The notes beneath the pieces were generated by a model. That model saw nothing but the letters and a program-made list of their open reading frames with translations, made no database searches and was not told the origin of the DNA. Made by a program: the position numbers and the translations under genes. From the NCBI GenBank assembly GCA_002898575.1, contig BEHT01000002.1, positions 62,001-126,000 on the forward strand: a stretch of 64,000 bases of DNA. The letters run 5' to 3'. This stretch comes from a bacterium HR17. Lineage in GTDB: Bacteria; Armatimonadota; Fervidibacteria; Fervidibacterales; Fervidibacteraceae. This document shows, piece by piece, positions 1 to 64,000 of the stretch; positions within the stretch are counted from its first letter, which is position 1; every line of letters begins with the position of its first letter.

Positions 1-9
1 GGACAACGG

Positions 10-1077
10 ATGGGATGGCAAGACGCACAGCGTTCGGGACGCGCCGTCGCCCCTGTCGCTTACCGCCCCAGCGCCACACCCTCGCACCTGCAACTTGAGC
101 GGTCTATAGAAACCGTTCCGATGACGCCGACATCGCCGACGACGGATTTTTGGGTGCCGATCGTGGAACGGGTGGGGCAGGCGGTTGTGAGCATTGAGGC
201 TGACGAACCAGGCGTGCCCGGTGAGCAAAACGCCGGTTCCGGCGTCATCTTTGACGGCGGACGCGGGTTGATCGTGACCAACTACCATGTCACCGAAGGG
301 GCGCGGCGGTTGTTCGTCACCCTCAAGGACGGGCGTCGGTTTCGCGCCCGCGTCATCGGCAGCGAGCCGCACATGGACATCGCTGTCCTACAAATCCCCG
401 CCCGCAACTTGCCTGAAGCCAAGTTTGGGTCAACGGACGGCCTCAAAGAAGGTGCGTGGGTGTTAGCCATCGGTAACCCCTTCGGGTTCGCCAACACGGT
501 CACGGTCGGCGTCGTCAGCGCTAAAGGGCGCCGCCTCCCCGACGAAAATGTCTTGTTAGATGACCTCATCCAAACAGACGCTGCCATCAACCCCGGCAAC
601 AGCGGCGGTGCCCTCGTCAACAGCCGGGGCGAAGTCGTCGGCATCAATGTCGCAATGCGCCCCGGTGCACAAGGCATCGCCTTCGCCATCCCGATTGAGA
701 CTGTCCGCGATGTCGTGGAGCAACTGCTCCGCCACCAGCAAGTCCGCCAGCCGATGCTGGGCATCAGTTACGAGATGGCGACGGAAGAGGAGCGTCAACG
801 CTTGGGTATCCCCGTGGAGCGAGCGTTAGTGGTGCAAGATGTGATGAGCGGCTTGCCTGCCGCCAAGTTCGGGTTGCAACAAGGCGATGTCATCATCGCT
901 ATTAACGGGCAACCTGTCCGTGACACCCACCATTTGCGAACGGTCGTGCGTCAAGCCGCCCGCGCCGGTCAAACAGTGCGGTTGCGCGTTTTTCGTCAAG
1001 GGCACACATTGGACATCTCCGTCCGCCCTGAATGGGTGCCCATTCGGCAACTGCTCCGCGATTTGCGGGAGCGATGA
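10..1077 (+). CDS. HtrA/DegP-like serine protease with C-terminal PDZ domain
   Basis: This is a trypsin-like (S1C) protease expected to act in envelope protein quality control. The catalytic triad is visible as H93 (TNYHVTEG), D123 (HMDIAV) and S198 (NPGNSGGAL). A single PDZ domain covers about residues 245-345 (FGLQQGDVIIAINGQPV), so it resembles one-PDZ DegS/HhoA types more than two-PDZ DegP. No signal peptide or membrane anchor is visible. The frame is open back to the window edge, so the true start may lie upstream; the ATG at 121, just before the conserved core, is an alternative. The family is certain; substrate and location are not visible. Confidence 0.9.
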   Translation: MGWQDAQRSGRAVAPVAYRPSATPSHLQLERSIETVPMTPTSPTTDFWVPIVERVGQAVVSIEADEPGVPGEQNAGSGVIFDGGRGLIVTNYHVTEGARRLFVTLKDGRRFRARVIGSEPHMDIAVLQIPARNLPEAKFGSTDGLKEGAWVLAIGNPFGFANTVTVGVVSAKGRRLPDENVLLDDLIQTDAAINPGNSGGALVNSRGEVVGINVAMRPGAQGIAFAIPIETVRDVVEQLLRHQQVRQPMLGISYEMATEEERQRLGIPVERALVVQDVMSGLPAAKFGLQQGDVIIAINGQPVRDTHHLRTVVRQAARAGQTVRLRVFRQGHTLDISVRPEWVPIRQLLRDLRER

Positions 1078-1129
1078 GCGGTGCTTACTGCAGACCCGGT
1101 TAGGCAAGCGTTCTGCGGCGATTTAGGGG

Positions 1130-1432
1130 CTACGGTGTCCATCGGCTGAACACCAAATCGCGGTCGCGCACCTTGAAATGACACCCGACACACTGATTAG
1201 TTGGGTCGGTGACCAGCGGTTTGCCTGTTGCGTCCCACGCCTGCCAACCCCAGCCGCCCGTCTTGGCATAGCGCTTGCTGTCTTTGACCATGACAGCGAC
1301 GAACTTCTTGTCACCCGCGACACACATACCGTTTTCGTCTTTCGCCTCATAGAACGCTGCGGCGATGACGCTGCCGTCGGGCAACTTTTTCGCGCCCTGC
1401 TGGTAAGCAGCGGCAGCAATTTTGTTACGCTG
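1130..1432 (-). pseudogene. Truncated cytochrome P460-family protein
   Basis: The minus strand encodes the C-terminal part of a cytochrome P460-like haem protein. The haem motif CVGCH and the typical ending with FSRWTP are present, and the conserved segment TQRNKIAAAAYQQGAKKLPD can be read upstream to about 1432. There the similarity stops exactly where a 107-nt dispersed repeat begins, and no signal peptide or N-terminal half is present. A TTG at 1384 could still start an 84-residue product, but the loss of the N-terminal half argues that the gene is a remnant. P460 proteins are usually periplasmic and bind a c-type haem. Confidence 0.7.
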
Positions 1433-1433
1433 T

Positions 1434-1540
1434 GTTGGAAAAGGGGTTTTTGTCGGAGGGCGGCTCTCCTGAGCCGCCGAACAATGACATGAAACCGTAA
1501 GGGCGCGTCAGGAGACGCCCCCTCCGAGGCGCTGCCGATA
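1434..1540 (+). repeat. Dispersed double-hairpin repeat, copy 1
   Basis: This is a 107-nt copy of an element also found at 4640-4745 and 53874-53979. It contains hairpin 1 (8-bp stem 1459-1466/1471-1478, loop TCCT) and hairpin 2 (imperfect stem 1501-1509/1514-1522, loop AGGA). The two loops are complementary, and the segments TCTCCTGA and TCAGGAGA form an 8-nt reverse-complement pair. It lies exactly between two truncated genes. Confidence 0.85.
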
Positions 1541-1687
1541 GGGTTGGTGCGCCGTGAAGTCGTCCCGACCCGCCCTGCGCGGGTGTTCTACCACTTGACC
1601 GAGCGCGCCCGCACCGTGCTGCCGCTGCTCATGCGCCAACCCGTTGGGCTCGCGGAGGGCAACACTGCCCCTCCGCCGAAGGGTTAA
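1535..1687 (+). pseudogene. C-terminal fragment of an HxlR-family transcriptional regulator
   Basis: The plus strand reads GLVRREVVPTRPARVFYHLT followed by ERARTVLPLL. This is the characteristic end of the winged helix of HxlR-type regulators (wing and last helix). Nothing upstream encodes the DNA-binding helices: the reading frame runs straight into the dispersed repeat at 1434-1540. The fragment ends at a TAA at 1685-1687 after a short non-conserved tail. It is too short to be functional and is read as a decayed gene. Its position back to back with the P460 fragment suggests one deletion or insertion event removed the start of both genes. Confidence 0.65.
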
Positions 1688-1864
1688 TCCCGGCGGTCGG
1701 GCACCCAAGCGTTCGTGAGGCTGACACGCATAAATCGCAGCGGTAACGGGTAAACACAAAACGGCTTCAGGCACTTTCCCCCGATGCGGTAGGCTTCTCG
1801 TCGCTCGGTGCTTTACGCCCTTACGCCGCACGCATTACGCTTTTACGACCGAGGTGACGGCACA
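1688..1864. other. Intergenic region upstream of clpB
   Basis: No gene is visible. The last 60 bases contain four short TTACG-type repeats (about 1812-1850). No CIRCE element or clear heat-shock promoter was recognised. The sequence GAGGTGAC at 1851-1858 is the probable ribosome binding site of clpB. Confidence 0.5.
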
Positions 1865-4474
1865 ATGGACCTGAACCGCTTCACGGTGAAAGCGCAAGAA
1901 ACTTTACAGGCTGCCCATAGCCTTGCGGTGGAGCGACGCAACCCTGAGCTGACGCCCGAGCACTTGCTTGTCGCACTGCTCCGGGATCGTGACGGCGTGG
2001 CGGTGCGAGTGTTGCAAAAGTTGGGCGTGCCCGTTGACACACTGCTACGGCGCGCTGAGATGGAGGTGCGCCGCCTGCCGCAGACGACGACCGCCACACA
2101 AGTTTACTTGAGCCAGCGCTTGCTCAACCTGTTCACCCGTGCCGAGCAGCAAGCAAAGGAATGGCGCGACGAATACATCAGCACTGAACACTTGCTTTTG
2201 GCGTTGGCTTACGACGACGGTCCTGCAGGGCGCATTTTGCGGGAGGAAGGCGCAGCACCCCACGCATTGCATCAGGCGATTCTGTCGGTGCGCGGTCCGC
2301 ATCGCGTCACTGACCAAACGGCTGAGGAGCGCTATCAGGCATTGGAGCGTTTTGGGCGCGATTTGACCGAACTGGCGCGGCAGGGCAAATTAGACCCTGT
2401 TATCGGGCGCGATGAGGAGATTCGGCGCGTCATTCACATCTTGTCGCGCCGCACGAAAAACAACCCCGTTTTGGTCGGCGACCCCGGCGTCGGCAAAACG
2501 GCTATCGTGGAAGGGCTGGCGCAACGCATCGCCGCCGGCGATGTCCCTGACAGCCTGAAAGACAAGCGGGTCATTCAACTGGATGTCGCAGCGTTGCTGG
2601 CGGGCACGAAGTATCGGGGCGAATTTGAGGAGCGCTTCAAGGCGGTCCTGAACGAAATCATTGCGTCCGAAGGGCGCATCATCGTCTTCATTGACGAATT
2701 GCACACGATTGTCGGAGCGGGTGCAGCGGAAGGAGCGGTCGCAGCGGGCGACATGCTCAAACCCGCGTTGGCGCGGGGCGAACTGCGGTGCATCGGTGCG
2801 ACGACGCTGGACGAATACCGCAAACACATTGAAAAAGACCCTGCGCTGGAGCGCCGCTTTCAACCCGTTTATGTCGCGGAGCCGACGGTGGAGCAAACCA
2901 TTGCGATTTTGCGCGGTTTAAAAGAGCGCTATGAAGTCCATCACGGCGTTCGCATCAAAGACAGCGCGCTGGTCGCCGCCGCCGTCCTGTCCCATCGCTA
3001 TATCGCTGACCGCCATTTGCCTGACAAAGCCATTGACTTGGTGGACGAAGCGGCGGCGAAGTTGCGGATGGAAATTGACTCCATGCCGACGGAGATTGAC
3101 GAGGTGGAGCGGCGCATTCGTCAACTGGAAATTGAGCGCGTGGCGCTGAGCAAGGACAGCGATGACCCCGTCGCCCGCGAGCGGTTGGAGAAGTTGGAGC
3201 GGGAGATGGCGGAGTTGCGGGAGAAACTGGAAGCGCTCAAGGCGCAATGGCAAACGGAACGGGACATCATTCAACGCATCCGCCAACTCAAGGAGCAAAT
3301 TGAGCAAACCCGCTTTGAAATTGAGCGTGCCGAGCGCGAATATGACCTGAACCGCGCCGCCGAGTTGCGCTACGGGCGTTTGCCCGAGTTGCAAAAGCGA
3401 CTGCAAGAGGAAGAGCAACGCCTCGCTGAAATCCAGAAGAACGGGCGGCTGCTCAAGGAGGAAGTGGACGAAGAGGACATCGCCGAGGTCGTGAGCAAGT
3501 GGACGGGCATCCCTGTCCATCGGTTGATGGAAACGGAAGCCGAAAAACTGCTGCACATGGAAGAGCGGCTCAAGCGCCGCGTCGTCGGGCAAGACCACGT
3601 CATTGAAATTGTCGCCAACGCCGTTCGGCGCGCCCGCGCGGGGCTGCAAGACCCGAACCGCCCCATCGCCAGTTTCATCTTCGTCGGTCCGACAGGCGTC
3701 GGCAAAACGGAGTTGGCGAAAGCGCTGGCGGAGTTCCTGTTTGACGACGAGCGGGCAATGATTCGCATTGACATGAGCGAGTATCAGGAGCGCCACAGCG
3801 TCGCGCGGTTAATCGGTGCACCGCCCGGTTATGTCGGCTACGAGGAAGGTGGGCAACTGACCGAAGCGGTAAGGCGGCGCCCTTACAGCGTCGTGCTCTT
3901 TGATGAGATTGAGAAGGCGCATCCCGAGGTGTTCAATGTCCTGCTGCAAGTGCTGGACGACGGGCGCTTGACAGACGGGAAAGGGCGCACTGTGGACTTC
4001 CGCAACACCCTCATCATCATGACCAGTAATATCGGGACGGAGTTCATCACGGAGTTTGACACCCCCGAACGCATCCGCGAAAAGGTTTGGGACGCGCTGC
4101 GGCGCGCTTTCCGCCCCGAATTTCTTAACCGCATTGACGAGGTGATTGTCTTCAACCGCTTGACAAAAGAGCACATCCAGCAAATCGTGGACTTGCAGTT
4201 TGAGCGGCTCAAGCAGCGCCTTGCCGACAAGCGGGTCACTTTGGAGTTGGTCGACAGGGCGCGGGCGAAGTTGGCGGAGTTGGGCTACGACCCGACTTTC
4301 GGGGCACGCCCGTTGCGCCGCACGATGGAGCGCCATATCGCCAACCCGTTGGCGAAGATGGTCATCAGCGGACAAATCAAAGAGGGTGACCATGTGCGCA
4401 TTGACTATGACGCGCAGCAAGGCGAGTTCACCTTTACCGTCACACCGCGCGCGGAGGTTATCGCAGCGGCGTGA
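1865..4474 (+). CDS. clpB: ATP-dependent chaperone ClpB (protein disaggregase)
   Basis: ClpB is a hexameric AAA+ disaggregase that works with DnaK to rescue aggregated proteins in the cytoplasm. The product has 869 residues, normal for the family. Order: N-terminal Clp_N repeats (1-145), first AAA module with Walker A GDPGVGKT (205-212) and Walker B FIDELH, a long coiled-coil middle domain (about 400-530) rich in E/R/K, second AAA module with GPTGVGKT (from 608), and the C-terminal D2-small domain. ATG 1865 is chosen over an upstream in-frame start at 1808 because homologues begin at MDLNRFT and GAGGTGAC precedes it. The gene stands alone; no hrcA, dnaK or CIRCE lies nearby. Confidence 0.97.
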
Positions 4475-4572
4475 CAAGGGTCGGGAAGCGCGGGCATCGT
4501 CTCTCCCGATTGTCGTAAGTTGGTGGCTCAGCGAGGGCTGAACCCGCCGGTGATGTCCGATGGGCACCGCTG

Positions 4573-4605
4573 GGTTGAAGAATGAGGTTTGCTTGGAAGG
4601 CGGCT
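4573..4605 (+). repeat. Partial, degenerate piece of the dispersed repeat
   Basis: The stretch GTTGAAGAATGAGGTTTGCT and the following GGAAGGCGGCTCCTTTGA match the left third of the element at 4640-4745, without the closing half of hairpin 1. It is read as a partial duplicate or decayed copy. Confidence 0.5.
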
Positions 4606-4639
4606 CCTTTGATTACACCGAAGTGCGCTCACCGAGCAA

Positions 4640-4745
4640 GTTGAAGAATGGGGTTTGGTCGGAGGGCGGCTCTCCTGAGCCGCCGAACAATGACATGAAA
4701 CCGTAAGGGCAAGTCAGGCGACGAGCCCCCTAAGGCACTGCCGTA
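4640..4745 (+). repeat. Dispersed double-hairpin repeat, copy 2
   Basis: This 106-nt copy has hairpin 1 identical to copy 1 (stem GGCGGCTC/GAGCCGCC, loop TCCT). Hairpin 2 is degraded (AGGGCAAGTCAGGCGACGAG), so the loop complementarity is weakened. It ends with the shared GGCACTGCCGTA. It lies between clpB and the leu promoter with no gene fragment beside it. Confidence 0.85.
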
Positions 4746-4820
4746 AAGGAAAAATTCAACAAAGCAGATGGGCGCACCTTACCAGATAAGGGCGTTCTAA
4801 CAAACGCTCCCCCTGTCACC

Positions 4821-4849
4821 TTGACATGGAAGGCAAGTCGTGCCAAAAT
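4821..4849 (+). promoter_or_regulatory. Putative sigma-70-type promoter of the leu leader and leuA
   Basis: A perfect -35 hexamer TTGACA (4821-4826) is followed after 17 nt by CAAAAT (4844-4849), four of six matches to TATAAT. The start of transcription would be near 4857, about 20 nt before the leader peptide and 240 nt before leuA. Confidence 0.55.
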
Positions 4850-4857
4850 GACGGGGT

Positions 4858-5004
4858 GACAGGGGGGCAACTTGCGATGGCACACCTTTTGGTCTGGAAA
4901 GATTTCGGTGCTTGTGCGCCCGCAGGTGACCGCGCTGCGGTGTTGCCCCTTGCTGTCCTCCTACGGCTATTCCTATCGGTCGGGCGCTGACCCTGCCCGA
5001 CCGA
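4858..5004 (+). promoter_or_regulatory. Candidate leucine attenuator with competing RNA stems
   Basis: Three pairings can be drawn in the leader. (a) GACAG 4858-4862 and GGGGCAAC 4864-4871 pair with CTGTC 4953-4957 and GTTGCCCC 4942-4949. (b) GCCC 4918-4921 and GACCG 4928-4932 pair with CGGTC 4977-4981 and GGGC 4982-4985, an antiterminator-like option. (c) A perfect 10-bp hairpin 4976-4985/4995-5004 has a 9-nt loop. Stem (b) excludes stem (c). No strong U-run follows stem (c), only a T-rich stretch, so termination could be weak or factor-dependent. Confidence 0.5.
4877..4990 (+). CDS. Putative leucine leader peptide (37 residues)
   Basis: A short open frame upstream of leuA starts at ATG 4877, preceded by a G-rich stretch (4862-4867), and stops at TGA 4988-4990. 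Its second half reads [16 protein letters not shown], with six Leu and three Val in 16 residues. Three of these Leu codons are CTA, which seems rare in the neighbouring genes. The stop codon falls in the loop of a perfect 10-bp hairpin. These are hallmarks of leader peptides in leu operon attenuators such as that of enterobacterial leuABCD. No protein function is expected beyond sensing charged tRNA-Leu through ribosome position. Codon bias and placement are seen; the regulatory role is inferred. Confidence 0.6.
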
Positions 5005-5099
5005 GCGACCCCATTTCTGTTTTCCCTCACACACGGTGCGTTCTTGCCGCCACATCGTCTCCTTGCCCCACACTCTTTTTCCGAAGGAGGCTGAGACCG

Positions 5100-6671
5100 A
5101 TGGCGCGCCATATCGCCATCTTTGACACGACGCTGCGCGACGGCGAGCAATCGCCGGGCGTCAGTTTGATGCAACATGAGAAGTTGGAAATCGCTAAGCA
5201 ACTGGCGCGGTTGGGCGTGGATGTCATTGAAGCAGGCTTCCCCATCGCGTCGCCAGGTGAAGCCGCTGCCGTCCAATTGATTGCGGAGCAAGTCGGTACC
5301 GCCGACGGTCCCGTCATCGCAGCGCTTTCACGGGCTGTCAAGCAGGACATTGAGGTGGCGGGTGAAGCCTTGAGACCAGCCCAAAAGCGGCGCATTCACA
5401 CCTTCATCGCCACCAGCGACATCCATCTGCAATACAAACTCCGTATGACCCGCGAGCAAGTGTTGGACGCCGCTATCCAAGCCGTCAAATGGGCGCGCAA
5501 TTACACTGACGATGTGGAGTTCAGCGCCGAAGACGCGACCCGCAGCGACCCTGACTTTCTCTGCCAAGTCTTTGAAGCCGCCATTGACGCGGGCGCCACA
5601 ACTATCAACATCCCCGACACCGTTGGCTACGCCTTGCCGCACGAGTTTGGGCAATTGGTGCGGACTGTATTTGAGAAAGTGCCCAACATCGGCAAGGTGC
5701 AATTTGTCAGCGTCCATTGCCACAACGATTTGGGTTTAGCGGTCGCCAACTCGTTGGCGGGCGTGATGGCGGGCGCTAACCAGGTGGAGTGCACCATCAA
5801 CGGCATCGGCGAACGGGCAGGCAACGCTAGCCTTGAGGAAGTCGTCATGGCGATCTACTGTCGCGGGCAAGTGTTGGACTGCTATACCCAAATCCGCCAC
5901 GACCAAATCATCCGCACCAGCCGTTTGGTCAGCGAACTGACGGGGATGCCCGTTCAACCCAACAAAGCCATCGTCGGCGCCAACGCCTTCCGACACGAAT
6001 CGGGCATCCACCAACACGGCGTCTTGAGCAACCCATTGACTTACGAAATCATTGACCCGAAAGTTGTGGGGTTACCTGGCAGCGGTATCGTGTTGGGCAA
6101 GCATAGTGGGCGTCACGCGTTGGAAGCGAAACTGCGGGAATTGGGCTACGAGTTGCCCAAAGTCCAACTGGACGAAGTGTTCAAGCGCTTCAAGGAACTT
6201 GCCGACCGCAAAAAACATGTCACCGATGCCGACATAGAAAGCCTCGTCGCCGACACGGTGCACGCTGTCCCTGCCGACGAAGTCGTCTACCGCTTGGACT
6301 ACATGCATGTCGTTTCGGGGAAGGGCACCGTGCCCACGGCGACCGTGCGCATTCACATGGATGGCAACGAATTGCTGGCGTCGGAAACGGGCGTCGGACC
6401 GATTGACGCTGTCTACCGCACCGTCGCCAAGTTGGTCAGGGAAAAGCATCGGCTTGTGGACTTTCAAGTGCGCTCGGTCGGACCGGGCACAGACGCCGTC
6501 GCGGATGTCGTCGTGCGAATAGAAGACGAACAGGGCAATGTGTTCGTCGGGCACGGCATTTCACCCGACACGATTGAAGCGGCGACCAAAGCCTACTTGC
6601 AAGCCATCAACCGCTTGGCTTACCATCACCGGCGCAAACTGCCGGCGCCCCAACGGGGCGGCGAAGTATAG
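5100..6671 (+). CDS. leuA: 2-isopropylmalate synthase
   Basis: LeuA condenses acetyl-CoA with 2-oxoisovalerate, the first committed step of leucine synthesis. The 523-residue product has the usual length. The HMGL-like catalytic barrel begins with [13 protein letters not shown] (residues 8-20), and the second signature [16 protein letters not shown] starts near residue 206, giving the metal-binding HxH. The C-terminal third is the LeuA dimer domain that binds leucine for feedback inhibition. ATG 5100 is chosen because homologous sequence starts there and AAGGAGG lies 10 nt upstream; the frame is open further upstream but that part overlaps the leader peptide. No other leu genes follow, so regulation appears to act on leuA alone here. 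Confidence 0.96.
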
Positions 6672-6685
6672 GGCAACGGGACGAT

Positions 6686-6722
6686 GGCGGAAGAGGGGCG
6701 ATAATTGGTCGCCCCCTCCGCC
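6686..6722 (+). terminator. Terminator-like hairpin after leuA
   Basis: An inner 7-bp stem (6695-6701/6709-6715, loop TAATTGG) is extended by an outer 6-bp stem (6686-6691/6717-6722). Only TTT follows, so it is a weak intrinsic terminator at best. It sits between leuA and the kinase gene. Confidence 0.5.
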
Positions 6723-6746
6723 TTTCACCACCGCGCTACAAAGGCG

Positions 6747-8015
6747 GTGACGCTCCCTTTGACCCATGAACCTTTGCCAGAGGCGGCTGTCGCACTGGCA
6801 CAGCGTTACGGGTTAGGCGATGTGACCCTGCCAGCGTTTGCCTTGCAAACGCTGACGGCGTTGGGCAACGGCGATGGGCGGTTGCTCGCCCGCAGGGGTG
6901 ACGCTTTCGTGACCCTGCTGGCGGCGAGGCAGGGCAAATGGGACGAACGCGTCATCGGTAAAACGATCGCTGTCGTTGAAGAACCGTTCGCCGCCCAAGT
7001 GCACCGCAAACGGAACATGGTGATAGCGCCTTTAGGGTTGGTGCGGGGCGTGGAACCGGTCACCCATTGCGCCGCCCTCATCGCATCGGTCCCTTCACCG
7101 CCCCTTGTGGTCGTCGTAGATTTGCCCCTCTTGGAGACACATCCCGTTCCTGCGTGGCGTTTCCCGCACCGGTTGCTGGCGTCCATCGCCAAAGCCACAT
7201 GGGGCGATGTGGTGCCATCCCAACTTTTAGCGTGGGCGGTGCAAGGGCGTAGCGGCGTCAGCATTTGGGACGCAACGGGACGACGGCGCTGGGGCGATGC
7301 GGCGCTATCGTTAGACGATGTGCCTTATGGTTTGACCGTCACTGACCGCGCCGTTTGGTTGCGCACCGATGCAGGCACGGTCGGACGGTTGCAGCAGAAA
7401 GCGGTGCCGTTGCTGCGCGGCTATGCGTTGCTGCGGTCGGAGGTGCACCATCGGGTTAAAAACGATTTGCAAAGCGTCATCAGTTGGCTGCGGCTGCAAG
7501 CACGGACAACACCCGTTGACACTGCTAAGCAAGTTTTGCTGGAAGCCGCTGAGCGGTTGCGCACCTTTGCCACCGTCCACGATTTGCTGGCGCGGGAACG
7601 GGGCGAATCTGTGGCGCTGCGCGAACTGATTTGGCAGCTGGCGCACGCCGTCGTTGAGCAAGCCCGACACGAGGGCAAACAGGTGCGGTTCACTTTGCTC
7701 AGCCCCGAAATCCGCTTGTCGCCGAAGCAAGCCAGCGCATTGGCAGCGGCGCTTCACGAACTTTTGCGCAACGCCTGCAAACACGCTTTTGAGCGGGACG
7801 GCACGCTCGCTGTGCAAGTGACAGAAACGGACGGCATGTGGCGCATAGAGGTGACCGACGACGGCAAAGGGTTTGACCCGCAAAGTTTGTCCGTCCCGAC
7901 GCTGGGCTTGACCATCGTCCGCAACTTGATTGAACAAGACTTGAACGGGCGTGTGGAAATTCAGTCAGCGCAGGGGCAGGGGACAACGGTGCGGTTGTTC
8001 GTGCCCCGCCGCTGA
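6747..8015 (+). CDS. Sensor histidine kinase of the PdtaS type (HisKA_2)
   Basis: This is a soluble kinase of about 422 residues. The first 200 residues resemble the GAF-like H_kinase_N domain of PdtaS. They are followed by the HisKA_2 dimerisation helix with EVHHRVKNDLQSV (phospho-acceptor His among H234/H235) and an HATPase domain with HELLRNACKHAF (N box), DDGKGFDP (G1) and the C-terminal G2 loop. No membrane segment is seen, so it senses a cytoplasmic signal. GTG 6747 is preferred to a TTG at 6705 because the latter lies inside the terminator-like hairpin. PdtaS partners are ANTAR response regulators, but none is encoded nearby, so the partner is unknown. Confidence 0.85.
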   Translation: MTLPLTHEPLPEAAVALAQRYGLGDVTLPAFALQTLTALGNGDGRLLARRGDAFVTLLAARQGKWDERVIGKTIAVVEEPFAAQVHRKRNMVIAPLGLVRGVEPVTHCAALIASVPSPPLVVVVDLPLLETHPVPAWRFPHRLLASIAKATWGDVVPSQLLAWAVQGRSGVSIWDATGRRRWGDAALSLDDVPYGLTVTDRAVWLRTDAGTVGRLQQKAVPLLRGYALLRSEVHHRVKNDLQSVISWLRLQARTTPVDTAKQVLLEAAERLRTFATVHDLLARERGESVALRELIWQLAHAVVEQARHEGKQVRFTLLSPEIRLSPKQASALAAALHELLRNACKHAFERDGTLAVQVTETDGMWRIEVTDDGKGFDPQSLSVPTLGLTIVRNLIEQDLNGRVEIQSAQGQGTTVRLFVPRR

Positions 8016-8084
8016 GGCGCCGCGCTTACAGCGGCACGAAAGTGGCAACTGCTGCGTTAGGCTTTTGGCATGCGGTGAGCGGCA

Positions 8085-8660
8085 ATGGAAGAGCAACCAG
8101 TAGGGGCGCCTCCTGAAACTTGGGTGGAACAGTTAACGAAACGGCGGGGCGTGCGAGACCGATGGTTTTGGGTGTTTGTCGCATTAGCCGTCGTACTGAG
8201 CGTTGAGGTGGTGGTGCTGACCCGCTTGATGTTCGTCTCGTCCATCGTCACTTCCAACTCCATGAACCCGACGCTGCAGCGGGGGGATTGGGTCTTGGTG
8301 CGGCGCCGGCGGTTCACACCCGCAAACCCACCCCGACGCGGTGCTATCGTGATGTTTCGCGACCCACGCGGCAACGGCGATCGTTTAATCAAGCGCGTCA
8401 TCGGTTTGCCTAACGAGGTCATCACCATCGCTTGGGGGCAAGTTTACATCAACGGCGCCCTGCTCACCGAACCCTACCTGCAAACGGTGACGCCTGGCTA
8501 CTGGCATGGGGTCGTGCCCGACGATGCCGTGTTCGTGATGGGCGACAACCGCGGTGTCAGCGAAGACAGCCGCACTTACGGACCTGTCCCGCTGGACTTG
8601 ATTGAAGGTGAAGTCGTGCTGCGCTATTATCCCTTGAGCCGATTCGGGCGATTGCCGTAA
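8085..8660 (+). CDS. lepB: Signal peptidase I
   Basis: Type I signal peptidase removes signal peptides from exported proteins at the outer face of the cytoplasmic membrane. The 191-residue protein has one membrane segment at about residues 27-48. Then come the catalytic Ser (SNSMNPTL, S59), the catalytic Lys (GDRLIKRVIGLP, K103) and the box E motif MGDNRGVSEDSRTYG. The length matches Gram-positive and thermophile-type enzymes with a single transmembrane segment. It lies 69 nt after the kinase gene and may be cotranscribed, but no functional link is apparent. Confidence 0.95.
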   Translation: MEEQPVGAPPETWVEQLTKRRGVRDRWFWVFVALAVVLSVEVVVLTRLMFVSSIVTSNSMNPTLQRGDWVLVRRRRFTPANPPRRGAIVMFRDPRGNGDRLIKRVIGLPNEVITIAWGQVYINGALLTEPYLQTVTPGYWHGVVPDDAVFVMGDNRGVSEDSRTYGPVPLDLIEGEVVLRYYPLSRFGRLP

Positions 8661-8666
8661 AAGTCG

Positions 8667-8686
8667 GCGGCGATGTCCGTCGCCGC
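8667..8686 (+). terminator. GC-rich hairpin between lepB and the next gene
   Basis: An 8-bp stem GCGGCGAT/GTCGCCGC (one G-T pair) with loop GTCC lies directly after lepB and before the AAGGAGG of the next gene. There is no T-run, so it may act as a weak terminator or an mRNA-protecting stem. Confidence 0.35.
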
Positions 8687-8706
8687 ACGCAAGGAGGCAG
8701 ACAAAG

Positions 8707-9681
8707 GTGCGGGTAGCCATCATCGGTTGCGGTGGGCAAGGGCGTCAACACGCTGCCGCTTACGCCCGGCTGGACGGCGTGCAAATTGTCGGCTGTTGCG
8801 ACATCGTGGCGGAAAAAGCCCAGCAGTTGGCAAACGCCTACGGCGCGCAGGCATTCACCGATTACGCGATAATGCTGCAAACTGTCCGCCCCGACATCGT
8901 TTCGGTGTGCACTTTGGAAGGGCATCACGCGGCGCCGACGATCGCGGCACTGCAAGCAGGAGCGCATGTCCTTTGCGAAAAGATGTTGGCGGCGACGCTG
9001 GACGAAGCGCGAGCGATGGTGCGAACGGCGCGTCAAGTTGGACGGCTGTTGGCGACACAGTTCAACTACCGTCACATTCCGTCGGTGCAGTGGCTCAAAC
9101 AGTTGCTGGACAGCGGCGCTATCGGTGAACCGCTGCTGGTGACGCTGTTGACACACGGCTATTGCCACCATCATGGCGTGGACTTGCTGCGGTTCCTGTT
9201 CGGTGAGATCGTTGCGGTGCAAGCGGCACTTAAAGGCGACCGCAGCGAGGCACCTTACCGTGGGTTTGAGACGGGTATCAGCGACGATTTGCTTTACATC
9301 CCATCGCGGGGGATGGGCGCTCTCGTCCACTTTGAGCGCGGGTTTTTGGGCGTGCTCGCCAGCAGCGTTCGGCACCGTTTGGACGATTTCATGCTGGAAC
9401 TGCATTTGCTCACCGACAAAGGACGCATCACGCTGCGGCGGATGCGCCACGCTAACATCTGTGGTGAGTTGGACACTAACTTGGATTTGCGCGACGCTTC
9501 TCCGTTGCCCGAACCGCTGCCGTTTGAAGCGACTTTTGCCCCCAGCATCGCAGCCTTCGTCGCCGCTGTGCGGGGCGAACCCGCAACGATTGCGACGGGT
9601 GAAGATGGCTTACGGGCGATGGAGGTGGAGCATGCCCTTGTGGTCGCGCACCGCACGGGACAGGTCGTGTCGTTGCCGTAA
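8707..9681 (+). CDS. Gfo/Idh/MocA-family NAD(P)-dependent oxidoreductase
   Basis: The 324-residue protein has an N-terminal Rossmann fold with GCGGQGRQH (residues 7-15) and the family motif CEKM near residue 97, whose Lys is the conserved catalytic residue. A C-terminal alpha/beta sheet domain is used for sugar or cyclitol substrates. The GTG start at 8707 follows AAGGAGG by 8 nt. Substrates in this family include myo-inositol, glucose-fructose and many uronates, and nothing in the sequence or neighbourhood settles which applies. It stands apart from the other carbohydrate gene here (the xylulokinase-like kinase at 10.5 kb). Confidence 0.9.
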   Translation: MRVAIIGCGGQGRQHAAAYARLDGVQIVGCCDIVAEKAQQLANAYGAQAFTDYAIMLQTVRPDIVSVCTLEGHHAAPTIAALQAGAHVLCEKMLAATLDEARAMVRTARQVGRLLATQFNYRHIPSVQWLKQLLDSGAIGEPLLVTLLTHGYCHHHGVDLLRFLFGEIVAVQAALKGDRSEAPYRGFETGISDDLLYIPSRGMGALVHFERGFLGVLASSVRHRLDDFMLELHLLTDKGRITLRRMRHANICGELDTNLDLRDASPLPEPLPFEATFAPSIAAFVAAVRGEPATIATGEDGLRAMEVEHALVVAHRTGQVVSLP

Positions 9682-9702
9682 GGGCACGACCTGGTTGCCC
9701 TC

Positions 9703-10032
9703 TCACCCTTCGTCGCCTTCCAACGCTTTCCGCCAACGGGCTTTGCCGAGAACCATGCGCACTTGTTGCTCTAAGAAATCGGTCAGCAACTCCTCTTCGT
9801 GCAAGACAGCGATGTAACGGTGCAACTCCTCAATGCGTTCGTCTAGGTCGGGGAACTCCACGATGCCTTTCGCCTTTAGTTCCAGCAACTTTTGCAGGCG
9901 TTCTTCCAATGCCTCCCGCCATTGCCGCCATTGCGCGGCGCGGGGATAACTGCCCAGCAATTCGTCTATGAGCCGCTCAACCAACTCTGGGTCGCTCAAA
10001 TCAACGGGTTCAGGGCTTTGTTTGTCGTCCAT
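9703..10032 (-). CDS. Small hypothetical acidic helical protein
   Basis: This 109-residue protein is not recognised. It starts MDDKQSPEPVDLSDPELVER, is strongly charged and predicted largely helical, with heptad-like stretches (LEERLQKLLELK, LDERIEELHRY) suggesting a short coiled coil. There is no signal peptide, membrane segment or cysteine. It faces panD across a 103-nt divergent gap, and its stop lies 21 nt from the convergent oxidoreductase. Base composition and codon use look like the neighbours, and the SD-like AGGGAC precedes the ATG, so it is probably a real gene. Confidence 0.65.
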   Translation of the reverse strand: MDDKQSPEPVDLSDPELVERLIDELLGSYPRAAQWRQWREALEERLQKLLELKAKGIVEFPDLDERIEELHRYIAVLHEEELLTDFLEQQVRMVLGKARWRKALEGDEG

Positions 10033-10077
10033 CGTCTTGTCCCTCCGTGTGACACGGTTATGGGCGCTGCTGTTACC

Positions 10078-10106
10078 TTGACGCAGTTGCCCTCGTGTTT
10101 TAGGCT
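10078..10106 (+). promoter_or_regulatory. Putative promoter of panD
   Basis: TTGACG (10078-10083) is followed after 17 nt by TAGGCT (10101-10106). The -35 is good and the -10 poor. The ribosome binding site AAGGGGTG lies at 10121-10128, ahead of ATG 10136. Confidence 0.35.
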
Positions 10107-10135
10107 AATGCAGCGCCGAGAAGGGGTGAAGACGG

Positions 10136-10519
10136 ATGTGGCGTTCGTTGTGCAAATCCAAGATCCACCGCGCTGTCGTGACTGACGCCAACCTCAATTA
10201 CGAAGGCTCGCTGACACTAGATGCCGCGTTGATGGAAGCGGCGGACTTGGTGCCTTTTGAGCAGGTGCATGTGCTCAACCTGAACAACGGCGAGCGCTTT
10301 GAGACCTACCTGATTGAGGGCGAACGGGGCAGCGGGGTCGTTTGCGTCAACGGGGCAGCGGCACGGTTGGTGCAGGTCGGTGACCCCATCATCGTTTTGG
10401 CGTATGCGTGGGTGCCCGAAAACGCTTTGGCGGATTTCCGCTGCCGGCTTGTCTTCGTGGACGAATGCAACCGCATCGTGCGGGTGGATCGGGTCGCCGC
10501 CTGCGCGTCACCGCGATAA
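10136..10519 (+). CDS. panD: Aspartate 1-decarboxylase (pyruvoyl enzyme)
   Basis: PanD converts L-aspartate to beta-alanine for pantothenate and coenzyme A synthesis. The 127-residue proenzyme carries the self-cleavage site at G24-S25 in NYEGSLTLD; S25 becomes the pyruvoyl group. K9 in KSKIHRAVVTDANLNY is the conserved substrate-binding lysine. The C-terminal half forms the double-psi barrel. The 3' end overlaps the stop of the convergent kinase gene by 12 nt. No other pan gene is in the window. Confidence 0.96.
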   Translation: MWRSLCKSKIHRAVVTDANLNYEGSLTLDAALMEAADLVPFEQVHVLNLNNGERFETYLIEGERGSGVVCVNGAAARLVQVGDPIIVLAYAWVPENALADFRCRLVFVDECNRIVRVDRVAACASPR

Positions 10520-12040
10520 GCCGCTGACTTTGTGCAGCCATGCCCGCAGCGTCGGATATAGTTCACGGTAGAGGGCGAAGCGCTCGTCGTAAAGCCGCCG
10601 CTCCGTTTCGTCGGGTTCAAACACTTCCCGCACCTGCACCAGCGCTTGAGCGGCGTCGCCGACCGTCGCCCACTTCCCGACCGCCTTGCCCGCCAGCAGC
10701 GCCGCCCCAAAACATGCCGCTTCTGTCACCTGCAGGGCGACGACAGGCACACCAAACATGTTGGCTTTCAGTCGCAGCCAAAAGCGGCTGCGGGCACCGC
10801 CGCCAATCGCCCGGATTTCCCGCACGGCGATACCAGCCTCCTTGAGCAACTCCAAATTGAGCCGCATCTCGTAGTTGATGCCTTCCAGCAACGCCCGCAC
10901 CAACTCGCCCCGCGTCGTGTTCAGGGTCAACCCGGCGATAACGCCTTTGGACTGCGTGTCCATCCAAGGCGTGCCTGTCGTCGGCGTGAAGTGGGGCAGG
11001 ACAAACAGGTTTGTCGGCGTTTTACTGGCTTGCGCGACGATCAAGTCGTAAACATCCACACCCATCCGCTCAGCGACGGATTTCTCTTCAGTGGCGAAGG
11101 TGTCGCGATACCAACGCAGCAAAATCCCGCCCGTCCAACTCCAAGTCACCGTCACATACAAGTCTTCGGCGACATGGGGGTAGCAGCAGAAGTTATTGCG
11201 GCGCATCGCCTCGGTCAAGACGGGTTGAGCGAAAGCGACGGTGATGCAATCCACCGTGCCGATGGCATCCATCGCCACGCCTTCTTTGACGACGCCTGCA
11301 CCGAGGCAACCGCAGGGTTGGTCGTGTCCGCCTGTCGCGATGACGACAGTTCTCGGCAACCCTAACTCGTCAGCGACTTTGGGGTCAATGGTGCCGATGG
11401 CTTCGCCTGCCGGTAACGGTTTCGCCCACAGGTTTTCGGACAAACCTGCCGCTTGCAACACTTCGGAGCACCACACTTTGCGGACGACATCAAAGCCCAT
11501 GGTGCGGGACGCCAGCGACCAATCAATGGCGGGGTCTTTGATACCCAACCGAAACGCCGAAAAGTCTTGGGCGCACAGAAACTTCCACAAGCGGGCGAAA
11601 AGGCTGGGGCGCTCCTCTTTCAGCCACATCAACTTGGGCACGGAATACATCGGGTGAACGGGATGTCCTGTCAGGGCAAAGACGCGGTGTTGCCCCAAAG
11701 TTTGCTCTAATCGTTGGGCTTGCGCGACAGCGCGCGTGTCCAAGTTAGCGATAGCGTTCATTAGCGGGTTACCGTCGGCGTCCAGTGGGACAGCGGTTTC
11801 ACCCATGCTGGAGATGGCAAGGGCTTCAACGGGGTCACGATTGCCCGCTTGGGCGACGGCTTGGCGGATGGCGTCTTTCGTCGCTTGCCAAACCTGTTCG
11901 CTATCCAGTTCCACCCACCCCGCAGGTCCAGGGTAAAGGAGCGGATACTCGCGGTAACCGCTGCCCAAGATGACGCCGTCGGCGTTGAAGACGACGGCTT
12001 TCACACCTGTCGTGCCGACATCCACGCCCAACAAACTCAT
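10508..12040 (-). CDS. xylB: Xylulokinase-like FGGY-family carbohydrate kinase
   Basis: FGGY kinases phosphorylate sugars with ATP; this one most resembles xylulokinase, which feeds D-xylulose 5-phosphate into the pentose phosphate pathway. The 510-residue product begins MSLLGVDVGTTGVKAVV (phosphate-1 motif). It has the internal TGGHDQPCGCLGAG segment and the C-terminal adenosine motif IGGGARSRFWLRLKANM. The start at MSLLG is chosen over an upstream in-frame ATG because the family begins right at this motif. It lies 51 nt downstream of the SAM synthetase gene on the same strand, so it may be read from the riboswitch-controlled promoter. Other FGGY substrates (gluconate, ribulose) cannot be excluded. 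Confidence 0.85.
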   Translation of the reverse strand: MSLLGVDVGTTGVKAVVFNADGVILGSGYREYPLLYPGPAGWVELDSEQVWQATKDAIRQAVAQAGNRDPVEALAISSMGETAVPLDADGNPLMNAIANLDTRAVAQAQRLEQTLGQHRVFALTGHPVHPMYSVPKLMWLKEERPSLFARLWKFLCAQDFSAFRLGIKDPAIDWSLASRTMGFDVVRKVWCSEVLQAAGLSENLWAKPLPAGEAIGTIDPKVADELGLPRTVVIATGGHDQPCGCLGAGVVKEGVAMDAIGTVDCITVAFAQPVLTEAMRRNNFCCYPHVAEDLYVTVTWSWTGGILLRWYRDTFATEEKSVAERMGVDVYDLIVAQASKTPTNLFVLPHFTPTTGTPWMDTQSKGVIAGLTLNTTRGELVRALLEGINYEMRLNLELLKEAGIAVREIRAIGGGARSRFWLRLKANMFGVPVVALQVTEAACFGAALLAGKAVGKWATVGDAAQALVQVREVFEPDETERRLYDERFALYRELYPTLRAWLHKVSGLSR

Positions 12041-12091
12041 CGCCCACACCCCCCGATTTGCAGGGCGATACCAACGCGGTGCCCTCATACC

Positions 12092-13279
12092 TCAATAGAT
12101 GCGCCAGCGGCGCGCGACGAACCCATCGCGAATGTCCCGCCAACTGCCCAGCACTTCATCCACGATATGGGCCACTTCCGTGCGGATGCGATGGGCGGGC
12201 ACGCCCCACACTTCCACATGGACGACTTGCGGGTCGGTGATGGGTTGACCGATCTGGCTGACCATGTAGCAGTAAACTTGCTGCACTTCAGGGATTTGCT
12301 CGGCGATGCGGTGGGCAATCAGATGGGTCATGATGCTGTAAACCTTGCCGACATGACTGACAGGATTTTTGCCTGCCACGGCTTCCAAAGTCATCGGGCG
12401 ATAAGGCGTGATAAGCCCGTTGGCGCGGTTGCCCCGTCCGACTTGCCCGTCATCGCCGTTTTCCGCGCTCGTGCCTGTAACGGTGATGTAGGCGCTGCCT
12501 TCGGTGTCGGCGGTGTTGACAAACACTTCCACCTTGCGCCGCGTGATTTGAGGGGCGAGTTCGTTTTGCACAAACGCCGCCACTTGCCGCTTGACCGTTT
12601 CGTAAACAGCGCGGTCGGGCGTTAAAGCGGCGACGAAGGCTGCGGCGATGGTCAGGCGAATGGTGTCATCGTTGCGCACACCCATGACCTTGATGTCTTC
12701 GCCCAATTGGGGGAAGCGCTGTTTGCCCGCGTCGCTGTTCAAGAAGCGTTCGGTCTCCAAGACCAGCCGTTCCAACTCGCTCAGGGGGGCGAAGCCGACA
12801 GCAAACGAAGTGTCGTTAGCAAGAGGGGGCATATCGTCATCGCGGAAAATAGCCTGTAAGTCGGTGCTGCCACGGCGGATGCGGAACCGCACCTGCACTT
12901 GGTCAGGTTGCAAGTGGCGCACCTGCTGACACAGCCACCGCACGATGCGGTCAGCGAAGGCGCGGTCAGGGTCAATGTGGCGACTATCCCATGCCAAGGT
13001 CGCCCGCCCCACGATGTCCACTTGGATAGGTTCAACGATGTGTCCGCCCCCAAAATGGGCTTCGGCGACCCCGCCGACGAGGACGGCTTTGTCCACATTG
13101 TGGTGCAAGATGGCGCCGACTTCGCGGCGATAGAACTCACACAAGGCGACCGATAACTCTTCGGCGGCACCGTCGCACAACGAGTCGGGGTGCCCTTTGC
13201 CCTTGCGTTCCACGATTTCCACGGGCATCTGTTCCACGAACGGCGTCATACCGTTTGCCACTTGCAAACGCGCCGTCAT
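12092..13279 (-). CDS. mat: Archaeal-type S-adenosylmethionine synthetase
   Basis: This enzyme forms S-adenosylmethionine from methionine and ATP. It belongs to the archaeal AdoMet synthetase family, which is only distantly related to bacterial MetK. The 395-residue product shows ERKGKGHPDSLCDGAAEELS near the N terminus, an HHNVDKAVLVGG segment and a glycine-rich GTSAENGDDGQVGRGNRANG loop. Length and motifs fit the archaeal family (about 400 residues). ATG 13279 is chosen because the strong SD GAGGAGG lies 12 nt upstream and homology starts just after it. A SAM-I riboswitch precedes it, which supports the function and predicts repression by SAM. Bacteria seldom use this form as their SAM synthetase. 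Confidence 0.93.
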   Translation of the reverse strand: MTARLQVANGMTPFVEQMPVEIVERKGKGHPDSLCDGAAEELSVALCEFYRREVGAILHHNVDKAVLVGGVAEAHFGGGHIVEPIQVDIVGRATLAWDSRHIDPDRAFADRIVRWLCQQVRHLQPDQVQVRFRIRRGSTDLQAIFRDDDMPPLANDTSFAVGFAPLSELERLVLETERFLNSDAGKQRFPQLGEDIKVMGVRNDDTIRLTIAAAFVAALTPDRAVYETVKRQVAAFVQNELAPQITRRKVEVFVNTADTEGSAYITVTGTSAENGDDGQVGRGNRANGLITPYRPMTLEAVAGKNPVSHVGKVYSIMTHLIAHRIAEQIPEVQQVYCYMVSQIGQPITDPQVVHVEVWGVPAHRIRTEVAHIVDEVLGSWRDIRDGFVARRWRIY

Positions 13280-13290
13280 TGGCGAAACCC

Positions 13291-13456
13291 ACCTCCTCAA
13301 AGGTTGGGGTGCGAGCGGGGAAGGGCGGAAAGCAGTGCAGGGGCGGGGCAATCCCTACCGCCCTTCGGTCACCGCTCCAGAACAGTGGGCGGGGCGCTCC
13401 CGCACAACGAGAGGAGCGGGACCGAAAGGGCGCAGTGCCTTTGCCCCACTCCTCTC
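13291..13456 (-). promoter_or_regulatory. Expression platform of the SAM riboswitch
   Basis: The 3' P1 arm and following bases (GAGAGGAGTGGG, 13456 down to 13445) can pair over 12 bp, with one G-U, with CCCGCTCCTCTC (13420 down to 13409). This competes with P1. When freed, CTCCTC could instead pair with the SD GAGGAG (13298-13293) or form a short hairpin with GGGAGCG. No U-run follows any stem, which favours control of translation over termination. This is drawn by hand and not computed. Confidence 0.5.
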
Positions 13457-13583
13457 ATCTTTTGCCCTGCGATGCTCCGCAGGACTCAACGCCTTTGGGC
13501 ACCTTACCCGCCAGCGAAAGAATGCGGGCAGGTTGCCGGGCTTCATCGGGCGCGTTCACCCTCCGCCGCTCTTGATGAGAGGG
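13450..13583 (-). ncRNA. SAM-I riboswitch (S-box) aptamer
   Basis: On the minus strand the S-box consensus is almost complete: P1 arm CTCTCATC, then AAGAGCGGCGGAGGG, then GATGAAGCCCGGCAACC, the GGTAAGGTGCC pseudoknot/P3 segment, a P4 hairpin CCTGCGGAGCATCGCAGG, and the closing P1 arm GATGAGAG. It lies about 170 nt upstream of the SAM synthetase start in the same orientation. This is established S-box architecture; binding of SAM is inferred from it. Confidence 0.95.
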
Positions 13584-13606
13584 TGGGAGCGCCAACGCCG
13601 CCAAAA

Positions 13607-13612
13607 TTATGA
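13607..13612 (-). promoter_or_regulatory. Possible -10 element of the SAM synthetase transcript
   Basis: On the minus strand CATAAT lies about 25 nt upstream of the riboswitch P1 helix, the expected place for a -10 box. No convincing -35 was found. Confidence 0.3.
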
Positions 13613-13752
13613 CAAGGACGCCTTGGCCCTGCTACCGTCGGAAGTAGGCACAACATCCTTGCGCCATTCAAGGACTTCGCAGCGCGCTAGGGAAGCACCT
13701 GAAAAGCGTGCAGCGTTAAAGCATACATCGTTGCCCTCTGAGGTGAGTGGGA

Positions 13753-14685
13753 GTGTCGTTGACATCTGAGCGCAGCGGTGCAAAGCATCGCGGTTGGATG
13801 CAGGTTTGGTGGGAAGCGATGCTGGCAAACCTTTGGGTCATATTTTTCAATCGGCTGGGGCAAAAAGCCATCGCGCGTGCTGGGCGCAATGTCGCAGTGC
13901 ATGAAGATCTGCCTTACGGTCACGAAGGGACGGAGCCGCTCCTATTGGATTTGTTTGTGCCCGCTCAAGCGTCAAGAACGCCGTGCGTTGGCGTTGTCGT
14001 CCTGCACGGTGGCGCATGGTGTGTCGGCAGCCGCAAAGATGTCGCGTGGTTGGGCTACTTGTTGGCGCGCCGGGGGTTCGTCGCCGCTTGCGTCGGCTAC
14101 CGATTGGCGCCTCGCCATCGTTACCCTGCGGCGTTGCACGACGCCCAAGCAGCGGTGCGATGGCTGCGGGAAAACGCCGACAGATGGGGTGTTAACCCGC
14201 ACCGGATCGGCGCGCTGGGTCTTTCTGCCGGTGGGCATCTGGCGCTCCATCTGGGCTTGCGGGACGATGAGCGCTTTCCTATCTCCAGCCGCGTCCACCG
14301 CGTTGTCGCCATTTTTGCGCCGACAGATTTGACGGCGCCCTACTATGTTGCCGCTGCGGAAAACCCGTCGCCGCTAATGCCTAACTACCTGCGAGACTTT
14401 TTGGGGGCACTTTACCGCGATGCGCCCGAACTGTGGCGGGACGCATCGCCGCTGTGGCATGTTCACCCTCAAGGGGCGCCTTGCTTCCTCATTCACGGCA
14501 CCCGCGACCGGCTCGTGCCCCCCGACCAAGCCACACGGTTCGCCGACGCGTTGCGCGCTGTCGGCGTGCCCGTTACCCTGGTGCTGATCAACGGCTTGGG
14601 GCACGGCTACAGCCTCCGCCCCACCATCATGCGGCAACTGCACAACGCGTTGGAAGCGGCGTTACAGTTCCTTGCCGAAGCGTGA
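13753..14685 (+). CDS. Alpha/beta-hydrolase, HSL/BD-FAE-type esterase
   Basis: This is a serine esterase of about 310 residues. The oxyanion-hole motif HGGAW is followed by the nucleophile elbow GLSAGG (Ser), the acid in GTRDRLVPP (Asp) and the final His in GLGHGYS, the complete triad of the hormone-sensitive-lipase/BD-FAE group. Homologues deacetylate xylan-type sugars or hydrolyse small acyl esters; the substrate is not visible. GTG 13753 has GAGGTG 7 nt upstream; GTG 13747 and ATG 13798 are alternatives. Its stop overlaps the possible GTG start of the next gene (GTGA), suggesting translational coupling. Confidence 0.87.
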   Translation: MSLTSERSGAKHRGWMQVWWEAMLANLWVIFFNRLGQKAIARAGRNVAVHEDLPYGHEGTEPLLLDLFVPAQASRTPCVGVVVLHGGAWCVGSRKDVAWLGYLLARRGFVAACVGYRLAPRHRYPAALHDAQAAVRWLRENADRWGVNPHRIGALGLSAGGHLALHLGLRDDERFPISSRVHRVVAIFAPTDLTAPYYVAAAENPSPLMPNYLRDFLGALYRDAPELWRDASPLWHVHPQGAPCFLIHGTRDRLVPPDQATRFADALRAVGVPVTLVLINGLGHGYSLRPTIMRQLHNALEAALQFLAEA

Positions 14686-15530
14686 TCGCTATGCTCGCTC
14701 TGTGGCTTAGGTTACTGACGCTTGCCGTAACGCCGTCCGTCACGGTCGTGCCGGCGTCGCCGCGTCCCGGCGAGACGGTGGCGATTTTTGTGACCGTGCC
14801 AGCGGACGCCGCTGTGGCTGTCGTGTGGCGGTGCCGACCGTTGCCTGTCTACTTCGTTAACGGGCGCTGGCGGGCGCTACTGGGCGTGCCCGCTGACCTG
14901 CCCGCAGGTCCGCATCCGTTGGCTGTTCGTGTTGAGCGCGCAGAGGGTCCGCAAACATTCACCGTGACGGTGCCGGTGCAGGCGAGACGCTTTCCGAGTC
15001 AACGGGTGCGGTTGTCGGCAGCGAAGCGCCGCTTGTTTGCCGTCCCGCAAGTCGCCGCTGAGAAAGCCCTTTGGCGGGCGATGTTGGCGACAGCGACGCC
15101 AGAGCAGCTTTGGCAGGGGGCTTTTCTTTTGCCCGTGCGGGGGCGCGTCACAGCGCCTTTCGGGTTGCGTCGCATTTATGTGGGATTGCGTGAGCCGCAA
15201 GGCATCCACCGAGGCGTGGATTTCGCCGCCCCGACAGGGACACCCGTGCGGGCTGCCAACGAGGGGCGAGTCTTGCTGGCGCGCCCCTTCACGCTGGAAG
15301 GCACCGCCGTTTTGCTGGATCACGGGCAGGGCGTCTTATCCGCCTACTTCCATCTGGCGGCGACACGCGTGCGAGAGGGGGAGACAGTCTACAAAGGGCA
15401 AATCATCGGCACCGTCGGCAGCACCGGCGTGGCAACAGGACCGCACTTGCACTGGGCGCTCTATGTGCACGGCACGCCCGTTGACCCGCTGCAATGGACA
15501 CACCCTAATTGGCTCAACCGCCTGCGCTGA
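14682..15530 (+). CDS. M23 (LytM-like) peptidase, secreted
   Basis: The 282-residue protein has a hydrophobic N terminus ([13 protein letters not shown]) that should act as a signal peptide, an Ig-like or linker region, and a C-terminal M23 domain. Zinc ligands are visible in [14 protein letters not shown] (H and D) and GPHLHW (HxH), with the GxVxxA-type core between. Such enzymes cut peptidoglycan cross-bridges or activate amidases in the periplasm. GTG 14682 overlaps the stop of the esterase gene; ATG 14691 is an alternative start in the same frame. The 3' end overlaps the convergent fumC by 17 nt. Confidence 0.9.
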
Positions 15531-16932
15531 CGCCAGCGACGAACCCCCCTTCGGTCATCCGGCGGATGTCCAGCACTTTGTCTAACTGCTCGGCGTCCAT
15601 CAAGCCCATCTCCAGCACGACCTCGCGGATAGTCTTGTTCTCCGCCATCGCTTTTTTGACGACTTCAGCGGCTTTGTCATAGCCGATGTAGGGCGTCAAC
15701 GCTGTCGCCAAAATGGCGTTTTGCGCCGCCAAGCGCTCCATATGTGCGCGGTTGGCGACGATGCCCGCGACGCATTTGTTCGCTAACACCTCGCAGGCGT
15801 TCGCCAAAATCGTGGTGGACAGCAGCAAGTTATAGGCGATGACAGGCAAGGCGACATTGAGTTCAAAGTTGCCTGATGCCGCCGCTGCCGTCACCGTCCC
15901 GTCACAGCCGAACACTTGCATCGCCACCATCATGACAGCCTCAGGGATGACGGGGTTAATTTTGCCGGGCATGATGGACGACCCAGGCTGCAACGCAGGC
16001 AGGCGGATTTCTGCCAAACCCGCTTGCGGTCCAGAGTTCATCCAGCGCAAGTCGTTGGCGATTTTGTAAAGGGCGATGGCGAGGGTTTTCAGCGCCCCGC
16101 TGACTTCCGCGGCTGTTTCCATCCCCGCCTGCGCCGCAAAGTGGTTGCGCGTCTCACGGAAGGGCAAGCCCGTCGCCTGCGCCAACGCTTCAGCGACGCG
16201 TTTGCCGAATTCGGGATGCGTGTTGATGCCCGTGCCAACCGCTGTCCCACCTAGCGCCAACTCGTAAAGGCGGGGCAGGGTCGCTACAAGGCGTTCCTTG
16301 CACCACGCGATTTGCGCGGCGTAGCCCGAAAACTCTTGCCCCAACCGAACGGGCATCGCGTCCATCAAATGCGTCCGCCCCGTTTTCACGATGTCGTCAA
16401 ACTCCCGCGCCTTTTCGCTGAGGGCACGATGTAGCCGTTCCATCGCTGGCAGCAACTGTTCGTGGATGGCTAAAGCGGCGGCGATGTGGATGCAGGACGG
16501 GATGACATCGTTGGACGACTGTCCCAAGTTCACATGGTCGTTGGGGTGCACCAGCGTTTTGTCGCCGCGCCGTCCGCCTAACAGTTCACAGGCGCGGTTG
16601 GCGATGACCTCGTTGGCGTTCATGTTGGTGGAAGTGCCCGAACCTGTCTGGAAGATGTCCAGCGGAAAATGCTCGTCCCATTTGCCGTCGGCGACTTCCT
16701 GCGCCGCTTGCACGATGGCTGCGGCGCGTTGGGCGTCCAGCAAGCCCAACTCGCGGTTGACCTGCGCAGCGCACTTTTTGACCAGACCCAAGGCGCGGAT
16801 GAAGGCGCGGGGGAAGCGGATGCCGCTGATAGGGAAGTTTTCCATGGCGCGCTGCGTTTGCGCGCCCCACAACGCCCATGCGGGCACGGCTACCTCGCCC
16901 AACGCATCGCGTTCTACGCGCACTTCGCTCAT
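15514..16932 (-). CDS. fumC: Fumarate hydratase, class II
   Basis: FumC interconverts fumarate and malate in the TCA cycle and is an oxygen-stable homotetramer without an iron-sulfur cluster. The 472-residue product carries the superfamily signature [11 protein letters not shown] at about residues 316-326, [14 protein letters not shown] and the [14 protein letters not shown] motif. The length is normal. ATG 16932 follows AAGGAGGG closely, and the sequence [14 protein letters not shown] is typical for the start. A 206-nt divergent gap separates it from rsgA. Confidence 0.97.
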
Positions 16933-17138
16933 GGCGATGAACCCTCCTTGCGCATCGCTGTGCGGCAAACTTTCAAGCGCCGCGTCGTTTTTTTTTCTGA
17001 AGGGGCACGGCACGCTGTGCCCTTACCGACGGGTCGGCGTTACGCGAGGTGTAAAACATTTTTCGCGTCGGACGTCGCTTTCAACTGGGCTGCAAAAACT
17101 TTGCCGCACACTTTGCGGAACGGGGACGGTTTGATGGG

Positions 17139-18032
17139 ATGCGAGGGTTCGTCGTTGCCCGCAGCGCTATGCGCATTGAAGTGTGGTTGCCCGACCAGCA
17201 GCGTATCGTCTTGGGCATCCCACGCGGCAAGTTGCTCAAGCAAGGCGAACGCATTTATGCTGGCGATTGGGTGCAAGTGCGCTTCGTCGCGCCCCACGAA
17301 GTCGCCATTGAAGCCGTGGAAGAGCGCAAAAACTTGTTGCCTCAACCGCCCGTTGCGAATGTGGACAAACTGCTGATCGTCATGAGTTGGCGCGAACCTG
17401 ACTTCAGCAACTTGATTTTGGACGGGTTGTTGGCGCAAGCGGAGTTTTTTGAAGTGCCCGTCACCATCGTCTTCAACAAGATGGATTTGGTGCGCAAACG
17501 CGATGCGCCCAAACTGGGACATTGGGTCGCCCTCTACGAGCGGCTGGGCTATCCCGTTTTGCGCACCAGCGTGGAGACGGGCGACGGATTGACCGAGTTG
17601 CGGGACGCGATGAAAGGCAATTTGATCGTGCTGGCGGGACCGTCAGGCGTCGGCAAATCGTCGCTGCTGAACGCGCTGATTCCCGGCGCCCAACTGCGCA
17701 CCGAAGAAGTCAGCGAAAAGACGGGGCGCGGGCGCCACGCCACGACGGAGGTGCGGCTGTTACCCAACCCGCAGGGCGGCTGGGTCGCCGACACGCCGGG
17801 CTTCCAAAAAGTAGACCTGCCTCAATGGGTCGCTTTGGAAACGCTGCCCCACCTTTACCCCGAATTTCGGGGCTATACCTGCGAGTTCAACAATTGCACG
17901 CACACTGCTGAGCCCGGCTGCGGTGTCCGCGCCGCTGTGGAACAGGGCGGAATCGCCAAAGAGCGCTACGAGACCTACTTGTTTTGGCTGGACGCCACCA
18001 GACGGTGGCAGGAGGAGCAAGAGCCCTACTGA
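17139..18032 (+). CDS. rsgA: Ribosome small-subunit-dependent GTPase A
   Basis: RsgA is a late assembly factor of the 30S ribosomal subunit. The 297-residue protein shows the circularly permuted GTPase order of the family: an N-terminal OB fold, then NKMD (G4), then the P loop GPSGVGKSS from residue 167, then DTPG (G3). A C-terminal zinc-binding segment follows (CEFNNCTHTAEPGCGV). The chosen ATG 17139 gives a short non-conserved lead before the OB fold; ATG 17169 is an alternative. The next gene follows after 22 nt and may be cotranscribed, though without an obvious link. Confidence 0.94.
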   Translation: MRGFVVARSAMRIEVWLPDQQRIVLGIPRGKLLKQGERIYAGDWVQVRFVAPHEVAIEAVEERKNLLPQPPVANVDKLLIVMSWREPDFSNLILDGLLAQAEFFEVPVTIVFNKMDLVRKRDAPKLGHWVALYERLGYPVLRTSVETGDGLTELRDAMKGNLIVLAGPSGVGKSSLLNALIPGAQLRTEEVSEKTGRGRHATTEVRLLPNPQGGWVADTPGFQKVDLPQWVALETLPHLYPEFRGYTCEFNNCTHTAEPGCGVRAAVEQGGIAKERYETYLFWLDATRRWQEEQEPY

Positions 18033-18054
18033 ACGACAAGGAGGGACACAAGAG

Positions 18055-18954
18055 ATGTTGCAGCCCGCCGTCACACCGCAGCGAAAGAACGCCCGCTTGC
18101 GAGAACTGCTCGCTCAGCCGGGCATCATCCGCAGTTTCGGCGCTCACGATGTTTTCACTGCCCTGCTGGTGGAGCGGGCGGGATTTGAGACGGTGTTTAT
18201 CGGCGGCTTCGGCACTTCCGCTAGCCTGTTGGGCTTGCCCGACTTGAACTTTTTGACGCTGACGGAAATGGCAGACGCCGTCCGGCGCATGGCGCGCCGG
18301 CTCACGGTCCCGCTGATCGCCGACGGCGACACGGGACACGGCGATGTCCACAATGTCGTGCGGACTGTCGCCGAGTTTGAAGCGGCGGGGGCGTCAGGGA
18401 TCATCTTGGAAGACCAAGTGGTGCCCAAACGCTGCGGGCACTTTGAAGGCAAGCAGGTGATCCCCGCCGAAGAGATGGTCTTGAAACTCAAGGCAGCGCA
18501 AAGAGCCCGCGCCGATACCAACTTTGTCATCATCGCCCGCACCGACGCGCGGGAAGTTTACGGCTTGGACGAAGCCATCCGGCGCGCTAACCTTTACGGC
18601 GACGCCGGCGCCGATGTCGTCTTCATTGAAGCGCCTCTGTCCGTCCCCGAACTGGAGACGATCGCCCGACAAGTGCCCTACCCTAAGTTCGTCAATATGC
18701 TGACGGGCGGCAAAACGCCCGTCCTGACGGCAAAGGAGTTGGAGCAACTGGGCTACAAAATCGTCGTCTACCCGATTGACACGCTGCTGGTGACGGCAAA
18801 AGCCGTGATGGAGTTGGCGCAAACGCTGCAGGAGGCGGGGACGACCCTGGCGATGCGCGACCGCATGGTGAGTTTTGACGAACTCAAGGCGCTGCTGGGC
18901 GTGGATGCATGGATGCACCTGCGAGATTCGCTGGATGACGACCGCAAGGGATGA
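18055..18954 (+). CDS. Isocitrate lyase/PEP mutase family enzyme, methylisocitrate lyase-like
   Basis: The 299-residue TIM-barrel protein carries KRCGH, the active-site signature of isocitrate and methylisocitrate lyases, and the metal-binding DGDTGHGD segment. Length and motif order fit PrpB (2-methylisocitrate lyase, propionate breakdown) better than isocitrate lyase, which is longer. Related members act as oxaloacetate decarboxylases or carboxyphosphonoenolpyruvate mutases, and no prpC or prpD is nearby, so the substrate is open. ATG 18055 follows AAGGAGGGAC. Confidence 0.85.
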   Translation: MLQPAVTPQRKNARLRELLAQPGIIRSFGAHDVFTALLVERAGFETVFIGGFGTSASLLGLPDLNFLTLTEMADAVRRMARRLTVPLIADGDTGHGDVHNVVRTVAEFEAAGASGIILEDQVVPKRCGHFEGKQVIPAEEMVLKLKAAQRARADTNFVIIARTDAREVYGLDEAIRRANLYGDAGADVVFIEAPLSVPELETIARQVPYPKFVNMLTGGKTPVLTAKELEQLGYKIVVYPIDTLLVTAKAVMELAQTLQEAGTTLAMRDRMVSFDELKALLGVDAWMHLRDSLDDDRKG

Positions 18955-18962
18955 AGTGACGC

Positions 18963-18993
18963 GACCGTAGGGGCGAAACCTGCCCCTACGGTC
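18963..18993. terminator. Perfect 12-bp inverted repeat between convergent genes
   Basis: GACCGTAGGGGC (18963-18974) and GCCCCTACGGTC (18982-18993) form a perfect stem with a 7-nt loop. It sits between the convergent lyase and apt genes and could terminate both, but neither side has a T-run. It may belong to another small repeat family. Confidence 0.5.
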
Positions 18994-19030
18994 TCTCTGA
19001 AACCGGGCAGGGAACGCTCAGCACAGTGCG

Positions 19031-19576
19031 TCACGGAAACTGCACCAGTGTGATGACTTCATAGCCCTGCAGTTTTTCGCGCCCTTTCAAATCGGTCAAC
19101 TCAATGACAAAGGCGAACGAATCAATGACGCCACCGGCTTGCAAGACAAGGCGGGCGGCGGCATGGGCGGTGCCCCCCGTCGCCAGCAGGTCGTCCATAA
19201 TGAGCACGCGTTGACCTGGCTGAACGGCGTCCACATGCATCTCCAACGCTTCAATGCCGTATTCCAGCGCGTAGTGGACCTTGTAGGTCATGTAGGGCAA
19301 CTTGCCCGATTTGCGCAACGGGACAAACCCAGCTCCCAACCGGATCGCTAAAGGAGCGGCGAAGATGAACCCACGCGACTCCACAGCGGCGATGACATCA
19401 ATTTGGCGCCCTTCGTAGATTTGAGCGAAGGTGTCAATCACCCGCCGAAAAAGGTCAGGGTTTTGCAGCACGGGCGTGATGTCGCGAAACAAAATCCCCG
19501 GCTTGGGAAAATCGGGGATGTTACGGATGGCTTCTTTCAATCCCGGCACGATCGGCACGATCGCCATTGTCGTCAC
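19031..19576 (-). CDS. apt: Adenine phosphoribosyltransferase
   Basis: Apt makes AMP from adenine and PRPP. The 181-residue product has the PRPP-binding motif VLIMDDLLATGGT (124-136), the AVESRGFIF loop near residue 64 and the N-terminal IPDFPKPGILFRDITP typical of the family. It lies 21 nt downstream of mtnP on the same strand. Together they turn methylthioadenosine into adenine and then AMP, a coherent two-gene salvage unit. ATG 19567 (MAIVP) is an alternative start. Confidence 0.96.
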   Translation of the reverse strand: MTTMAIVPIVPGLKEAIRNIPDFPKPGILFRDITPVLQNPDLFRRVIDTFAQIYEGRQIDVIAAVESRGFIFAAPLAIRLGAGFVPLRKSGKLPYMTYKVHYALEYGIEALEMHVDAVQPGQRVLIMDDLLATGGTAHAAARLVLQAGGVIDSFAFVIELTDLKGREKLQGYEVITLVQFP

Positions 19577-19597
19577 CCTCCTTTGGGAGCGTTCGGT

Positions 19598-20425
19598 TCA
19601 AACAACGACGCGGGCATGCTTGAGCGCTTCACCGCAATGGCAAGTGCGTTCTGTCGGAACGCGTTTAACGATTTCCACCAACAACGCGCGCGCCTTTTCC
19701 AGGCTGGCGGCAAAGTTTCGCATGACTTCCTCTGCCGAAACGGGTTGCACCGCCCCGTCAGCGACCAGACCGGTGTCGTAGTCGGTGACGATGGAGATGT
19801 TGACATAGCAAAGTTCCGCTTCCCGCGCTAACACGACTTCGGGATACTGGGTCATGTTGATGACTTCCCAACCCATTTGCGTGAACCAACGGCTTTCCGC
19901 TTTCGTGGAGAAACGCGGTCCTTCAATGACGACGACGGTGCCGCGTTCGTGATGGGGGATGCCCAAATCCTTGCAGGCTTGGACGGCGATCTGGCGCAAC
20001 TGCGGGCAATAGGGGTCAGCGGTGCTGACATGGGTCGTGACAGGACCGTTGAAGAAGGTGTCGTCGCGGTGACGGGTGCGGTCAACGAATTGGTCGCAGA
20101 TGACGAAATCGCCAGGCTTGATGTGCCGTTGCAAACTGCCGACGGCGTTGGGGGCGAGGATACGCTCTACGCCCAGCGCTTTCATCGCCCACACATTGGC
20201 TTTGTAAGGGACTTTGTGCGGCGGATATTGGTGGTTGCGCCCGTGGCGGGGCAGGAACGCCACGCGCTTGCCGGCGATGTCCACGATGGTGATGAGGTCA
20301 CTGGGGGCTCCGAAGGGCGTCTCCACCTTGATTTCTTCCAACACTGTCGCACCTTCCATCTTGTAAAGCCCTGAGCCGCCGAAGACGCCGATAGCGGCTT
20401 TGCGTTCTGTGACTTGGGGAAACAT
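19598..20425 (-). CDS. mtnP: S-methyl-5'-thioadenosine phosphorylase
   Basis: MtnP cleaves methylthioadenosine with phosphate to adenine and methylthioribose 1-phosphate. The 275-residue product contains GVFGGSGLYKM (phosphate loop), LPRHGRNHQYPPH and the family segments VIEGPRFSTKAES and NMTQYPE. The Met in the last of these is part of the purine pocket. It heads the mtnP-apt pair. MTA derives from SAM, so the pair complements the riboswitch-controlled SAM synthetase 6 kb away. No mtnA-type methionine salvage genes are in the window. Confidence 0.95.
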   Translation of the reverse strand: MFPQVTERKAAIGVFGGSGLYKMEGATVLEEIKVETPFGAPSDLITIVDIAGKRVAFLPRHGRNHQYPPHKVPYKANVWAMKALGVERILAPNAVGSLQRHIKPGDFVICDQFVDRTRHRDDTFFNGPVTTHVSTADPYCPQLRQIAVQACKDLGIPHHERGTVVVIEGPRFSTKAESRWFTQMGWEVINMTQYPEVVLAREAELCYVNISIVTDYDTGLVADGAVQPVSAEEVMRNFAASLEKARALLVEIVKRVPTERTCHCGEALKHARVVV

Positions 20426-20481
20426 CCCACACCAGCCTCCTTTCCTGACGGTGTCATTGCGCTGCTTCCCGTTGCTGTGGG

Positions 20482-21924
20482 CTATCCGCGCTCAGGCTGA
20501 GACACCTCGGCGACAGGTGTTCCTGTCGCCGGCTGCCACAGCGGCAACTCCACGATGAACCGTGCCCCGCCAAGGGGGGATTCTTCCACCCAGACGCGCC
20601 CGCGATGGGCGACGACGATGTTTTGGACAATGGCTAAGCCTAATCCAGTGCCGCCCCGTTCGGCTTTGGTCGTGACGAACGGGATAAAAATGCGGTCGCG
20701 CAAATCCACCGGCACACCTGGACCGTCGTCGTCTACTTCAATGCGTCCCCATCCGTTGCGCTGATAGGTGCGGACAAGCACCTGTGACCCCTTACGGGCT
20801 TGGATAATGGCTTCGCCGGCGTTCCGCACCAGTTGGACGACCACCTCCTCTAAGTCACCTCGGCGTCCCAAGACGAGCAGTGTTTGAGGAGAGCACTCAG
20901 CGGTCACTTGAATCCCGTCCCGCGCCAGCGAATAACTCGCCAGTTGCACGGCTTCCCGAATGGCTGTGTTGATGTCTAACAGTTCCGCTTCCTGCGTGCG
21001 CCGCGCGTCTGCGAAATGGATAAGGGCATGGGTCACCTGGCGGATGCGGTTTGCGGCTGTCAGGATGTCAACGAGTTTTTCCCGCGTCGCTTCATCCATC
21101 TCCCCTTCTTCCAGCGCCATTTCCACATTGCCCAAGATAACTTGGAGCGGGTTGTTGATTTCGTGCGCAATGCCCGACGCCAATTCACCTAAAGTCGCTA
21201 CTTGAAACGAGCGGGCGAGGTGTTGAAACTGCAGGCTGTCAATGTGCAGCGGTAAAAAACGCCACAAGCGGTGCCCTGAAGGCACCGCCGTCACAAACAC
21301 CCGATAAGCCGTCGGGGAATCGGTAACCCGCAAAGTCACGACACCGCCTGAAGTGCCTAACCGCAGCAACTCTTGCAAGCATTCACCGTCTTGCTCCGAT
21401 GCCCCCAAAGTCCAAAGGGCACGCCCCACTTCCAACACGCCGCTCACATTCCATTGGGTGTTAGCGGCGGCGTTCCACGCCAACAAAGTGCCGTGCGTGT
21501 CCGTGACCAGCATGGGCTCGGCGAAACTGTCAATCACCCGCTGCCACCCTTCAGCGGCAACAGTCAACCAGATCGCGCACAACTCCGCCCAAAAGCGCGC
21601 CTGATGCGCAGAGACTGAGCGGCTGGGACAAAGCAGCGCATAAGATGGGTTGCGGCAATCGGGCGGCACCGTCACTAACCACCACCGCCGACGGGGCGAT
21701 TGGGTCGTTATCGGCGCCACTTCACCTTGTGGGACCGGCGTCAGCGGCAATGCTGTCGGGGTGCCGCTGACGATGAAAACGGCTTGCCACTCTTTGGAGC
21801 GCCGAACGAACAGCCCACCGCACCCCCATGCGGAGAGCAAGCGTGCCAATGCCTCACGCCATTGCCCCTGCCGTCCCAGTGCGATGACGCAACGCCAATA
21901 CACCCAAGGGTCTTTCGCTGCCAT
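20482..21924 (-). CDS. Histidine kinase with PAS-like sensor domain (NtrB-like output)
   Basis: The 480-residue kinase appears cytoplasmic, with no transmembrane segment. A poorly conserved N-terminal half is followed by a PAS-like region (LVTDTHGTLLAWNAAAN), the HisKA H box GELASGIAHEINNPLQVIL (His near residue 250) and an HATPase domain with N-box VVQLVRNAGEAI, DDDGPGVP, and GGTGLGLAIVQNIV. The H-box type with HEINNPL is typical of NtrB-like kinases. It begins 20 nt after ligA on the same strand, probably cotranscribed. No response regulator is encoded nearby, so it is an orphan. Confidence 0.88.
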   Translation of the reverse strand: MAAKDPWVYWRCVIALGRQGQWREALARLLSAWGCGGLFVRRSKEWQAVFIVSGTPTALPLTPVPQGEVAPITTQSPRRRWWLVTVPPDCRNPSYALLCPSRSVSAHQARFWAELCAIWLTVAAEGWQRVIDSFAEPMLVTDTHGTLLAWNAAANTQWNVSGVLEVGRALWTLGASEQDGECLQELLRLGTSGGVVTLRVTDSPTAYRVFVTAVPSGHRLWRFLPLHIDSLQFQHLARSFQVATLGELASGIAHEINNPLQVILGNVEMALEEGEMDEATREKLVDILTAANRIRQVTHALIHFADARRTQEAELLDINTAIREAVQLASYSLARDGIQVTAECSPQTLLVLGRRGDLEEVVVQLVRNAGEAIIQARKGSQVLVRTYQRNGWGRIEVDDDGPGVPVDLRDRIFIPFVTTKAERGGTGLGLAIVQNIVVAHRGRVWVEESPLGGARFIVELPLWQPATGTPVAEVSQPERG

Positions 21925-21944
21925 ATGGTTCTCGGACCTCTTCG

Positions 21945-24437
<2,493 letters not shown>

Positions 24438-25625
24438 ATGCAGCGGCAAAAGCAAACCCTGTTCGCCATCGTAGCGCTGGACTTATTGGGGTTCGGCATG
24501 GTCATCCCGCAACTGGGTCCGTATGCCCATGCGTTGGGGGCGCCCGAATGGCTCGTCGGCGTTCTGTTTGCGACTTATTCGGCGATGCAGTTCCTGTTTG
24601 CGCCCGTTTGGGGCAGTTTGTCCGACCGCATCGGGCGCCGCCCTATCCTCCTCGTCTCGCTGGCGGGTTCCGTCATCGGCTACACCCTATTCGCCCTCGC
24701 CAATTCGGTGGCGATGCTGTTTGCGTCGCGGTTGGTGGCGGGCATCGCCGCCGCCAACATCGCCGTCGCACAAGCCTATCTCGCCGATATCACACCGCCT
24801 AATGAACGGGCTGGTGCGATGGGGCTCATCGGTGCTGCGTTTGGGCTGGGCTTCGTCTTGGGTCCGCCGCTGGGCGGTATGCTGGGCTATTGGGGCGGCG
24901 TTCACGCCATCGGCTTGGGAGCGGCAACGCTGTCATCGCTGGCACTGATGAGCGCATGGGTCCTTCTGCCCGAACCGATGCGCCACAATGCGGCATCACC
25001 GACCTTGTCGCGCTGGCAAGCGTTTCAACAAATTCAGCGCAACCGTGCCCTGCTGCTGTGTGTCGTGTTATTCTTTTTCGCCACTTTCGCCGTCGCCAAT
25101 TTGCAATTCAGCCTGCCGCTGTTTTTGCCACTCCGTTGGCATTGGACGACCGAGCAGGCAGGGCTGCGGGTCGGATGGTTGCTGGGCTTTTCGGGTTTTT
25201 TGATGGGAGCGCTGCAAGCGGGTGCCGTCGGGCGCTGGGCAAAGCGGTTCGGCGAACCGCGCCTCATCGTCGCCGGCACGGGGTTAACGGTCGTGGGGTT
25301 AGCCTTATTGCCGCTGGTGCCTTATTGGGTGTGGCTTTTCCCGTGCCTTGCGGTGTTGTCTATTGGGGGCGCAATGGCGCAACCGTCCCTCGCCAGCCTC
25401 GTCTCGCAACTCAGCCCCGAAGACCTACAAGGTAGCGTGCTGGGCGTTTACCAGAGTGCAGGCAGTTTCGCCCGAATCCTCGGTCCGCTGTGGGCGGGTT
25501 TCTGGTTTCACCTCGCCCCCACCTTGCCTTTTTGGACGGCAGCAGCGGTGATGGCAATGGTGTGGGCAATCAGTCGGCAACTGCCGCAGTTACCGACCGT
25601 AAGGACGCACGCTAAGGCGCCCTGA
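24438..25625 (+). CDS. MFS drug-type efflux transporter (TetA-like)
   Basis: The 395-residue protein is a 12-helix major facilitator. The first helix LFAIVALDLLGFGMVIPQL, the loop 2-3 motif GSLSDRIGRRPIL (motif A) and the motif C-like helix 5 GAAFGLGFVLGPPLGGMLG put it with the TetA/multidrug antiporter group (DHA1), which export compounds in exchange for protons. ATG 24438 is chosen because the first helix follows at once; GTG 24432 is an alternative. It faces trmB convergently with only 9 nt between the stops. Substrate unknown; no regulator gene adjoins it. Confidence 0.9.
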   Translation: MQRQKQTLFAIVALDLLGFGMVIPQLGPYAHALGAPEWLVGVLFATYSAMQFLFAPVWGSLSDRIGRRPILLVSLAGSVIGYTLFALANSVAMLFASRLVAGIAAANIAVAQAYLADITPPNERAGAMGLIGAAFGLGFVLGPPLGGMLGYWGGVHAIGLGAATLSSLALMSAWVLLPEPMRHNAASPTLSRWQAFQQIQRNRALLLCVVLFFFATFAVANLQFSLPLFLPLRWHWTTEQAGLRVGWLLGFSGFLMGALQAGAVGRWAKRFGEPRLIVAGTGLTVVGLALLPLVPYWVWLFPCLAVLSIGGAMAQPSLASLVSQLSPEDLQGSVLGVYQSAGSFARILGPLWAGFWFHLAPTLPFWTAAAVMAMVWAISRQLPQLPTVRTHAKAP

Positions 25626-25634
25626 AAAGGCGCA

Positions 25635-26711
25635 TCAACCTCCCAGATCAATCGCCCGCCACACCGCAGGCAAACAGGTCGTGTGCTTGACAGTGGCGCC
25701 AGGCAACGACGCCATTACGGTGCGGGCAAGCAATGCCACCGCCCGATGGACACCTTTGGTCGGATCGGGGCAACCGACTTCGTGCAACCGCAACAAAATG
25801 CCGTCGCTGTGTGGATGGGCGACGACGAAAAACCGCTGGGTCAACTTACCTTCGGCGACAATCACATCCACTAATACGCGGTCATCGCCGCGGTAGGCGT
25901 CTTTGACGACGATGACGCACTCGTCGCTGTGCCGAAAGGTTTGGCGCGGAATGTGTTGGCGCAATTGCTCCCAATCGACGGGTTGGCTGACTTGCAGCGT
26001 TACCTGCGGCATTGGCTCATCGCCTCGCAGCACTGCCAACGGGTAAATGCGCTCCAACCATTCGGGTTGGTCCACTTGTCGCACCTTGCGAAAGCCCAGG
26101 TAGAACAGCCGTCGCCCTTGTGCCTTCCACTTGCGGGCATACTTGGTGGCGTAGTAGTCGGGTAACTCGTGGCGCAAGGGCGTTGTCCACAACGGCGCGT
26201 AAGCGGGACACGCCGAAAAGGCTGCCAGCACCTCTTGTGCGTAAGGTTCATCGTCGGTCACCGCAATGAAAGTGCCGCCTTCCCGCAGCCGTGACGCCAG
26301 CAGCCACGCAAACGCTGCGTCTACCAAGCGGCGCTTGTGGTGGCGCCGCTTGTGCCAAGGGTCGGGGAAGTTCAGGTAAAGTGCCGTCAAACTATCGGGC
26401 GCAAACAGGCGCGATAGGGCGTGGCTACCTTCCATCGGCAGCAACCGCACATTGGTCACGCCCGCTTGCCGCACGCGGTTGCGGGCTTTCAACAAAAATT
26501 TGCGGGCGACCTCCACGCCGACGCAGTTGGCGTCAGGGAAGCGTTGTGCCAGCCAAACCAGAAACTCCCCGTTGCCGACGCCGATTTCCAGCAGCAACGG
26601 TGCATCGCGCCCGAACAAATGAGACCAATCAGGGCGAACGGGCAACGCCGTCGGGCGCAGCACAATCCCGTCCAGCGTGACGACCACATCATCGGGAAGT
26701 TCTGCAGCCAT
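25635..26711 (-). CDS. trmB: tRNA (guanine-N7-)-methyltransferase with C-terminal extension
   Basis: TrmB methylates G46 of tRNA using SAM. The core shows LEIGVGNGEFLVWLA (SAM loop), the EVARKF segment and the catalytic and tRNA-binding motif FPDPWHKRRHHKRRL. At 358 residues it is about 130 residues longer than most bacterial enzymes; the extra part follows the core, from about residue 225. Long C-terminal regions are known in TrmB of thermophilic bacteria such as Aquifex, which supports a thermophilic host. It begins only 6 nt after gyrA ends, so the two are likely cotranscribed. Confidence 0.93.
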   Translation of the reverse strand: MAAELPDDVVVTLDGIVLRPTALPVRPDWSHLFGRDAPLLLEIGVGNGEFLVWLAQRFPDANCVGVEVARKFLLKARNRVRQAGVTNVRLLPMEGSHALSRLFAPDSLTALYLNFPDPWHKRRHHKRRLVDAAFAWLLASRLREGGTFIAVTDDEPYAQEVLAAFSACPAYAPLWTTPLRHELPDYYATKYARKWKAQGRRLFYLGFRKVRQVDQPEWLERIYPLAVLRGDEPMPQVTLQVSQPVDWEQLRQHIPRQTFRHSDECVIVVKDAYRGDDRVLVDVIVAEGKLTQRFFVVAHPHSDGILLRLHEVGCPDPTKGVHRAVALLARTVMASLPGATVKHTTCLPAVWRAIDLGG

Positions 26712-26717
26712 CTCATC

Positions 26718-29700
26718 TTACGCCTCTTCCGTCGGTCGGACGACGAGCGTGACGCCCGTGATGACATCGCCGTTTTTGACAGGCACCAACACACGCCCGC
26801 GTGCGGCGCGGCTGAGTTTGCGCACTTGTGCCACTTCCAACCGCACGACAACGCCCCGCGCCGTCGTGATGAGCACCGCGTCGTCAGGGCGAACGACTTG
26901 CACCGCGACCAAGTCGCCCGTCTTCTTGTCCAGCCCCATCAAGATGAGCCCTTTGCCACCTCGCCCTTGCGGGCGAATTTCCTTGAGCGCCACGCGCTTG
27001 CCGTAACCGAACGCGGAGACGACCAACACTGAATCGTCGCCCGCTTCTACCAAGTCAAAGGAGACGACCTTGTCGCCTTCCTGCAGGCTGATGCCCCGCA
27101 CGCCTTGCGCTTGTCGCCCCATCGGGCGCACTTCGTCTTCCTTGAAGCGGATGACCATGCCCTTTGCCGTCGCCAGCAACACTTCCTTGTTGCCGTCTGT
27201 CCATTTGACGCCGCACAGTTCATCGCCTTCCGTCAGCGTGATAGCCTGTACGCCCTTTGCCAAGCGGGTCGTGAATTCACCAAGGGGCGACTTTTTGACC
27301 GTGCCGTTGCGGGTCGCCATGAAGAGGTAGCCGCCGCCGTCAAAGGTGGCGATGGGCACGGTGGCGACAATTTGCTCATCGCTGTCCAGTTGCAGCAATT
27401 GACCCAAGTGGGTCCCTTTCGCCTCGCGGCTGGCGGCGGGAATTTCGTAGGCGCGCAGTTGGTAGCAGCGCCCTTTGTTGCTGAAGAAGAGGAGCGTGTG
27501 GCGCGTGGACGCGATGACCAGATCCGCCAACGCGTCTTGCTCCTTGCGGCTTAACCCGATGGTCGTTTTGCCTCGTCGCCGCTCCAAGTAAGCCTCAAGG
27601 GGCAACCGTTTGATGTAGCCGTCGCGGCTGATGGCGATGGCAATGTCCTGCTCCGCCAACAACTCTTCCATCGGCACATCGGCGTCTTCGGCTTGGGCGA
27701 CGATCGCGGTGCGGCGATGGTCAGCGAATTGGCGTTTGACTTCCTGTAATTCCTGCTTGATGATGAAGTCCACTTGCTTTGGGCTGCGCAAAATGGACTG
27801 CAACTCTTCAATCCGCCTAATGAGCGCCTCATACTCCTCACGCAACCGCTGTTGGTCAAGGCGGGTCAGTTGCCCCAGTTGCATGTTCAAGATCGCGTCG
27901 GCTTGCTGTTCGCTCAACTTGAACTGGCGCATCAACCGCTCGCGGGCTTCCTCACGGCTTTCGCTGCGGCGGATGAGCGCGATCACTTCGTCTAGGTTGC
28001 GGGCGACCAACCGCAAGCCCTCCAAGATATGGGCGCGGGCTTCAGCGCGGCGCAACTCAAACTGCGTGCGCCGCGTGACGACTTGGCGGCGGTGGTCAAG
28101 ATAGTGCTGCAGGATATCTTTGAGCGTCAGGATTTTGGGCTCGTTGTCGACCAGCGCCAGCAAGATGATGCCGTAGTTGACCCGCAGGTTGGTGACTTTG
28201 TAAAGTTGCGACAAAACGGCGCGCGGGTTGTAATCGCGTTTGACTTCCACGACGATGCGCATACCCGTGCGGTCGGTCTCATCGTTGATGTCAGCGACAC
28301 CTTCCAACTTGCGGCTTTGCACCAAGTTGGCGATTTGGACGATGAGTTGTTCTTTGCTGACGCGGTAGGGCAATTCGGTGATGACGATGGCGGTGCGTCC
28401 GCCCGGCAAGTTTTCAATCGTCGCCCGCCCTTGCAAGACAATCGTGCCGCGCCCCGTTGTGTAGGCGTCGCGGATGCCGTCTTTGCCGACGATGATGCCG
28501 CCCGTCGGAAAATCGGGACCGGGCAAAAAGCGCATTAAGTCGTCTATGTTGGCGTCAGGGTTGTCAATCAGGTGCAGTAGCGCGTCCACGACCTCGCCCA
28601 AGTTGTGGGGCGGAATTTCCGTCGCCATCGCGACGGCGATGCCCGTCGCCCCGTTGATGAGCAAGTTGGGCACCTTCGCCGGCAGCACGACAGGCTCCAT
28701 GTGCTTTTCGTCGTAGTTGGGGCGCCAATCCACCGTGTCCTTGTCAATGTCTTCCAACAGCGCCATCGCAATGGGTGACAAGCGGCACTCGGTGTTGTGG
28801 TTGACAAAACCGTTGGCGACGAACGAGTGACAATCGCTGTCTACCCGCACCGAGTAGACCCGCTGCCAACCGGCCGGCTCTATCGCCACGACGCGGTCAA
28901 ACAGGTAACGGGGCTGAGGGGCGAAAAGGAGCCCTACCAAGTCGCACTGTGTCAACGCTTCCGCCCAGCGCGGTAGCACCGGAACCAAGCGGGCAGGACG
29001 GTCAAGGTTGTGCTGGCGGAACCATGCGCGATGGCGTTGAGCGACACGCCGAGCATACGCCGCCAAAAGGGACATGAGGCTATGCCGCACCAACACCTTG
29101 CTTGACAGGTGCGTCAACCCTTCCTGCAGCGCGCGGCGTTTCGTTTCCGAAACAAAGCCGATACGCTCGGCAAACAGCCGCAAGTTTTCCACACCCTCAA
29201 GGCACAACCGCCACTCTTTGCGGTCGGGGTCAAAGTAGCGGGCGCTGGCGATGCCGAACCGCAGAAGTAAGACCTGCACCTGCTTGACAAGTTGCTCACT
29301 GCCGGAACTCAAAGTCACGCGGGAGAGCGTCCCGCTGGATTGCTCTACCACGCTGCCGCTTTCAAACAGTGCTTGCAGGAACGCAGCGACCACCGAGGAG
29401 GGCGAACGCAAGATAACGGGCGGGACGACGCGCCCTTTAGCCTTGCCCTTCACGCCCAAGCGGTGCAGGAAGGCGACCACCTGCTTTGACGCAATTTGCA
29501 TCCGCCAGAGCGGCTGCTTGCCCAAACCGACGCGCGGTCGCAACCGCTTGTGCAACCGACAGGTCGGGAACACTTGGGACCACACTTGTTGGAAGGCATC
29601 GGCAAATTCACCGGGCGTTACCGTGACCTCAATGGCCCGCTTGCGCGCTGTTCCGTCTGCCACCAACGCGCCTAACAGGAACGCCAACCGTTCGTCCAAT

Positions 29701-30497
29701 TTTGCCGGCAACAGATGGCGAGGCGCCCGCGACCCGACGGGGAGGGGCGGATGAAACGGGCGCAGATCAACGGGTTGTGTCGTCCACAAGGCACCGCTGC
29801 GGTCAATGACTACAAAGTCGCCGACTTGCAATTGTTCCAGTGTTTTCCAAACGAAAGTCGGGCGCCCGTCGCCGTCAAGAGAGCAAACGAGCAAGGGATG
29901 GTTGAAAGTGCCCGTCACCTCGTAGCCGTGTTGGGTCTGAACCCGCAGAGTCGGGTGCACCCCACTGTCAAACCAGCGCGTTGCAGTGTTGACCTTGCCG
30001 GCAAAGGACAGGACTTTAACGGTTATCGCCTTGGTGCCTTCGTCTACCGACTCACCGTCTTCGCCCAACTCTGCGATGGGCACAAGCCCTTTGTCCGTCA
30101 CGACGAGCGTGTCGCCTGTCACGCAATAGCGCATCTGCGCCGGAGGATCGCCGTCAATGCTGCCGAAGTTGCCTTGACCGTCAATGAGCGGGTAGCGCAT
30201 CGTGAAGTCCTGCGCCATCCGCACCAGCGCTTCGTAAATGGGCGCATCGCCGTGCGGGTGATACTTTTTCATGACTTCACCGACGACCGCCGCGCACTTT
30301 TCACGGGGGCGGTCGGGGAACATGTTTTGTTCGTACATCGCGTAGAGGACGCGTCGTTGGACAGGCTTGAGCCCGTCGCGGACATCCGGCAACGCCCGCG
30401 ACACAATGACGCTCATCGCATAGCGGGTGTAGGAAGTCGCTAACTCCCGCTCCAGCGGAACAGTGACCAGTTCACGGGCGAACGGCGTTTGTGCCAT
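26718..30497 (-). CDS. gyrA: DNA gyrase subunit A precursor containing an intein
   Basis: GyrA cuts and rejoins DNA in the supercoiling enzyme. The 1259-residue precursor is an 815-residue GyrA interrupted by a 444-residue intein. The N-extein ends at the catalytic tyrosine Y124 in PPAQMRY, and the C-extein resumes with TECRLSPIAM. The remainder has the breakage-reunion domain, coiled coil and C-terminal pinwheel with a GyrA box-like QGRGGKG. ATG 30497 follows GAAGGAGG. Splicing is essential because the intein splits the active site. trmB follows directly. No gyrB is in the window. Confidence 0.97.
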   Translation of the reverse strand: MAQTPFARELVTVPLERELATSYTRYAMSVIVSRALPDVRDGLKPVQRRVLYAMYEQNMFPDRPREKCAAVVGEVMKKYHPHGDAPIYEALVRMAQDFTMRYPLIDGQGNFGSIDGDPPAQMRYCVTGDTLVVTDKGLVPIAELGEDGESVDEGTKAITVKVLSFAGKVNTATRWFDSGVHPTLRVQTQHGYEVTGTFNHPLLVCSLDGDGRPTFVWKTLEQLQVGDFVVIDRSGALWTTQPVDLRPFHPPLPVGSRAPRHLLPAKLDERLAFLLGALVADGTARKRAIEVTVTPGEFADAFQQVWSQVFPTCRLHKRLRPRVGLGKQPLWRMQIASKQVVAFLHRLGVKGKAKGRVVPPVILRSPSSVVAAFLQALFESGSVVEQSSGTLSRVTLSSGSEQLVKQVQVLLLRFGIASARYFDPDRKEWRLCLEGVENLRLFAERIGFVSETKRRALQEGLTHLSSKVLVRHSLMSLLAAYARRVAQRHRAWFRQHNLDRPARLVPVLPRWAEALTQCDLVGLLFAPQPRYLFDRVVAIEPAGWQRVYSVRVDSDCHSFVANGFVNHNTECRLSPIAMALLEDIDKDTVDWRPNYDEKHMEPVVLPAKVPNLLINGATGIAVAMATEIPPHNLGEVVDALLHLIDNPDANIDDLMRFLPGPDFPTGGIIVGKDGIRDAYTTGRGTIVLQGRATIENLPGGRTAIVITELPYRVSKEQLIVQIANLVQSRKLEGVADINDETDRTGMRIVVEVKRDYNPRAVLSQLYKVTNLRVNYGIILLALVDNEPKILTLKDILQHYLDHRRQVVTRRTQFELRRAEARAHILEGLRLVARNLDEVIALIRRSESREEARERLMRQFKLSEQQADAILNMQLGQLTRLDQQRLREEYEALIRRIEELQSILRSPKQVDFIIKQELQEVKRQFADHRRTAIVAQAEDADVPMEELLAEQDIAIAISRDGYIKRLPLEAYLERRRGKTTIGLSRKEQDALADLVIASTRHTLLFFSNKGRCYQLRAYEIPAASREAKGTHLGQLLQLDSDEQIVATVPIATFDGGGYLFMATRNGTVKKSPLGEFTTRLAKGVQAITLTEGDELCGVKWTDGNKEVLLATAKGMVIRFKEDEVRPMGRQAQGVRGISLQEGDKVVSFDLVEAGDDSVLVVSAFGYGKRVALKEIRPQGRGGKGLILMGLDKKTGDLVAVQVVRPDDAVLITTARGVVVRLEVAQVRKLSRAARGRVLVPVKNGDVITGVTLVVRPTEEA
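28794..30125 (-). mobile_element. GyrA intein with LAGLIDADG homing endonuclease
   Basis: This 444-residue intein starts CVTGDTLVV (block A, Cys nucleophile) and has TGTFNH (block B, Thr and His). Two dodecapeptide-like motifs, FLLGALVADG and AFLQALFESGS (blocks C and E), indicate a homing endonuclease. It ends with VYSVRVDSDCHSFVANGF and VNHN (blocks F and G), followed by Thr as the +1 residue. The insertion point, between the catalytic Tyr and Thr, is the same as in the known mycobacterial GyrA inteins. The endonuclease acid residues (D and E) are present, so it may still be active. Confidence 0.95.
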
Positions 30498-30523
30498 CGG
30501 CACGAACCTCCTTCTCAAGGACA

Positions 30524-31351
30524 TCAAGGTGTCGCTGCCATTTGTGCCTTACGCACTTGCCACAGGACAGCGGTGACGATTGCCCAGTAGAGCCCGTAGT
30601 AGAGCGCGGCACCTAAATAGGGCACTTGCGCCCATTGCTCCACCAGCGGGAGCACCAACCCCAAAACGCACATCGGCGTCAACGCGTAAACGCACACATT
30701 GAGCATCTGTGCGTATTCCAACTCCAGCCGCCAAATTGCGTCCAGCACCATCGCCACGCCGCTGGCGAGGACATAGTGCAAAAACTTGGTCATCAGCGTG
30801 TAAAGCAACAGAAAGCCCAACACGAAGACGGTCAGGCGGTTGACCCAACGGTCACGCACATAGCGCCAAAACGCGGCGTTGAGGGTCACAGGGCGTTGAG
30901 GTAACGGCACCCCAGCAAGCCAACGGAAGGCATGGGTCAGCGGAACCTGATACAAAAACCCGCGCGCTTGAATGAGCACGCGGTCGCGGGTGACAAGGAA
31001 ACTGACCCAAGGTCCCAGCGGTGGGCGCGTCGTTGTCCCTTTGGGGTCAAGGACTAACAGGGCGTTGAAGGGCACGCGGGGGTCAATCAGGTCAACCGTG
31101 CGCGGGGCAGGAAAATCGGCGACCAACTGACCATTGCGCAGCGTGACTGGGGGCACCCTGTGTGCGACGAGGTCAAAAAACAGCCGCACATTAGTGCGCA
31201 ACGGTCCGACGATGATGAGCCAGTGCACCAATCCCGTCAGCAGTGCCAGCCGCACAAAATAGGCAAACCCCTCCGTGCTCGGTTCACGGAGGAACTCCAA
31301 ATAGTGCTGACCGGGCAACAAAGCGCGCAGGAACTTGCGCGCGAAGGTCAT
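30524..31351 (-). CDS. DUF1189-like integral membrane protein
   Basis: The 275-residue protein has about five membrane segments: one near residues 33-50, and a cluster after residue 170 including LTVFVLGFLLLYTLMTKFL and VTAVLWQV at the end. An extracytoplasmic beta-rich domain (about 60-150) lies between the first and second segments. This plan fits DUF1189, whose members are of unknown function and include proteins near maltodextrin genes. It ends 26 nt before gyrA starts and begins 25 nt after tRNA-Thr, so it may share a transcript with either. Confidence 0.7.
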   Translation of the reverse strand: MTFARKFLRALLPGQHYLEFLREPSTEGFAYFVRLALLTGLVHWLIIVGPLRTNVRLFFDLVAHRVPPVTLRNGQLVADFPAPRTVDLIDPRVPFNALLVLDPKGTTTRPPLGPWVSFLVTRDRVLIQARGFLYQVPLTHAFRWLAGVPLPQRPVTLNAAFWRYVRDRWVNRLTVFVLGFLLLYTLMTKFLHYVLASGVAMVLDAIWRLELEYAQMLNVCVYALTPMCVLGLVLPLVEQWAQVPYLGAALYYGLYWAIVTAVLWQVRKAQMAATP

Positions 31352-31376
31352 GTCGGTCGCTCCTTCGGCAACGGGA

Positions 31377-31451
31377 TGGAGCCCCCGCCGGGACTTGAAC
31401 CCGGGACCTCACCCTTACCAAGGGTGCGCTCTGCCGCTGAGCTACGAGGGC
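31377..31451 (-). tRNA. tRNA-Thr (anticodon GGT)
   Basis: A full cloverleaf can be folded. The acceptor GCCCTCG pairs with CGGGGGC, the anticodon loop TTGGTAA sits on stem CACCC/GGGTG, and the T arm CCGGG-TTCAAGT-CCCGG is intact. The discriminator is T and the CCA end is encoded (31377-31379). Confidence 0.97.
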
Positions 31452-31479
31452 GTCCAGCACCGTTACTTTCCGCCGCTTC

Positions 31480-31567
31480 TGGTGGAGGGGGGAGGATTTG
31501 AACCTCCGAAGGGCCGTCGCCCACCAGGTTTACAGCCTGGCCCCTTTGGCCGCTCGGGCACCCCTCC
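31480..31567 (-). tRNA. tRNA-Tyr (anticodon GTA)
   Basis: The acceptor GGAGGGG pairs with CCCCTCC, the anticodon loop CTGTAAA sits on stem CCAGG/CCTGG, a long variable arm makes it a class II tRNA, and the T arm GGAGG-TTCAAAT-CCTCC is intact. The discriminator is A and CCA is encoded. It lies 28 nt upstream of tRNA-Thr, the common bacterial Tyr-Thr order, but no tuf gene follows. Confidence 0.97.
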
Positions 31568-31617
31568 AAAGTGCGGGGCGACGAAAATTATAACGCAACC
31601 CAAGAGGGAAAACGCCC

Positions 31618-32337
31618 TCAGCGGTGCCGTGAGCGCGTCGTGTCGGGCGCTGTCTCATCGGTGGCGTCGTAGAACCGTGCCGAAACGGCGCCAGCGCGCA
31701 CAAGCGATTCCAACAATTGTTCCGGCGTGACCCGCCCTGACAGGTTGACCGTTAAGCGGAGGCGGTGAAAGTCCGAGTCACCCGAAGGCAACGATTCAAC
31801 TTGCAGCAACCGCGCCCGCAAGTCACCGAGCGCCGTCAGCAACTGCCACAATATCTCGGGGCTGGACGGTAACTCACAGTCTACGATGTGCGTTTGCCCT
31901 CCTGCCCGATGCGTCAGGAAGCGTTCCACGAAACGCAGCCCCGAGAGGGCAATCAAGACGGTCAATGTGCCCATGGCACCGAGGGCATAATAGCCGGCGC
32001 CGACGACCATGCCAATAGCAGCGGTCGTCCAAATAGACGCTGCGGTCGTTAGTCCGCGAATGACATCGCCGCGCAGCCAAATCGTGCCAGCGCCGATGAA
32101 ACCGATGCCCGTGACAATTTGTGCCGCGATCCGTCCGGGGTCACCGTGCCATTCTGCCATCATCACTGACACCAAGGTGAAAAGGCAGGACCCGACACCC
32201 ACCAATACATGGGTCCGTAACCCTGCTGGGCGTTCTTGGGCTTCGCGTTCTGCGCCGATACATCCGCTCAACACCATCGTCACCAGCAGGCGCAAGAGGG
32301 CGTCTACGGTCGTCACTTGCGCCGTCGGCTCCATCAT
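31618..32337 (-). CDS. MgtC/SapB-family membrane protein
   Basis: The 239-residue protein has an N-terminal MgtC domain with four to five membrane helices. The conserved segments GAEREAQERPAGLRTHVLVGVG and TGIGFIGAGTIW are visible, followed by a cytoplasmic ACT-like C-terminal domain (from about residue 150). MgtC proteins are linked to magnesium limitation and modulation of F-type ATP synthase in some bacteria; other SapB members have unknown roles. ATG 32337 (MMEPTAQ) follows GAAGGAAGT. The two tRNA genes lie just downstream. Confidence 0.88.
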   Translation of the reverse strand: MMEPTAQVTTVDALLRLLVTMVLSGCIGAEREAQERPAGLRTHVLVGVGSCLFTLVSVMMAEWHGDPGRIAAQIVTGIGFIGAGTIWLRGDVIRGLTTAASIWTTAAIGMVVGAGYYALGAMGTLTVLIALSGLRFVERFLTHRAGGQTHIVDCELPSSPEILWQLLTALGDLRARLLQVESLPSGDSDFHRLRLTVNLSGRVTPEQLLESLVRAGAVSARFYDATDETAPDTTRSRHR

Positions 32338-32356
32338 ACTTCCTTCACCACGCTTT

Positions 32357-33388
32357 TCAAGACAGGCTAAACATGACTTTGACGGCTTGCCCTTGGAGGA
32401 CGGCGCGGAAACCTTCCTCAAACCGCTCCAACGCCAATCGGTGACTGATGAGGGGTTCCAAGTCTACTTGTCTGGTCGCCAACAGGCGCGTCACTAACTC
32501 CCAAGTGCTGAACAATTTCCGTCCTGTGACGGCATGGATGCGAATTGCCTTCATGATAGCGTCAGTCGGGTTGAAGGTGACAGGGGCGCTGAACAATCCC
32601 AGCCAAGCGATCCAGCCGCCGGGCGTGACGATGTCTAAGGCGTGGTGAAAGGCGGTAGGGTGCCCAGACATTTCGGCGACGGCGTCCACACCGTCGCCGT
32701 TTGTTTCTTGCAAGACCACCTCACGCACATCCTGCTCCAGCGGGTTGACGACGATGTCTGCGCCCATCCGACGCGCGAGGTCGCGCCGAAGGGGATTGGG
32801 TTCCGAAGCGATGACAAGGCTTGCCCCGCAGGCTTTAGCGATGGCGATGCCCATCAGCCCGATAGGTCCACAGCCCAGCACTGCCAACCGCTGCCCCGCG
32901 ATTGGCTCCGCCAGCACCGTGTCGGCGGCGTTGCCCATCGGCTCCATCAACGAGACCCAATGGCGCGGAATGGACGGCGGCACGACGATGCAGTTGCGTG
33001 CAGGCACTTTGACAAACTCGGCAAACGCCCCGTCCACATCAAAGCCGAGGATTCGCAGGTGGCGACACACATGCATCCGTCCCGTTCGGCACTGGTAGCA
33101 GGTGCCGCAGGCGATGTGGGTTTCAAGGGCGACGAAGTCGCCCACTTGCACATGGGTGACACCGTCTCCGACCGCCACGACCTCACCGGCGGCTTCGTGC
33201 CCGACGATGCGGGGCACTTCCCGCAAATGCTCCGCCATCCATGCGTCCCATTGGTAAAGGTGGACATCGCTGCCGCACACGGAAGCGAACCGGACTTGCA
33301 CCAGCACTTCGCCTGCACCGACTGTGGGGACAGGCGTTTCTACCAAGTCAAAACCGGGTGCCCGACGCGCTTTGACCAATGCCTTCAT
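32357..33388 (-). CDS. tdh: L-threonine 3-dehydrogenase-like zinc alcohol dehydrogenase
   Basis: The 343-residue medium-chain dehydrogenase has catalytic zinc ligands C38 (SVCGSDVH) and H64-E65 (GHEAAGE), four structural zinc cysteines (C94, C97, C100, C108) and the NAD fold GCGPIGLMGIAIA. The opening MKALVKARRAPGFDLVE and SVCGSDVHLYQWDAW are characteristic of Tdh, which oxidises threonine to 2-amino-3-ketobutyrate. The partner kbl is not in the window, so a different polyol or aldehyde substrate remains possible. ATG 33388 is chosen from the family start. It is followed 19 nt later by the MgtC-like gene. Confidence 0.87.
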   Translation of the reverse strand: MKALVKARRAPGFDLVETPVPTVGAGEVLVQVRFASVCGSDVHLYQWDAWMAEHLREVPRIVGHEAAGEVVAVGDGVTHVQVGDFVALETHIACGTCYQCRTGRMHVCRHLRILGFDVDGAFAEFVKVPARNCIVVPPSIPRHWVSLMEPMGNAADTVLAEPIAGQRLAVLGCGPIGLMGIAIAKACGASLVIASEPNPLRRDLARRMGADIVVNPLEQDVREVVLQETNGDGVDAVAEMSGHPTAFHHALDIVTPGGWIAWLGLFSAPVTFNPTDAIMKAIRIHAVTGRKLFSTWELVTRLLATRQVDLEPLISHRLALERFEEGFRAVLQGQAVKVMFSLS

Positions 33389-33523
33389 ACGGCTCTCGCC
33401 TCCCAAGCGGCAGATTCGGCGCTGCCGTCCGTGCTGTGTGTTGCACCTGCATCGGGGCGGCACTATCATTTTGGCAGGAGGTTCGGTGGTTTTGGTCATG
33501 TTGTCGTGAGGAGGCGAGGGTGA

Positions 33524-33892
33524 ATGCAATGCCCACGCTGCCGCGCAGATAACTTGGACGAACGCGTTTACTGTTGGCAATGTCTCGCTCCGTTGCGCAG
33601 CAGCGCGATGGGTCCGCTGCCGACCCCGACGGCGACGGCTGTCCCCAAAGCGGCTGCCACACGCAGCACGGGTGAACGCCGTTCGCCTCCCGTTGCTCTC
33701 CTTGCGGTAATCGGTGCGGGTATTTTGATCGGGTTAGGTGTCGCGGCTTACTTCCTTCTGCGGTCGCCCCAACAACCTTCGGCACCGACACCCGCAACGA
33801 CACCCACTACCCCTACCGCCGTGCCCATGGCGCCGGGAGCGACATCGGCACCGACAGTCCAGCCATCTCAACCGCCGATACCGCCTCGGTAG
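33524..33892 (+). CDS. Zinc-ribbon membrane protein with proline/threonine-rich tail
   Basis: The 122-residue protein starts with a zinc ribbon (CPRC at 3-6, CWQC at 17-20). It has one membrane helix (VALLAVIGAGILIGLGVAAY, about 59-78) and ends in a low-complexity tail of Pro, Thr and Ala that would face the outside if the ribbon is cytoplasmic. Such small ribbon-plus-anchor proteins are common in this kind of genome, but no function is known. It is 26 nt upstream of another membrane-anchored hypothetical gene, with which it probably forms an operon. Confidence 0.7.
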   Translation: MQCPRCRADNLDERVYCWQCLAPLRSSAMGPLPTPTATAVPKAAATRSTGERRSPPVALLAVIGAGILIGLGVAAYFLLRSPQQPSAPTPATTPTTPTAVPMAPGATSAPTVQPSQPPIPPR

Positions 33893-33918
33893 CGGGAAAC
33901 CTGAAAGGGTGAACGGCT

Positions 33919-34440
33919 ATGCATCGGGACGGCAAAGCGCTGGTGATGGGGCTTGCCGGATTCGTTGTGGTGGCGGTTATCGTCGGGTTGTTGGTAGCCA
34001 TCCGCAATTCCCCTTCTGCAGTCGCCCAAGCCTTTGCAGCGCAACTGGCGCGCCGGGACGAATCTGGCTTGCGCGCATTGGTCACAGCGAAAGACCAACA
34101 ACGAGTGCCCCGCTTAATCGCGTTCGCCAACTTGTTCCCCGACCTACAACTGCAAGTCAACCGCATAGAGAACCGAAACGGGCAAACGGTCGCCGTGTTG
34201 GTGGCGTCGTTTTCGCAAGTCGCCCTCGGTGCGATGCGCTTTTCGGTGCCCGCAGGCAAGTTGGAACTGCCTTTTGCACTGAGGCGCGAACGGGTCTTGT
34301 TTTGGCGGGTGGACTTGGAGCAGTCGGAACCGCTGTTGCGCCAGACTTTGCAGCAAGCGGCGTTGGCAGTGCTCCGCCAGCAACCGGCGCTTCTGCAACA
34401 ACTGTTGCAGCACCTGCCGTCGGTCGCCCCGCGCCCGTGA
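33919..34440 (+). CDS. Membrane-anchored hypothetical protein
   Basis: The 173-residue protein is not recognised. One N-terminal anchor (about residues 9-28, LAGFVVVAVIVGLLVA) is followed by an extracytoplasmic domain of alpha/beta appearance. Its start (AVAQAFAAQLARRDESGLRAL) is reminiscent of NTF2-like or DUF4878-type lipoprotein domains that measure repeated small helices. The tail is Gln/Leu-rich. The MR/MLE gene begins 18 nt downstream. The likeness to NTF2-like domains is only a visual impression. Confidence 0.6.
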   Translation: MHRDGKALVMGLAGFVVVAVIVGLLVAIRNSPSAVAQAFAAQLARRDESGLRALVTAKDQQRVPRLIAFANLFPDLQLQVNRIENRNGQTVAVLVASFSQVALGAMRFSVPAGKLELPFALRRERVLFWRVDLEQSEPLLRQTLQQAALAVLRQQPALLQQLLQHLPSVAPRP

Positions 34441-34458
34441 ACGAGGAGGTGCGATGCC

Positions 34459-35706
34459 GTGAAAATCACCCAAGTGGAGCGCATCACCGTTGAGGTGCCG
34501 TTTCGGGGCTTGGCGGCAAAACACATGCCCCGCGAACTGGCAGATTGGGCGATCTCGGAAGTGTGTAAGGTCGTCACTGACGCCGGCTTGGTCGGATGGG
34601 GCGAAACCATTGTCTTCTACACTTGGGCACGGGTAACGGACGCGGCGGTGCAAAAGGTGTTAGGGCAAAACCCCTTTGAGTGCCTCTGGGACGACTCATT
34701 GGGCGCCGGGTTGCAAATGGCGCTGTGGGATTTGGCAGGCAAAGCGCTGGAGGTGCCCTGCTATCGCCTGCTGGGCAGTCCTGTCCGCGAATGGTGTCCT
34801 ATTGCGTGGTGGGTCATTGACATGCCGCCCGAAGATTGGGCGACGGAAGCCCAAGAGGCACTTCAAAGCGGCTACACCGCGATGAAACTCAAAGCCCGTC
34901 CGTGGTTTGACATTTTCGCGCAAGTGCACGCCATCAGCCAAGTCACCCCGTCGTCGTTTGCGTTGGATGTGGACTTCAATGCCTTCTTGCTGAACACCGC
35001 CAACGCTTTGCCCGTGCTGGAAGAGTTGGAAGACAACGAGCGCGTCGCCATCTTTGAAACGCCCATCCCGCAAAGCGATGTGGAAGGCAACAAACACCTG
35101 CGGCGCCGTTTGGACCGCCCCATCGCCCACCACTTTGGTCAACCGCCCATCATGACGGCGCTGCGGGAAGATGTTTGCGATGGGTTTGTGTTGACAGGCG
35201 GCACCAAACGGCTGATGGAGCAAGCTGCGATCGCTGCCGCCGCTAACAAACCGTTCTGGCTGCAACTGGTCGGCACCGGCATCACGACAGCGTGGACGCT
35301 CCATTTGGGCGCCGTTTTGTCCCACGCCCAGTGGTCCGCCATCACTTGCCTGAACATTTACGCCGACGATTTGCTGACCGACCCGCTGACCATTCAAGGC
35401 GGTTACGCCAAAGTGCCCGATAAGCCTGGCTTAGGCGTTGCGGTAGACGAAGAGGCGTTGGAACGCTACCGTGTGACGCTGCCCCGTGAACGCCCGACAG
35501 TGCGGCAGGTGTTCGCCGTCGTGTGGGACGATGGGCGCAAAACCTATTACGCGTCCCCACGCGCCTATCACGCCGATTTTTACGCCGGCAACCAACCTGT
35601 CACGCACCGAGGCGTCCGGTTGGAAATCCTCACCGACGATGGCAGCAGGGAGTTCGCCGACCTTTACGCCCGGGTGCAGCGTGGACCGGTGCGGTCCGCC
35701 TTCTGA
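34459..35706 (+). CDS. Enolase-superfamily enzyme (mandelate racemase/muconate lactonizing type)
   Basis: The 415-residue protein has the MR/MLE capping domain and barrel. The K-x-K motif KLKARP (K143, K145) supplies the base; metal ligands include D170 or D172 (ALDVDFN) and E200 (IFETPIPQ). The C-terminal GGYAKVPDKPGLGVAVDEEA is the typical family end, and an extra beta-rich segment of about 70 residues follows. Members dehydrate sugar acids or racemise acids or dipeptides; the substrate cannot be read from sequence. It starts with GTG 34459 after GAGGAGGTG. The next gene, an SDR, is convergent. Confidence 0.87.
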   Translation: MKITQVERITVEVPFRGLAAKHMPRELADWAISEVCKVVTDAGLVGWGETIVFYTWARVTDAAVQKVLGQNPFECLWDDSLGAGLQMALWDLAGKALEVPCYRLLGSPVREWCPIAWWVIDMPPEDWATEAQEALQSGYTAMKLKARPWFDIFAQVHAISQVTPSSFALDVDFNAFLLNTANALPVLEELEDNERVAIFETPIPQSDVEGNKHLRRRLDRPIAHHFGQPPIMTALREDVCDGFVLTGGTKRLMEQAAIAAAANKPFWLQLVGTGITTAWTLHLGAVLSHAQWSAITCLNIYADDLLTDPLTIQGGYAKVPDKPGLGVAVDEEALERYRVTLPRERPTVRQVFAVVWDDGRKTYYASPRAYHADFYAGNQPVTHRGVRLEILTDDGSREFADLYARVQRGPVRSAF

Positions 35707-35724
35707 ACGAGGCGATGGGCGCCC

Positions 35725-36495
35725 TTACGCTTCCCGCAACTCACCGAAGCCCATCAGCCCCGCCGTCAGCCCACCGTCCACGACGAACACAGCGCCAGTG
35801 ACGAAACCAGATTCGTCGGACGCTAAGAAAAGCGCCATATTAGCGACATCGTCCACCGTGCCCAGCCGCCCCAACGGATACCAGCGAACCATTTCGTCCC
35901 AAATGTGGGGCTTCTCCCGCAAAATTGGACCCCAAATTTCCGTCTGGATGGTGCCAGGGCAAATGACATTGACGCGGATGCCGTCCCGTCCGTGCCAAAC
36001 GGCGAGGCTGCGCGCCATGCCGATCAGCGCCGCCTTAGAGGCCGAGTAGGCGTGGATGCCTTGCATGCCCATCAGCGCGTTGACGGACGAGATGATGACA
36101 ATGCTGCCTCCCCCTGCTGCCTTCATCGCTGGGATAGCGTGGCGGCAACAAAGGTAGGTGCCCTGCACATTGACCCGCAAGTTGGCGTCCAAGTTGTCGG
36201 CGAGGATGTCTGCCGTCGCGCAAACGGCGTTACACACGAGGATGTCCAACTTGCCGAAGGTGGTGACCGTCGTCTCCACCATCGCCTGCACCTGCACATC
36301 GTCTGTGACATCGGCGCGACAAAAGATTGCCGTGCCGCCAGCGTCCTGAATTTCGCGCACTGTTTGCTGCCCGCCCGCATCGTTGATGTCGTTGACGACG
36401 ACTTGGGCACCTTCGCGGGCGAAGCGTTGGGCGATGCCTTTGCCGATACCTCGCGCAGCACCCGTAACGATGGCGACCTTACCCGCCAACCGCAT
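35725..36495 (-). CDS. Short-chain dehydrogenase/reductase
   Basis: This is a classical SDR of 256 residues. It has the cofactor loop TGAARGIG (11-18), the NNAG position filled by CNAV, catalytic S137, Y150 and K154 (YSASK), and the C-terminal VDGGLTAG. Asp at residue 36 (VVNDIND) favours NAD. It resembles FabG and glucose or sugar dehydrogenases; with the MR/MLE enzyme next door a sugar-acid substrate is plausible but unproven. Confidence 0.9.
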   Translation of the reverse strand: MRLAGKVAIVTGAARGIGKGIAQRFAREGAQVVVNDINDAGGQQTVREIQDAGGTAIFCRADVTDDVQVQAMVETTVTTFGKLDILVCNAVCATADILADNLDANLRVNVQGTYLCCRHAIPAMKAAGGGSIVIISSVNALMGMQGIHAYSASKAALIGMARSLAVWHGRDGIRVNVICPGTIQTEIWGPILREKPHIWDEMVRWYPLGRLGTVDDVANMALFLASDESGFVTGAVFVVDGGLTAGLMGFGELREA

Positions 36496-36558
36496 AGCCG
36501 TCGCCTCCGCTTGGACAGCAGAAACTCCACTTTTCTACTTTGCCGCAGGCGAGGTGCA

Positions 36559-37032
36559 CTAATCTTGTCCCGGCTTGAACCAATGTTTGACAGCAGCCAA
36601 GAGTCCGACCAGCAGCCCGATGCCCGCAAAGGGCATCGCCAACACCAGCGCGACGGCAGCGACTAACAACGCCAAACCGACAGCGGCGAAAACGGTCATC
36701 ACGACGCTGAAAGTAAAACCGACGACGCCCAGCGTGAAAAGGACGACAGGCGCTGCGACCAACGCTGCCACGACGACGCCGAGCACTTTGCCCCATGACC
36801 AGCGCCGCTGAGGGCGGCGTCGGGCACGAAACTCGTCAATGGCGCGCTGCAGCGCTTTGAGCGAAATCCCAGCGGCTTGGGCGCCGGCTTCCAACGCCGT
36901 GCGCGGGACGCGAGGTTCATCGGCGTCCATTTCCTGCTGCAACTCCGCCGCCCGCCGCAAAATTTCGCGCACTTCCTCGGGCGCAAATTCGTCTTGCCAA
37001 TCGCGCCGGACGGGACGCTGTCTCGTCTTCAT
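36559..37032 (-). CDS. Membrane protein downstream of PspA
   Basis: The 157-residue protein has a charged, helical N-terminal half (1-80) and two or three hydrophobic segments in the second half (about 83-105 and 108-130, then 132-150). No family is recognised. It starts 6 nt after the pspA stop, so the two are surely cotranscribed. PspA operons often include small membrane partners such as PspB/PspC, and a similar membrane-stress role is a reasonable inference. The helical front resembles SHOCT-like or DUF1707-like regulators only vaguely. Confidence 0.65.
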   Translation of the reverse strand: MKTRQRPVRRDWQDEFAPEEVREILRRAAELQQEMDADEPRVPRTALEAGAQAAGISLKALQRAIDEFRARRRPQRRWSWGKVLGVVVAALVAAPVVLFTLGVVGFTFSVVMTVFAAVGLALLVAAVALVLAMPFAGIGLLVGLLAAVKHWFKPGQD

Positions 37033-37038
37033 TTGCCC

Positions 37039-37788
37039 TCACTCCTGTTGAACCGTCTCCGAGGGTTTAGGGTGGGGCAATTGACGGGTTCCTGCCGCCG
37101 GTAACGACGGTTGCTGCGACGACACTGTCAAACCCAAGCGCCGTTTGTATTCGGCGAGTTGTTCTTCCACGCCCATCTGGATAGCAGCGCGCCGAATCTC
37201 CCGCAGGCGGGCGTCCACATCGGACGCAGCCACCTCCATCCGCGCTTGGGCGCGGGCGGTCCGCTCGGCAACTTTCTCCCGCATCCGCTCCAGCACATCG
37301 GACATATCGCCGACCTCAAACGCCGCTAACGCTTGCGCCAGTTCTTGCTGCAACCGCGCCAACTGCGCCTGCCCGATGAGCCGTTTGGCTTCGGCGATTT
37401 TGCCTTCCATTTCTCGTTGATACTCCTGCAGCGCCGCTTTTGCCTGCTGCGACGCGCGCTGCGCCGTTGCCAGTTGTTCCAGCGTGTCCTGCAAGCTTTC
37501 TTCGGCTTGGGCTTTGGCAGCGATCAGCACCTTGGCTTCCTCTTCGTAGCCCAACTTCAAGGCGGCGACGATTTGCTGGTCATATTCGGCGATTTGCTTG
37601 CGCAACCGCTCGGCTTGTTGCTCCAACTGGTATTCGGTCGCCAAAACTTCGGCGACGGCAGCGCGCAACTTGGGGACCCGCGAGCGCATGTCGTCAATGT
37701 ATTGGCGCAACATCACCTCGGGGTCTTCGGACCGGCGCAACAGTGAACCCAGCCACGCCCGCAACACTATCCAGAAACGGCGCAACAT
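37039..37788 (-). CDS. pspA: PspA/IM30-family membrane-remodelling protein
   Basis: The 249-residue protein is almost wholly coiled coil (about 25-215) with the family pattern at the start (DPEVMLRQYIDDMRSRVPKL). PspA/Vipp1 proteins assemble on the inner membrane surface and maintain membrane integrity under stress; they are related to ESCRT-III. The last 30 residues are a Pro/Gln-rich tail. No pspF-like regulator is nearby. Confidence 0.92.
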   Translation of the reverse strand: MLRRFWIVLRAWLGSLLRRSEDPEVMLRQYIDDMRSRVPKLRAAVAEVLATEYQLEQQAERLRKQIAEYDQQIVAALKLGYEEEAKVLIAAKAQAEESLQDTLEQLATAQRASQQAKAALQEYQREMEGKIAEAKRLIGQAQLARLQQELAQALAAFEVGDMSDVLERMREKVAERTARAQARMEVAASDVDARLREIRRAAIQMGVEEQLAEYKRRLGLTVSSQQPSLPAAGTRQLPHPKPSETVQQE

Positions 37789-37868
37789 TGTGCATCAGCC
37801 TCCCTTACGGCGGGCGCATCCCTTCGCGCCGCTGCATCAATGTTAGGGCAATCCCACCCCAATGGGCA

Positions 37869-38195
37869 CTATGTGTCTGGCAGCCGTTCCACTTGCGTCG
37901 ACGCTGCAAACGGCACGCCCAACTTGATCGCCGCCTTGCTCAGCAGATGCGCCCCTATAGGCGCTGTCAGGAACAAAAACGCGGTCACCAACAGCTCCTG
38001 CAGGCTCAACCGTCCCTCTTTGACCGTGAAGTGGACAGCGGACGCCAGCAAGATGCTGATGGTGCCCAGCGTCGTCGCTTTCGTCGGCGGGTGCATGCGG
38101 GTGTAAAAGTCGGGCATCCGCACCAACCCCAGCGCCCCCAAAAACGCGAAGGCTGAACCGATGAGCACCAGCACCGCCACGATGCCGTCGGTCAT
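37869..38195 (-). CDS. mnhG: Mrp-type Na+/H+ antiporter subunit G
   Basis: The 108-residue protein has three membrane helices and the family pattern LVRMPDFYTRMHPPTKATT in the loop after the first helix. It is the last gene of mnhE-F-G, overlapping mnhF by 4 nt (ATGA). MnhG is a small subunit of the multisubunit cation/proton antiporter, whose larger subunits are homologous to those of respiratory complex I. The upstream part of the operon (mnhC, mnhD) is found 7 kb away. Confidence 0.93.
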   Translation of the reverse strand: MTDGIVAVLVLIGSAFAFLGALGLVRMPDFYTRMHPPTKATTLGTISILLASAVHFTVKEGRLSLQELLVTAFLFLTAPIGAHLLSKAAIKLGVPFAASTQVERLPDT

Positions 38196-38461
38196 TCCAG
38201 CACCCCACCCCGCAGCAGAAATTTGGCGACAGCGACCGTGGACAAAAAGCCCAGCAATGCGATGAGCAAGCCGGCTTCAAAGTAAAGGCGCGTGTCGTAG
38301 TAGACGCCCAGGACGATGAACTGCGCCAGCACTAGCACCGAGAGCGTGTCCAACGCCAAAACGCGGTCGGGCAACGAAGGGCCGCGCAGAAAACGATAGA
38401 CGCAACACAACACCCCCAACGCCAACAACATCAAAGCGACGAGACACGCTTGGGCAAGCAC
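38192..38461 (-). CDS. mnhF: Mrp-type Na+/H+ antiporter subunit F
   Basis: The 89-residue protein has three helices and the family motif FLRGPSLPDRVLALDTLSV. The GTG start at 38461 has a strong AAGGAGG 7 nt upstream, inside the end of mnhE, which it overlaps by 31 nt. Such tight overlaps are usual for mrp operons and imply coupled translation. Confidence 0.93.
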   Translation of the reverse strand: MLAQACLVALMLLALGVLCCVYRFLRGPSLPDRVLALDTLSVLVLAQFIVLGVYYDTRLYFEAGLLIALLGFLSTVAVAKFLLRGGVLE

Positions 38462-38976
38462 TGTAGCACCTCCTTGAGCGGGCGTTCAAAAGCGACTTTG
38501 ATACCGTTGCGGGTCAACGCCACATCGTCCGTGTGAAGGCAGTGCACAAACAGTGCTGAACGGTCGGGAGCGACATCCACTGTCAGCGTCCCTGGCGTCA
38601 GCGTGATCATGTCGCCCAACGCCGTGATGGCGACATCGTTGTCCAGTTCCAACGGCACCACGAACAGTGCAGGACGCACAGCGATTTTCGGGCTCAACAC
38701 GATACGGGCGACCTGTAAGTTGGCGATGAGCATCTGCTTGAGAAACTCCAACAGCAACAGGACGGCTTTGTCGCCCCGCTTCAACCAAATGCGTTCCTGC
38801 CGAAACCCTTTCGTCAGCCACAACACGACTGCACCAAACATCACCCCTAACACGAACTCGCCGGCAGTCAAACGATTGGTTAGCAAGCACCATAGCAGTC
38901 CCAGCGCTGCCAACGCCCGCAGCCGCAGTGGCCACCAATGCCCATTTGTTGCCTGTCTATTTGTTGTCGCCACCAT
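38431..38976 (-). CDS. mnhE: Mrp-type Na+/H+ antiporter subunit E
   Basis: The roughly 181-residue product has two N-terminal helices (LRALAALGLLWCLLTNRL and GEFVLGVMFGAVVLWL) and a soluble C-terminal domain with the pattern LGDMITLTPGTLTVDVAPD typical of MnhE. Start ATG 38976 is preferred, with an in-frame start at 39009 as an alternative. It is the first gene of the EFG part. Its expected upstream neighbour mnhD lies at 45781-47289, beyond a low-GC block that begins right upstream of this gene. Confidence 0.9.
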   Translation of the reverse strand: MVATTNRQATNGHWWPLRLRALAALGLLWCLLTNRLTAGEFVLGVMFGAVVLWLTKGFRQERIWLKRGDKAVLLLLEFLKQMLIANLQVARIVLSPKIAVRPALFVVPLELDNDVAITALGDMITLTPGTLTVDVAPDRSALFVHCLHTDDVALTRNGIKVAFERPLKEVLQCLPKRVSSL

Positions 38977-39061
38977 CAGGTTGCACCGCCCTTGTTGGAA
39001 CGTCCTCACACTGTCAGTGCATCGCCGCGAAACATTTTGCCGTTCAAAACATTTACCCCCC

Positions 39062-39187
39062 TCACTTGACCTTCCCTGCCTTCCTCATCTCCGCCACAAT
39101 CGTTGCAAGGGCTTGAAGGCGATGGATTGGATCTTCAATGTCTCTCGCAACTTCAAAGGCTCGTTCTGATAAACCTGCTTCTGCCAT
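39062..39187 (-). pseudogene. Small open frame, likely end of a helical-repeat protein
   Basis: A 41-codon frame begins at ATG 39187, directly after an in-frame stop, and reads MAEAGLSERAFEVARDIEDP then IHRLQALATIVAEMRKAGK. The pattern (EAG...A.E.A..I.D...R..AL..I) is that of TPR/HEAT-like repeats found in many-unit proteins, but only one unit is left. It is AT-richer than the mnh genes. It is read as the C-terminal scrap of a larger gene; a real micro-protein is less likely. Confidence 0.4.
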
Positions 39188-39333
39188 CGCTCAGACAGTA
39201 AAATATAAGGCGCATCAGTTTTGGGGTAGCGTAACGACTTTTCCCAACGCGCATTAAACTACCGTGGCCCACAAAGCAATCTTATGATGCCTTTACCCCA
39301 TGATGTCTTTGCTATAAAAAATCCCTCCTACCG
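39188..39333. other. AT-rich spacer
   Basis: No gene or convincing terminator is seen between the helical-repeat fragment and the protease-WD40 gene. Base composition drops relative to the mnh genes. Confidence 0.4.
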
Positions 39334-40923
39334 CTACCATAACCGCCAGAGGTTAACTTGACCATCATCGTCACCTACAGCTAACAATTGTCCATTGGGG
39401 GAAAAAGCAATGGAAAACACTTGGTTTGTGTGAGGTAGTATCCAAAGTATCTGCCTGTCTACAACCCGCCACAGGATAACTGTGTCATCTCCGCTTCCTG
39501 AAGCCAAAAGCCGTCCATCGGGAGAAAAGACAACAAAGTTCACCCTATCTGCATGCCCTATTAGTATCCGAACCAAACTACCGTCCGAAATACGCCACAG
39601 TCTAATGGTTCTGTCCGCACTTCCTGAAGCCAGTAATTGACCATCAGGTGAGAAGGCAACAGCGGTTACCCGATCTGTATGACCCATCAATGTCTGAAGC
39701 AAATCGCCATTAGGTGTACGCCAGAGCCTAATGACCTTATCCGAACTTCCTGAAGCTAAGACTTGTCCATCAGGTGAGAACGCTACAGAGTTCACACCGC
39801 TTATATGCCCTGTCAGTGTTTTTAGCAAACCACCATCAGCAACTTGCCAAATGCGAACAGTTTTATCATCGCTCCCTGAAGCCAATAATTGCCCATCGGG
39901 AGAAAAAGCAACATCTCTCACTTTACCCGTGTGTCCTTTCAATCGCAGAATCAAGCGACCATCTGCAACTTGCCAAAGTCTAATGGTCCTATCAGCGCTT
40001 CCGGAGGCTAAAAGTTGCCCTCTGGGTGAAAAGGCGAGAGACAGCACGGAGTCCGAATGTCCTTTTAGTTTCCGAACCAAACTACCATCAGCCAACCGCC
40101 AAAGCTTGATATTGTCATCCTCACCACCTGAAACCAGAAATTGGCCATCGGGGGAAAAAGCGATGGAAAACACGGAGGCACGAAAGACGAATATCTCATG
40201 TGCTATCCATAAACGCAGTAAAATGGGGCTAAGTTTAGGGAGTTCGCGAATTGGTGAAGTGGAGAAAGAAGACAATTTGGTTAAAGGCTCTGGCTCTTCC
40301 TTGACCCGCCTTAATAACTCCTTCAACATATTGACGGACACGGCGAAATTCAAGTTTTGACCTTCGGCAAGTTGAAAACTTGCTATGCCAATCACTTCGC
40401 CTTTGCGGTTGAAAACGGGGGAGCCGCTGCTGCCTTTGGAAATCGGTGCAGAAATTTGCAGCAACTTGCGCCCATCTTTCAATTCCCGAATAGCACTGAT
40501 GATGCCTGTCGTTACTGTTCCCTCCAACAGCATCGGCGAACCGATGACGCAAATGGCTTCCCCAACTTTCACTGCATCGCTATCGCCCAGCGGCACAAAG
40601 GGCAAATTTCGCCCGTCCGCCTTCAAGATGACCAAATCGTTGGCTTTATCGGCTGCTAAGACGCCTGTGATGGTAAGGAACGAACCATCGTGACGACGAG
40701 CCAGCATAACTCTTTTTCCTTCAACGACATGGAAGTTGGTGACGATTTTGCCATCGCTGCTGATGAGAACGCCGCTACCTTGTGCGATGTCTCTCTCGTC
40801 CGCTGAGACGATGGTGACGACAGCAGGTGAAACTTTGCTCACCAACGATGACCAATCCACCGTCTCTTGTGTGGCAGCCAACGCACCAAAAGCAATCAAA
40901 CACAGCCATGTCATACATCTCAC
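39334..40923 (-). CDS. Secreted trypsin-like protease fused to a seven-repeat WD40 propeller
   Basis: The 529-residue protein starts with a signal peptide (about 1-17). A trypsin-like domain follows (about 20-220) with H65 (TNFHVVEG), D96 (KANDLVIL) and S166 (SKGSSGSPV). After a linker come seven WD40 repeats (about 245-529), each with an FSPDG-type turn and an LW ending. Seven repeats close one beta-propeller. The enzyme should act outside the cytoplasm with the propeller as a protein-binding module in place of a PDZ domain. The start is GTG 40923 after GGGGAG; ATG 40914 is an alternative. It lies in the low-GC block; the partner or substrate is unknown. Confidence 0.92.
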   Translation of the reverse strand: MRCMTWLCLIAFGALAATQETVDWSSLVSKVSPAVVTIVSADERDIAQGSGVLISSDGKIVTNFHVVEGKRVMLARRHDGSFLTITGVLAADKANDLVILKADGRNLPFVPLGDSDAVKVGEAICVIGSPMLLEGTVTTGIISAIRELKDGRKLLQISAPISKGSSGSPVFNRKGEVIGIASFQLAEGQNLNFAVSVNMLKELLRRVKEEPEPLTKLSSFSTSPIRELPKLSPILLRLWIAHEIFVFRASVFSIAFSPDGQFLVSGGEDDNIKLWRLADGSLVRKLKGHSDSVLSLAFSPRGQLLASGSADRTIRLWQVADGRLILRLKGHTGKVRDVAFSPDGQLLASGSDDKTVRIWQVADGGLLKTLTGHISGVNSVAFSPDGQVLASGSSDKVIRLWRTPNGDLLQTLMGHTDRVTAVAFSPDGQLLASGSADRTIRLWRISDGSLVRILIGHADRVNFVVFSPDGRLLASGSGDDTVILWRVVDRQILWILPHTNQVFSIAFSPNGQLLAVGDDDGQVNLWRLW

Positions 40924-40979
40924 AGTTTTTCACTCCCCCTGCCGCAAAACAATTTTAGCGATGTTGAAGAAAAGAGAAA

Positions 40980-41092
40980 TTCGCGGCTAAAGCCGTTCCT
41001 ACGAAAAAACGGCCCGTCAGGAGACGCGCCCTCCGAAAGCCACCGAAAAAGAAAACGCGTTGCAATCGGAGGGTTGCTCTCCGAGCAGCCGA
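40980..41092. repeat. Degenerate, rearranged copy of the dispersed repeat
   Basis: This segment holds a CGGCTAAAGCCG palindrome (40984-40995), then a hairpin-2-like stretch CCGTCAGGAGACGCGCCCTC (41014-41033), then a hairpin-1-like stretch GGTTGCTCTCCGAGCAGCC (41072-41090). The two hairpins occur in the opposite order to the full copies. It adjoins a truncated enolase-family fragment. Confidence 0.55.
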
Positions 41093-41117
41093 AGAAAAAA
41101 CTCCAATTTGCCGTTAG

Positions 41118-41261
41118 TTCAACACTGAACTACACCCGTCCGATCACCGCTTGGTCAAAGAATTGCCTCAAGTCAATGACGGCTATCTTACCGTTCACGA
41201 CACACTTGATTTGGGCGTTGAAGTAAATGAAGAAGTCATTGCCGAATTATGCGTGAATTGA
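41118..41261 (+). pseudogene. C-terminal fragment of an MR/MLE enolase-superfamily gene
   Basis: The plus strand reads LPQVNDGYLTVHDTLDLGVE and then VNEEVIAEL, ending at TGA 41259-41261. This is the typical end of mandelate racemase-type enzymes (compare GGYAKVPDKPGLGVAVDEEA in the intact gene at 34459). Upstream residues back to about 41118 still fit the family, but the capping and barrel domains are missing. Position 41092, just before it, is the end of the degenerate repeat. The Pro-Gly of the PDKPGLG motif is lost, consistent with decay. Confidence 0.6.
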
Positions 41262-41269
41262 AGTTACGG

Positions 41270-41752
41270 CTAAGGCAAGGTTCGTTTTTCTAATTTCCCG
41301 TCCAACAAAACCGCTAAGCCACAGTAGGGGCAATAAGCAAGGGTGTGACCATTAGGAAGCCACTGGTAACTGGGTTGATAGGGCAAGTTTTGAGACATCT
41401 TCGCCAATTTCAGATGGTATTTTGGGTCACGGGGGCAAATGAGAATGCCCCTAAAGTCCTGCTGAACACCCTCTTGTCCCGCCATCCCTAAGTAGGTTGA
41501 GGTCTTGGGAGTAAGTAGGAGAGGTTGCCCTGAGTCAACAAAAATCTGAACAGTTTTCAAGGGTGGTGGAAACTGCAATCGGAATCTAACGCTGCAATGC
41601 CGGGCAACAACCCAAAGCGCTCTTAGATTGTAGTCACAATACGGGGCAATCCAAGCCGCTCTCCACCACTCAAGTAAATGCTGCCCTGTTTTTAAACCGA
41701 AAGCAATAACGAACAAACAAAGTCCAATTAAAACAGCAGTTGATGCCCTCAT
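41270..41752 (-). CDS. Membrane-anchored protein with C-terminal zinc ribbon
   Basis: The 160-residue protein has an N-terminal helix (about 5-22, VLIGLCLFVIAFGL) that serves as an anchor or signal peptide. A C-terminal segment with ILICPRDP and AYCPYCG forms a four-cysteine zinc ribbon-like pair 35 residues apart. It is not recognised. It is the last gene of a four-gene minus-strand cassette (gaps of 25 and 41 nt upstream) within the low-GC block. Confidence 0.65.
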   Translation of the reverse strand: MRASTAVLIGLCLFVIAFGLKTGQHLLEWWRAAWIAPYCDYNLRALWVVARHCSVRFRLQFPPPLKTVQIFVDSGQPLLLTPKTSTYLGMAGQEGVQQDFRGILICPRDPKYHLKLAKMSQNLPYQPSYQWLPNGHTLAYCPYCGLAVLLDGKLEKRTLP

Positions 41753-41777
41753 AGTTCATCATACCCGTCAAGAAGCC

Positions 41778-42116
41778 TCATGGTGTTGGACAATGAAGTA
41801 TAAGCATGGGAGTGCACGCTTCATATGTGTTAGGGCAATTACGGCGATTTGCGAAGTATACAGAGGGAGGTCGAGGAGGTTGACGATATTGGATATACAA
41901 CTCCACATTCTGACACCAAGCCTTCCGCCATTGTTGATAAGGAAAAGGGATACAGCAATAGCGTGATATCAAGCCCTGATAGACACAAACATTACGGTTC
42001 AAAATTTGGTCAGCGCATTGGGTTAGTAGTGTTTGTTGCGGTGAGATATTGGCGAGAGCAATGACTGTGAGAACAACAAACGCCGACACAAAGAGCCAAC
42101 TCAATTGCTTCTTCAC
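41778..42116 (-). CDS. Small secreted cysteine-rich protein
   Basis: The 112-residue protein has a clear signal peptide (MKKQLSWLFVSAFVVLTVIA, cleavage likely after ALA near residue 22) and eight cysteines in the mature part, including one CC pair. An even cysteine number in a small exported protein suggests four disulfide bonds. No family is recognised. A thioredoxin-fold gene two positions upstream could supply disulfide chemistry. Confidence 0.65.
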   Translation of the reverse strand: MKKQLSWLFVSAFVVLTVIALANISPQQTLLTQCADQILNRNVCVYQGLISRYCCIPFPYQQWRKAWCQNVELYIQYRQPPRPPSVYFANRRNCPNTYEACTPMLILHCPTP

Positions 42117-42157
42117 AGCACATCCCTCCTTTGTTTATGTCAATTTGCTTTTGACGG

Positions 42158-42796
42158 CTAATCTTCGGTTGAGCCTTCAAAGAGAAGGTCATGGTTCTCA
42201 GGAGAGGAAGTGATTTCTATAGAGCCGTCGTATCGTGCTATGATATCGGCTCTAAGGGTGGGGGAGTGCCATGGGCACCAGAAAAGCGGGCATTTAGGTT
42301 GCAATCTTGTGCTTCCCTTGCCGTAAATTTGGACAGTCAGAAAGTTGATAGGGTAGGTGTAACTTGTCAACCACCATCGTCCGTTCCAGTAGACAGAATT
42401 AGGATTGGGACCGGAAGGTTCAAGGTAGGGTATGGGATTACCGAAGATATCCGTCGTGTAACTTTCTGCACATGCCAAGCGCCCTCCAGTGAAGTCGGCA
42501 GGGCATAAGAAGACCTCGCTATTCTTGACATAGGAATAGAGCATTTGCTGCACTTTGCCGTAGTATTCTCCACTTCCTTCAGGGATTTCTGTTGGTTTTT
42601 CTATTGGCACAGTTCCCCAATCATCCTCATACATGTGAACTGCTTGAACGAGTTGACGGAGGTTGCTGATACAAGTTGCTATATAAGCCCTTTGCCTCAC
42701 CCTCATCAAAACGCTTATGCTCAACCCTGCCATTACTGCTATGATTGCTACGACGATTAACAACTCAACGAGCGTCATCCCTTGCCGCAATTCCAT
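42158..42796 (-). CDS. Type II secretion/type IV pilus-like pseudopilin
   Basis: The 212-residue protein starts MELRQGMTLVELLIVVAIIA, a classic prepilin leader: cleavage after G6, new N-terminal Met, and Glu at mature position 5. A hydrophobic helix is followed by the alpha-helical spine with YEDDWGTVP. The C-terminal part has CPLFWCPWHSPTL and ARYDGSIE, like the H-X9-DG-type pilins common in Planctomycetes and Armatimonadetes. The start overlaps the upstream gene's stop (TGATG), so translation is coupled. A prepilin peptidase (cpaA) occurs at 51.7 kb but is of the Tad type. Confidence 0.88.
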   Translation of the reverse strand: MELRQGMTLVELLIVVAIIAVMAGLSISVLMRVRQRAYIATCISNLRQLVQAVHMYEDDWGTVPIEKPTEIPEGSGEYYGKVQQMLYSYVKNSEVFLCPADFTGGRLACAESYTTDIFGNPIPYLEPSGPNPNSVYWNGRWWLTSYTYPINFLTVQIYGKGSTRLQPKCPLFWCPWHSPTLRADIIARYDGSIEITSSPENHDLLFEGSTED

Positions 42797-43404
42797 CACC
42801 GTCCCAAAATCTTTCCAACCCGCCTTAACTCCTGCTCCCATTTGTCTGAGCGCCATAGGTAGCCAACAATTGGGCTTATGTATCTCAGAGTTCCATCAGG
42901 TGAGATGAGGTAAAAGCGAGGCATGTAAAGGACATTGAGCCTCTCAAAGACTGTCAAGTTAGGGTCTCTTGCCCACACTACACCTTCAAAACTTCTCCAG
43001 AACACAAACAATTCCTCGTTCGGTTGCCCAACATAGACAACCACCATTTGCAACTTCTCTGCATGGGATCGGTAAAACTCATAGAAGGTAGCAAGTTTTT
43101 CTTCCATCCCGCATTGACTGCAAATGAAGAGAACTCCAGTCATTTTCTCACGATAGGGCAATTTTATTGGCTTGTTGCTCCAATCAACTAAACCGTCAAG
43201 TGAAACTTTCGTGCCAACTTTGGGGTCTTTTTCTGCTGCTAACCTCATGAGGGGTATCCACTCTTCGGGGTTAATGCCAGTGATGCGGAAGTAGAGAGCC
43301 ATGCCGTAGCCTTTCGCACCGAGATACCAACCAGAAAAGGCGCAGGCGAACCACAAGAGGAGAATTTGCCAATTGCTTTTTGCCCACCCCAACGCTTTGC
43401 TCAT
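42796..43404 (-). CDS. Membrane-anchored thioredoxin-fold protein with CSQC motif
   Basis: The 202-residue protein has one N-terminal membrane helix (about 12-30). The outer domain follows a TlpA/ResA-like plan: GVLFICSQCGMEEKL holds a CxxC redox pair, a central VVVYVGQP strand is followed by an FERLNVLYMPRFYLISPDG segment with the cis-proline of the thioredoxin fold. ATG 43404 follows GAAGGAAG; an in-frame start at 43479 is possible. It heads the four-gene cassette and could reduce or isomerise cysteines in the Cys-rich neighbour. Confidence 0.72.
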   Translation of the reverse strand: MSKALGWAKSNWQILLLWFACAFSGWYLGAKGYGMALYFRITGINPEEWIPLMRLAAEKDPKVGTKVSLDGLVDWSNKPIKLPYREKMTGVLFICSQCGMEEKLATFYEFYRSHAEKLQMVVVYVGQPNEELFVFWRSFEGVVWARDPNLTVFERLNVLYMPRFYLISPDGTLRYISPIVGYLWRSDKWEQELRRVGKILGR

Positions 43405-43479
43405 TCTTCCTTCGCTAAACCGTCTCCCTCTCATTGCAAAACACCGCCTGAATAAGGCATCGGTTTCAGTCACTTTCAT

Positions 43480-43776
43480 TATAGCGCGAGAGAGAGTATG
43501 TCAACACTTTTGATCCCACCAGTTTTGACCTTTTTGAGGGCAAAATTGGCGATTTTGAGAAAAGGTGTTCGGTAAATCGGTAATTCAGCAAATTGGTAGG
43601 TTGGTAAGTCGGCAGTTTATCGAGTCGGCAATGAGTCAAATCGGCAAATGGGCAAATTGGTAAATTGGCAGATTAGCAATTGGTAATTGACAATTTTTGT
43701 GGCTTGTATCCTCGTCCCACGACCCGCGTTCCTAGTCCCGCATCCTGCGTCTCGCCTCCCTCGTCCCACGCTCCAA
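43480..43776. other. Low-complexity intergenic region
   Basis: No gene is visible. From about 43560 to 43690 the sequence is a string of degenerate 7-9-nt units of the type AAATTGGTA / AATCGGCA. From about 43710 to 43770 it changes to units like CTCGTCCCACGA and CCCGCATCCTGCGTCTCGC. The two halves look like drifted simple repeats. The upstream part (43490-43500) could hold the promoter of the thioredoxin-pilin cassette. Confidence 0.6.
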
Positions 43777-45642
43777 CTACAAGAGTCGCTTCACCGTCTC
43801 AATGATGTGTCTGGCGCTGATGCCGAACATGTCCATCAACTCATCGGGTTTGCCTGAGCGAGGGATGTCGTTGACAGCGAGTTTGTAAACTTTGATGCCT
43901 TCCTTGCTGACGGCACTTGCAACGGCATCGCCAATACCACCTTCAGGGTAGTGGTCTTCAACTGTGATGATGGTTCGGTTGGTTTCCAAAGCGCTGCGAA
44001 CAAGTGTCGCTTCGTCCAGCGGCTTGACAGAATAAAGGTCAATGACGCGGATTTTGATGCCTTCATTCGCCAGCGCTTCATAAGCCTTCAACGCTTCAAA
44101 AACCGTGATGCCTGCAGCCACAACTGTCACGACATCGTTCGGGCTTGACCGCAAAACCTTGCAGCCGCCAATGGGGAACTCTTCGTCGTTGTTGTAAATG
44201 ACCGGCGTTTTCGGGCGTGTTGTTCTCAAGTAAGCGATGCCTTGATATTTCGCCATCTCGGCAACCAACTTGACAGTTGAGACAGCATCGCACGGGTAAA
44301 GCACGACGGAACGAGGGATTGCTCGCATTGCAGCGATGTCTTCCAACCCCATCTGCGATGGACCATCCTCACCAATTGAAACTCCAGCGTGCGAACCGCA
44401 AAGTTTGATGTTGGCTGTGCCAATTCCCGCCATGCGGATGAAGTCATAGGCTCGCATCAAGAAGCAAGCGAAACTTGATGCAAAGGGGATTTTGCCCCTT
44501 GTAGCCAAACCGACTGCCGTGCCGATCATGTTTTGCTCGGCAATGAAACACTCAATGAACCGTTCAGGGAAGGCAGCCATGAATTTCTCTGAGAAAGTTG
44601 AGTTTTTGACATCTCCGTCAAGGGCAACGATTTGCGGGTTGACCTTGCCCAAAGCGACCAAACCGTCACCGTAGGCTTCGCGAGTGGCAACTTGTTGACC
44701 GAGTTCATAGCGTGGAAACTCAATGGAGCGATACCAGTCTTCTGGGACAGTTGGCAAATTGGGAACTCCATTTGTTGGCGGTTCAACTTTCAATGAGCGT
44801 GCCAAAGAAATCTGCTCATCTGTCAACGCCAACTCAGCCAACGCCTTTTCTGCAAGGTCTTTAGGCAACGGGCGACCGTGCCAACCTTCTTTGTCCTCCA
44901 AGAACGAAACCCCTTTGCCTTTGATCGTCTTCGCCAAAATCACGGTTGGCTTACCCTTGACATTTTTCGCTTGCTCAAAGGCGCTAATGAGTTGCTCAAC
45001 ATCGTGCCCATCAACGATTATTGCGTGCCAGCCGAAAGCCTCAAACCGGCGTGCGTAGGTTTCCAAATCGTGTTGCAACATTGTCGGGGCACTTTGACCG
45101 AGCCTGTTGACATCAACTATGGCGGTCAAGTTGTCAAGTTTGTAGTAACTGGCGAAAGCGATTGCTTCCCAAACTCCACCTTCGGCGACTTCGCCGTCGC
45201 CAAGCAAGGCGTAAACGCGATAGGGGAGTTTGTCCATCTTCGCAGCGAGCGCCATGCCATCGGCAATTGACAACCCTTGACCGAGTGAACCTGTCGCAAC
45301 TTCAGCCCATTTGAACCGAGGTGTCGGGTGACCTTCTAATTCGCTGTCAATTCTGCGCAGAGTTTTCAAGTGCTCAACAGGGAACGCACCTGCTTCCGCC
45401 CAAACAGCATAAAGCAAAGGCGCAGCGTGCCCTTTGGAAAGCACAAAACGGTCATTGAGCGGGTTTTCCGGATAGGGCACATCGTAGCGGAGCGCCGCGA
45501 AAAAGAGCGTCGCCACGATGTCCGCAGCAGACATGCAAGTTGTCGGATGTCCCGAACCCGCCAGCGTCGTCATCTCAACGCAGTGGCGGCGCAACAGTTG
45601 CCCCATCGCTTTCAGGGCGTCCATCAACTTTTGTCGCTCCAT
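43777..45642 (-). CDS. tkt: Transketolase, single-chain
   Basis: Transketolase moves two-carbon units between sugar phosphates in the pentose phosphate pathway. The 621-residue product has the N-terminal TPP domain with GSGHPTTCMSAAD, GDGEVAEGGVWEA and VDVNRLGQS (the GDG-N thiamine motif). The middle domain includes FIAEQNMIGTAVGLA with its catalytic Glu, and the C-terminal domain is intact. It is shorter than the enterobacterial TktA (about 660) and closer to the animal-like or archaeal/thermophile forms. G+C is near 57-60 % over the first 75 codons and about 48-50 % after, so the gene looks mosaic. Confidence 0.94.
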   Translation of the reverse strand: MERQKLMDALKAMGQLLRRHCVEMTTLAGSGHPTTCMSAADIVATLFFAALRYDVPYPENPLNDRFVLSKGHAAPLLYAVWAEAGAFPVEHLKTLRRIDSELEGHPTPRFKWAEVATGSLGQGLSIADGMALAAKMDKLPYRVYALLGDGEVAEGGVWEAIAFASYYKLDNLTAIVDVNRLGQSAPTMLQHDLETYARRFEAFGWHAIIVDGHDVEQLISAFEQAKNVKGKPTVILAKTIKGKGVSFLEDKEGWHGRPLPKDLAEKALAELALTDEQISLARSLKVEPPTNGVPNLPTVPEDWYRSIEFPRYELGQQVATREAYGDGLVALGKVNPQIVALDGDVKNSTFSEKFMAAFPERFIECFIAEQNMIGTAVGLATRGKIPFASSFACFLMRAYDFIRMAGIGTANIKLCGSHAGVSIGEDGPSQMGLEDIAAMRAIPRSVVLYPCDAVSTVKLVAEMAKYQGIAYLRTTRPKTPVIYNNDEEFPIGGCKVLRSSPNDVVTVVAAGITVFEALKAYEALANEGIKIRVIDLYSVKPLDEATLVRSALETNRTIITVEDHYPEGGIGDAVASAVSKEGIKVYKLAVNDIPRSGKPDELMDMFGISARHIIETVKRLL

Positions 45643-45780
45643 CGGTCACCGTCTCCTTTCTCGCTTGGGTTTTTCGTGCGTGTCCTGTTGCTGTGCGCGG
45701 CGATGGCGTTGAGCCAGCGGTAGGAACGCATTGTGACCGGCTTTTTGTGTCGGTTGCCCAAAAGTTAGCACTGATGGGGC

Positions 45781-47289
45781 TCAATTGCTAGCGAACAGCG
45801 GGCGTTCGCCCAACACGGCGCGGATATAGGCGTTAGGATGCAACAGTTGGTGTCCGGCGGCGTGACAAAACTGCCAGAGGGGTTCGGCAACGAGGGGGAG
45901 AAGGACGGAAAAACTCACCAGCAACGCCGCGCCCGCCAGCATCGGCGCCGGTGCCCGCTGCAGCGGTTTAGCGTCGCCGCCCCAAAACGCTGTCATCCAC
46001 ACCTTCGTCATGGAAAACAGTGTCAGCAACCCCGTCACCAACGCGGCAGCGACAGCGGCGAAAGCGTGGGCGTCCAAACCGGCTTTGATGACCAACAGTT
46101 TGGCGATGAAGCCGCTCAGCGGCGGCACGCCTGCTAACGACCATCCCGCCACCAAAAACAGCCCCGTCGTCACCGGCTCCCGCACCAACTTGCCCATCCC
46201 GGACAAATTCCGTTCGCCTGTTAACCGTTCGGTAATACCTGCAATCAGGAACAAGCCGGCTTTGACGAGGATGTGGTGGACAATATAAAAGATGGCACCG
46301 CCCAAGCCCATCGGTGTCCACAGCCCGATGCCCATAACCATGTAGCCGACTTGGCTGGTGATGTGAAAGGACAGCAGGCGCCGGAAGTTCACCTGAGGGA
46401 TGGCGCCCAGCACGCCGCCGAGCATCGTGGCGGTGCTGAGAGGCAACACCCAACTGCCCGCCACGCTATCGGCGCCTTGAAAGACAAGGGCGAACACTCG
46501 CGCCAGCGAGTAAACGCCGACCTTCGTCATCATCCCTGCGAACATCGCCCCAACGGCTGCTGATGGCGCCGGGTAACTGTCGGGCATCCAAAAAAACAGC
46601 GGCACCAACGCCGCTTTGATGGCGAACGCCGTCAGCAACATCATGCCTGCTGCGTCCACCAGCAGCCGAGCGCTGCCTTCGGGGAGCGCACGGATGTTCT
46701 GCGCCAAGTGCGCCATATTGACCGTGCCCAAAACGCCATAAAGCGTCGCCACACCCGCTAAAAAAAGGACAGACTTGACGAGGTTCAGGACGAGATACTG
46801 GACGCTTGCCCGCAACTGACGCGGTTCGTTGCCCAGCACCAGCAACCCGTAAGAGGCGACCAACAATACTTCGTAGAACACGAACAGGTTGAACAGGTCA
46901 CCCGTGACGAACGCACCGTTGAGACCCATGACGAGCAGTTGCAGCAGCGGGTGAAAGTGCGCCCGTTCGCGAGCGCTGTCCAGTTCGCCGACAGCGAACA
47001 ACAGTGTCGCCGTCGCTGTTAGGGTGCAAAGGGTCAGCATGACGCTGCTGAGGCGGTCTACCATCAACGCGACGCCGAAAGGCGGCTGCCAATTGCCCAA
47101 ACGGTAAACGAGGATGCGCCCATCGACGACCTGAACAAGCAGGGCAATGTCTATCAACGCCAGCAGCGTCAGCGACACCGCTGCAATGGCGCGTTGTCGT
47201 CGCACATGTTCGCGGGCGAATAGCAACATCGCAATTGCAGCCGACAGTGGCACCAAGACAGGCAGGATGGGCAAATGCCCCTGCATCAT
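45781..47289 (-). CDS. mnhD: Mrp-type Na+/H+ antiporter subunit D
   Basis: The 502-residue protein is a 14-helix homologue of complex I antiporter subunits. A central block has the conserved Lys and His of the proton path (FAIKAALVPLFFWMPDSYP, and YIVHHILVKAGLFLIAG). It begins 4 nt inside the end of mnhC (ATGA). Normally mnhE would follow; here transketolase and a low-GC block lie between it and mnhE. No mnhA or mnhB is in the window. Confidence 0.92.
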   Translation of the reverse strand: MMQGHLPILPVLVPLSAAIAMLLFAREHVRRQRAIAAVSLTLLALIDIALLVQVVDGRILVYRLGNWQPPFGVALMVDRLSSVMLTLCTLTATATLLFAVGELDSARERAHFHPLLQLLVMGLNGAFVTGDLFNLFVFYEVLLVASYGLLVLGNEPRQLRASVQYLVLNLVKSVLFLAGVATLYGVLGTVNMAHLAQNIRALPEGSARLLVDAAGMMLLTAFAIKAALVPLFFWMPDSYPAPSAAVGAMFAGMMTKVGVYSLARVFALVFQGADSVAGSWVLPLSTATMLGGVLGAIPQVNFRRLLSFHITSQVGYMVMGIGLWTPMGLGGAIFYIVHHILVKAGLFLIAGITERLTGERNLSGMGKLVREPVTTGLFLVAGWSLAGVPPLSGFIAKLLVIKAGLDAHAFAAVAAALVTGLLTLFSMTKVWMTAFWGGDAKPLQRAPAPMLAGAALLVSFSVLLPLVAEPLWQFCHAAGHQLLHPNAYIRAVLGERPLFASN

Positions 47290-47651
47290 GCCAAACGCTC
47301 CTTTGCGGCGTCGCGCGGGTCGGTCAAATCAGGGCTTTCCGTTTGCGCCGTTTCGTGCAGGCGGTAAACGAGCACCGCTGCGAACGCCGTGACGGCAAAA
47401 CTGATGACGATGGCGGTCAAGATGAAGGCTTGCGGGAGCGGGTCAGCGTAGTCGCTGGGGACAATTGCCCCGCTGGTCGGTAACACGGGTGGGCGGTGCA
47501 ATGTGATGCGCCCTGCCACAAGGATGAACAGGTTGATGCCATGCGATAGCAACGAAAGCCCCAGCAACAGGGCAAAAGCGTTGGGGCGCATCAGCAAGTA
47601 AACGCCCGCTGCAAACAATGTCCCGATAACGACCGCCAACTGCAGTTCCAT
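47286..47651 (-). CDS. mnhC: Mrp-type Na+/H+ antiporter subunit C
   Basis: The 121-residue protein is a NuoK homologue with three helices. It has the family pattern GLSLLSHGINLFILVAGR and the PLPQAFILTAIVISFAVTAF helix. It overlaps mnhD by 4 nt. It starts 24 nt after cpaE ends, so the antiporter genes may be read through from the Tad operon. Confidence 0.92.
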   Translation of the reverse strand: MELQLAVVIGTLFAAGVYLLMRPNAFALLLGLSLLSHGINLFILVAGRITLHRPPVLPTSGAIVPSDYADPLPQAFILTAIVISFAVTAFAAVLVYRLHETAQTESPDLTDPRDAAKERLA

Positions 47652-47675
47652 GAAGCACCCACCGCATCAATTTTG

Positions 47676-48890
47676 TCACTCCTCACCCAGCAGATAATTG
47701 ACTAAACGCTTGAGCAAATTGTTGGGCGCGGGTGATGCCCTCTTTGCGCTTTGGATCGGCTGACCGACAACCAGCGACGCCAAGTGGAAAATGCTTTGAG
47801 AGATCGGAGCGTTAGGTGCCTGCAGCACGAACGGCACACCCTCGTTGATGGAAGTGACGGCAAGTTGACCGTCGGACGGCACTTGGGCGACGATGGGCAT
47901 GCGCAAATGCTCCTCCACTTGCGCCGGCGTCAGTCCGCCGAAATGGACATTGGAACGGTTCAAGACGAGGCGGATCCGGTCGGATGGGTAGAGTTTTTGG
48001 AACATGCTCAGCACCAGTTCGGTGTTGCGAATCGCCAACAAATCCAGCGCCGTGACGACAAAGATGTAGTCAGCAGCGTCTAACGCCGCCAAAGTCGTGT
48101 CCTGCAGCATCGTCGGTGTGTCAACGATCGTGACCGAAAAGTGCGTCTTAAGCAGTTGCAAGGTGCGCTCTACCAGAAAGGTCGTGACCAGTTCGGCAAG
48201 GTCGGGGCGTGACGGCGCTGCCAAAACGCGCAAATTGCTGTCGGGATGGGTCAACAGAAAGGCGCGTAAAAACTCAAAATCCAACTCGCCTTGAAACCGC
48301 TGCGCCAGCGTGGCGAGGGTCACTTTGGGCTGCAAGTTTAACAGGATAGGGATGGCGCCGAACTGCAAGTCTAAGTCCATCAAACACACCGATTCCGCCG
48401 GCAAATGGGCTGCCAGAGCGACTGCGAGGTTGGTCGCCACCAACGAAGTGCCGACACCGCCTTTCGGCCCGTAGAAGACAACGATACGCCCCGGTTGGTT
48501 CGGGCGCGCCGGTGCACTCTGGCGGATGCGTTGGCGGACGGTTTGAATGCTGACCGGCAGTTCGTCGGGGACCAGCAGGAGCGGCAAGACATCGGTGGCA
48601 CCAGCCCTTAAAAACTGTCGTGCTAAGGCTAAATCGTCGCCGGGCAAGAGCACGATCACGGGCACTGCATGTTGGGTCACTACCTGCTCTACCAGCGCCG
48701 GTGTCGTTTCGCCGACGAATTGGCTGGACACAATCACCAATTCAGGCCGTCGCTCCGCCACCGCTGTTTTTAAAGTGTCGGCATCGGTGACCGTCGCGAT
48801 AACTGCCGTGTCAGCCACCGTTGCCAACACTTGTTCAAGCATCGCGCGTTCGTGTTCGTTGCTAAGGGCTAAAAGGATGTGCAGGGGCAT
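47676..48890 (-). CDS. cpaE: Pilus assembly ATPase TadZ/CpaE
   Basis: The 404-residue protein has an N-terminal receiver-like domain (about 1-125, lacking a clear phosphorylation site pattern) and a MinD/ParA-type ATPase domain. That domain has the deviant Walker A GPKGGVGTSLVATN and VCLMDLDLQFGAIP. TadZ localises the Tad pilus machine at the membrane. ATG 48890 follows GAGGTGAC, which overlaps the end of cpaC. It is the last Tad gene of this block. Confidence 0.9.
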   Translation of the reverse strand: MPLHILLALSNEHERAMLEQVLATVADTAVIATVTDADTLKTAVAERRPELVIVSSQFVGETTPALVEQVVTQHAVPVIVLLPGDDLALARQFLRAGATDVLPLLLVPDELPVSIQTVRQRIRQSAPARPNQPGRIVVFYGPKGGVGTSLVATNLAVALAAHLPAESVCLMDLDLQFGAIPILLNLQPKVTLATLAQRFQGELDFEFLRAFLLTHPDSNLRVLAAPSRPDLAELVTTFLVERTLQLLKTHFSVTIVDTPTMLQDTTLAALDAADYIFVVTALDLLAIRNTELVLSMFQKLYPSDRIRLVLNRSNVHFGGLTPAQVEEHLRMPIVAQVPSDGQLAVTSINEGVPFVLQAPNAPISQSIFHLASLVVGQPIQSAKRASPAPNNLLKRLVNYLLGEE

Positions 48891-48903
48891 GATCGCTGTC
48901 ACC

Positions 48904-50586
48904 TCATGGTGGATTGGCTGGCGAGGGAGCGGGCAGAGCACTTGCCCCGAAACCTGCCCCGCCCATCCCTGACCCACCGCTGAACGGGGCGACAAAAGAT
49001 GGGCGGGGCAGGACAGGACGCTTTTGGTAAATGCGCAAAAGGTGCAGCGCATCGGGGCTGACAGCCACTTCCTCTGCGCGCACCGTCACCAATAGCACCA
49101 GTTCCGTCTGTTGGCGGACGAACTCTCGGCTTTTGAACAGTTCACCCAAAATCGGGATGCGCGACAACACCGGGACGCGGTTAACTTGTTGGCGCAACTC
49201 GTCTTGAATCAACCCAGAAATGACGAGTGTATCGCCGTCGCGTAACAGCAATCGCACATCGTCCAAGCCGCGAAAACGGAAGCCGGGCACTGTTGTGCCC
49301 AACACTTGGGCTGCTAACCCGAAATCGGGTGCTGTCACTTCCACGCGCATTTGCAGGAAAATTTCGCCCTGCCATGTCGCTTCGGGGTGCAAAGTCAAGG
49401 TGATGCCGAAAGGGAAGAAGATGACCGATGCGGCGCCGGGCGATGTCGCACCGGCAGTGACACCGAAGAACCCGAAGATGGGGATGGGCACTAACCCGCC
49501 GACTAAGAAGGTGGCGTCGGCGCCTTCAATCGTGCGTTGCTGCGGGTTCGCCAGCAACCGCGCTAAACCGTTTTGCACCAGCGCGTCCAGTTGCGCTCCG
49601 ACGGGGGAAGCCCGGGCGAACGGGCGGTCGGCTGTTCCCGGCTCGCCGAACACGGCTTGACCGGGCATGACCGCAAAGGTCGGCGTTTGCTGACCAGCCG
49701 CTGCCGTCACTGTGCCCCAAGTGATGCCCAGTTTTTGCAAAGCGCTCCGTTGCACTTCCAGCACTTTCACATCTGTGACGAATTGGCGAATTTTGGGCGT
49801 CGCCACTTCCAAACGGTTAATGACCGTTCCGAAGGGCTTAGCGCGTTCTTCTGCGACGGCGTAGTCCATCAGGCTGCTGACGGTGCCGTGCAAAATCACT
49901 TTGTCGTCAGCGACAGCGACACGGACGCCGGGCACCCCGATGGCGTGTTCAATGCGTCGGGCTTTCAATTCGTCAGGGGCGAGGTCGGGGCGAACGGGCT
50001 GACGCACCCGCAGCATGTTGACGACTTTGGGCGCCACCAATTGCGCCATCGCCTCCACCGCCTTCGCTGTTTCGGGAGCGTCTACTTCACCGCGCAATAC
50101 AACGCACACCGTTCCGTCTGGTAACGCCAGCACGACAGGCTCTACCGGCAGACCAACCAAGGCGCGTTGTAACACCGCTTGCACTTGCTGTGGGGACGGT
50201 GCGACCGATTGTGGTGGTGCGGGAGTTTCTTCGCGTTTTGTTGGCGCCACTTCTACCCAAAAGGCTGCGGTAACTGTTTGACCGTTGCGGTCTTCCCAGA
50301 CGATCAAGTTGGTGCTGCCCTCACTTTTGGCGTTGACGACCAATTCGCGCGGGCTGAGGGGGGTGACCGCTGCCACCTGCGGGTCACCCAGCACAAACCG
50401 GCGCACCGTGCCTTGCGTCGTTAAAACGGCACTAACGCCACGATGCATGAGCAACCGCGTCGGCATTGCCGGTTGAACGGCGACGATCGGGTTTTCAGAC
50501 ACATTGACCGTCCGCTCGGACGGCTGGGCACTAAGTGCGACCGTGACGAAGGATAGGGTAAAAAGCAACCAACGCCACTTGCCCAT
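48904..50586 (-). CDS. cpaC: Tad pilus outer-membrane secretin RcpA/CpaC
   Basis: The 560-residue protein starts with a signal peptide, then a pilus-type N-terminal domain (VLTTQGTVRRFVLGDPQVA), a BON domain (GVRVAVADDKVILHGTVSS) and the secretin core ending LSRIPILGELFKSREFVRQQ. It forms the outer-membrane channel for Flp pili, which supports a diderm envelope. The C-terminal tail is Gly/Pro-rich. ATG 50586 overlaps the cpaB stop (TGATG). Confidence 0.92.
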   Translation of the reverse strand: MGKWRWLLFTLSFVTVALSAQPSERTVNVSENPIVAVQPAMPTRLLMHRGVSAVLTTQGTVRRFVLGDPQVAAVTPLSPRELVVNAKSEGSTNLIVWEDRNGQTVTAAFWVEVAPTKREETPAPPQSVAPSPQQVQAVLQRALVGLPVEPVVLALPDGTVCVVLRGEVDAPETAKAVEAMAQLVAPKVVNMLRVRQPVRPDLAPDELKARRIEHAIGVPGVRVAVADDKVILHGTVSSLMDYAVAEERAKPFGTVINRLEVATPKIRQFVTDVKVLEVQRSALQKLGITWGTVTAAAGQQTPTFAVMPGQAVFGEPGTADRPFARASPVGAQLDALVQNGLARLLANPQQRTIEGADATFLVGGLVPIPIFGFFGVTAGATSPGAASVIFFPFGITLTLHPEATWQGEIFLQMRVEVTAPDFGLAAQVLGTTVPGFRFRGLDDVRLLLRDGDTLVISGLIQDELRQQVNRVPVLSRIPILGELFKSREFVRQQTELVLLVTVRAEEVAVSPDALHLLRIYQKRPVLPRPSFVAPFSGGSGMGGAGFGASALPAPSPANPP

Positions 50587-51668
50587 CACCGCTCGCCCTC
50601 CTTGCGTTCCGCCGGCACAGTCAGGATAACTGGTCGGTCACCGACGACGCCGACGATTTGATGCATGGGCTGAACCGGCGCCGTCGTTGAGCGTTTTAGA
50701 TCGGGTGGTTTGGAAGGCGCTGGTGAGGTGACAGGGCGGTCGGCAATGACAGGTGGTGCGACGACGGGTGATGGTAGAACAAAACGCGGCGGCGCCAAGC
50801 GCTGTGACACGGGCGGAGTTTTCGGCGCACGCGACGATGAAGCGCGCGGAGTAGGTGCAAGGCGGTCACCGCCCAGCGCTAAACCCGATAGTTCGCGCAA
50901 AGAAAGCGATTGTTCCGCCATCGGCGTTAACGGAGGTGGTGGAAGCAGCGCGTAGTAAAGCGTGGCGCCGCTGTCCATCGCCAGCGCGATCGCCCGCGCT
51001 TCTTCGGGCGGCACAGCGATCAGCAAGGTCAGCGACGCCCCTCGTTGCGCCGGCGCGTTCGGGCTTGCCGACAAGGTCGGTGGCGGGTTGTTCGGCGACG
51101 ACGATGGCGGCGCCGCACCGGCCTCTTCGGGTGCTGCCGATCTGTCGTTGACTGTCAGCACGAGGGCGCGCATCGCAACGGGTTGAATCTTTGTCCGTGA
51201 GAAAACGGCGTAAATACGCAGCGCGTCGCCAGGGCGTATCGGCGGCACCTGCTCACGGCGAGGGATGGTCAACGCCATACCGACCGTGCCCGGTGGTAGG
51301 ACGCTCGCCAACGCACCGTCATGTAACGGCGGCGTCACATCGGTTGACCGCACCACCTCGCCGGCGCGGATGTAAATGCGGGTCAACCGTTGGACAACTT
51401 GCTGCGGGTCGCTGAACACGCCGTCTGGCGGTGGTGTTTCTACGGTGCGCACCGTTACAGAGTCGGGCGTCACCAGCGTGTAAGGCGGTAAATCCTGCGC
51501 TGCGACGACCACGCGGTACCGCATCGGCGCCGAAGAGAACGAGGGGAATGGCGCCGGGCGGTCTTGCGGTGCAGAGGAGCGCCGTGCCGCCCAATAAAGG
51601 CTGCTGACTGCCAAAAACACCGTTGTCATCAATCCGAACAGCCGAAAATAGCGGAGCCGCCGACGCAT
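50586..51668 (-). CDS. cpaB: Flp pilus assembly protein CpaB/RcpC
   Basis: The 360-residue protein has an N-terminal membrane helix (about 8-26), a SAF domain (VVVAAQDLPPYTLVTPDSV then LTRIYIRAGEVV) and a RcpC-type second half. The last 120 residues are low-complexity Pro/Ser/Ala and end with a short conserved piece (HQIVGVVGDRPVILTV). CpaB is thought to work at the periplasmic side with the secretin. cpaA lies 22 nt upstream and cpaC overlaps downstream. Confidence 0.88.
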   Translation of the reverse strand: MRRRLRYFRLFGLMTTVFLAVSSLYWAARRSSAPQDRPAPFPSFSSAPMRYRVVVAAQDLPPYTLVTPDSVTVRTVETPPPDGVFSDPQQVVQRLTRIYIRAGEVVRSTDVTPPLHDGALASVLPPGTVGMALTIPRREQVPPIRPGDALRIYAVFSRTKIQPVAMRALVLTVNDRSAAPEEAGAAPPSSSPNNPPPTLSASPNAPAQRGASLTLLIAVPPEEARAIALAMDSGATLYYALLPPPPLTPMAEQSLSLRELSGLALGGDRLAPTPRASSSRAPKTPPVSQRLAPPRFVLPSPVVAPPVIADRPVTSPAPSKPPDLKRSTTAPVQPMHQIVGVVGDRPVILTVPAERKEGER

Positions 51669-51690
51669 GTAGCCATCCCTCCATCCGAGG

Positions 51691-52290
51691 TCAGCCGTTC
51701 AAGAGGGGAAACGGCTGACCCCGACCCCATTCGCAGGCTAGTGCGAGCAACGCCCCCAAGCAAAGGGCAATCCCGTAAGGAAACGGCATCTGCAGCCCAT
51801 CGGTGGTGGTATCGCCCCAACGGTTCGGTGCCTGCGCCGCTTGTGGCGGAACGGGTAACAGCATACCCAGCAGCGAAGTGCCCGCTGCACGCATTTGCCG
51901 CCCCAACGCGCCCCAGGCGCGTTTCCGCGCGAGCAACATAACGGCGATGATACCTCCGATGACGGCACCGTAAAGGAACGCCCACAGCACGAAGGTTTGC
52001 AGCAGAGGAGAAGCCACGCCTTTCACCGCTCCCCACACTGCCACCAATTTCACATCGCCGGCTTTGATGAAACCGGCAGCGAACAGCGGGACGGTAAGCA
52101 AAGCGGCGATCCCCACGCCGGCGACAGAATGGGCGAACCCCTCCCAACCGCTGCCAACAGTGTTGACGATGAACCCTGCTGCGATGGCGGGAAAGGTCAA
52201 CCAGTTTGGGATACGGTGCCATCGTCCGTCTGTTACCATCGCCACAAGGCACACAGCGATGACCAGTCCGTTGCGTGCGTCCACCAACTT
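51691..52290 (-). CDS. cpaA: Prepilin peptidase CpaA/TadV (A24 family)
   Basis: The 199-residue membrane protein has about six helices and the two aspartates of A24 peptidases, in MVTDGRWHRIPNWLT and IKAGDVKLVAVWGAV. It cuts and possibly methylates Flp-type prepilins at the membrane. TTG 52290 is chosen because AAGGAGG stands 8 nt upstream; longer in-frame starts lack an SD. It is the first gene of the cpaA-B-C-E block, but no flp pilin gene is seen before it. Confidence 0.85.
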   Translation of the reverse strand, partial: KLVDARNGLVIAVCLVAMVTDGRWHRIPNWLTFPAIAAGFIVNTVGSGWEGFAHSVAGVGIAALLTVPLFAAGFIKAGDVKLVAVWGAVKGVASPLLQTFVLWAFLYGAVIGGIIAVMLLARKRAWGALGRQMRAAGTSLLGMLLPVPPQAAQAPNRWGDTTTDGLQMPFPYGIALCLGALLALACEWGRGQPFPLLNG

Positions 52291-52363
52291 TCGTGCCTCC
52301 TTGTGGTCCACCCGACGCCAAAATGCGCGCACCATTTCAAATTTTCGGCAGGTGAGGCGCATA

Positions 52364-52369
52364 ATTATA
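52364..52369 (-). promoter_or_regulatory. Possible -10 element between cpaA and radA
   Basis: The stretch ATAATTATA (52361-52369) contains TATAAT on the minus strand. The near-palindromic box could serve cpaA and, on the plus strand as CATAAT, also radA. No good -35 was found on either strand. Confidence 0.35.
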
Positions 52370-52435
52370 CAGCCGCGCCACCTTGTGGCACAAACCGATG
52401 CGGAGGCGCTCTGCTGCCGCACGGGAGGAACTGCC

Positions 52436-53800
52436 ATGCCCAAACGCCGAACTAAGTTTGTGTGTCAGCAATGTGGATACGAAAGCGCGCAATGGTTGGG
52501 ACGGTGTCCTAACTGCGGGGCGTTTAACACCCTCGTGGAAGAGTTGGTGGAAGAAGAAGGGGTCATTGCGCCTGCCCGCCATGACGGTTCATCGGCGATA
52601 CCTGTGCCGGCACCGCAACTGCGTCGGCGAACGGTCGCCCGTCTCCCTTCGGGGTTTGGCGAACTGGATCGCGTTTTGGGCGGCGGCTTAGTCCCCGGCA
52701 GCGTCAGCATCCTCAGCGGTGAGCCAGGGATCGGGAAATCCACCTTGCTGCTCCAAGTCGCCGGGCGCATGGCGCAACAAGGACACAAAACGCTCTATGT
52801 GTCCGGTGAAGAGTCGCTGGAGCAGATTGGGCTGCGCGTGGAGCGGTTGGGCGTGGAAGATGACCGCTTGATGGTGTTAGCGGAAACCGATGTAACGGCT
52901 ATCGCTGCCGCGATGGAGGCGCTGCACCCTGCCTTAACCGTTGTGGACTCCATTCAAGCTGCCTACCATCCTGCGCTTTCCTCGTCACCTGGCAGCGTCA
53001 GTCAGGTGCGTGAAAGCGCCGCCCATTTGCTACGCGTCGCCAAGCGATTGAGCGCGGTGTTGATCTTGGTCGGGCATGTGACGAAGGAAGGGTTCTTGGC
53101 GGGACCCAAAGTGCTGGAGCACATGGTGGACGCCGTGCTTTACTTGGAAGGTGAGGCTGGTTACGCCCTACGGTTGGTGCGGGCGACAAAAAACCGTTTC
53201 GGTCCGACGGGTGAGGTCGGTGTTTTTCAGTTGGACGAACGCGGCTTGGCAGAAGTGCCGAACCCCTCCGAATGGCTCCTTCCACCACGCCAGCAACCGG
53301 TCGCTGGAACGGTCGTCGCCGCTGTGATGGAAGGGCATCGCCCGCTGTTGGTGGAGGTGCAAGCCCTCGTGACTTCAAACCCCTTCGGAATGCCCCGACG
53401 CGTCGTGACGGGGTTGGACATGGGACGGGTGTTGATGTTGCTGGCGATTCTGGAGCGTCACTTGCGCTGCCGCTTCAGCGACCGCGATGTGTTCATCAAT
53501 GTCGTCGGCGGATTGCGGGTCACCGAACCGGCAGCCGACTTGCCGGTCGCCTTAGCGTTGTTGTCCAGCCGATACGATGTGCCCATTGCGCCTGAAGTCG
53601 TAGCTTTTGGTGAGTTGGGCTTGACAGGCGAGGTGCGTTCCGTTCCGCAGGGCGAAGTGCGGGTGCGCGAAGCCAAACGGTTAGGTTTTCACCGTTGCTT
53701 GGGACCTTTGCCCGCTCGCAAATCCGTCCGCGAGTGGCACGCTGTCGCCACTTTACCCGAAGCCGTGCGAGCGTTGGGGTTAGCGCCGCACCGTGAGTGA
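52436..53800 (+). CDS. radA: DNA repair protein RadA
   Basis: RadA is a RecA-like helicase that drives branch migration in recombination. The 454-residue product has an N-terminal C4 zinc finger (CQQCGYESAQWLGRCPNC), the Walker A GEPGIGKST, the RadA-specific KNRFG motif (ATKNRFGPTGEVG) and the C-terminal Lon-like domain. ATG 52436 follows GGGAGGA. It opens the radA-yacL-ispD run known from many bacteria, where disA usually sits between radA and yacL; disA is absent here. The gene's last 20 nt recur 66 nt downstream. Confidence 0.96.
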   Translation: MPKRRTKFVCQQCGYESAQWLGRCPNCGAFNTLVEELVEEEGVIAPARHDGSSAIPVPAPQLRRRTVARLPSGFGELDRVLGGGLVPGSVSILSGEPGIGKSTLLLQVAGRMAQQGHKTLYVSGEESLEQIGLRVERLGVEDDRLMVLAETDVTAIAAAMEALHPALTVVDSIQAAYHPALSSSPGSVSQVRESAAHLLRVAKRLSAVLILVGHVTKEGFLAGPKVLEHMVDAVLYLEGEAGYALRLVRATKNRFGPTGEVGVFQLDERGLAEVPNPSEWLLPPRQQPVAGTVVAAVMEGHRPLLVEVQALVTSNPFGMPRRVVTGLDMGRVLMLLAILERHLRCRFSDRDVFINVVGGLRVTEPAADLPVALALLSSRYDVPIAPEVVAFGELGLTGEVRSVPQGEVRVREAKRLGFHRCLGPLPARKSVREWHAVATLPEAVRALGLAPHRE

Positions 53801-53863
53801 CTTTCGGACCGCTGCGGTTTGCCTTCGGTTCCAAACTGGAGTTGGTTAGCGCCGCACCGTGAG
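53778..53863 (+). repeat. 20-nt direct repeat at the end of radA
   Basis: GGTTAGCGCCGCACCGTGAG occurs at 53778-53797, within the last codons of radA, and again at 53844-53863. The copies are identical over 20 nt with 46 nt between them. Confidence 0.9.
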
Positions 53864-53873
53864 GGAATGCTGT

Positions 53874-53979
53874 GTTGAATAATGGGTTTGGTCGGAGGGC
53901 GGCTCTCCTGAGCCGCCGAAAAACGACATGAAAACCGTAAGGGCGCGTCAGGAGACGCGCCCTCTAAGGCACTGTCGTA
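53874..53979 (+). repeat. Dispersed double-hairpin repeat, copy 3
   Basis: This is the best-preserved copy: 106 nt, hairpin 1 with loop TCCT, and hairpin 2 with a perfect stem AGGGCGCGTC/GACGCGCCCT and loop AGGA (53940-53963). The loops are complementary, and TCTCCTGA/TCAGGAGA give an 8-nt pairing between the two hairpins. It lies between radA and yacL. Confidence 0.88.
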
Positions 53980-54062
53980 GTTCAAAACAAAGCATGGGGG
54001 AACGGTGTGCGGCGCGCTAAGGCGATACGGCAGCGGCACAGCATGTGAAGGAGGGTGTGTTG

Positions 54063-55286
54063 ATGAACAACCTGCAGCAATGGGGATATCGGTTGTTCCT
54101 CGTGGCGATCACGACGGCGCTCGCGTTTGCGTTGGGATGGTTGGGCAGTGTGGCGGCGACTTACTACGCCCAAGCGTTGCAGTCCTACAACCTCAAATTA
54201 ACCGTGCAACAACGGTTTTTGGTGGATGTGGGCTTTGTGGCGATTGGGGTATTGACGGCGTTGTTGTTGGGCAGTTGGTTTACACAACGGTTGTGGACGC
54301 TTTGGGAATCGCTGGAAGCCTTATCGCCGGTTGACAAAGTCGCCGTGCTCTTCGGAGCGATTGTGGGGCTGGCGCTGGCATACCTCATCCTGCTGGCGCC
54401 GATGATGTTGTTGTGGGGACGGGTGCCGCCCCTGCCGCTGTTAGCGCTGATTTTTGCGTTCACGCTGGTCATCGTTTACTTTGCGGTGCACACTTTGCTG
54501 CGGGTGCGCGACGCCATTTCTTTGTCCTTTCCGCAAATCGCTCAGATGTTACGGGGTGCGCCGGAAGCGGTGACCAATCACCGAGCGCCGCGTTTGCGAG
54601 ACAAGGTGTTGGATACTTCCGTCATCATTGACGGTCGGCTCGCCGACATCGTGCGGACAGGGTTTTTGGAAGGGCGACTCATCGTGCCGTCTTTCGTCCT
54701 CAACGAACTGCAAATGATCGCCGACTCGGAAGACGAACTGCGCCGTGCGCGGGGACGACGCGGTCTGGCAGTCTTAGAAACCCTGAAAAGTTTGCCCGGC
54801 ACCGTCGTAGAAGTCGTGGACGAAGTGAGCCCCGAGGTGGAAGCGGCTCCCAGCACCGATCTGAAATTGGTGCGATTGGCGAAGGAGTTGAACGCCGCCC
54901 TCGTCACTAACGACAACAACCTGCAAAAAATCGCTGAGTTGCAAGGCGTGCCCGTGTTGTGCGTCAACGAGTTAGCGACAGCCCTGAAGCCCGTCGTCCT
55001 GCCGGGCGAAGAGTTGACGGTGGTTTTGCAACGCCCCGGCAAGGAACCAGGGCAAGGTGTGGGTTACTTGGATGACGGCACGATGGTGGTCGTGGAACGA
55101 GGACGCCCCTACTTAGGGCACGAGGTCAAAATCAAAGTGACGAGCGTTTTGCAATCGCCGGTCGGTAAAATGATTTTCGGTGAGTTCAAGGAAATCGTGC
55201 GGCGCAATGTCATCAAAGTAGAAGGCGGTGACCTGTTTGATGACGATATCAGTGGTGCCCGCCGCCGGTCTGGGCAGAAGACTTAA
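54063..55286 (+). CDS. YacL-like membrane protein with PIN and TRAM domains
   Basis: The 407-residue protein has four N-terminal membrane helices (about 13-33, 53-73, 92-115, 123-145), a PIN domain (181-300) with acidic residues in LDTSVIIDGRLADI, and a C-terminal TRAM domain. PIN domains are ribonucleases and TRAM binds RNA, so a membrane-bound RNase is the usual reading of YacL, though its substrate is unknown. ATG 54063 follows GAAGGAGGG. The end overlaps ispD by 47 nt. Its place between radA and ispD is the conserved location of yacL. Confidence 0.9.
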   Translation: MNNLQQWGYRLFLVAITTALAFALGWLGSVAATYYAQALQSYNLKLTVQQRFLVDVGFVAIGVLTALLLGSWFTQRLWTLWESLEALSPVDKVAVLFGAIVGLALAYLILLAPMMLLWGRVPPLPLLALIFAFTLVIVYFAVHTLLRVRDAISLSFPQIAQMLRGAPEAVTNHRAPRLRDKVLDTSVIIDGRLADIVRTGFLEGRLIVPSFVLNELQMIADSEDELRRARGRRGLAVLETLKSLPGTVVEVVDEVSPEVEAAPSTDLKLVRLAKELNAALVTNDNNLQKIAELQGVPVLCVNELATALKPVVLPGEELTVVLQRPGKEPGQGVGYLDDGTMVVVERGRPYLGHEVKIKVTSVLQSPVGKMIFGEFKEIVRRNVIKVEGGDLFDDDISGARRRSGQKT

Positions 55287-55950
55287 CCCGACGACACCGG
55301 TGCCTAAAGCGCTGCAACCGCTGTGTGGCAAGCCCTTAATCAGTTGGGTCATGGCGACATTGGAGCGAGTCCCCGTGATAGACGGCATCGTGGTCGTGGT
55401 CCCGCCCGGTAACGGTGCCGCTTTTGAAGCGCTCCGACAAAGGGAAGGTTGGCAAAAGCCCTGCCAGTTTGTGGACGGCGGGGCAGACCGACAACAATCG
55501 GTCTGGCAAGGGCTGCGAGCCTTGCCGCCTGAAACGGAGTGGGTCATCGTCCACGATGCCGCTCGCCCCCTCGTCACGCCCGCGCTTGTGCTGGCGGTTT
55601 GGGAAGCGGCGCGGGAAATCGGGAGCGCTGCGATTGCTGCCCTCCCGTGCACCGACACGGTCAAACGGTCGCTGGACGGCGCACTTATCGCCGAAACACT
55701 GGATCGCCAACAGTTGTGGTTGGCGCAAACGCCGCAAGCGTTCGCCGCCGATATTTTGTTGACAGCCCACGAACAAGCGATCCAAGAGGGCTATACAGCG
55801 ACCGATGACGCCATGTTAGTGGAGCGTTTGGGCGTGCCTGTTCGGTTGGTGCTCGGCGACCCCACGAACCTTAAAGTCACCTATCCCACCGACCTGTGCG
55901 TTGCGGAGGCGTTGCTGAAACTTTGCCGCAGAGAGGTCGCGGCTAATTGA
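55240..55950 (+). CDS. ispD: 2-C-methyl-D-erythritol 4-phosphate cytidylyltransferase
   Basis: IspD makes CDP-methylerythritol in the MEP pathway to isoprenoids. The 236-residue product has the nucleotide loop PAAGLGRRL near the start, VDGGADRQQSVWQGL, the VHDAARPL motif and the TDDAMLVERLG segment. ATG 55240 lies in the end of yacL, so the two are coupled. ispF, which often follows, is not here; the next gene is convergent. Confidence 0.95.
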   Translation: MTISVVPAAGLGRRLNPTTPVPKALQPLCGKPLISWVMATLERVPVIDGIVVVVPPGNGAAFEALRQREGWQKPCQFVDGGADRQQSVWQGLRALPPETEWVIVHDAARPLVTPALVLAVWEAAREIGSAAIAALPCTDTVKRSLDGALIAETLDRQQLWLAQTPQAFAADILLTAHEQAIQEGYTATDDAMLVERLGVPVRLVLGDPTNLKVTYPTDLCVAEALLKLCRREVAAN

Positions 55951-56473
55951 GCGTCGGGTCCGGTTCCAACGGCTCACTGAGGTCTTCATGCCCGCCCAAG
56001 TCGGGCGTTCGTCCGTTGACGGTCACGCGGACACGCCGGATGCCGGGCAAGCTAGTGAGCGTGTGGACCAATGCCTGCAACCGTAGGTGAGCGACTTCAC
56101 TGCCTGCCCAGAATGACGGTGTGGTCAACTTGTCGTCAAAGTCCAGGACTAACATGTCACCATCACGACGCACCTGCCGCAGGCGCGCGTCAGGCGGCAA
56201 AGCGGGGTCAGCCCCGCTTTCTTCAGGCGCTTGCAAACGCTGAACAAGTTCCGTAACCGCCCGCTCCAGCGTTAGCCCCGTGAGCATGATCGGCACGCGA
56301 ATGAAGCGATCGTTTTGCAAGTCGGGGTAGCAGAGGACGCCCCGCCAAGTTTCACTGCTGCTGAGTTCGGTGGGCGTCACCACTTTTGTCGGGCGCTTGG
56401 TCCAAAGAAACAGCCCGACAGCAATCGCGACCGACGCGGCTGCCGCCAGTAGAACAATCAACCGTTGCGTCAT
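55943..56473 (-). CDS. GerMN-domain protein, membrane-anchored
   Basis: The 176-residue protein has one N-terminal helix (about 5-24) and a GerMN (sporulation and germination) domain: LTLERAVTELVQRL, LVLDFDDKL, and LQALVHTLTSLPGIRRVRVTVNG. GerMN domains occur in spore proteins of Firmicutes but also in non-sporulating bacteria next to cell-wall amidases, as here. ATG 56473 follows AAGGAGAGG. It and the amidase gene upstream lie 101 nt apart on the same strand. Confidence 0.87.
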   Translation of the reverse strand: MTQRLIVLLAAAASVAIAVGLFLWTKRPTKVVTPTELSSSETWRGVLCYPDLQNDRFIRVPIMLTGLTLERAVTELVQRLQAPEESGADPALPPDARLRQVRRDGDMLVLDFDDKLTTPSFWAGSEVAHLRLQALVHTLTSLPGIRRVRVTVNGRTPDLGGHEDLSEPLEPDPTLN

Positions 56474-56574
56474 CGTCTTTCCTCTCCTTCAGCACCGGCG
56501 CGCCGCGAAGGGCGGGTGTCTGGCTGACAGCCGATTCTCCCTTGTGAAAACAGCGAGCGGCACGCCTGCCGAAA

Positions 56575-58242
56575 TCAACGCGACACGCTTTCGGGTAAGG
56601 CTTCCAGCCCTCGTTCCAAGCGCCGCACATCGTTAAAGAACTCCATGATGCCTTGACAGATGGCGAGAGCGATGCGTTCTCGGAACGACTCGTCTTTCAG
56701 CAACGCTGCCTCGTCGGGGTGATTAACATAGCACGGTTCCACCAAGATCGCGGGCATCACGGTGTGCCGGACGACATACAAACGGCGTTGGCGCACGCCG
56801 TTCCCTTTGCGCCCCAGCAGGGACAACAAGTTGCGGTAAACGGCTTCGGCGAGGGGCAAACTGTGGGGCGTCCAGTAGTAAACCTCCGTGCCCCATTGAC
56901 CGCCAGGGCGTGGGAAGGAGTTCAAATGCACGCTGACAAACGCGTCTGCGCCGAGGGCGTTCGCCATCGCCACACGGTCGGCAAGGCTAATGTAAACATC
57001 GGTCTCCCGCGTCATGCGAACGGAGTAACCGGCTTGTTCTAACAACCGGCGGAGGCGTTGCGCGATGTCCAATGTCAAATGCTTTTCTGGTGGGATACCG
57101 AAAGGCGACTGGGCGCCAGGGTCTTTACCGCCGTGACCGGCGTCCACGATGATCAACCGCCCTGTGCGGACGCTGCGCGGTGGCGCTTCTACGACGAGCA
57201 AGATGCTATCCTCTTCTTGCAAGCGCCACTGCCCATGTGCCGGTGACCGCAGCGTCAGAACAATGCGCGTGCCCCGTTCAGTTACAGTCGCCACCGCTTC
57301 GCGCACCACTCCGTCTGGGGGGCAGTCAGGGAATGAGGGAGGGAGCAGAGGTGTCACGGGAACTTCCACGACCAAACGGTGCGGTTCCTGAGCGAGGCGG
57401 GGCATCGTCCCAAACCAACCGCGCAGTTGCAGGGTCGCCCGCGTCGGGGTGTTTTCTACGAAAGTGACCTGTCCCAACCACGGCTGCCGGCTGGCAGACA
57501 GTTGCAGCAAAAAGCACCATCGTTCGCCCTTGCCGCTCCGCTGTCGCCCAACCACACTGACTGTCAACGCAGCGTCGGCGTCCACGACAAGGCGGGCGAT
57601 AGGCGGGTCACTGCTGAACTGACCGAGGCGTACCTGCGTGATGACCTGCGTGCCACTCGGCAGCGCCGTTGGGTCCAAAGTAGCACTTGCTCCGACAAAA
57701 TCCACATATGCCCGATAGGGATCAGACAAGGTGCCGACGCGGGGCGGCACCGCTAACGGATAGCTGAGCACCGTTTCCAGCAACCACCCTGCCCTTGTTG
57801 CCGTTAAAGTGACTTGGCGCAACTCCGTGACCAGTTTAATTTGTCGTTGGTCCGCATTCACAACGGGGCGTAAACCTAAGAGGGCGGCGAGGCTGACAAG
57901 CGGGACCCACAACCGGTCGTCCTCCACCTGCAACGGGGCAACAGAGAGCGTGCGGTCGTTAAGCGTCAACTGTGTTGTATTTGTCGTCCATGTCACCGCT
58001 GAACGGTCGGGGAAGCGCAGCGTGAGGGAATCCTTTTGGGGAGTCCCCTGGACCCCTAACACTTCCAGCCACGCACCGAAAGGCGCGTAAGGTTCTTCCT
58101 GCCAACGCAGGGGTAAATGAGGGAACGCGACTCCCAACACGCTGAGTGTCCCGTCGGACAGCGCTTGAACGGCGCCACTGACGGGAGCGCTAAAAGTGAC
58201 AAGCAGGGCTATCCAGATGCACCGCGTCAGCGTGTATCGCAC
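56575..58242 (-). CDS. N-acetylmuramoyl-L-alanine amidase (Amidase_3) with AMIN-like domain
   Basis: The 555-residue exported enzyme cuts between MurNAc and the stem peptide. A signal peptide (MRYTLTRCIWIALLVTFSAP) is followed by a copper amine oxidase-N/stalk-type domain, AMIN-like beta segments and the C-terminal Amidase_3 domain (about 365-545). Zinc ligands are in VDAGHGGKDPGA and VSVHLNSF, with a catalytic Glu in ILVEPCYVNHPDE. GTG 58242 is chosen because GGAGGGA lies just upstream and the signal peptide starts there. With the GerMN protein and lpxA it forms an envelope group. Confidence 0.92.
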   Translation of the reverse strand: MRYTLTRCIWIALLVTFSAPVSGAVQALSDGTLSVLGVAFPHLPLRWQEEPYAPFGAWLEVLGVQGTPQKDSLTLRFPDRSAVTWTTNTTQLTLNDRTLSVAPLQVEDDRLWVPLVSLAALLGLRPVVNADQRQIKLVTELRQVTLTATRAGWLLETVLSYPLAVPPRVGTLSDPYRAYVDFVGASATLDPTALPSGTQVITQVRLGQFSSDPPIARLVVDADAALTVSVVGRQRSGKGERWCFLLQLSASRQPWLGQVTFVENTPTRATLQLRGWFGTMPRLAQEPHRLVVEVPVTPLLPPSFPDCPPDGVVREAVATVTERGTRIVLTLRSPAHGQWRLQEEDSILLVVEAPPRSVRTGRLIIVDAGHGGKDPGAQSPFGIPPEKHLTLDIAQRLRRLLEQAGYSVRMTRETDVYISLADRVAMANALGADAFVSVHLNSFPRPGGQWGTEVYYWTPHSLPLAEAVYRNLLSLLGRKGNGVRQRRLYVVRHTVMPAILVEPCYVNHPDEAALLKDESFRERIALAICQGIMEFFNDVRRLERGLEALPESVSR

Positions 58243-58340
58243 GGGCTGTCCCTCCGCCCATACCGACTGGGACGGCTGCCTCATTGTATCCTGACGCAAC
58301 CGACCCTTATGGGTTTTTTCGGCAGTGGGCGGCGAAAGGC

Positions 58341-59168
58341 TTAACGGTGGGCGTTACGTTGTCGTCCCAAGTAGCCCTGCGAAACGCGGCGGATGAATTC
58401 CACCAAGTAGCGTAACTCTTCACTGGGCGGCAATTCGGCTTCAATCTGCTCCAATGCTTGCTTGGTGTTGAGGTTGGCACGGTAAAGCAACCGATAGGCT
58501 TCATGGAGCGTCTCCCGCACTTCGGGGGGAATGGTGGCACGGCGCAGCCCGACAACATTTAACCCGACGACCCGTGCCGGTCGCCCATCCGCTAACATGA
58601 ACGGAGGGACATCTTGGACGACTTTGGACATGCCGCCAATCATTGCCAGTTTACCGATGGTGACGAACTGGTGCACGCCCGTCATCCCACCGATAGTGAC
58701 ATATGACTCAATGACCACATGCCCGCTGATTCCCGAATAACTGGCGATGGAGATTTGGTCGCCCAGCCGGCAGTTGTGCCCGATATGGCAATACGCCATG
58801 ATGAGGTTGTCGTTGCCGATAACCGTCGCTTGGTCTTCGCCCGTTGCCCGATGGATGGTCACATGCTCGCGGACGATGTTGCGGTTGCCGATGATCAGGT
58901 AACTGCGTTCACCTTTGAACTTTTGGTCTTGGGGTTCACCGCCCAAAACGGTGCCGGGGTAAATGTGATTGAAACAGCCCAGTTGGCTGTATTGCTTAAC
59001 GACGACATACGCTTCTAAAATGCAGCCGTCGCCGATGATCACATCGTCCTCAACGACACAATAGGGTCCGACAATCACCCCGTCGCCCAATTCCGCTTTT
59101 GGACTGACGACGGCGGTCGGATGAATGATGCGCCCTTGCATAGACAACAATTCAACGCGTTCAGTCAC
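58341..59168 (-). CDS. lpxA: UDP-N-acetylglucosamine acyltransferase
   Basis: LpxA adds the first acyl chain of lipid A. The 275-residue product is a left-handed beta helix with many hexapeptide repeats (VVSPKAELGDGVIVGPY and on), the family motif MAYCHIGHNCRLGDQISIAS with the catalytic His region, and a helical C-terminal domain. ATG 59141 (MQGRIIHP) is an alternative start. lpxA implies lipid A synthesis, although no other lpx gene is in the window. Confidence 0.94.
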   Translation of the reverse strand: MTERVELLSMQGRIIHPTAVVSPKAELGDGVIVGPYCVVEDDVIIGDGCILEAYVVVKQYSQLGCFNHIYPGTVLGGEPQDQKFKGERSYLIIGNRNIVREHVTIHRATGEDQATVIGNDNLIMAYCHIGHNCRLGDQISIASYSGISGHVVIESYVTIGGMTGVHQFVTIGKLAMIGGMSKVVQDVPPFMLADGRPARVVGLNVVGLRRATIPPEVRETLHEAYRLLYRANLNTKQALEQIEAELPPSEELRYLVEFIRRVSQGYLGRQRNAHR

Positions 59169-59279
59169 TGGGTCAGACTGCCCGCTATCGGTCAGATTGC
59201 GGCTTAATGCGCGGGGGCAGCCTCTTCACCTCACTCACTGGCTTAGACAACCGATAACAGGCAAGGTAGCGGGCATCCT

Positions 59280-59651
59280 TTACTGCCACGCCCTCAGCAG
59301 CACTTGCAACGGGTCGCCGACGCGGGTGTCTGTTGCGGTCAAGCGTCCAGCGGGCAACTCCAACGCCATCGCCGCGTCACGGTCACATGGCACCCACACA
59401 CGCCAAGGCAGCATCGCGTGCCGCACGGCGACCACGCGCAGATGTTTGTCCAAGTAAGCGACATCAATGGGAAAGCGCAGAAAGCATGTGTGGATGCCAC
59501 CCATCGCAGGCACTAACAGCAACCCTTCGTCCACTGCCACCTGCCGCCGCAGCATCCACCCCCTTAGCCGTTGCCACCATCCTGTCGCGATGCAGCAGTG
59601 TCGGCATATGGTTTGTTCTGTGCGGGCGTTAACGACGCTCGCTATCCACAT
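59280..59651 (-). CDS. DUF192-family protein
   Basis: The 123-residue product has the DUF192 core: RLRGWMLR, a GLLLVPAMGGIHTCFLRFPI segment with the conserved HTxFMRFPID-type motif, VAYLDKHLRVV and the end ALELPAGRL. The function is unknown; members are often exported or found next to tad genes, and here the gene follows tadC with 65 nt between. No signal peptide is seen from ATG 59651. Confidence 0.85.
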   Translation of the reverse strand: MWIASVVNARTEQTICRHCCIATGWWQRLRGWMLRRQVAVDEGLLLVPAMGGIHTCFLRFPIDVAYLDKHLRVVAVRHAMLPWRVWVPCDRDAAMALELPAGRLTATDTRVGDPLQVLLRAWQ

Positions 59652-59716
59652 TTGTCCATGCGGCTCCTTGCAGGGCAGTCTACATTGGGTAGAGCGTGCC
59701 GCTGATGTGTTGCACT

Positions 59717-60541
59717 CTAAAACCCAAACACGCGCAACAACCCCGCCGCACGCAGACGCAACACCAGCGGTGTGAACAGCAACAGCATCATGACGGGGCA
59801 AAAGCAAAGGGCAATCGCCGGCAACATCAGCATCGGTGCTCTGCGGGCGCGTTCCCGTGCGCGCTGAAACCGTCGGTCGCGTAAATCTTCCGCTTGCGCC
59901 CGCAACACATTGGCGACGGGTAAACCGAACAAATCCGCTTGAGTGAGCGCCATCGCCAACAAGCGCAGGTCATCGGAACCGATGCGGTCGGCGAGGGCGA
60001 ACAAAGCATTGCTGCGGCTCTGTCCCAGTTGCACCTCCCAGAGATAGCGCCGAAACTCTTCCGCCAACGGACCGGGAAAGCGGCGGACGATGCGATCAAT
60101 GGCGGCGTCCATGCTTAGACCGGCAGAGACTGTCGCTGCCAGCAAATCCACAAAATCAGGCAAAGTGCGGGCTGCTTGGCGGCGCCGAGCGGCAATCTGC
60201 ACGCGCAGCCAAATGTCCGGTAGAAAAAAGCCCGCCAAAGCCGCCGCAAGGACCGCAACGCCACTGAGGCTGCCCCGTGCGAACAACGGCAAAAATGCGA
60301 CCGTTGCCCCGCTGCCGAGCAGAACTTTCAGCCCGAACACTTCTTCGGGGCGCAACCGTCCGATCAAGCCGGCGCGATGCAACAGCGGACGGTAGCGCAC
60401 CACTGCCATGAGGGGTGCCCACCGTCCCAACCGATGGGCGACCCGCAGCAGCAAGGGGCGACGCGCGGGGCGCTTCCCAGCCTCAGCAGTTTTCAGTCGG
60501 TCCAACGGAGTTCGGTGGCGCCACATGCCCACTTGCCCCAC
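59717..60541 (-). CDS. tadC: Tad pilus inner-membrane platform protein TadC
   Basis: The 274-residue protein has a GspF/T2SSF domain: a helix pair at about 75-110, the cytoplasmic ARTLPDFVDLLAATVSAGLS block with AIDRIVRRFPGP, and two C-terminal helices. TadC and TadB form the platform on which TadA acts. GTG 60541 follows the tadB stop by 7 nt; ATG 60526 is an alternative. Confidence 0.9.
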   Translation of the reverse strand: MGQVGMWRHRTPLDRLKTAEAGKRPARRPLLLRVAHRLGRWAPLMAVVRYRPLLHRAGLIGRLRPEEVFGLKVLLGSGATVAFLPLFARGSLSGVAVLAAALAGFFLPDIWLRVQIAARRRQAARTLPDFVDLLAATVSAGLSMDAAIDRIVRRFPGPLAEEFRRYLWEVQLGQSRSNALFALADRIGSDDLRLLAMALTQADLFGLPVANVLRAQAEDLRDRRFQRARERARRAPMLMLPAIALCFCPVMMLLLFTPLVLRLRAAGLLRVFGF

Positions 60542-60548
60542 CTTTCTG

Positions 60549-61604
60549 TCATTCAGTCATGGCGTTGAGGATACTGGACAGCCATAGCCAACCGCTCACT
60601 TCCAGCGCTGCAATCAGCACCCAAACCCATCGCCCTGTCGGCTCCACAAACATGGGAGCAGACCACGCCTCGCCCGTTTGCAGGTAGGTCACAGCGTTGA
60701 CGGCGATAAGCAAAAAGAGGGGCAAACCGAATGCCAGCGCAAAAGCGCTGAACCGCACCAATGCCGTTTCGGCGTGCAGCTCTCGGCGAACTTGAAGGCG
60801 TCGGCGGACAGTTGTCCCTGCCGTTTCGAAAATCTGTGCCAAACTGCCGCCCACTTCCCGTTGCACCAACACGGCGACCATCGCCAACCGTAGCTCCGTG
60901 CTGGGCACCCGCTCCATCAACCCCTGCAACGCTTCTTCCAACGACGCTCCCAGCACCAGCGCCCGGTTGACCGCCGCAAACTCGTCGCGCAGGGGCGGCA
61001 ACCCTTCGCGGGCGGCAACTTCCAACGCTTGCTGCAAACTCATGCCTGAACGCAACGCGTTGGCGATCAACGCCAAAGTATCCGGCAAGATCGTCTCCAC
61101 ACGCTGGACGAAGCGCCGTTGCCGCCATCGCAACCACGCCAAGCCCACCAGAGGCACCACAGTTGCCGTCAGGACGGCACAGCCCAAGCAGCCCAAAGGC
61201 GAGAGCGTCGGCACCAACGCGGAAACCCCGATGGCTGTGACTGTCAGCACAAACACCATCAAAAACGCGCTGAGCGCAACGACTGTGCTCGCTTGCCACC
61301 GAAGTTGCGCCCGTTCCAATTCACGGTTCAACCAAGTCAACAACCGTCCGCTGCCTAACCACCGCTCCAGCGTCGGGAACATGGGCGTTGGGGCACTCGT
61401 CGCCAAGCGTTGGCGTTCCCACGCTTCGTCCAATTCCGTTTGTTGTGGCGCAGGGGATGTCTCGCCTTGCGTTTGCAACGCCTCCGCAAGGGCTCGCAGA
61501 CGCAGCGGGGTCGTCCGCACATCCCGCCAAAGGCAGTAAAGCCCCCATGCTAACGACCCCAACCACAGCAATCCCGTCGCTAACCATACAATGTCCCAGA
61601 CCAT
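60549..61604 (-). CDS. tadB: Tad pilus inner-membrane platform protein TadB
   Basis: The 351-residue protein has an N-terminal helix (5-25), helices near 105-150, the T2SSF block with FVQRVETILPDTLALIANAL and AAREGLPPLRDEFAAVNRAL, and C-terminal helices after FSAFALAFGLPLFLLIAVN. It lies 21 nt after tadA and 7 nt before tadC, the standard tadA-B-C order. Confidence 0.91.
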   Translation of the reverse strand: MVWDIVWLATGLLWLGSLAWGLYCLWRDVRTTPLRLRALAEALQTQGETSPAPQQTELDEAWERQRLATSAPTPMFPTLERWLGSGRLLTWLNRELERAQLRWQASTVVALSAFLMVFVLTVTAIGVSALVPTLSPLGCLGCAVLTATVVPLVGLAWLRWRQRRFVQRVETILPDTLALIANALRSGMSLQQALEVAAREGLPPLRDEFAAVNRALVLGASLEEALQGLMERVPSTELRLAMVAVLVQREVGGSLAQIFETAGTTVRRRLQVRRELHAETALVRFSAFALAFGLPLFLLIAVNAVTYLQTGEAWSAPMFVEPTGRWVWVLIAALEVSGWLWLSSILNAMTE

Positions 61605-61625
61605 GAACCTGTCGCCCGCTTCGTG

Positions 61626-63524
61626 CTAAGCGTTCGGTTCGCGGCGTGGATGGAAAACGGCGAGAGGCAACCGGATGCCGCGTTCTATGAGGCGTTCGTA
61701 GCATTTGGGGCGGATGCCCGTCGGACGCAGCGTCCCTTTAACGCGTCCCATTTCGTCTACGCCTTCCCAGTCAAAGACGAAGATGTCTTGCAACGCGATG
61801 ACCTCGCCTTCCATGCCGGTTACCTCGCTGATGGCGACGACTTTGCGAGCCCCGTCCCGTGTCCGTTGCATTTGCACGATGAGGTCCAGCGCCCCGGCGA
61901 CTTGTTCGCGAATGGCACGGACCGGCAAATCCATGCCCGCCATCAGCACCATCGTTTCCAACCGTGCCAGCGCTTCGCGAGGGTTATTGGCGTGAATGGT
62001 GGTCATGGAACCTTCATGCCCGGTGTTCATCGCTTGCAGCATATCCAACGCTTCACCGCCACGGCATTCGCCGACGATGATGCGGTCGGGACGCATCCGC
62101 AGCGCGTTGCGCACCAAGTCGCGAATCGTCACTTCCCCGATACCCTCAATGTTGGGCGGACGGGATTCCAAGCGGACGACATGCTCTTGGCGCAACTGCA
62201 GTTCAGCCGTGTCCTCTACGGTGATGATGCGCTCGTCGTTGGGGATGAAACTGGAAAGGACATTCAGCAGCGTCGTCTTGCCCGAACTGGTTCCGCCCGA
62301 GATCAAGATGTTCAAGCGGGCTTGCACCGCAGCCTGCAGAAACTGTGCCGCTTCAACGGTCAGCGTCCCGAAAGCGATCAAATCGCCCATCGTAAACGGG
62401 TCGCGGGCAAACTTGCGCACGGTCACGCACGGACCGTTAAGGGCAATGGGGGGGATGACGATGTTGACGCGGCTGCCGTCGGGCAATCGCGCGTCCACCA
62501 TCGGCACGCGTTCGTCCACGCGTTTGCCCAACGGCAACAGAATTTTTTCAATGACCCGCATCAAATGTTGTTCGTCCCGAAATCGCACGCCTGTCAACTC
62601 CACCTTGCCATGTCGCTCCACATAAACCCGATGCGGACCGTTGACCATGACTTCGGAAATCTCCGGGTCGTCCAACAGCGGTTGTAACGGTCCGTAACCG
62701 AGGATGTCGTTGATCAGGTTGACTTGCAACTGCACCCGCTCGGAACGCGATAGGACGACATTGCGATTTTGCACTTCCGCCTCAAAAATTGTTTCCAGCA
62801 AACGGGTCAATCGGTCGCGTTGGTGGATCAAGGCAGGGTCGCGCTCCAGCTCCTGCATCAGCCGTTCTTGAAGGGCTTGTCGCAACTGCTCCATTGCGTC
62901 TTGATGCCATTGTTGTCGTTCCTGCTGCTGTTGCAACAGGGCGAGAAAGGGGTTGTCAGGTCCTTTGTCCACCGTCAATGTCGGGACAGGCACCAGCGGG
63001 GGCACTTTCGCCCGCACCCGACCGCCGTCAGGCAACGGCTTGTCCAGCAGCGGCACCCGTTGGTCAATCCGCACGCCGAGCAAACGGGCGATTTTTTGGA
63101 TGACCCGGAGCAGATGCCCCTCATCGCGAAAGGCAAACCCGATGCGCTGAACATTGCCCAGCCGTTCCACCAAAACTTCGTTGGGGCCGTTGACGGTGAC
63201 GCGGGTGACCAACGGGTCGTGGAGCCAGCGTTCCAGCGGTCCTAAGCCGTGCACTTCGGCGAGGAACTCTTCCACGAGGAAACGGCGTTCGTCGGGGCGC
63301 AAGGCGAGATCCTGTGCGGCGGTCTCCAACGCCGCCTCTATTTGCGCCCGTAACGACAGTGGTGACAACTCCTCCGCATTTGCGGGCAACGCGGCAAGCA
63401 CCGTGTCCATCAAGGTATCCCGCAGTGCCGCCAAGTGCCGTTCCGCCGTCGCTGCGTCGGCATCCGGTGCGCTGTCGGACGGCTCTTCAGGCTGCCATTG
63501 CCCCAAACGCCGCAGCAGGGACAT
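61626..63524 (-). CDS. tadA: Tad pilus ATPase TadA/CpaF with duplicated N-terminal domain
   Basis: TadA is a secretion ATPase (VirB11/PilT type) that powers Flp pilus assembly. The C-terminal half has Walker A GGTSSGKTT (410-418), VEDTAELQL, the Walker B-like region and RMRPDRIIVGECRGGEA. At 632 residues it is about 180 longer than usual CpaF. The extra length is a second copy of the N-terminal domain: residues about 80-180 and 262-362 align (for example VTVNGPNEVLVERLGNV with VMVNGPHRVYVERHGKV). A Gln-rich coiled linker joins them. It heads the tadA-B-C operon. Confidence 0.94.
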   Translation of the reverse strand: MSLLRRLGQWQPEEPSDSAPDADAATAERHLAALRDTLMDTVLAALPANAEELSPLSLRAQIEAALETAAQDLALRPDERRFLVEEFLAEVHGLGPLERWLHDPLVTRVTVNGPNEVLVERLGNVQRIGFAFRDEGHLLRVIQKIARLLGVRIDQRVPLLDKPLPDGGRVRAKVPPLVPVPTLTVDKGPDNPFLALLQQQQERQQWHQDAMEQLRQALQERLMQELERDPALIHQRDRLTRLLETIFEAEVQNRNVVLSRSERVQLQVNLINDILGYGPLQPLLDDPEISEVMVNGPHRVYVERHGKVELTGVRFRDEQHLMRVIEKILLPLGKRVDERVPMVDARLPDGSRVNIVIPPIALNGPCVTVRKFARDPFTMGDLIAFGTLTVEAAQFLQAAVQARLNILISGGTSSGKTTLLNVLSSFIPNDERIITVEDTAELQLRQEHVVRLESRPPNIEGIGEVTIRDLVRNALRMRPDRIIVGECRGGEALDMLQAMNTGHEGSMTTIHANNPREALARLETMVLMAGMDLPVRAIREQVAGALDLIVQMQRTRDGARKVVAISEVTGMEGEVIALQDIFVFDWEGVDEMGRVKGTLRPTGIRPKCYERLIERGIRLPLAVFHPRREPNA

Positions 63525-63580
63525 GTCCCTGTCACCCGAAAGGGTTATCGGCAGCCGTCGCGGGTTTCTTCAGTCTGCCC

Positions 63581-64000
63581 TCAGCCGACCAACGCGATAT
63601 CGCCCTCTATCGGTTCGTAGAGCGAGTTGCGCCGAACGGGCACGAACCCGGCTTCCACGATGAGGCGACGCAGTTCCGTTTCGGTCAGTTCCGAGGGGCT
63701 TTGGGCACCCGCCATGTGGAAGATTTTCTCGTTGACGACCGTGCCGTCAAAATCGTCCGCACCGAAACTCAGCGCCACTTGCGCCAGTTTGGGGTCCAAC
63801 GAAATCCAATAGGCTTTGATATGGGGGAAGTTGTCCAGCATCAACCGTGCAATGGCAACTTCCTTCAAGTCCTGCACGCCTGTCGTCGGTTTGCCGCCCA
63901 GTTGCGTGTTGGCTGGGTGATACGCCAGCGGGATGAAACACAAAAAGCCGCCCGTTTCGTCCTGCAACTGCCGCAATAACTCAAAATGCCGCGCTTTCTC
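63581..64000 (-). CDS. mqnE: Aminodeoxyfutalosine synthase, C-terminal part (gene runs off the window)
   Basis: MqnE is a radical-SAM enzyme of the futalosine route to menaquinone. Only the last 139 residues are present; the frame continues past base 64000. The visible part includes GFLCFIPLAYHPANTQL, KPTTGVQDLKEVAIARLML, NFPHIKAYWISLDPKLAQVA and SFGADDFDGTVVNEKIFHMA, which fit MqnE better than MqnC. The radical-SAM CxxxCxxC motif would lie outside the window. The gene ends 56 nt upstream of tadA on the same strand. Confidence 0.92.
   Translation of the reverse strand, partial: EKARHFELLRQLQDETGGFLCFIPLAYHPANTQLGGKPTTGVQDLKEVAIARLMLDNFPHIKAYWISLDPKLAQVALSFGADDFDGTVVNEKIFHMAGAQSPSELTETELRRLIVEAGFVPVRRNSLYEPIEGDIALVG

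Follow-up and report, generated by a model that had tools for sequence, protein, structure and literature searches.

A likely leucine-sensing leader peptide with rare, conserved CTA codons runs into a hairpin upstream of leuA in bacterium HR17 and its family

In 2010, leader-peptide attenuation was stated to have been shown in Proteobacteria and Actinobacteria only, together with a new case from the Firmicutes (PMC2965389), and later work has added branched-chain cases from Staphylococcus and suggested the mechanism for several ilvB motifs. The leuL leader of E. coli and Salmonella is a leader peptide before leuA whose leucine control codons include the rare CUA (CTA occurs four times in E. 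coli leuL), with a U-tract terminator that, by its sequence, lies well downstream of the stop codon and with alternative pairings. CUA is in theory the most sensitive leucine control codon (PMC1183508), and a CUA to CUG replacement in Salmonella, in work cited in that paper, lowered sensitivity. Known amino-acid attenuators leave more than 20 bp between stop codon and terminator, and terminators near a stop codon are strongly repressed in E. coli (PMC4824070). In Actinobacteria, the LEU element of leuA has an upstream leader peptide with a Leu run and a pseudoknot whose base stem pairs that run with the leuA Shine-Dalgarno sequence (SD), and short ORFs of branched-chain codons in ilvB leaders overlap the terminator hairpin (PMC1262725); the ilvB-II motif of Corynebacterium has a short branched-chain-codon ORF close to its terminator hairpin (PMC10272879). 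In E. coli pyrBI the leader ORF contains the hairpin, which is kept from folding by the ribosome itself (PMC4824070). Outside Proteobacteria and Actinobacteria, a Leu-rich attenuator peptide precedes the ilv-leu operon of Staphylococcus aureus, with a poly-U terminator 52 nt past the stop codon and an antiterminator fold (PMC5794164).

We analysed the leuA locus of bacterium HR17 (genome G000) within a stretch of 64,000 nucleotides, hereafter the window, whose relevant features are collected in Table 1. A preliminary description of this DNA had proposed a good promoter, a Leu-rich 37-codon frame with CTA at codons 29, 31 and 33, and a perfect 10-bp hairpin over the stop codon of that frame, and all three were recovered. 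The promoter agrees with the consensus at 10 of 12 positions, has TG ahead of its -10 element and is the single promoter-like match within 4301-5700. From ATG 4877 to TGA 4988-4990, the frame contains 8 leucines in its 37 codons, and its CTA codons start at 4961, 4967 and 4973. The hairpin, TCGGTCGGGC-GCTGACCCT-GCCCGACCGA, has 10 perfect pairs (-20.2 kcal/mol) and holds the leader TGA in its loop, with the leader ORF spanning the entire 5' arm.

Table 1 Features of the leuA leader region of HR17, in window coordinates
Feature	Position	Strand	Evidence or remark
Sigma-70-like promoter of the leader transcript, TTGACA-17-CAAAAT	4821..4849	+	consensus match only
Probable Shine-Dalgarno sequence of the leader ORF, AGGGGGG	4861..4867	+	sequence
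Leader peptide ORF	4877..4990	+	C-terminal part gap-free against G001, G002, G003
Control codons CTA (4961-4963, 4967-4969, 4973-4975)	4961..4975	+	last two invariant in four genomes
Hairpin (arms 4976-4985 and 4995-5004)	4976..5004	+	stop codon in loop, no U-tract after
C-rich, G-poor spacer, rut-like	5005..5085	+	33 C, 12 G
leuA Shine-Dalgarno sequence, AAGGAGG	5084..5090	+	sequence
leuA, 2-isopropylmalate synthase, 523 aa	5100..6671	+	TIGR00973, 714.6 bits (cut-off 598.7)

The leader promoter is also surrounded by a 19-nt inverted repeat (arms 4809-4827 and 4848-4866, 84% complementary) with a perfectly matching core, CCCCCTGTCACC/GGTGACAGGGGG, of which one arm overlaps the -35 region and the other enters the probable leader SD. 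This repeat looks like a repressor operator; its 11-nt core is present in 8 copies in the genome, and the repeat was not seen in the relatives compared below.

Conservation was assessed in four genomes, namely G000 and three relatives (G001-G003), two from the same genus and one from another, whose LeuA proteins are 92, 91 and 81% identical. A LeuA scan of genome contigs for further close relatives returned, among the matches listed, only proteins below 60% identity. Upstream of leuA, all four family genomes carry the core CTA-TTK-CTA-NNG-GTC-GGG-CRC-TRA together with the hairpin. The core codons read CTA TTC CTA TCG GTC GGG CGC TGA in G000, CTA TTG CTA CCG GTC GGG CGC TAA in G001, CTA TTG CTA TTG GTC GGG CAC TAA in G002 and CTA TTG CTA CGG GTC GGG CGC TAA in G003. 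The alignment is gap-free between the first CTA and the stop codon, with all length differences falling in the loop past the stop, and CTA is invariant at codons -2 and -4 relative to GTC. The N-terminal halves of the leaders resemble each other neither in sequence nor in length (37, 38 and 26 codons; the G001 contig begins inside the leader, just before the core codons), as is usual for leader peptides. Promoter-like sites precede the leader ORF in G002 (10/12) and G003 (9/12).

We built a covariance model (R1) from the four family leaders and ran it on 291 genomes of the phylum. It matched once in each of G000-G003, upstream of leuA, with E values of 3e-15 to 5e-17; the remaining matches, outside the family, had E values of at least 3.6e-5, and the six inspected were other, ordinary-looking hairpins. 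A dispersed repeat was ruled out by the single match per genome, on the leader strand. A T-box or other Rfam element was likewise rejected: no Rfam model, the T-box included, matched 4700-5150 or any of 20 leuA loci examined across the phylum. A SAM-I riboswitch (RF00162, 52.8 bits) was located at 13452-13581 (-), upstream of ORF 12092-13351 (-). No Trp-rich leaders were seen before trpE, and no reports of a leader such as that of leuA in a related lineage were found in the open-access literature.

Two checks named in the preliminary description, conservation of the short frame with its CTA codons and the genome-wide frequency of CTA, both turned out in favour of its proposal, in that the frame and CTA at two invariant positions are kept in all relatives and CTA is rare. 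Counted over 270 genes in a 464-kb sample of the HR17 genome, CTA accounts for 344 of 113,852 codons (0.30% of codons and 2.8% of Leu); it is the rarest Leu codon, and among all codons in this sample only ATA and AGA are rarer. The count for the window is 36 of 15,905 codons. Of 112,772 five-codon stretches within genes, not one has three CTA codons, and the probability that at least 3 of 8 leucines are CTA is 1.1e-3. The sequence CTANNNCTANNNCTA occurs once in the 464 kb, with both strands checked, and has 4 copies genome-wide; the remaining three are set in different sequence, apparently inside longer genes. In each of the four family genomes CTA is the least used Leu codon (2.4-4.8% of Leu, from small samples in the relatives), and their leuA genes are without CTA. 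A single gene encodes tRNA-Leu(UAG) among five Leu isoacceptors. A selenocysteine tRNA with anticodon TCA was also called by ARAGORN (L235 50-144; G000:C7:75218-75307). At its two invariant positions, the leader carries the rare control codon of the classical attenuator, CUA for leucine. Because CTA is rare, and because the hairpin and core are kept in four genomes and without a match of comparable strength elsewhere among the 291 genomes of the phylum, we consider it very likely that this is a leucine-sensing leader peptide before leuA.

An equally good hairpin arose in 13 of 1000 dinucleotide shuffles of 4475-5100, and in the stem 8 of 12 pairs are without variation among the four genomes. 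None of the four (G000-G003) has a U-tract 3' of the hairpin, which is therefore not a canonical terminator. Pairing of its 3' arm with downstream sequence was at chance level, and that of its 5' arm was inconsistent between genomes. In G000, perfect hairpins are enriched 20-80 nt past gene ends, mostly without a U-tract, and U-tract terminator-like sites were not over-represented in the scanned part (20 found against 25 expected). Such U-less gene-end hairpins are exemplified by a perfect 12-bp hairpin at 18963-18993, just 3' of the stop codon of ORF 17923-18954. Downstream of the leader hairpin, the C-G excess of the 81-base spacer amounts to 0.26, a value that none of the 150 other upstream regions in the genome sample reaches; its 80-nt peak, at 4991-5070, ranks in the top 0.27% of all windows of that length, and the spacers of G001-G003 have excesses of 0.175-0.197. 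The genome also encodes rho, and in E. coli Rho-terminated ends are marked by a GC-rich hairpin without a U-tract followed by C-rich, G-poor RNA (PMC13289151). On the basis of the U-less gene-end hairpins, the C-rich spacer, the presence of rho and the likeness to E. coli, the best inference from sequence is that leuA expression would be lowered by U-less or Rho-assisted premature termination.

Starting from the observed frame, its rare and conserved Leu codons, the hairpin, their register and the composition of the spacer, we infer stalling, occlusion and termination, together with the termination route, as follows. Transcription would start near 4856, and a ribosome would translate the 37-codon ORF. 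When leucyl-tRNA(UAG) is scarce, this ribosome would stall with CTA codon 31 or 33 in its A site, its leading edge would cover half or all of the 5' arm so that no hairpin forms, and RNA polymerase would proceed into leuA. When leucine is plentiful, the ribosome would reach the stop codon in the loop and depart, allowing the hairpin to fold, as it would likewise do were the leader ORF untranslated. With the hairpin folded, transcription would end before leuA, either at the U-less hairpin or through Rho acting on the C-rich spacer. The stalled ribosome itself would be the antiterminator, with no separate one.

The geometry of the leader is consistent with this scheme. In E. coli, the leading edge of the ribosome lies about 15-16 nt from the first base of the P codon. 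With this footprint applied, a ribosome whose A site holds codon 33 extends to 4984-4986 and over the entire 5' arm, and one whose A site holds codon 31 extends to 4978-4980, over half of the arm; with codon 29 in the A site the ribosome falls short of the arm. The two CTA codons that reach the 5' arm are the two invariant ones, and direct masking by a ribosome stalled close to the hairpin, as suggested in the preliminary description, is thus geometrically sound. Because the invariant CTA positions place the edge in the 5' arm, a ribosome starved of leucyl-tRNA would block the hairpin directly, and an antiterminator would therefore not be needed. We regard direct occlusion by the stalled ribosome, coupled to premature termination, as moderately likely. 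Timing is the chief problem for this scheme: while it sits at the leader stop codon, a ribosome also covers the hairpin, and release must therefore be fast relative to the terminating step.

Other arrangements of the same elements were weighed. The preliminary description had drawn a second pairing, between 4918-4932 and 4977-4985, that excludes the hairpin, and with this pairing as antiterminator and the hairpin as intrinsic terminator the leader would be a classical four-segment attenuator. Although the pairing can be drawn in G000 at -12.6 kcal/mol, 28% of shuffles equal it, and its counterparts in G002 (-8.0 kcal/mol) and G003 (-7.5 kcal/mol) are at chance level, so that this part of the description did not hold and the competing stem was rejected as chance; with no U-tract in any genome and a stop codon sitting in the hairpin loop, a four-segment attenuator is improbable. 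Control might instead be translational, the position of the leader ribosome deciding access to the leuA SD, on the model put forward for the LEU element of Actinobacteria. In G000 a pairing of CCTCCT (4957-4962) with AGGAGG (5085-5090) can be drawn, and the leuA SD is predicted to be mostly paired in all four genomes, but no matching conserved pairing of Leu run and SD was seen in G002 or G003. The SD is paired just as strongly when the spacer is shuffled, and each genome has different partners for it; sequestration of the leuA SD is thus unsupported, and we think control of this type unlikely. The leader could also be Rho-dependent throughout, Rho loading on the C-rich spacer once the leader ribosome departs, with the hairpin mainly pausing polymerase or stabilising the short transcript at its 3' end and the Leu codons setting the coupling of ribosome and polymerase. 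A C-G excess that tops the 150 upstream regions and is common to the four genomes, the presence of rho, and a U-less hairpin followed by C-rich, G-poor RNA as at E. coli Rho ends all point this way, but a ribosome stalled at 4967-4975 would not shield the spacer from Rho and composition alone is no proof of a rut site, which leaves this a minor possibility.

Two further readings would deny the leader a role of its own. A chance ORF next to an ordinary hairpin, with no regulatory function, might be suspected from the window, which holds seven further perfect hairpins of at least 10 bp, 8 in total with that of the leader, but the Leu codons, the choice of CTA, the register and the hairpin are kept across two genera. 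Moreover, when we scanned for ORFs of at least 10 codons with the stop within a hairpin of 8 bp or more and the last 14 codons rich in Ile/Leu/Val, the leuA leader was the sole case in 928 kb (both strands), among 49 hairpin-stop-ORF combinations. We hold this reading to be very improbable. The leader region could alternatively extend LeuA at its N-terminus, its frame being open back to TTG 4872 (ORF 4872-6671). This is contradicted by conservation that follows the leader frame and by an SD of its own before every leuA, while the open leuA frame of G003 spans 539 codons only, 16 beyond the 523-codon match; we consider an extension scarcely credible.

The preferred reading, a leucine-sensing leader peptide, can be set beside a locus in a sister family of the same order. 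In G004, leuA is the last gene of the operon ilvB-ilvN-ilvC-leuA and is without its own leader. The ORF upstream of ilvB (L151 1261-1413, G004:C82) is rich in Ile/Val/Leu, starts with MSQRHGKV and ends in ...GSVLSILPLLLAFVLLPA; its C-terminus, ...VLSILPLLLAFVLLPA, is followed by a TAA in the loop of the hairpin CTGCCCGC-TTAAG-GCGGGCAG, and the spacer after this hairpin has a C-G excess of 0.20. Among 31 regions upstream of ilvB, a similar leader was seen in G004 only and in none of the other 30, the -450 stretch being inexact for a few loci near a contig end. Since the leader before ilvBNC-leuA in G004 is one of Ile/Val/Leu, the amino acids of the leader thus appear to follow the products of the controlled operon, the sister-family case being a single genome. 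In G000 itself, ilvB on contig C70 (L244) is partial, cut by the contig end, with a nearby 10-bp hairpin that has a stop codon in its loop and with upstream frames resembling HicB/HicA fragments (by eye only). As a branched-chain leader this pre-ilvB hairpin was rejected, the frame reading, by eye, like the end of a HicA-type gene.

Taken together, these loci could represent a minimal two-part attenuator, in which the Leu codons sit directly against one hairpin that has the stop codon in its loop, nothing but the stalled ribosome prevents folding, and termination is U-less, at the hairpin or by Rho; such a device may be order-wide, responding to Leu before leuA in one family and to Ile/Val/Leu before ilvBNC-leuA in another. 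We offer this generalization tentatively, as plausible but somewhat short of probable. The same rare codon, CUA, in an unrelated lineage suggests convergence on the codon picked by selective-charging theory. If true, a layout that dispenses with both antiterminator and U-tract would be a test of the minimum needs of a translation-sensing attenuator, and of whether U-less hairpins or Rho end transcription in such bacteria.

In comparison with the described systems, the HR17 leader shares with leuL and trpL a short ORF with end-product codons before a biosynthetic gene, here conserved in four genomes. It departs from them in three defining features: its stop codon is inside the hairpin, where theirs precedes the terminator by over about 20 nt, a U-tract is absent, and an antiterminator pairing is unsupported. 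The layout is indeed unlike the textbook four-segment attenuator, as the preliminary description had held. No conserved pairing like that of the actinobacterial LEU element was found, such a pairing being possible, by inspection, in G000 only. The S. aureus ilv-leu leader differs in its distant poly-U terminator and its antiterminator fold. Actinobacterial ilvB leaders resemble the present one in their overlap of ORF and hairpin, but they and ilvB-II have poly-U hairpins, ilvB-II has an antiterminator, and the gene is ilvB. In pyrBI the signal is UTP, sensed via polymerase pausing and not uncharged tRNA, and the terminator is an intrinsic one with a U-tract. A leucine-responsive leader peptide is of a known kind; its occurrence in this lineage and its reduced layout were not found described. 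With an ORF that runs into the hairpin, as in pyrBI and the actinobacterial ilvB leaders, and without their poly-U intrinsic terminator, the HR17 leader would, by analogy, work most like these systems minus the poly-U.
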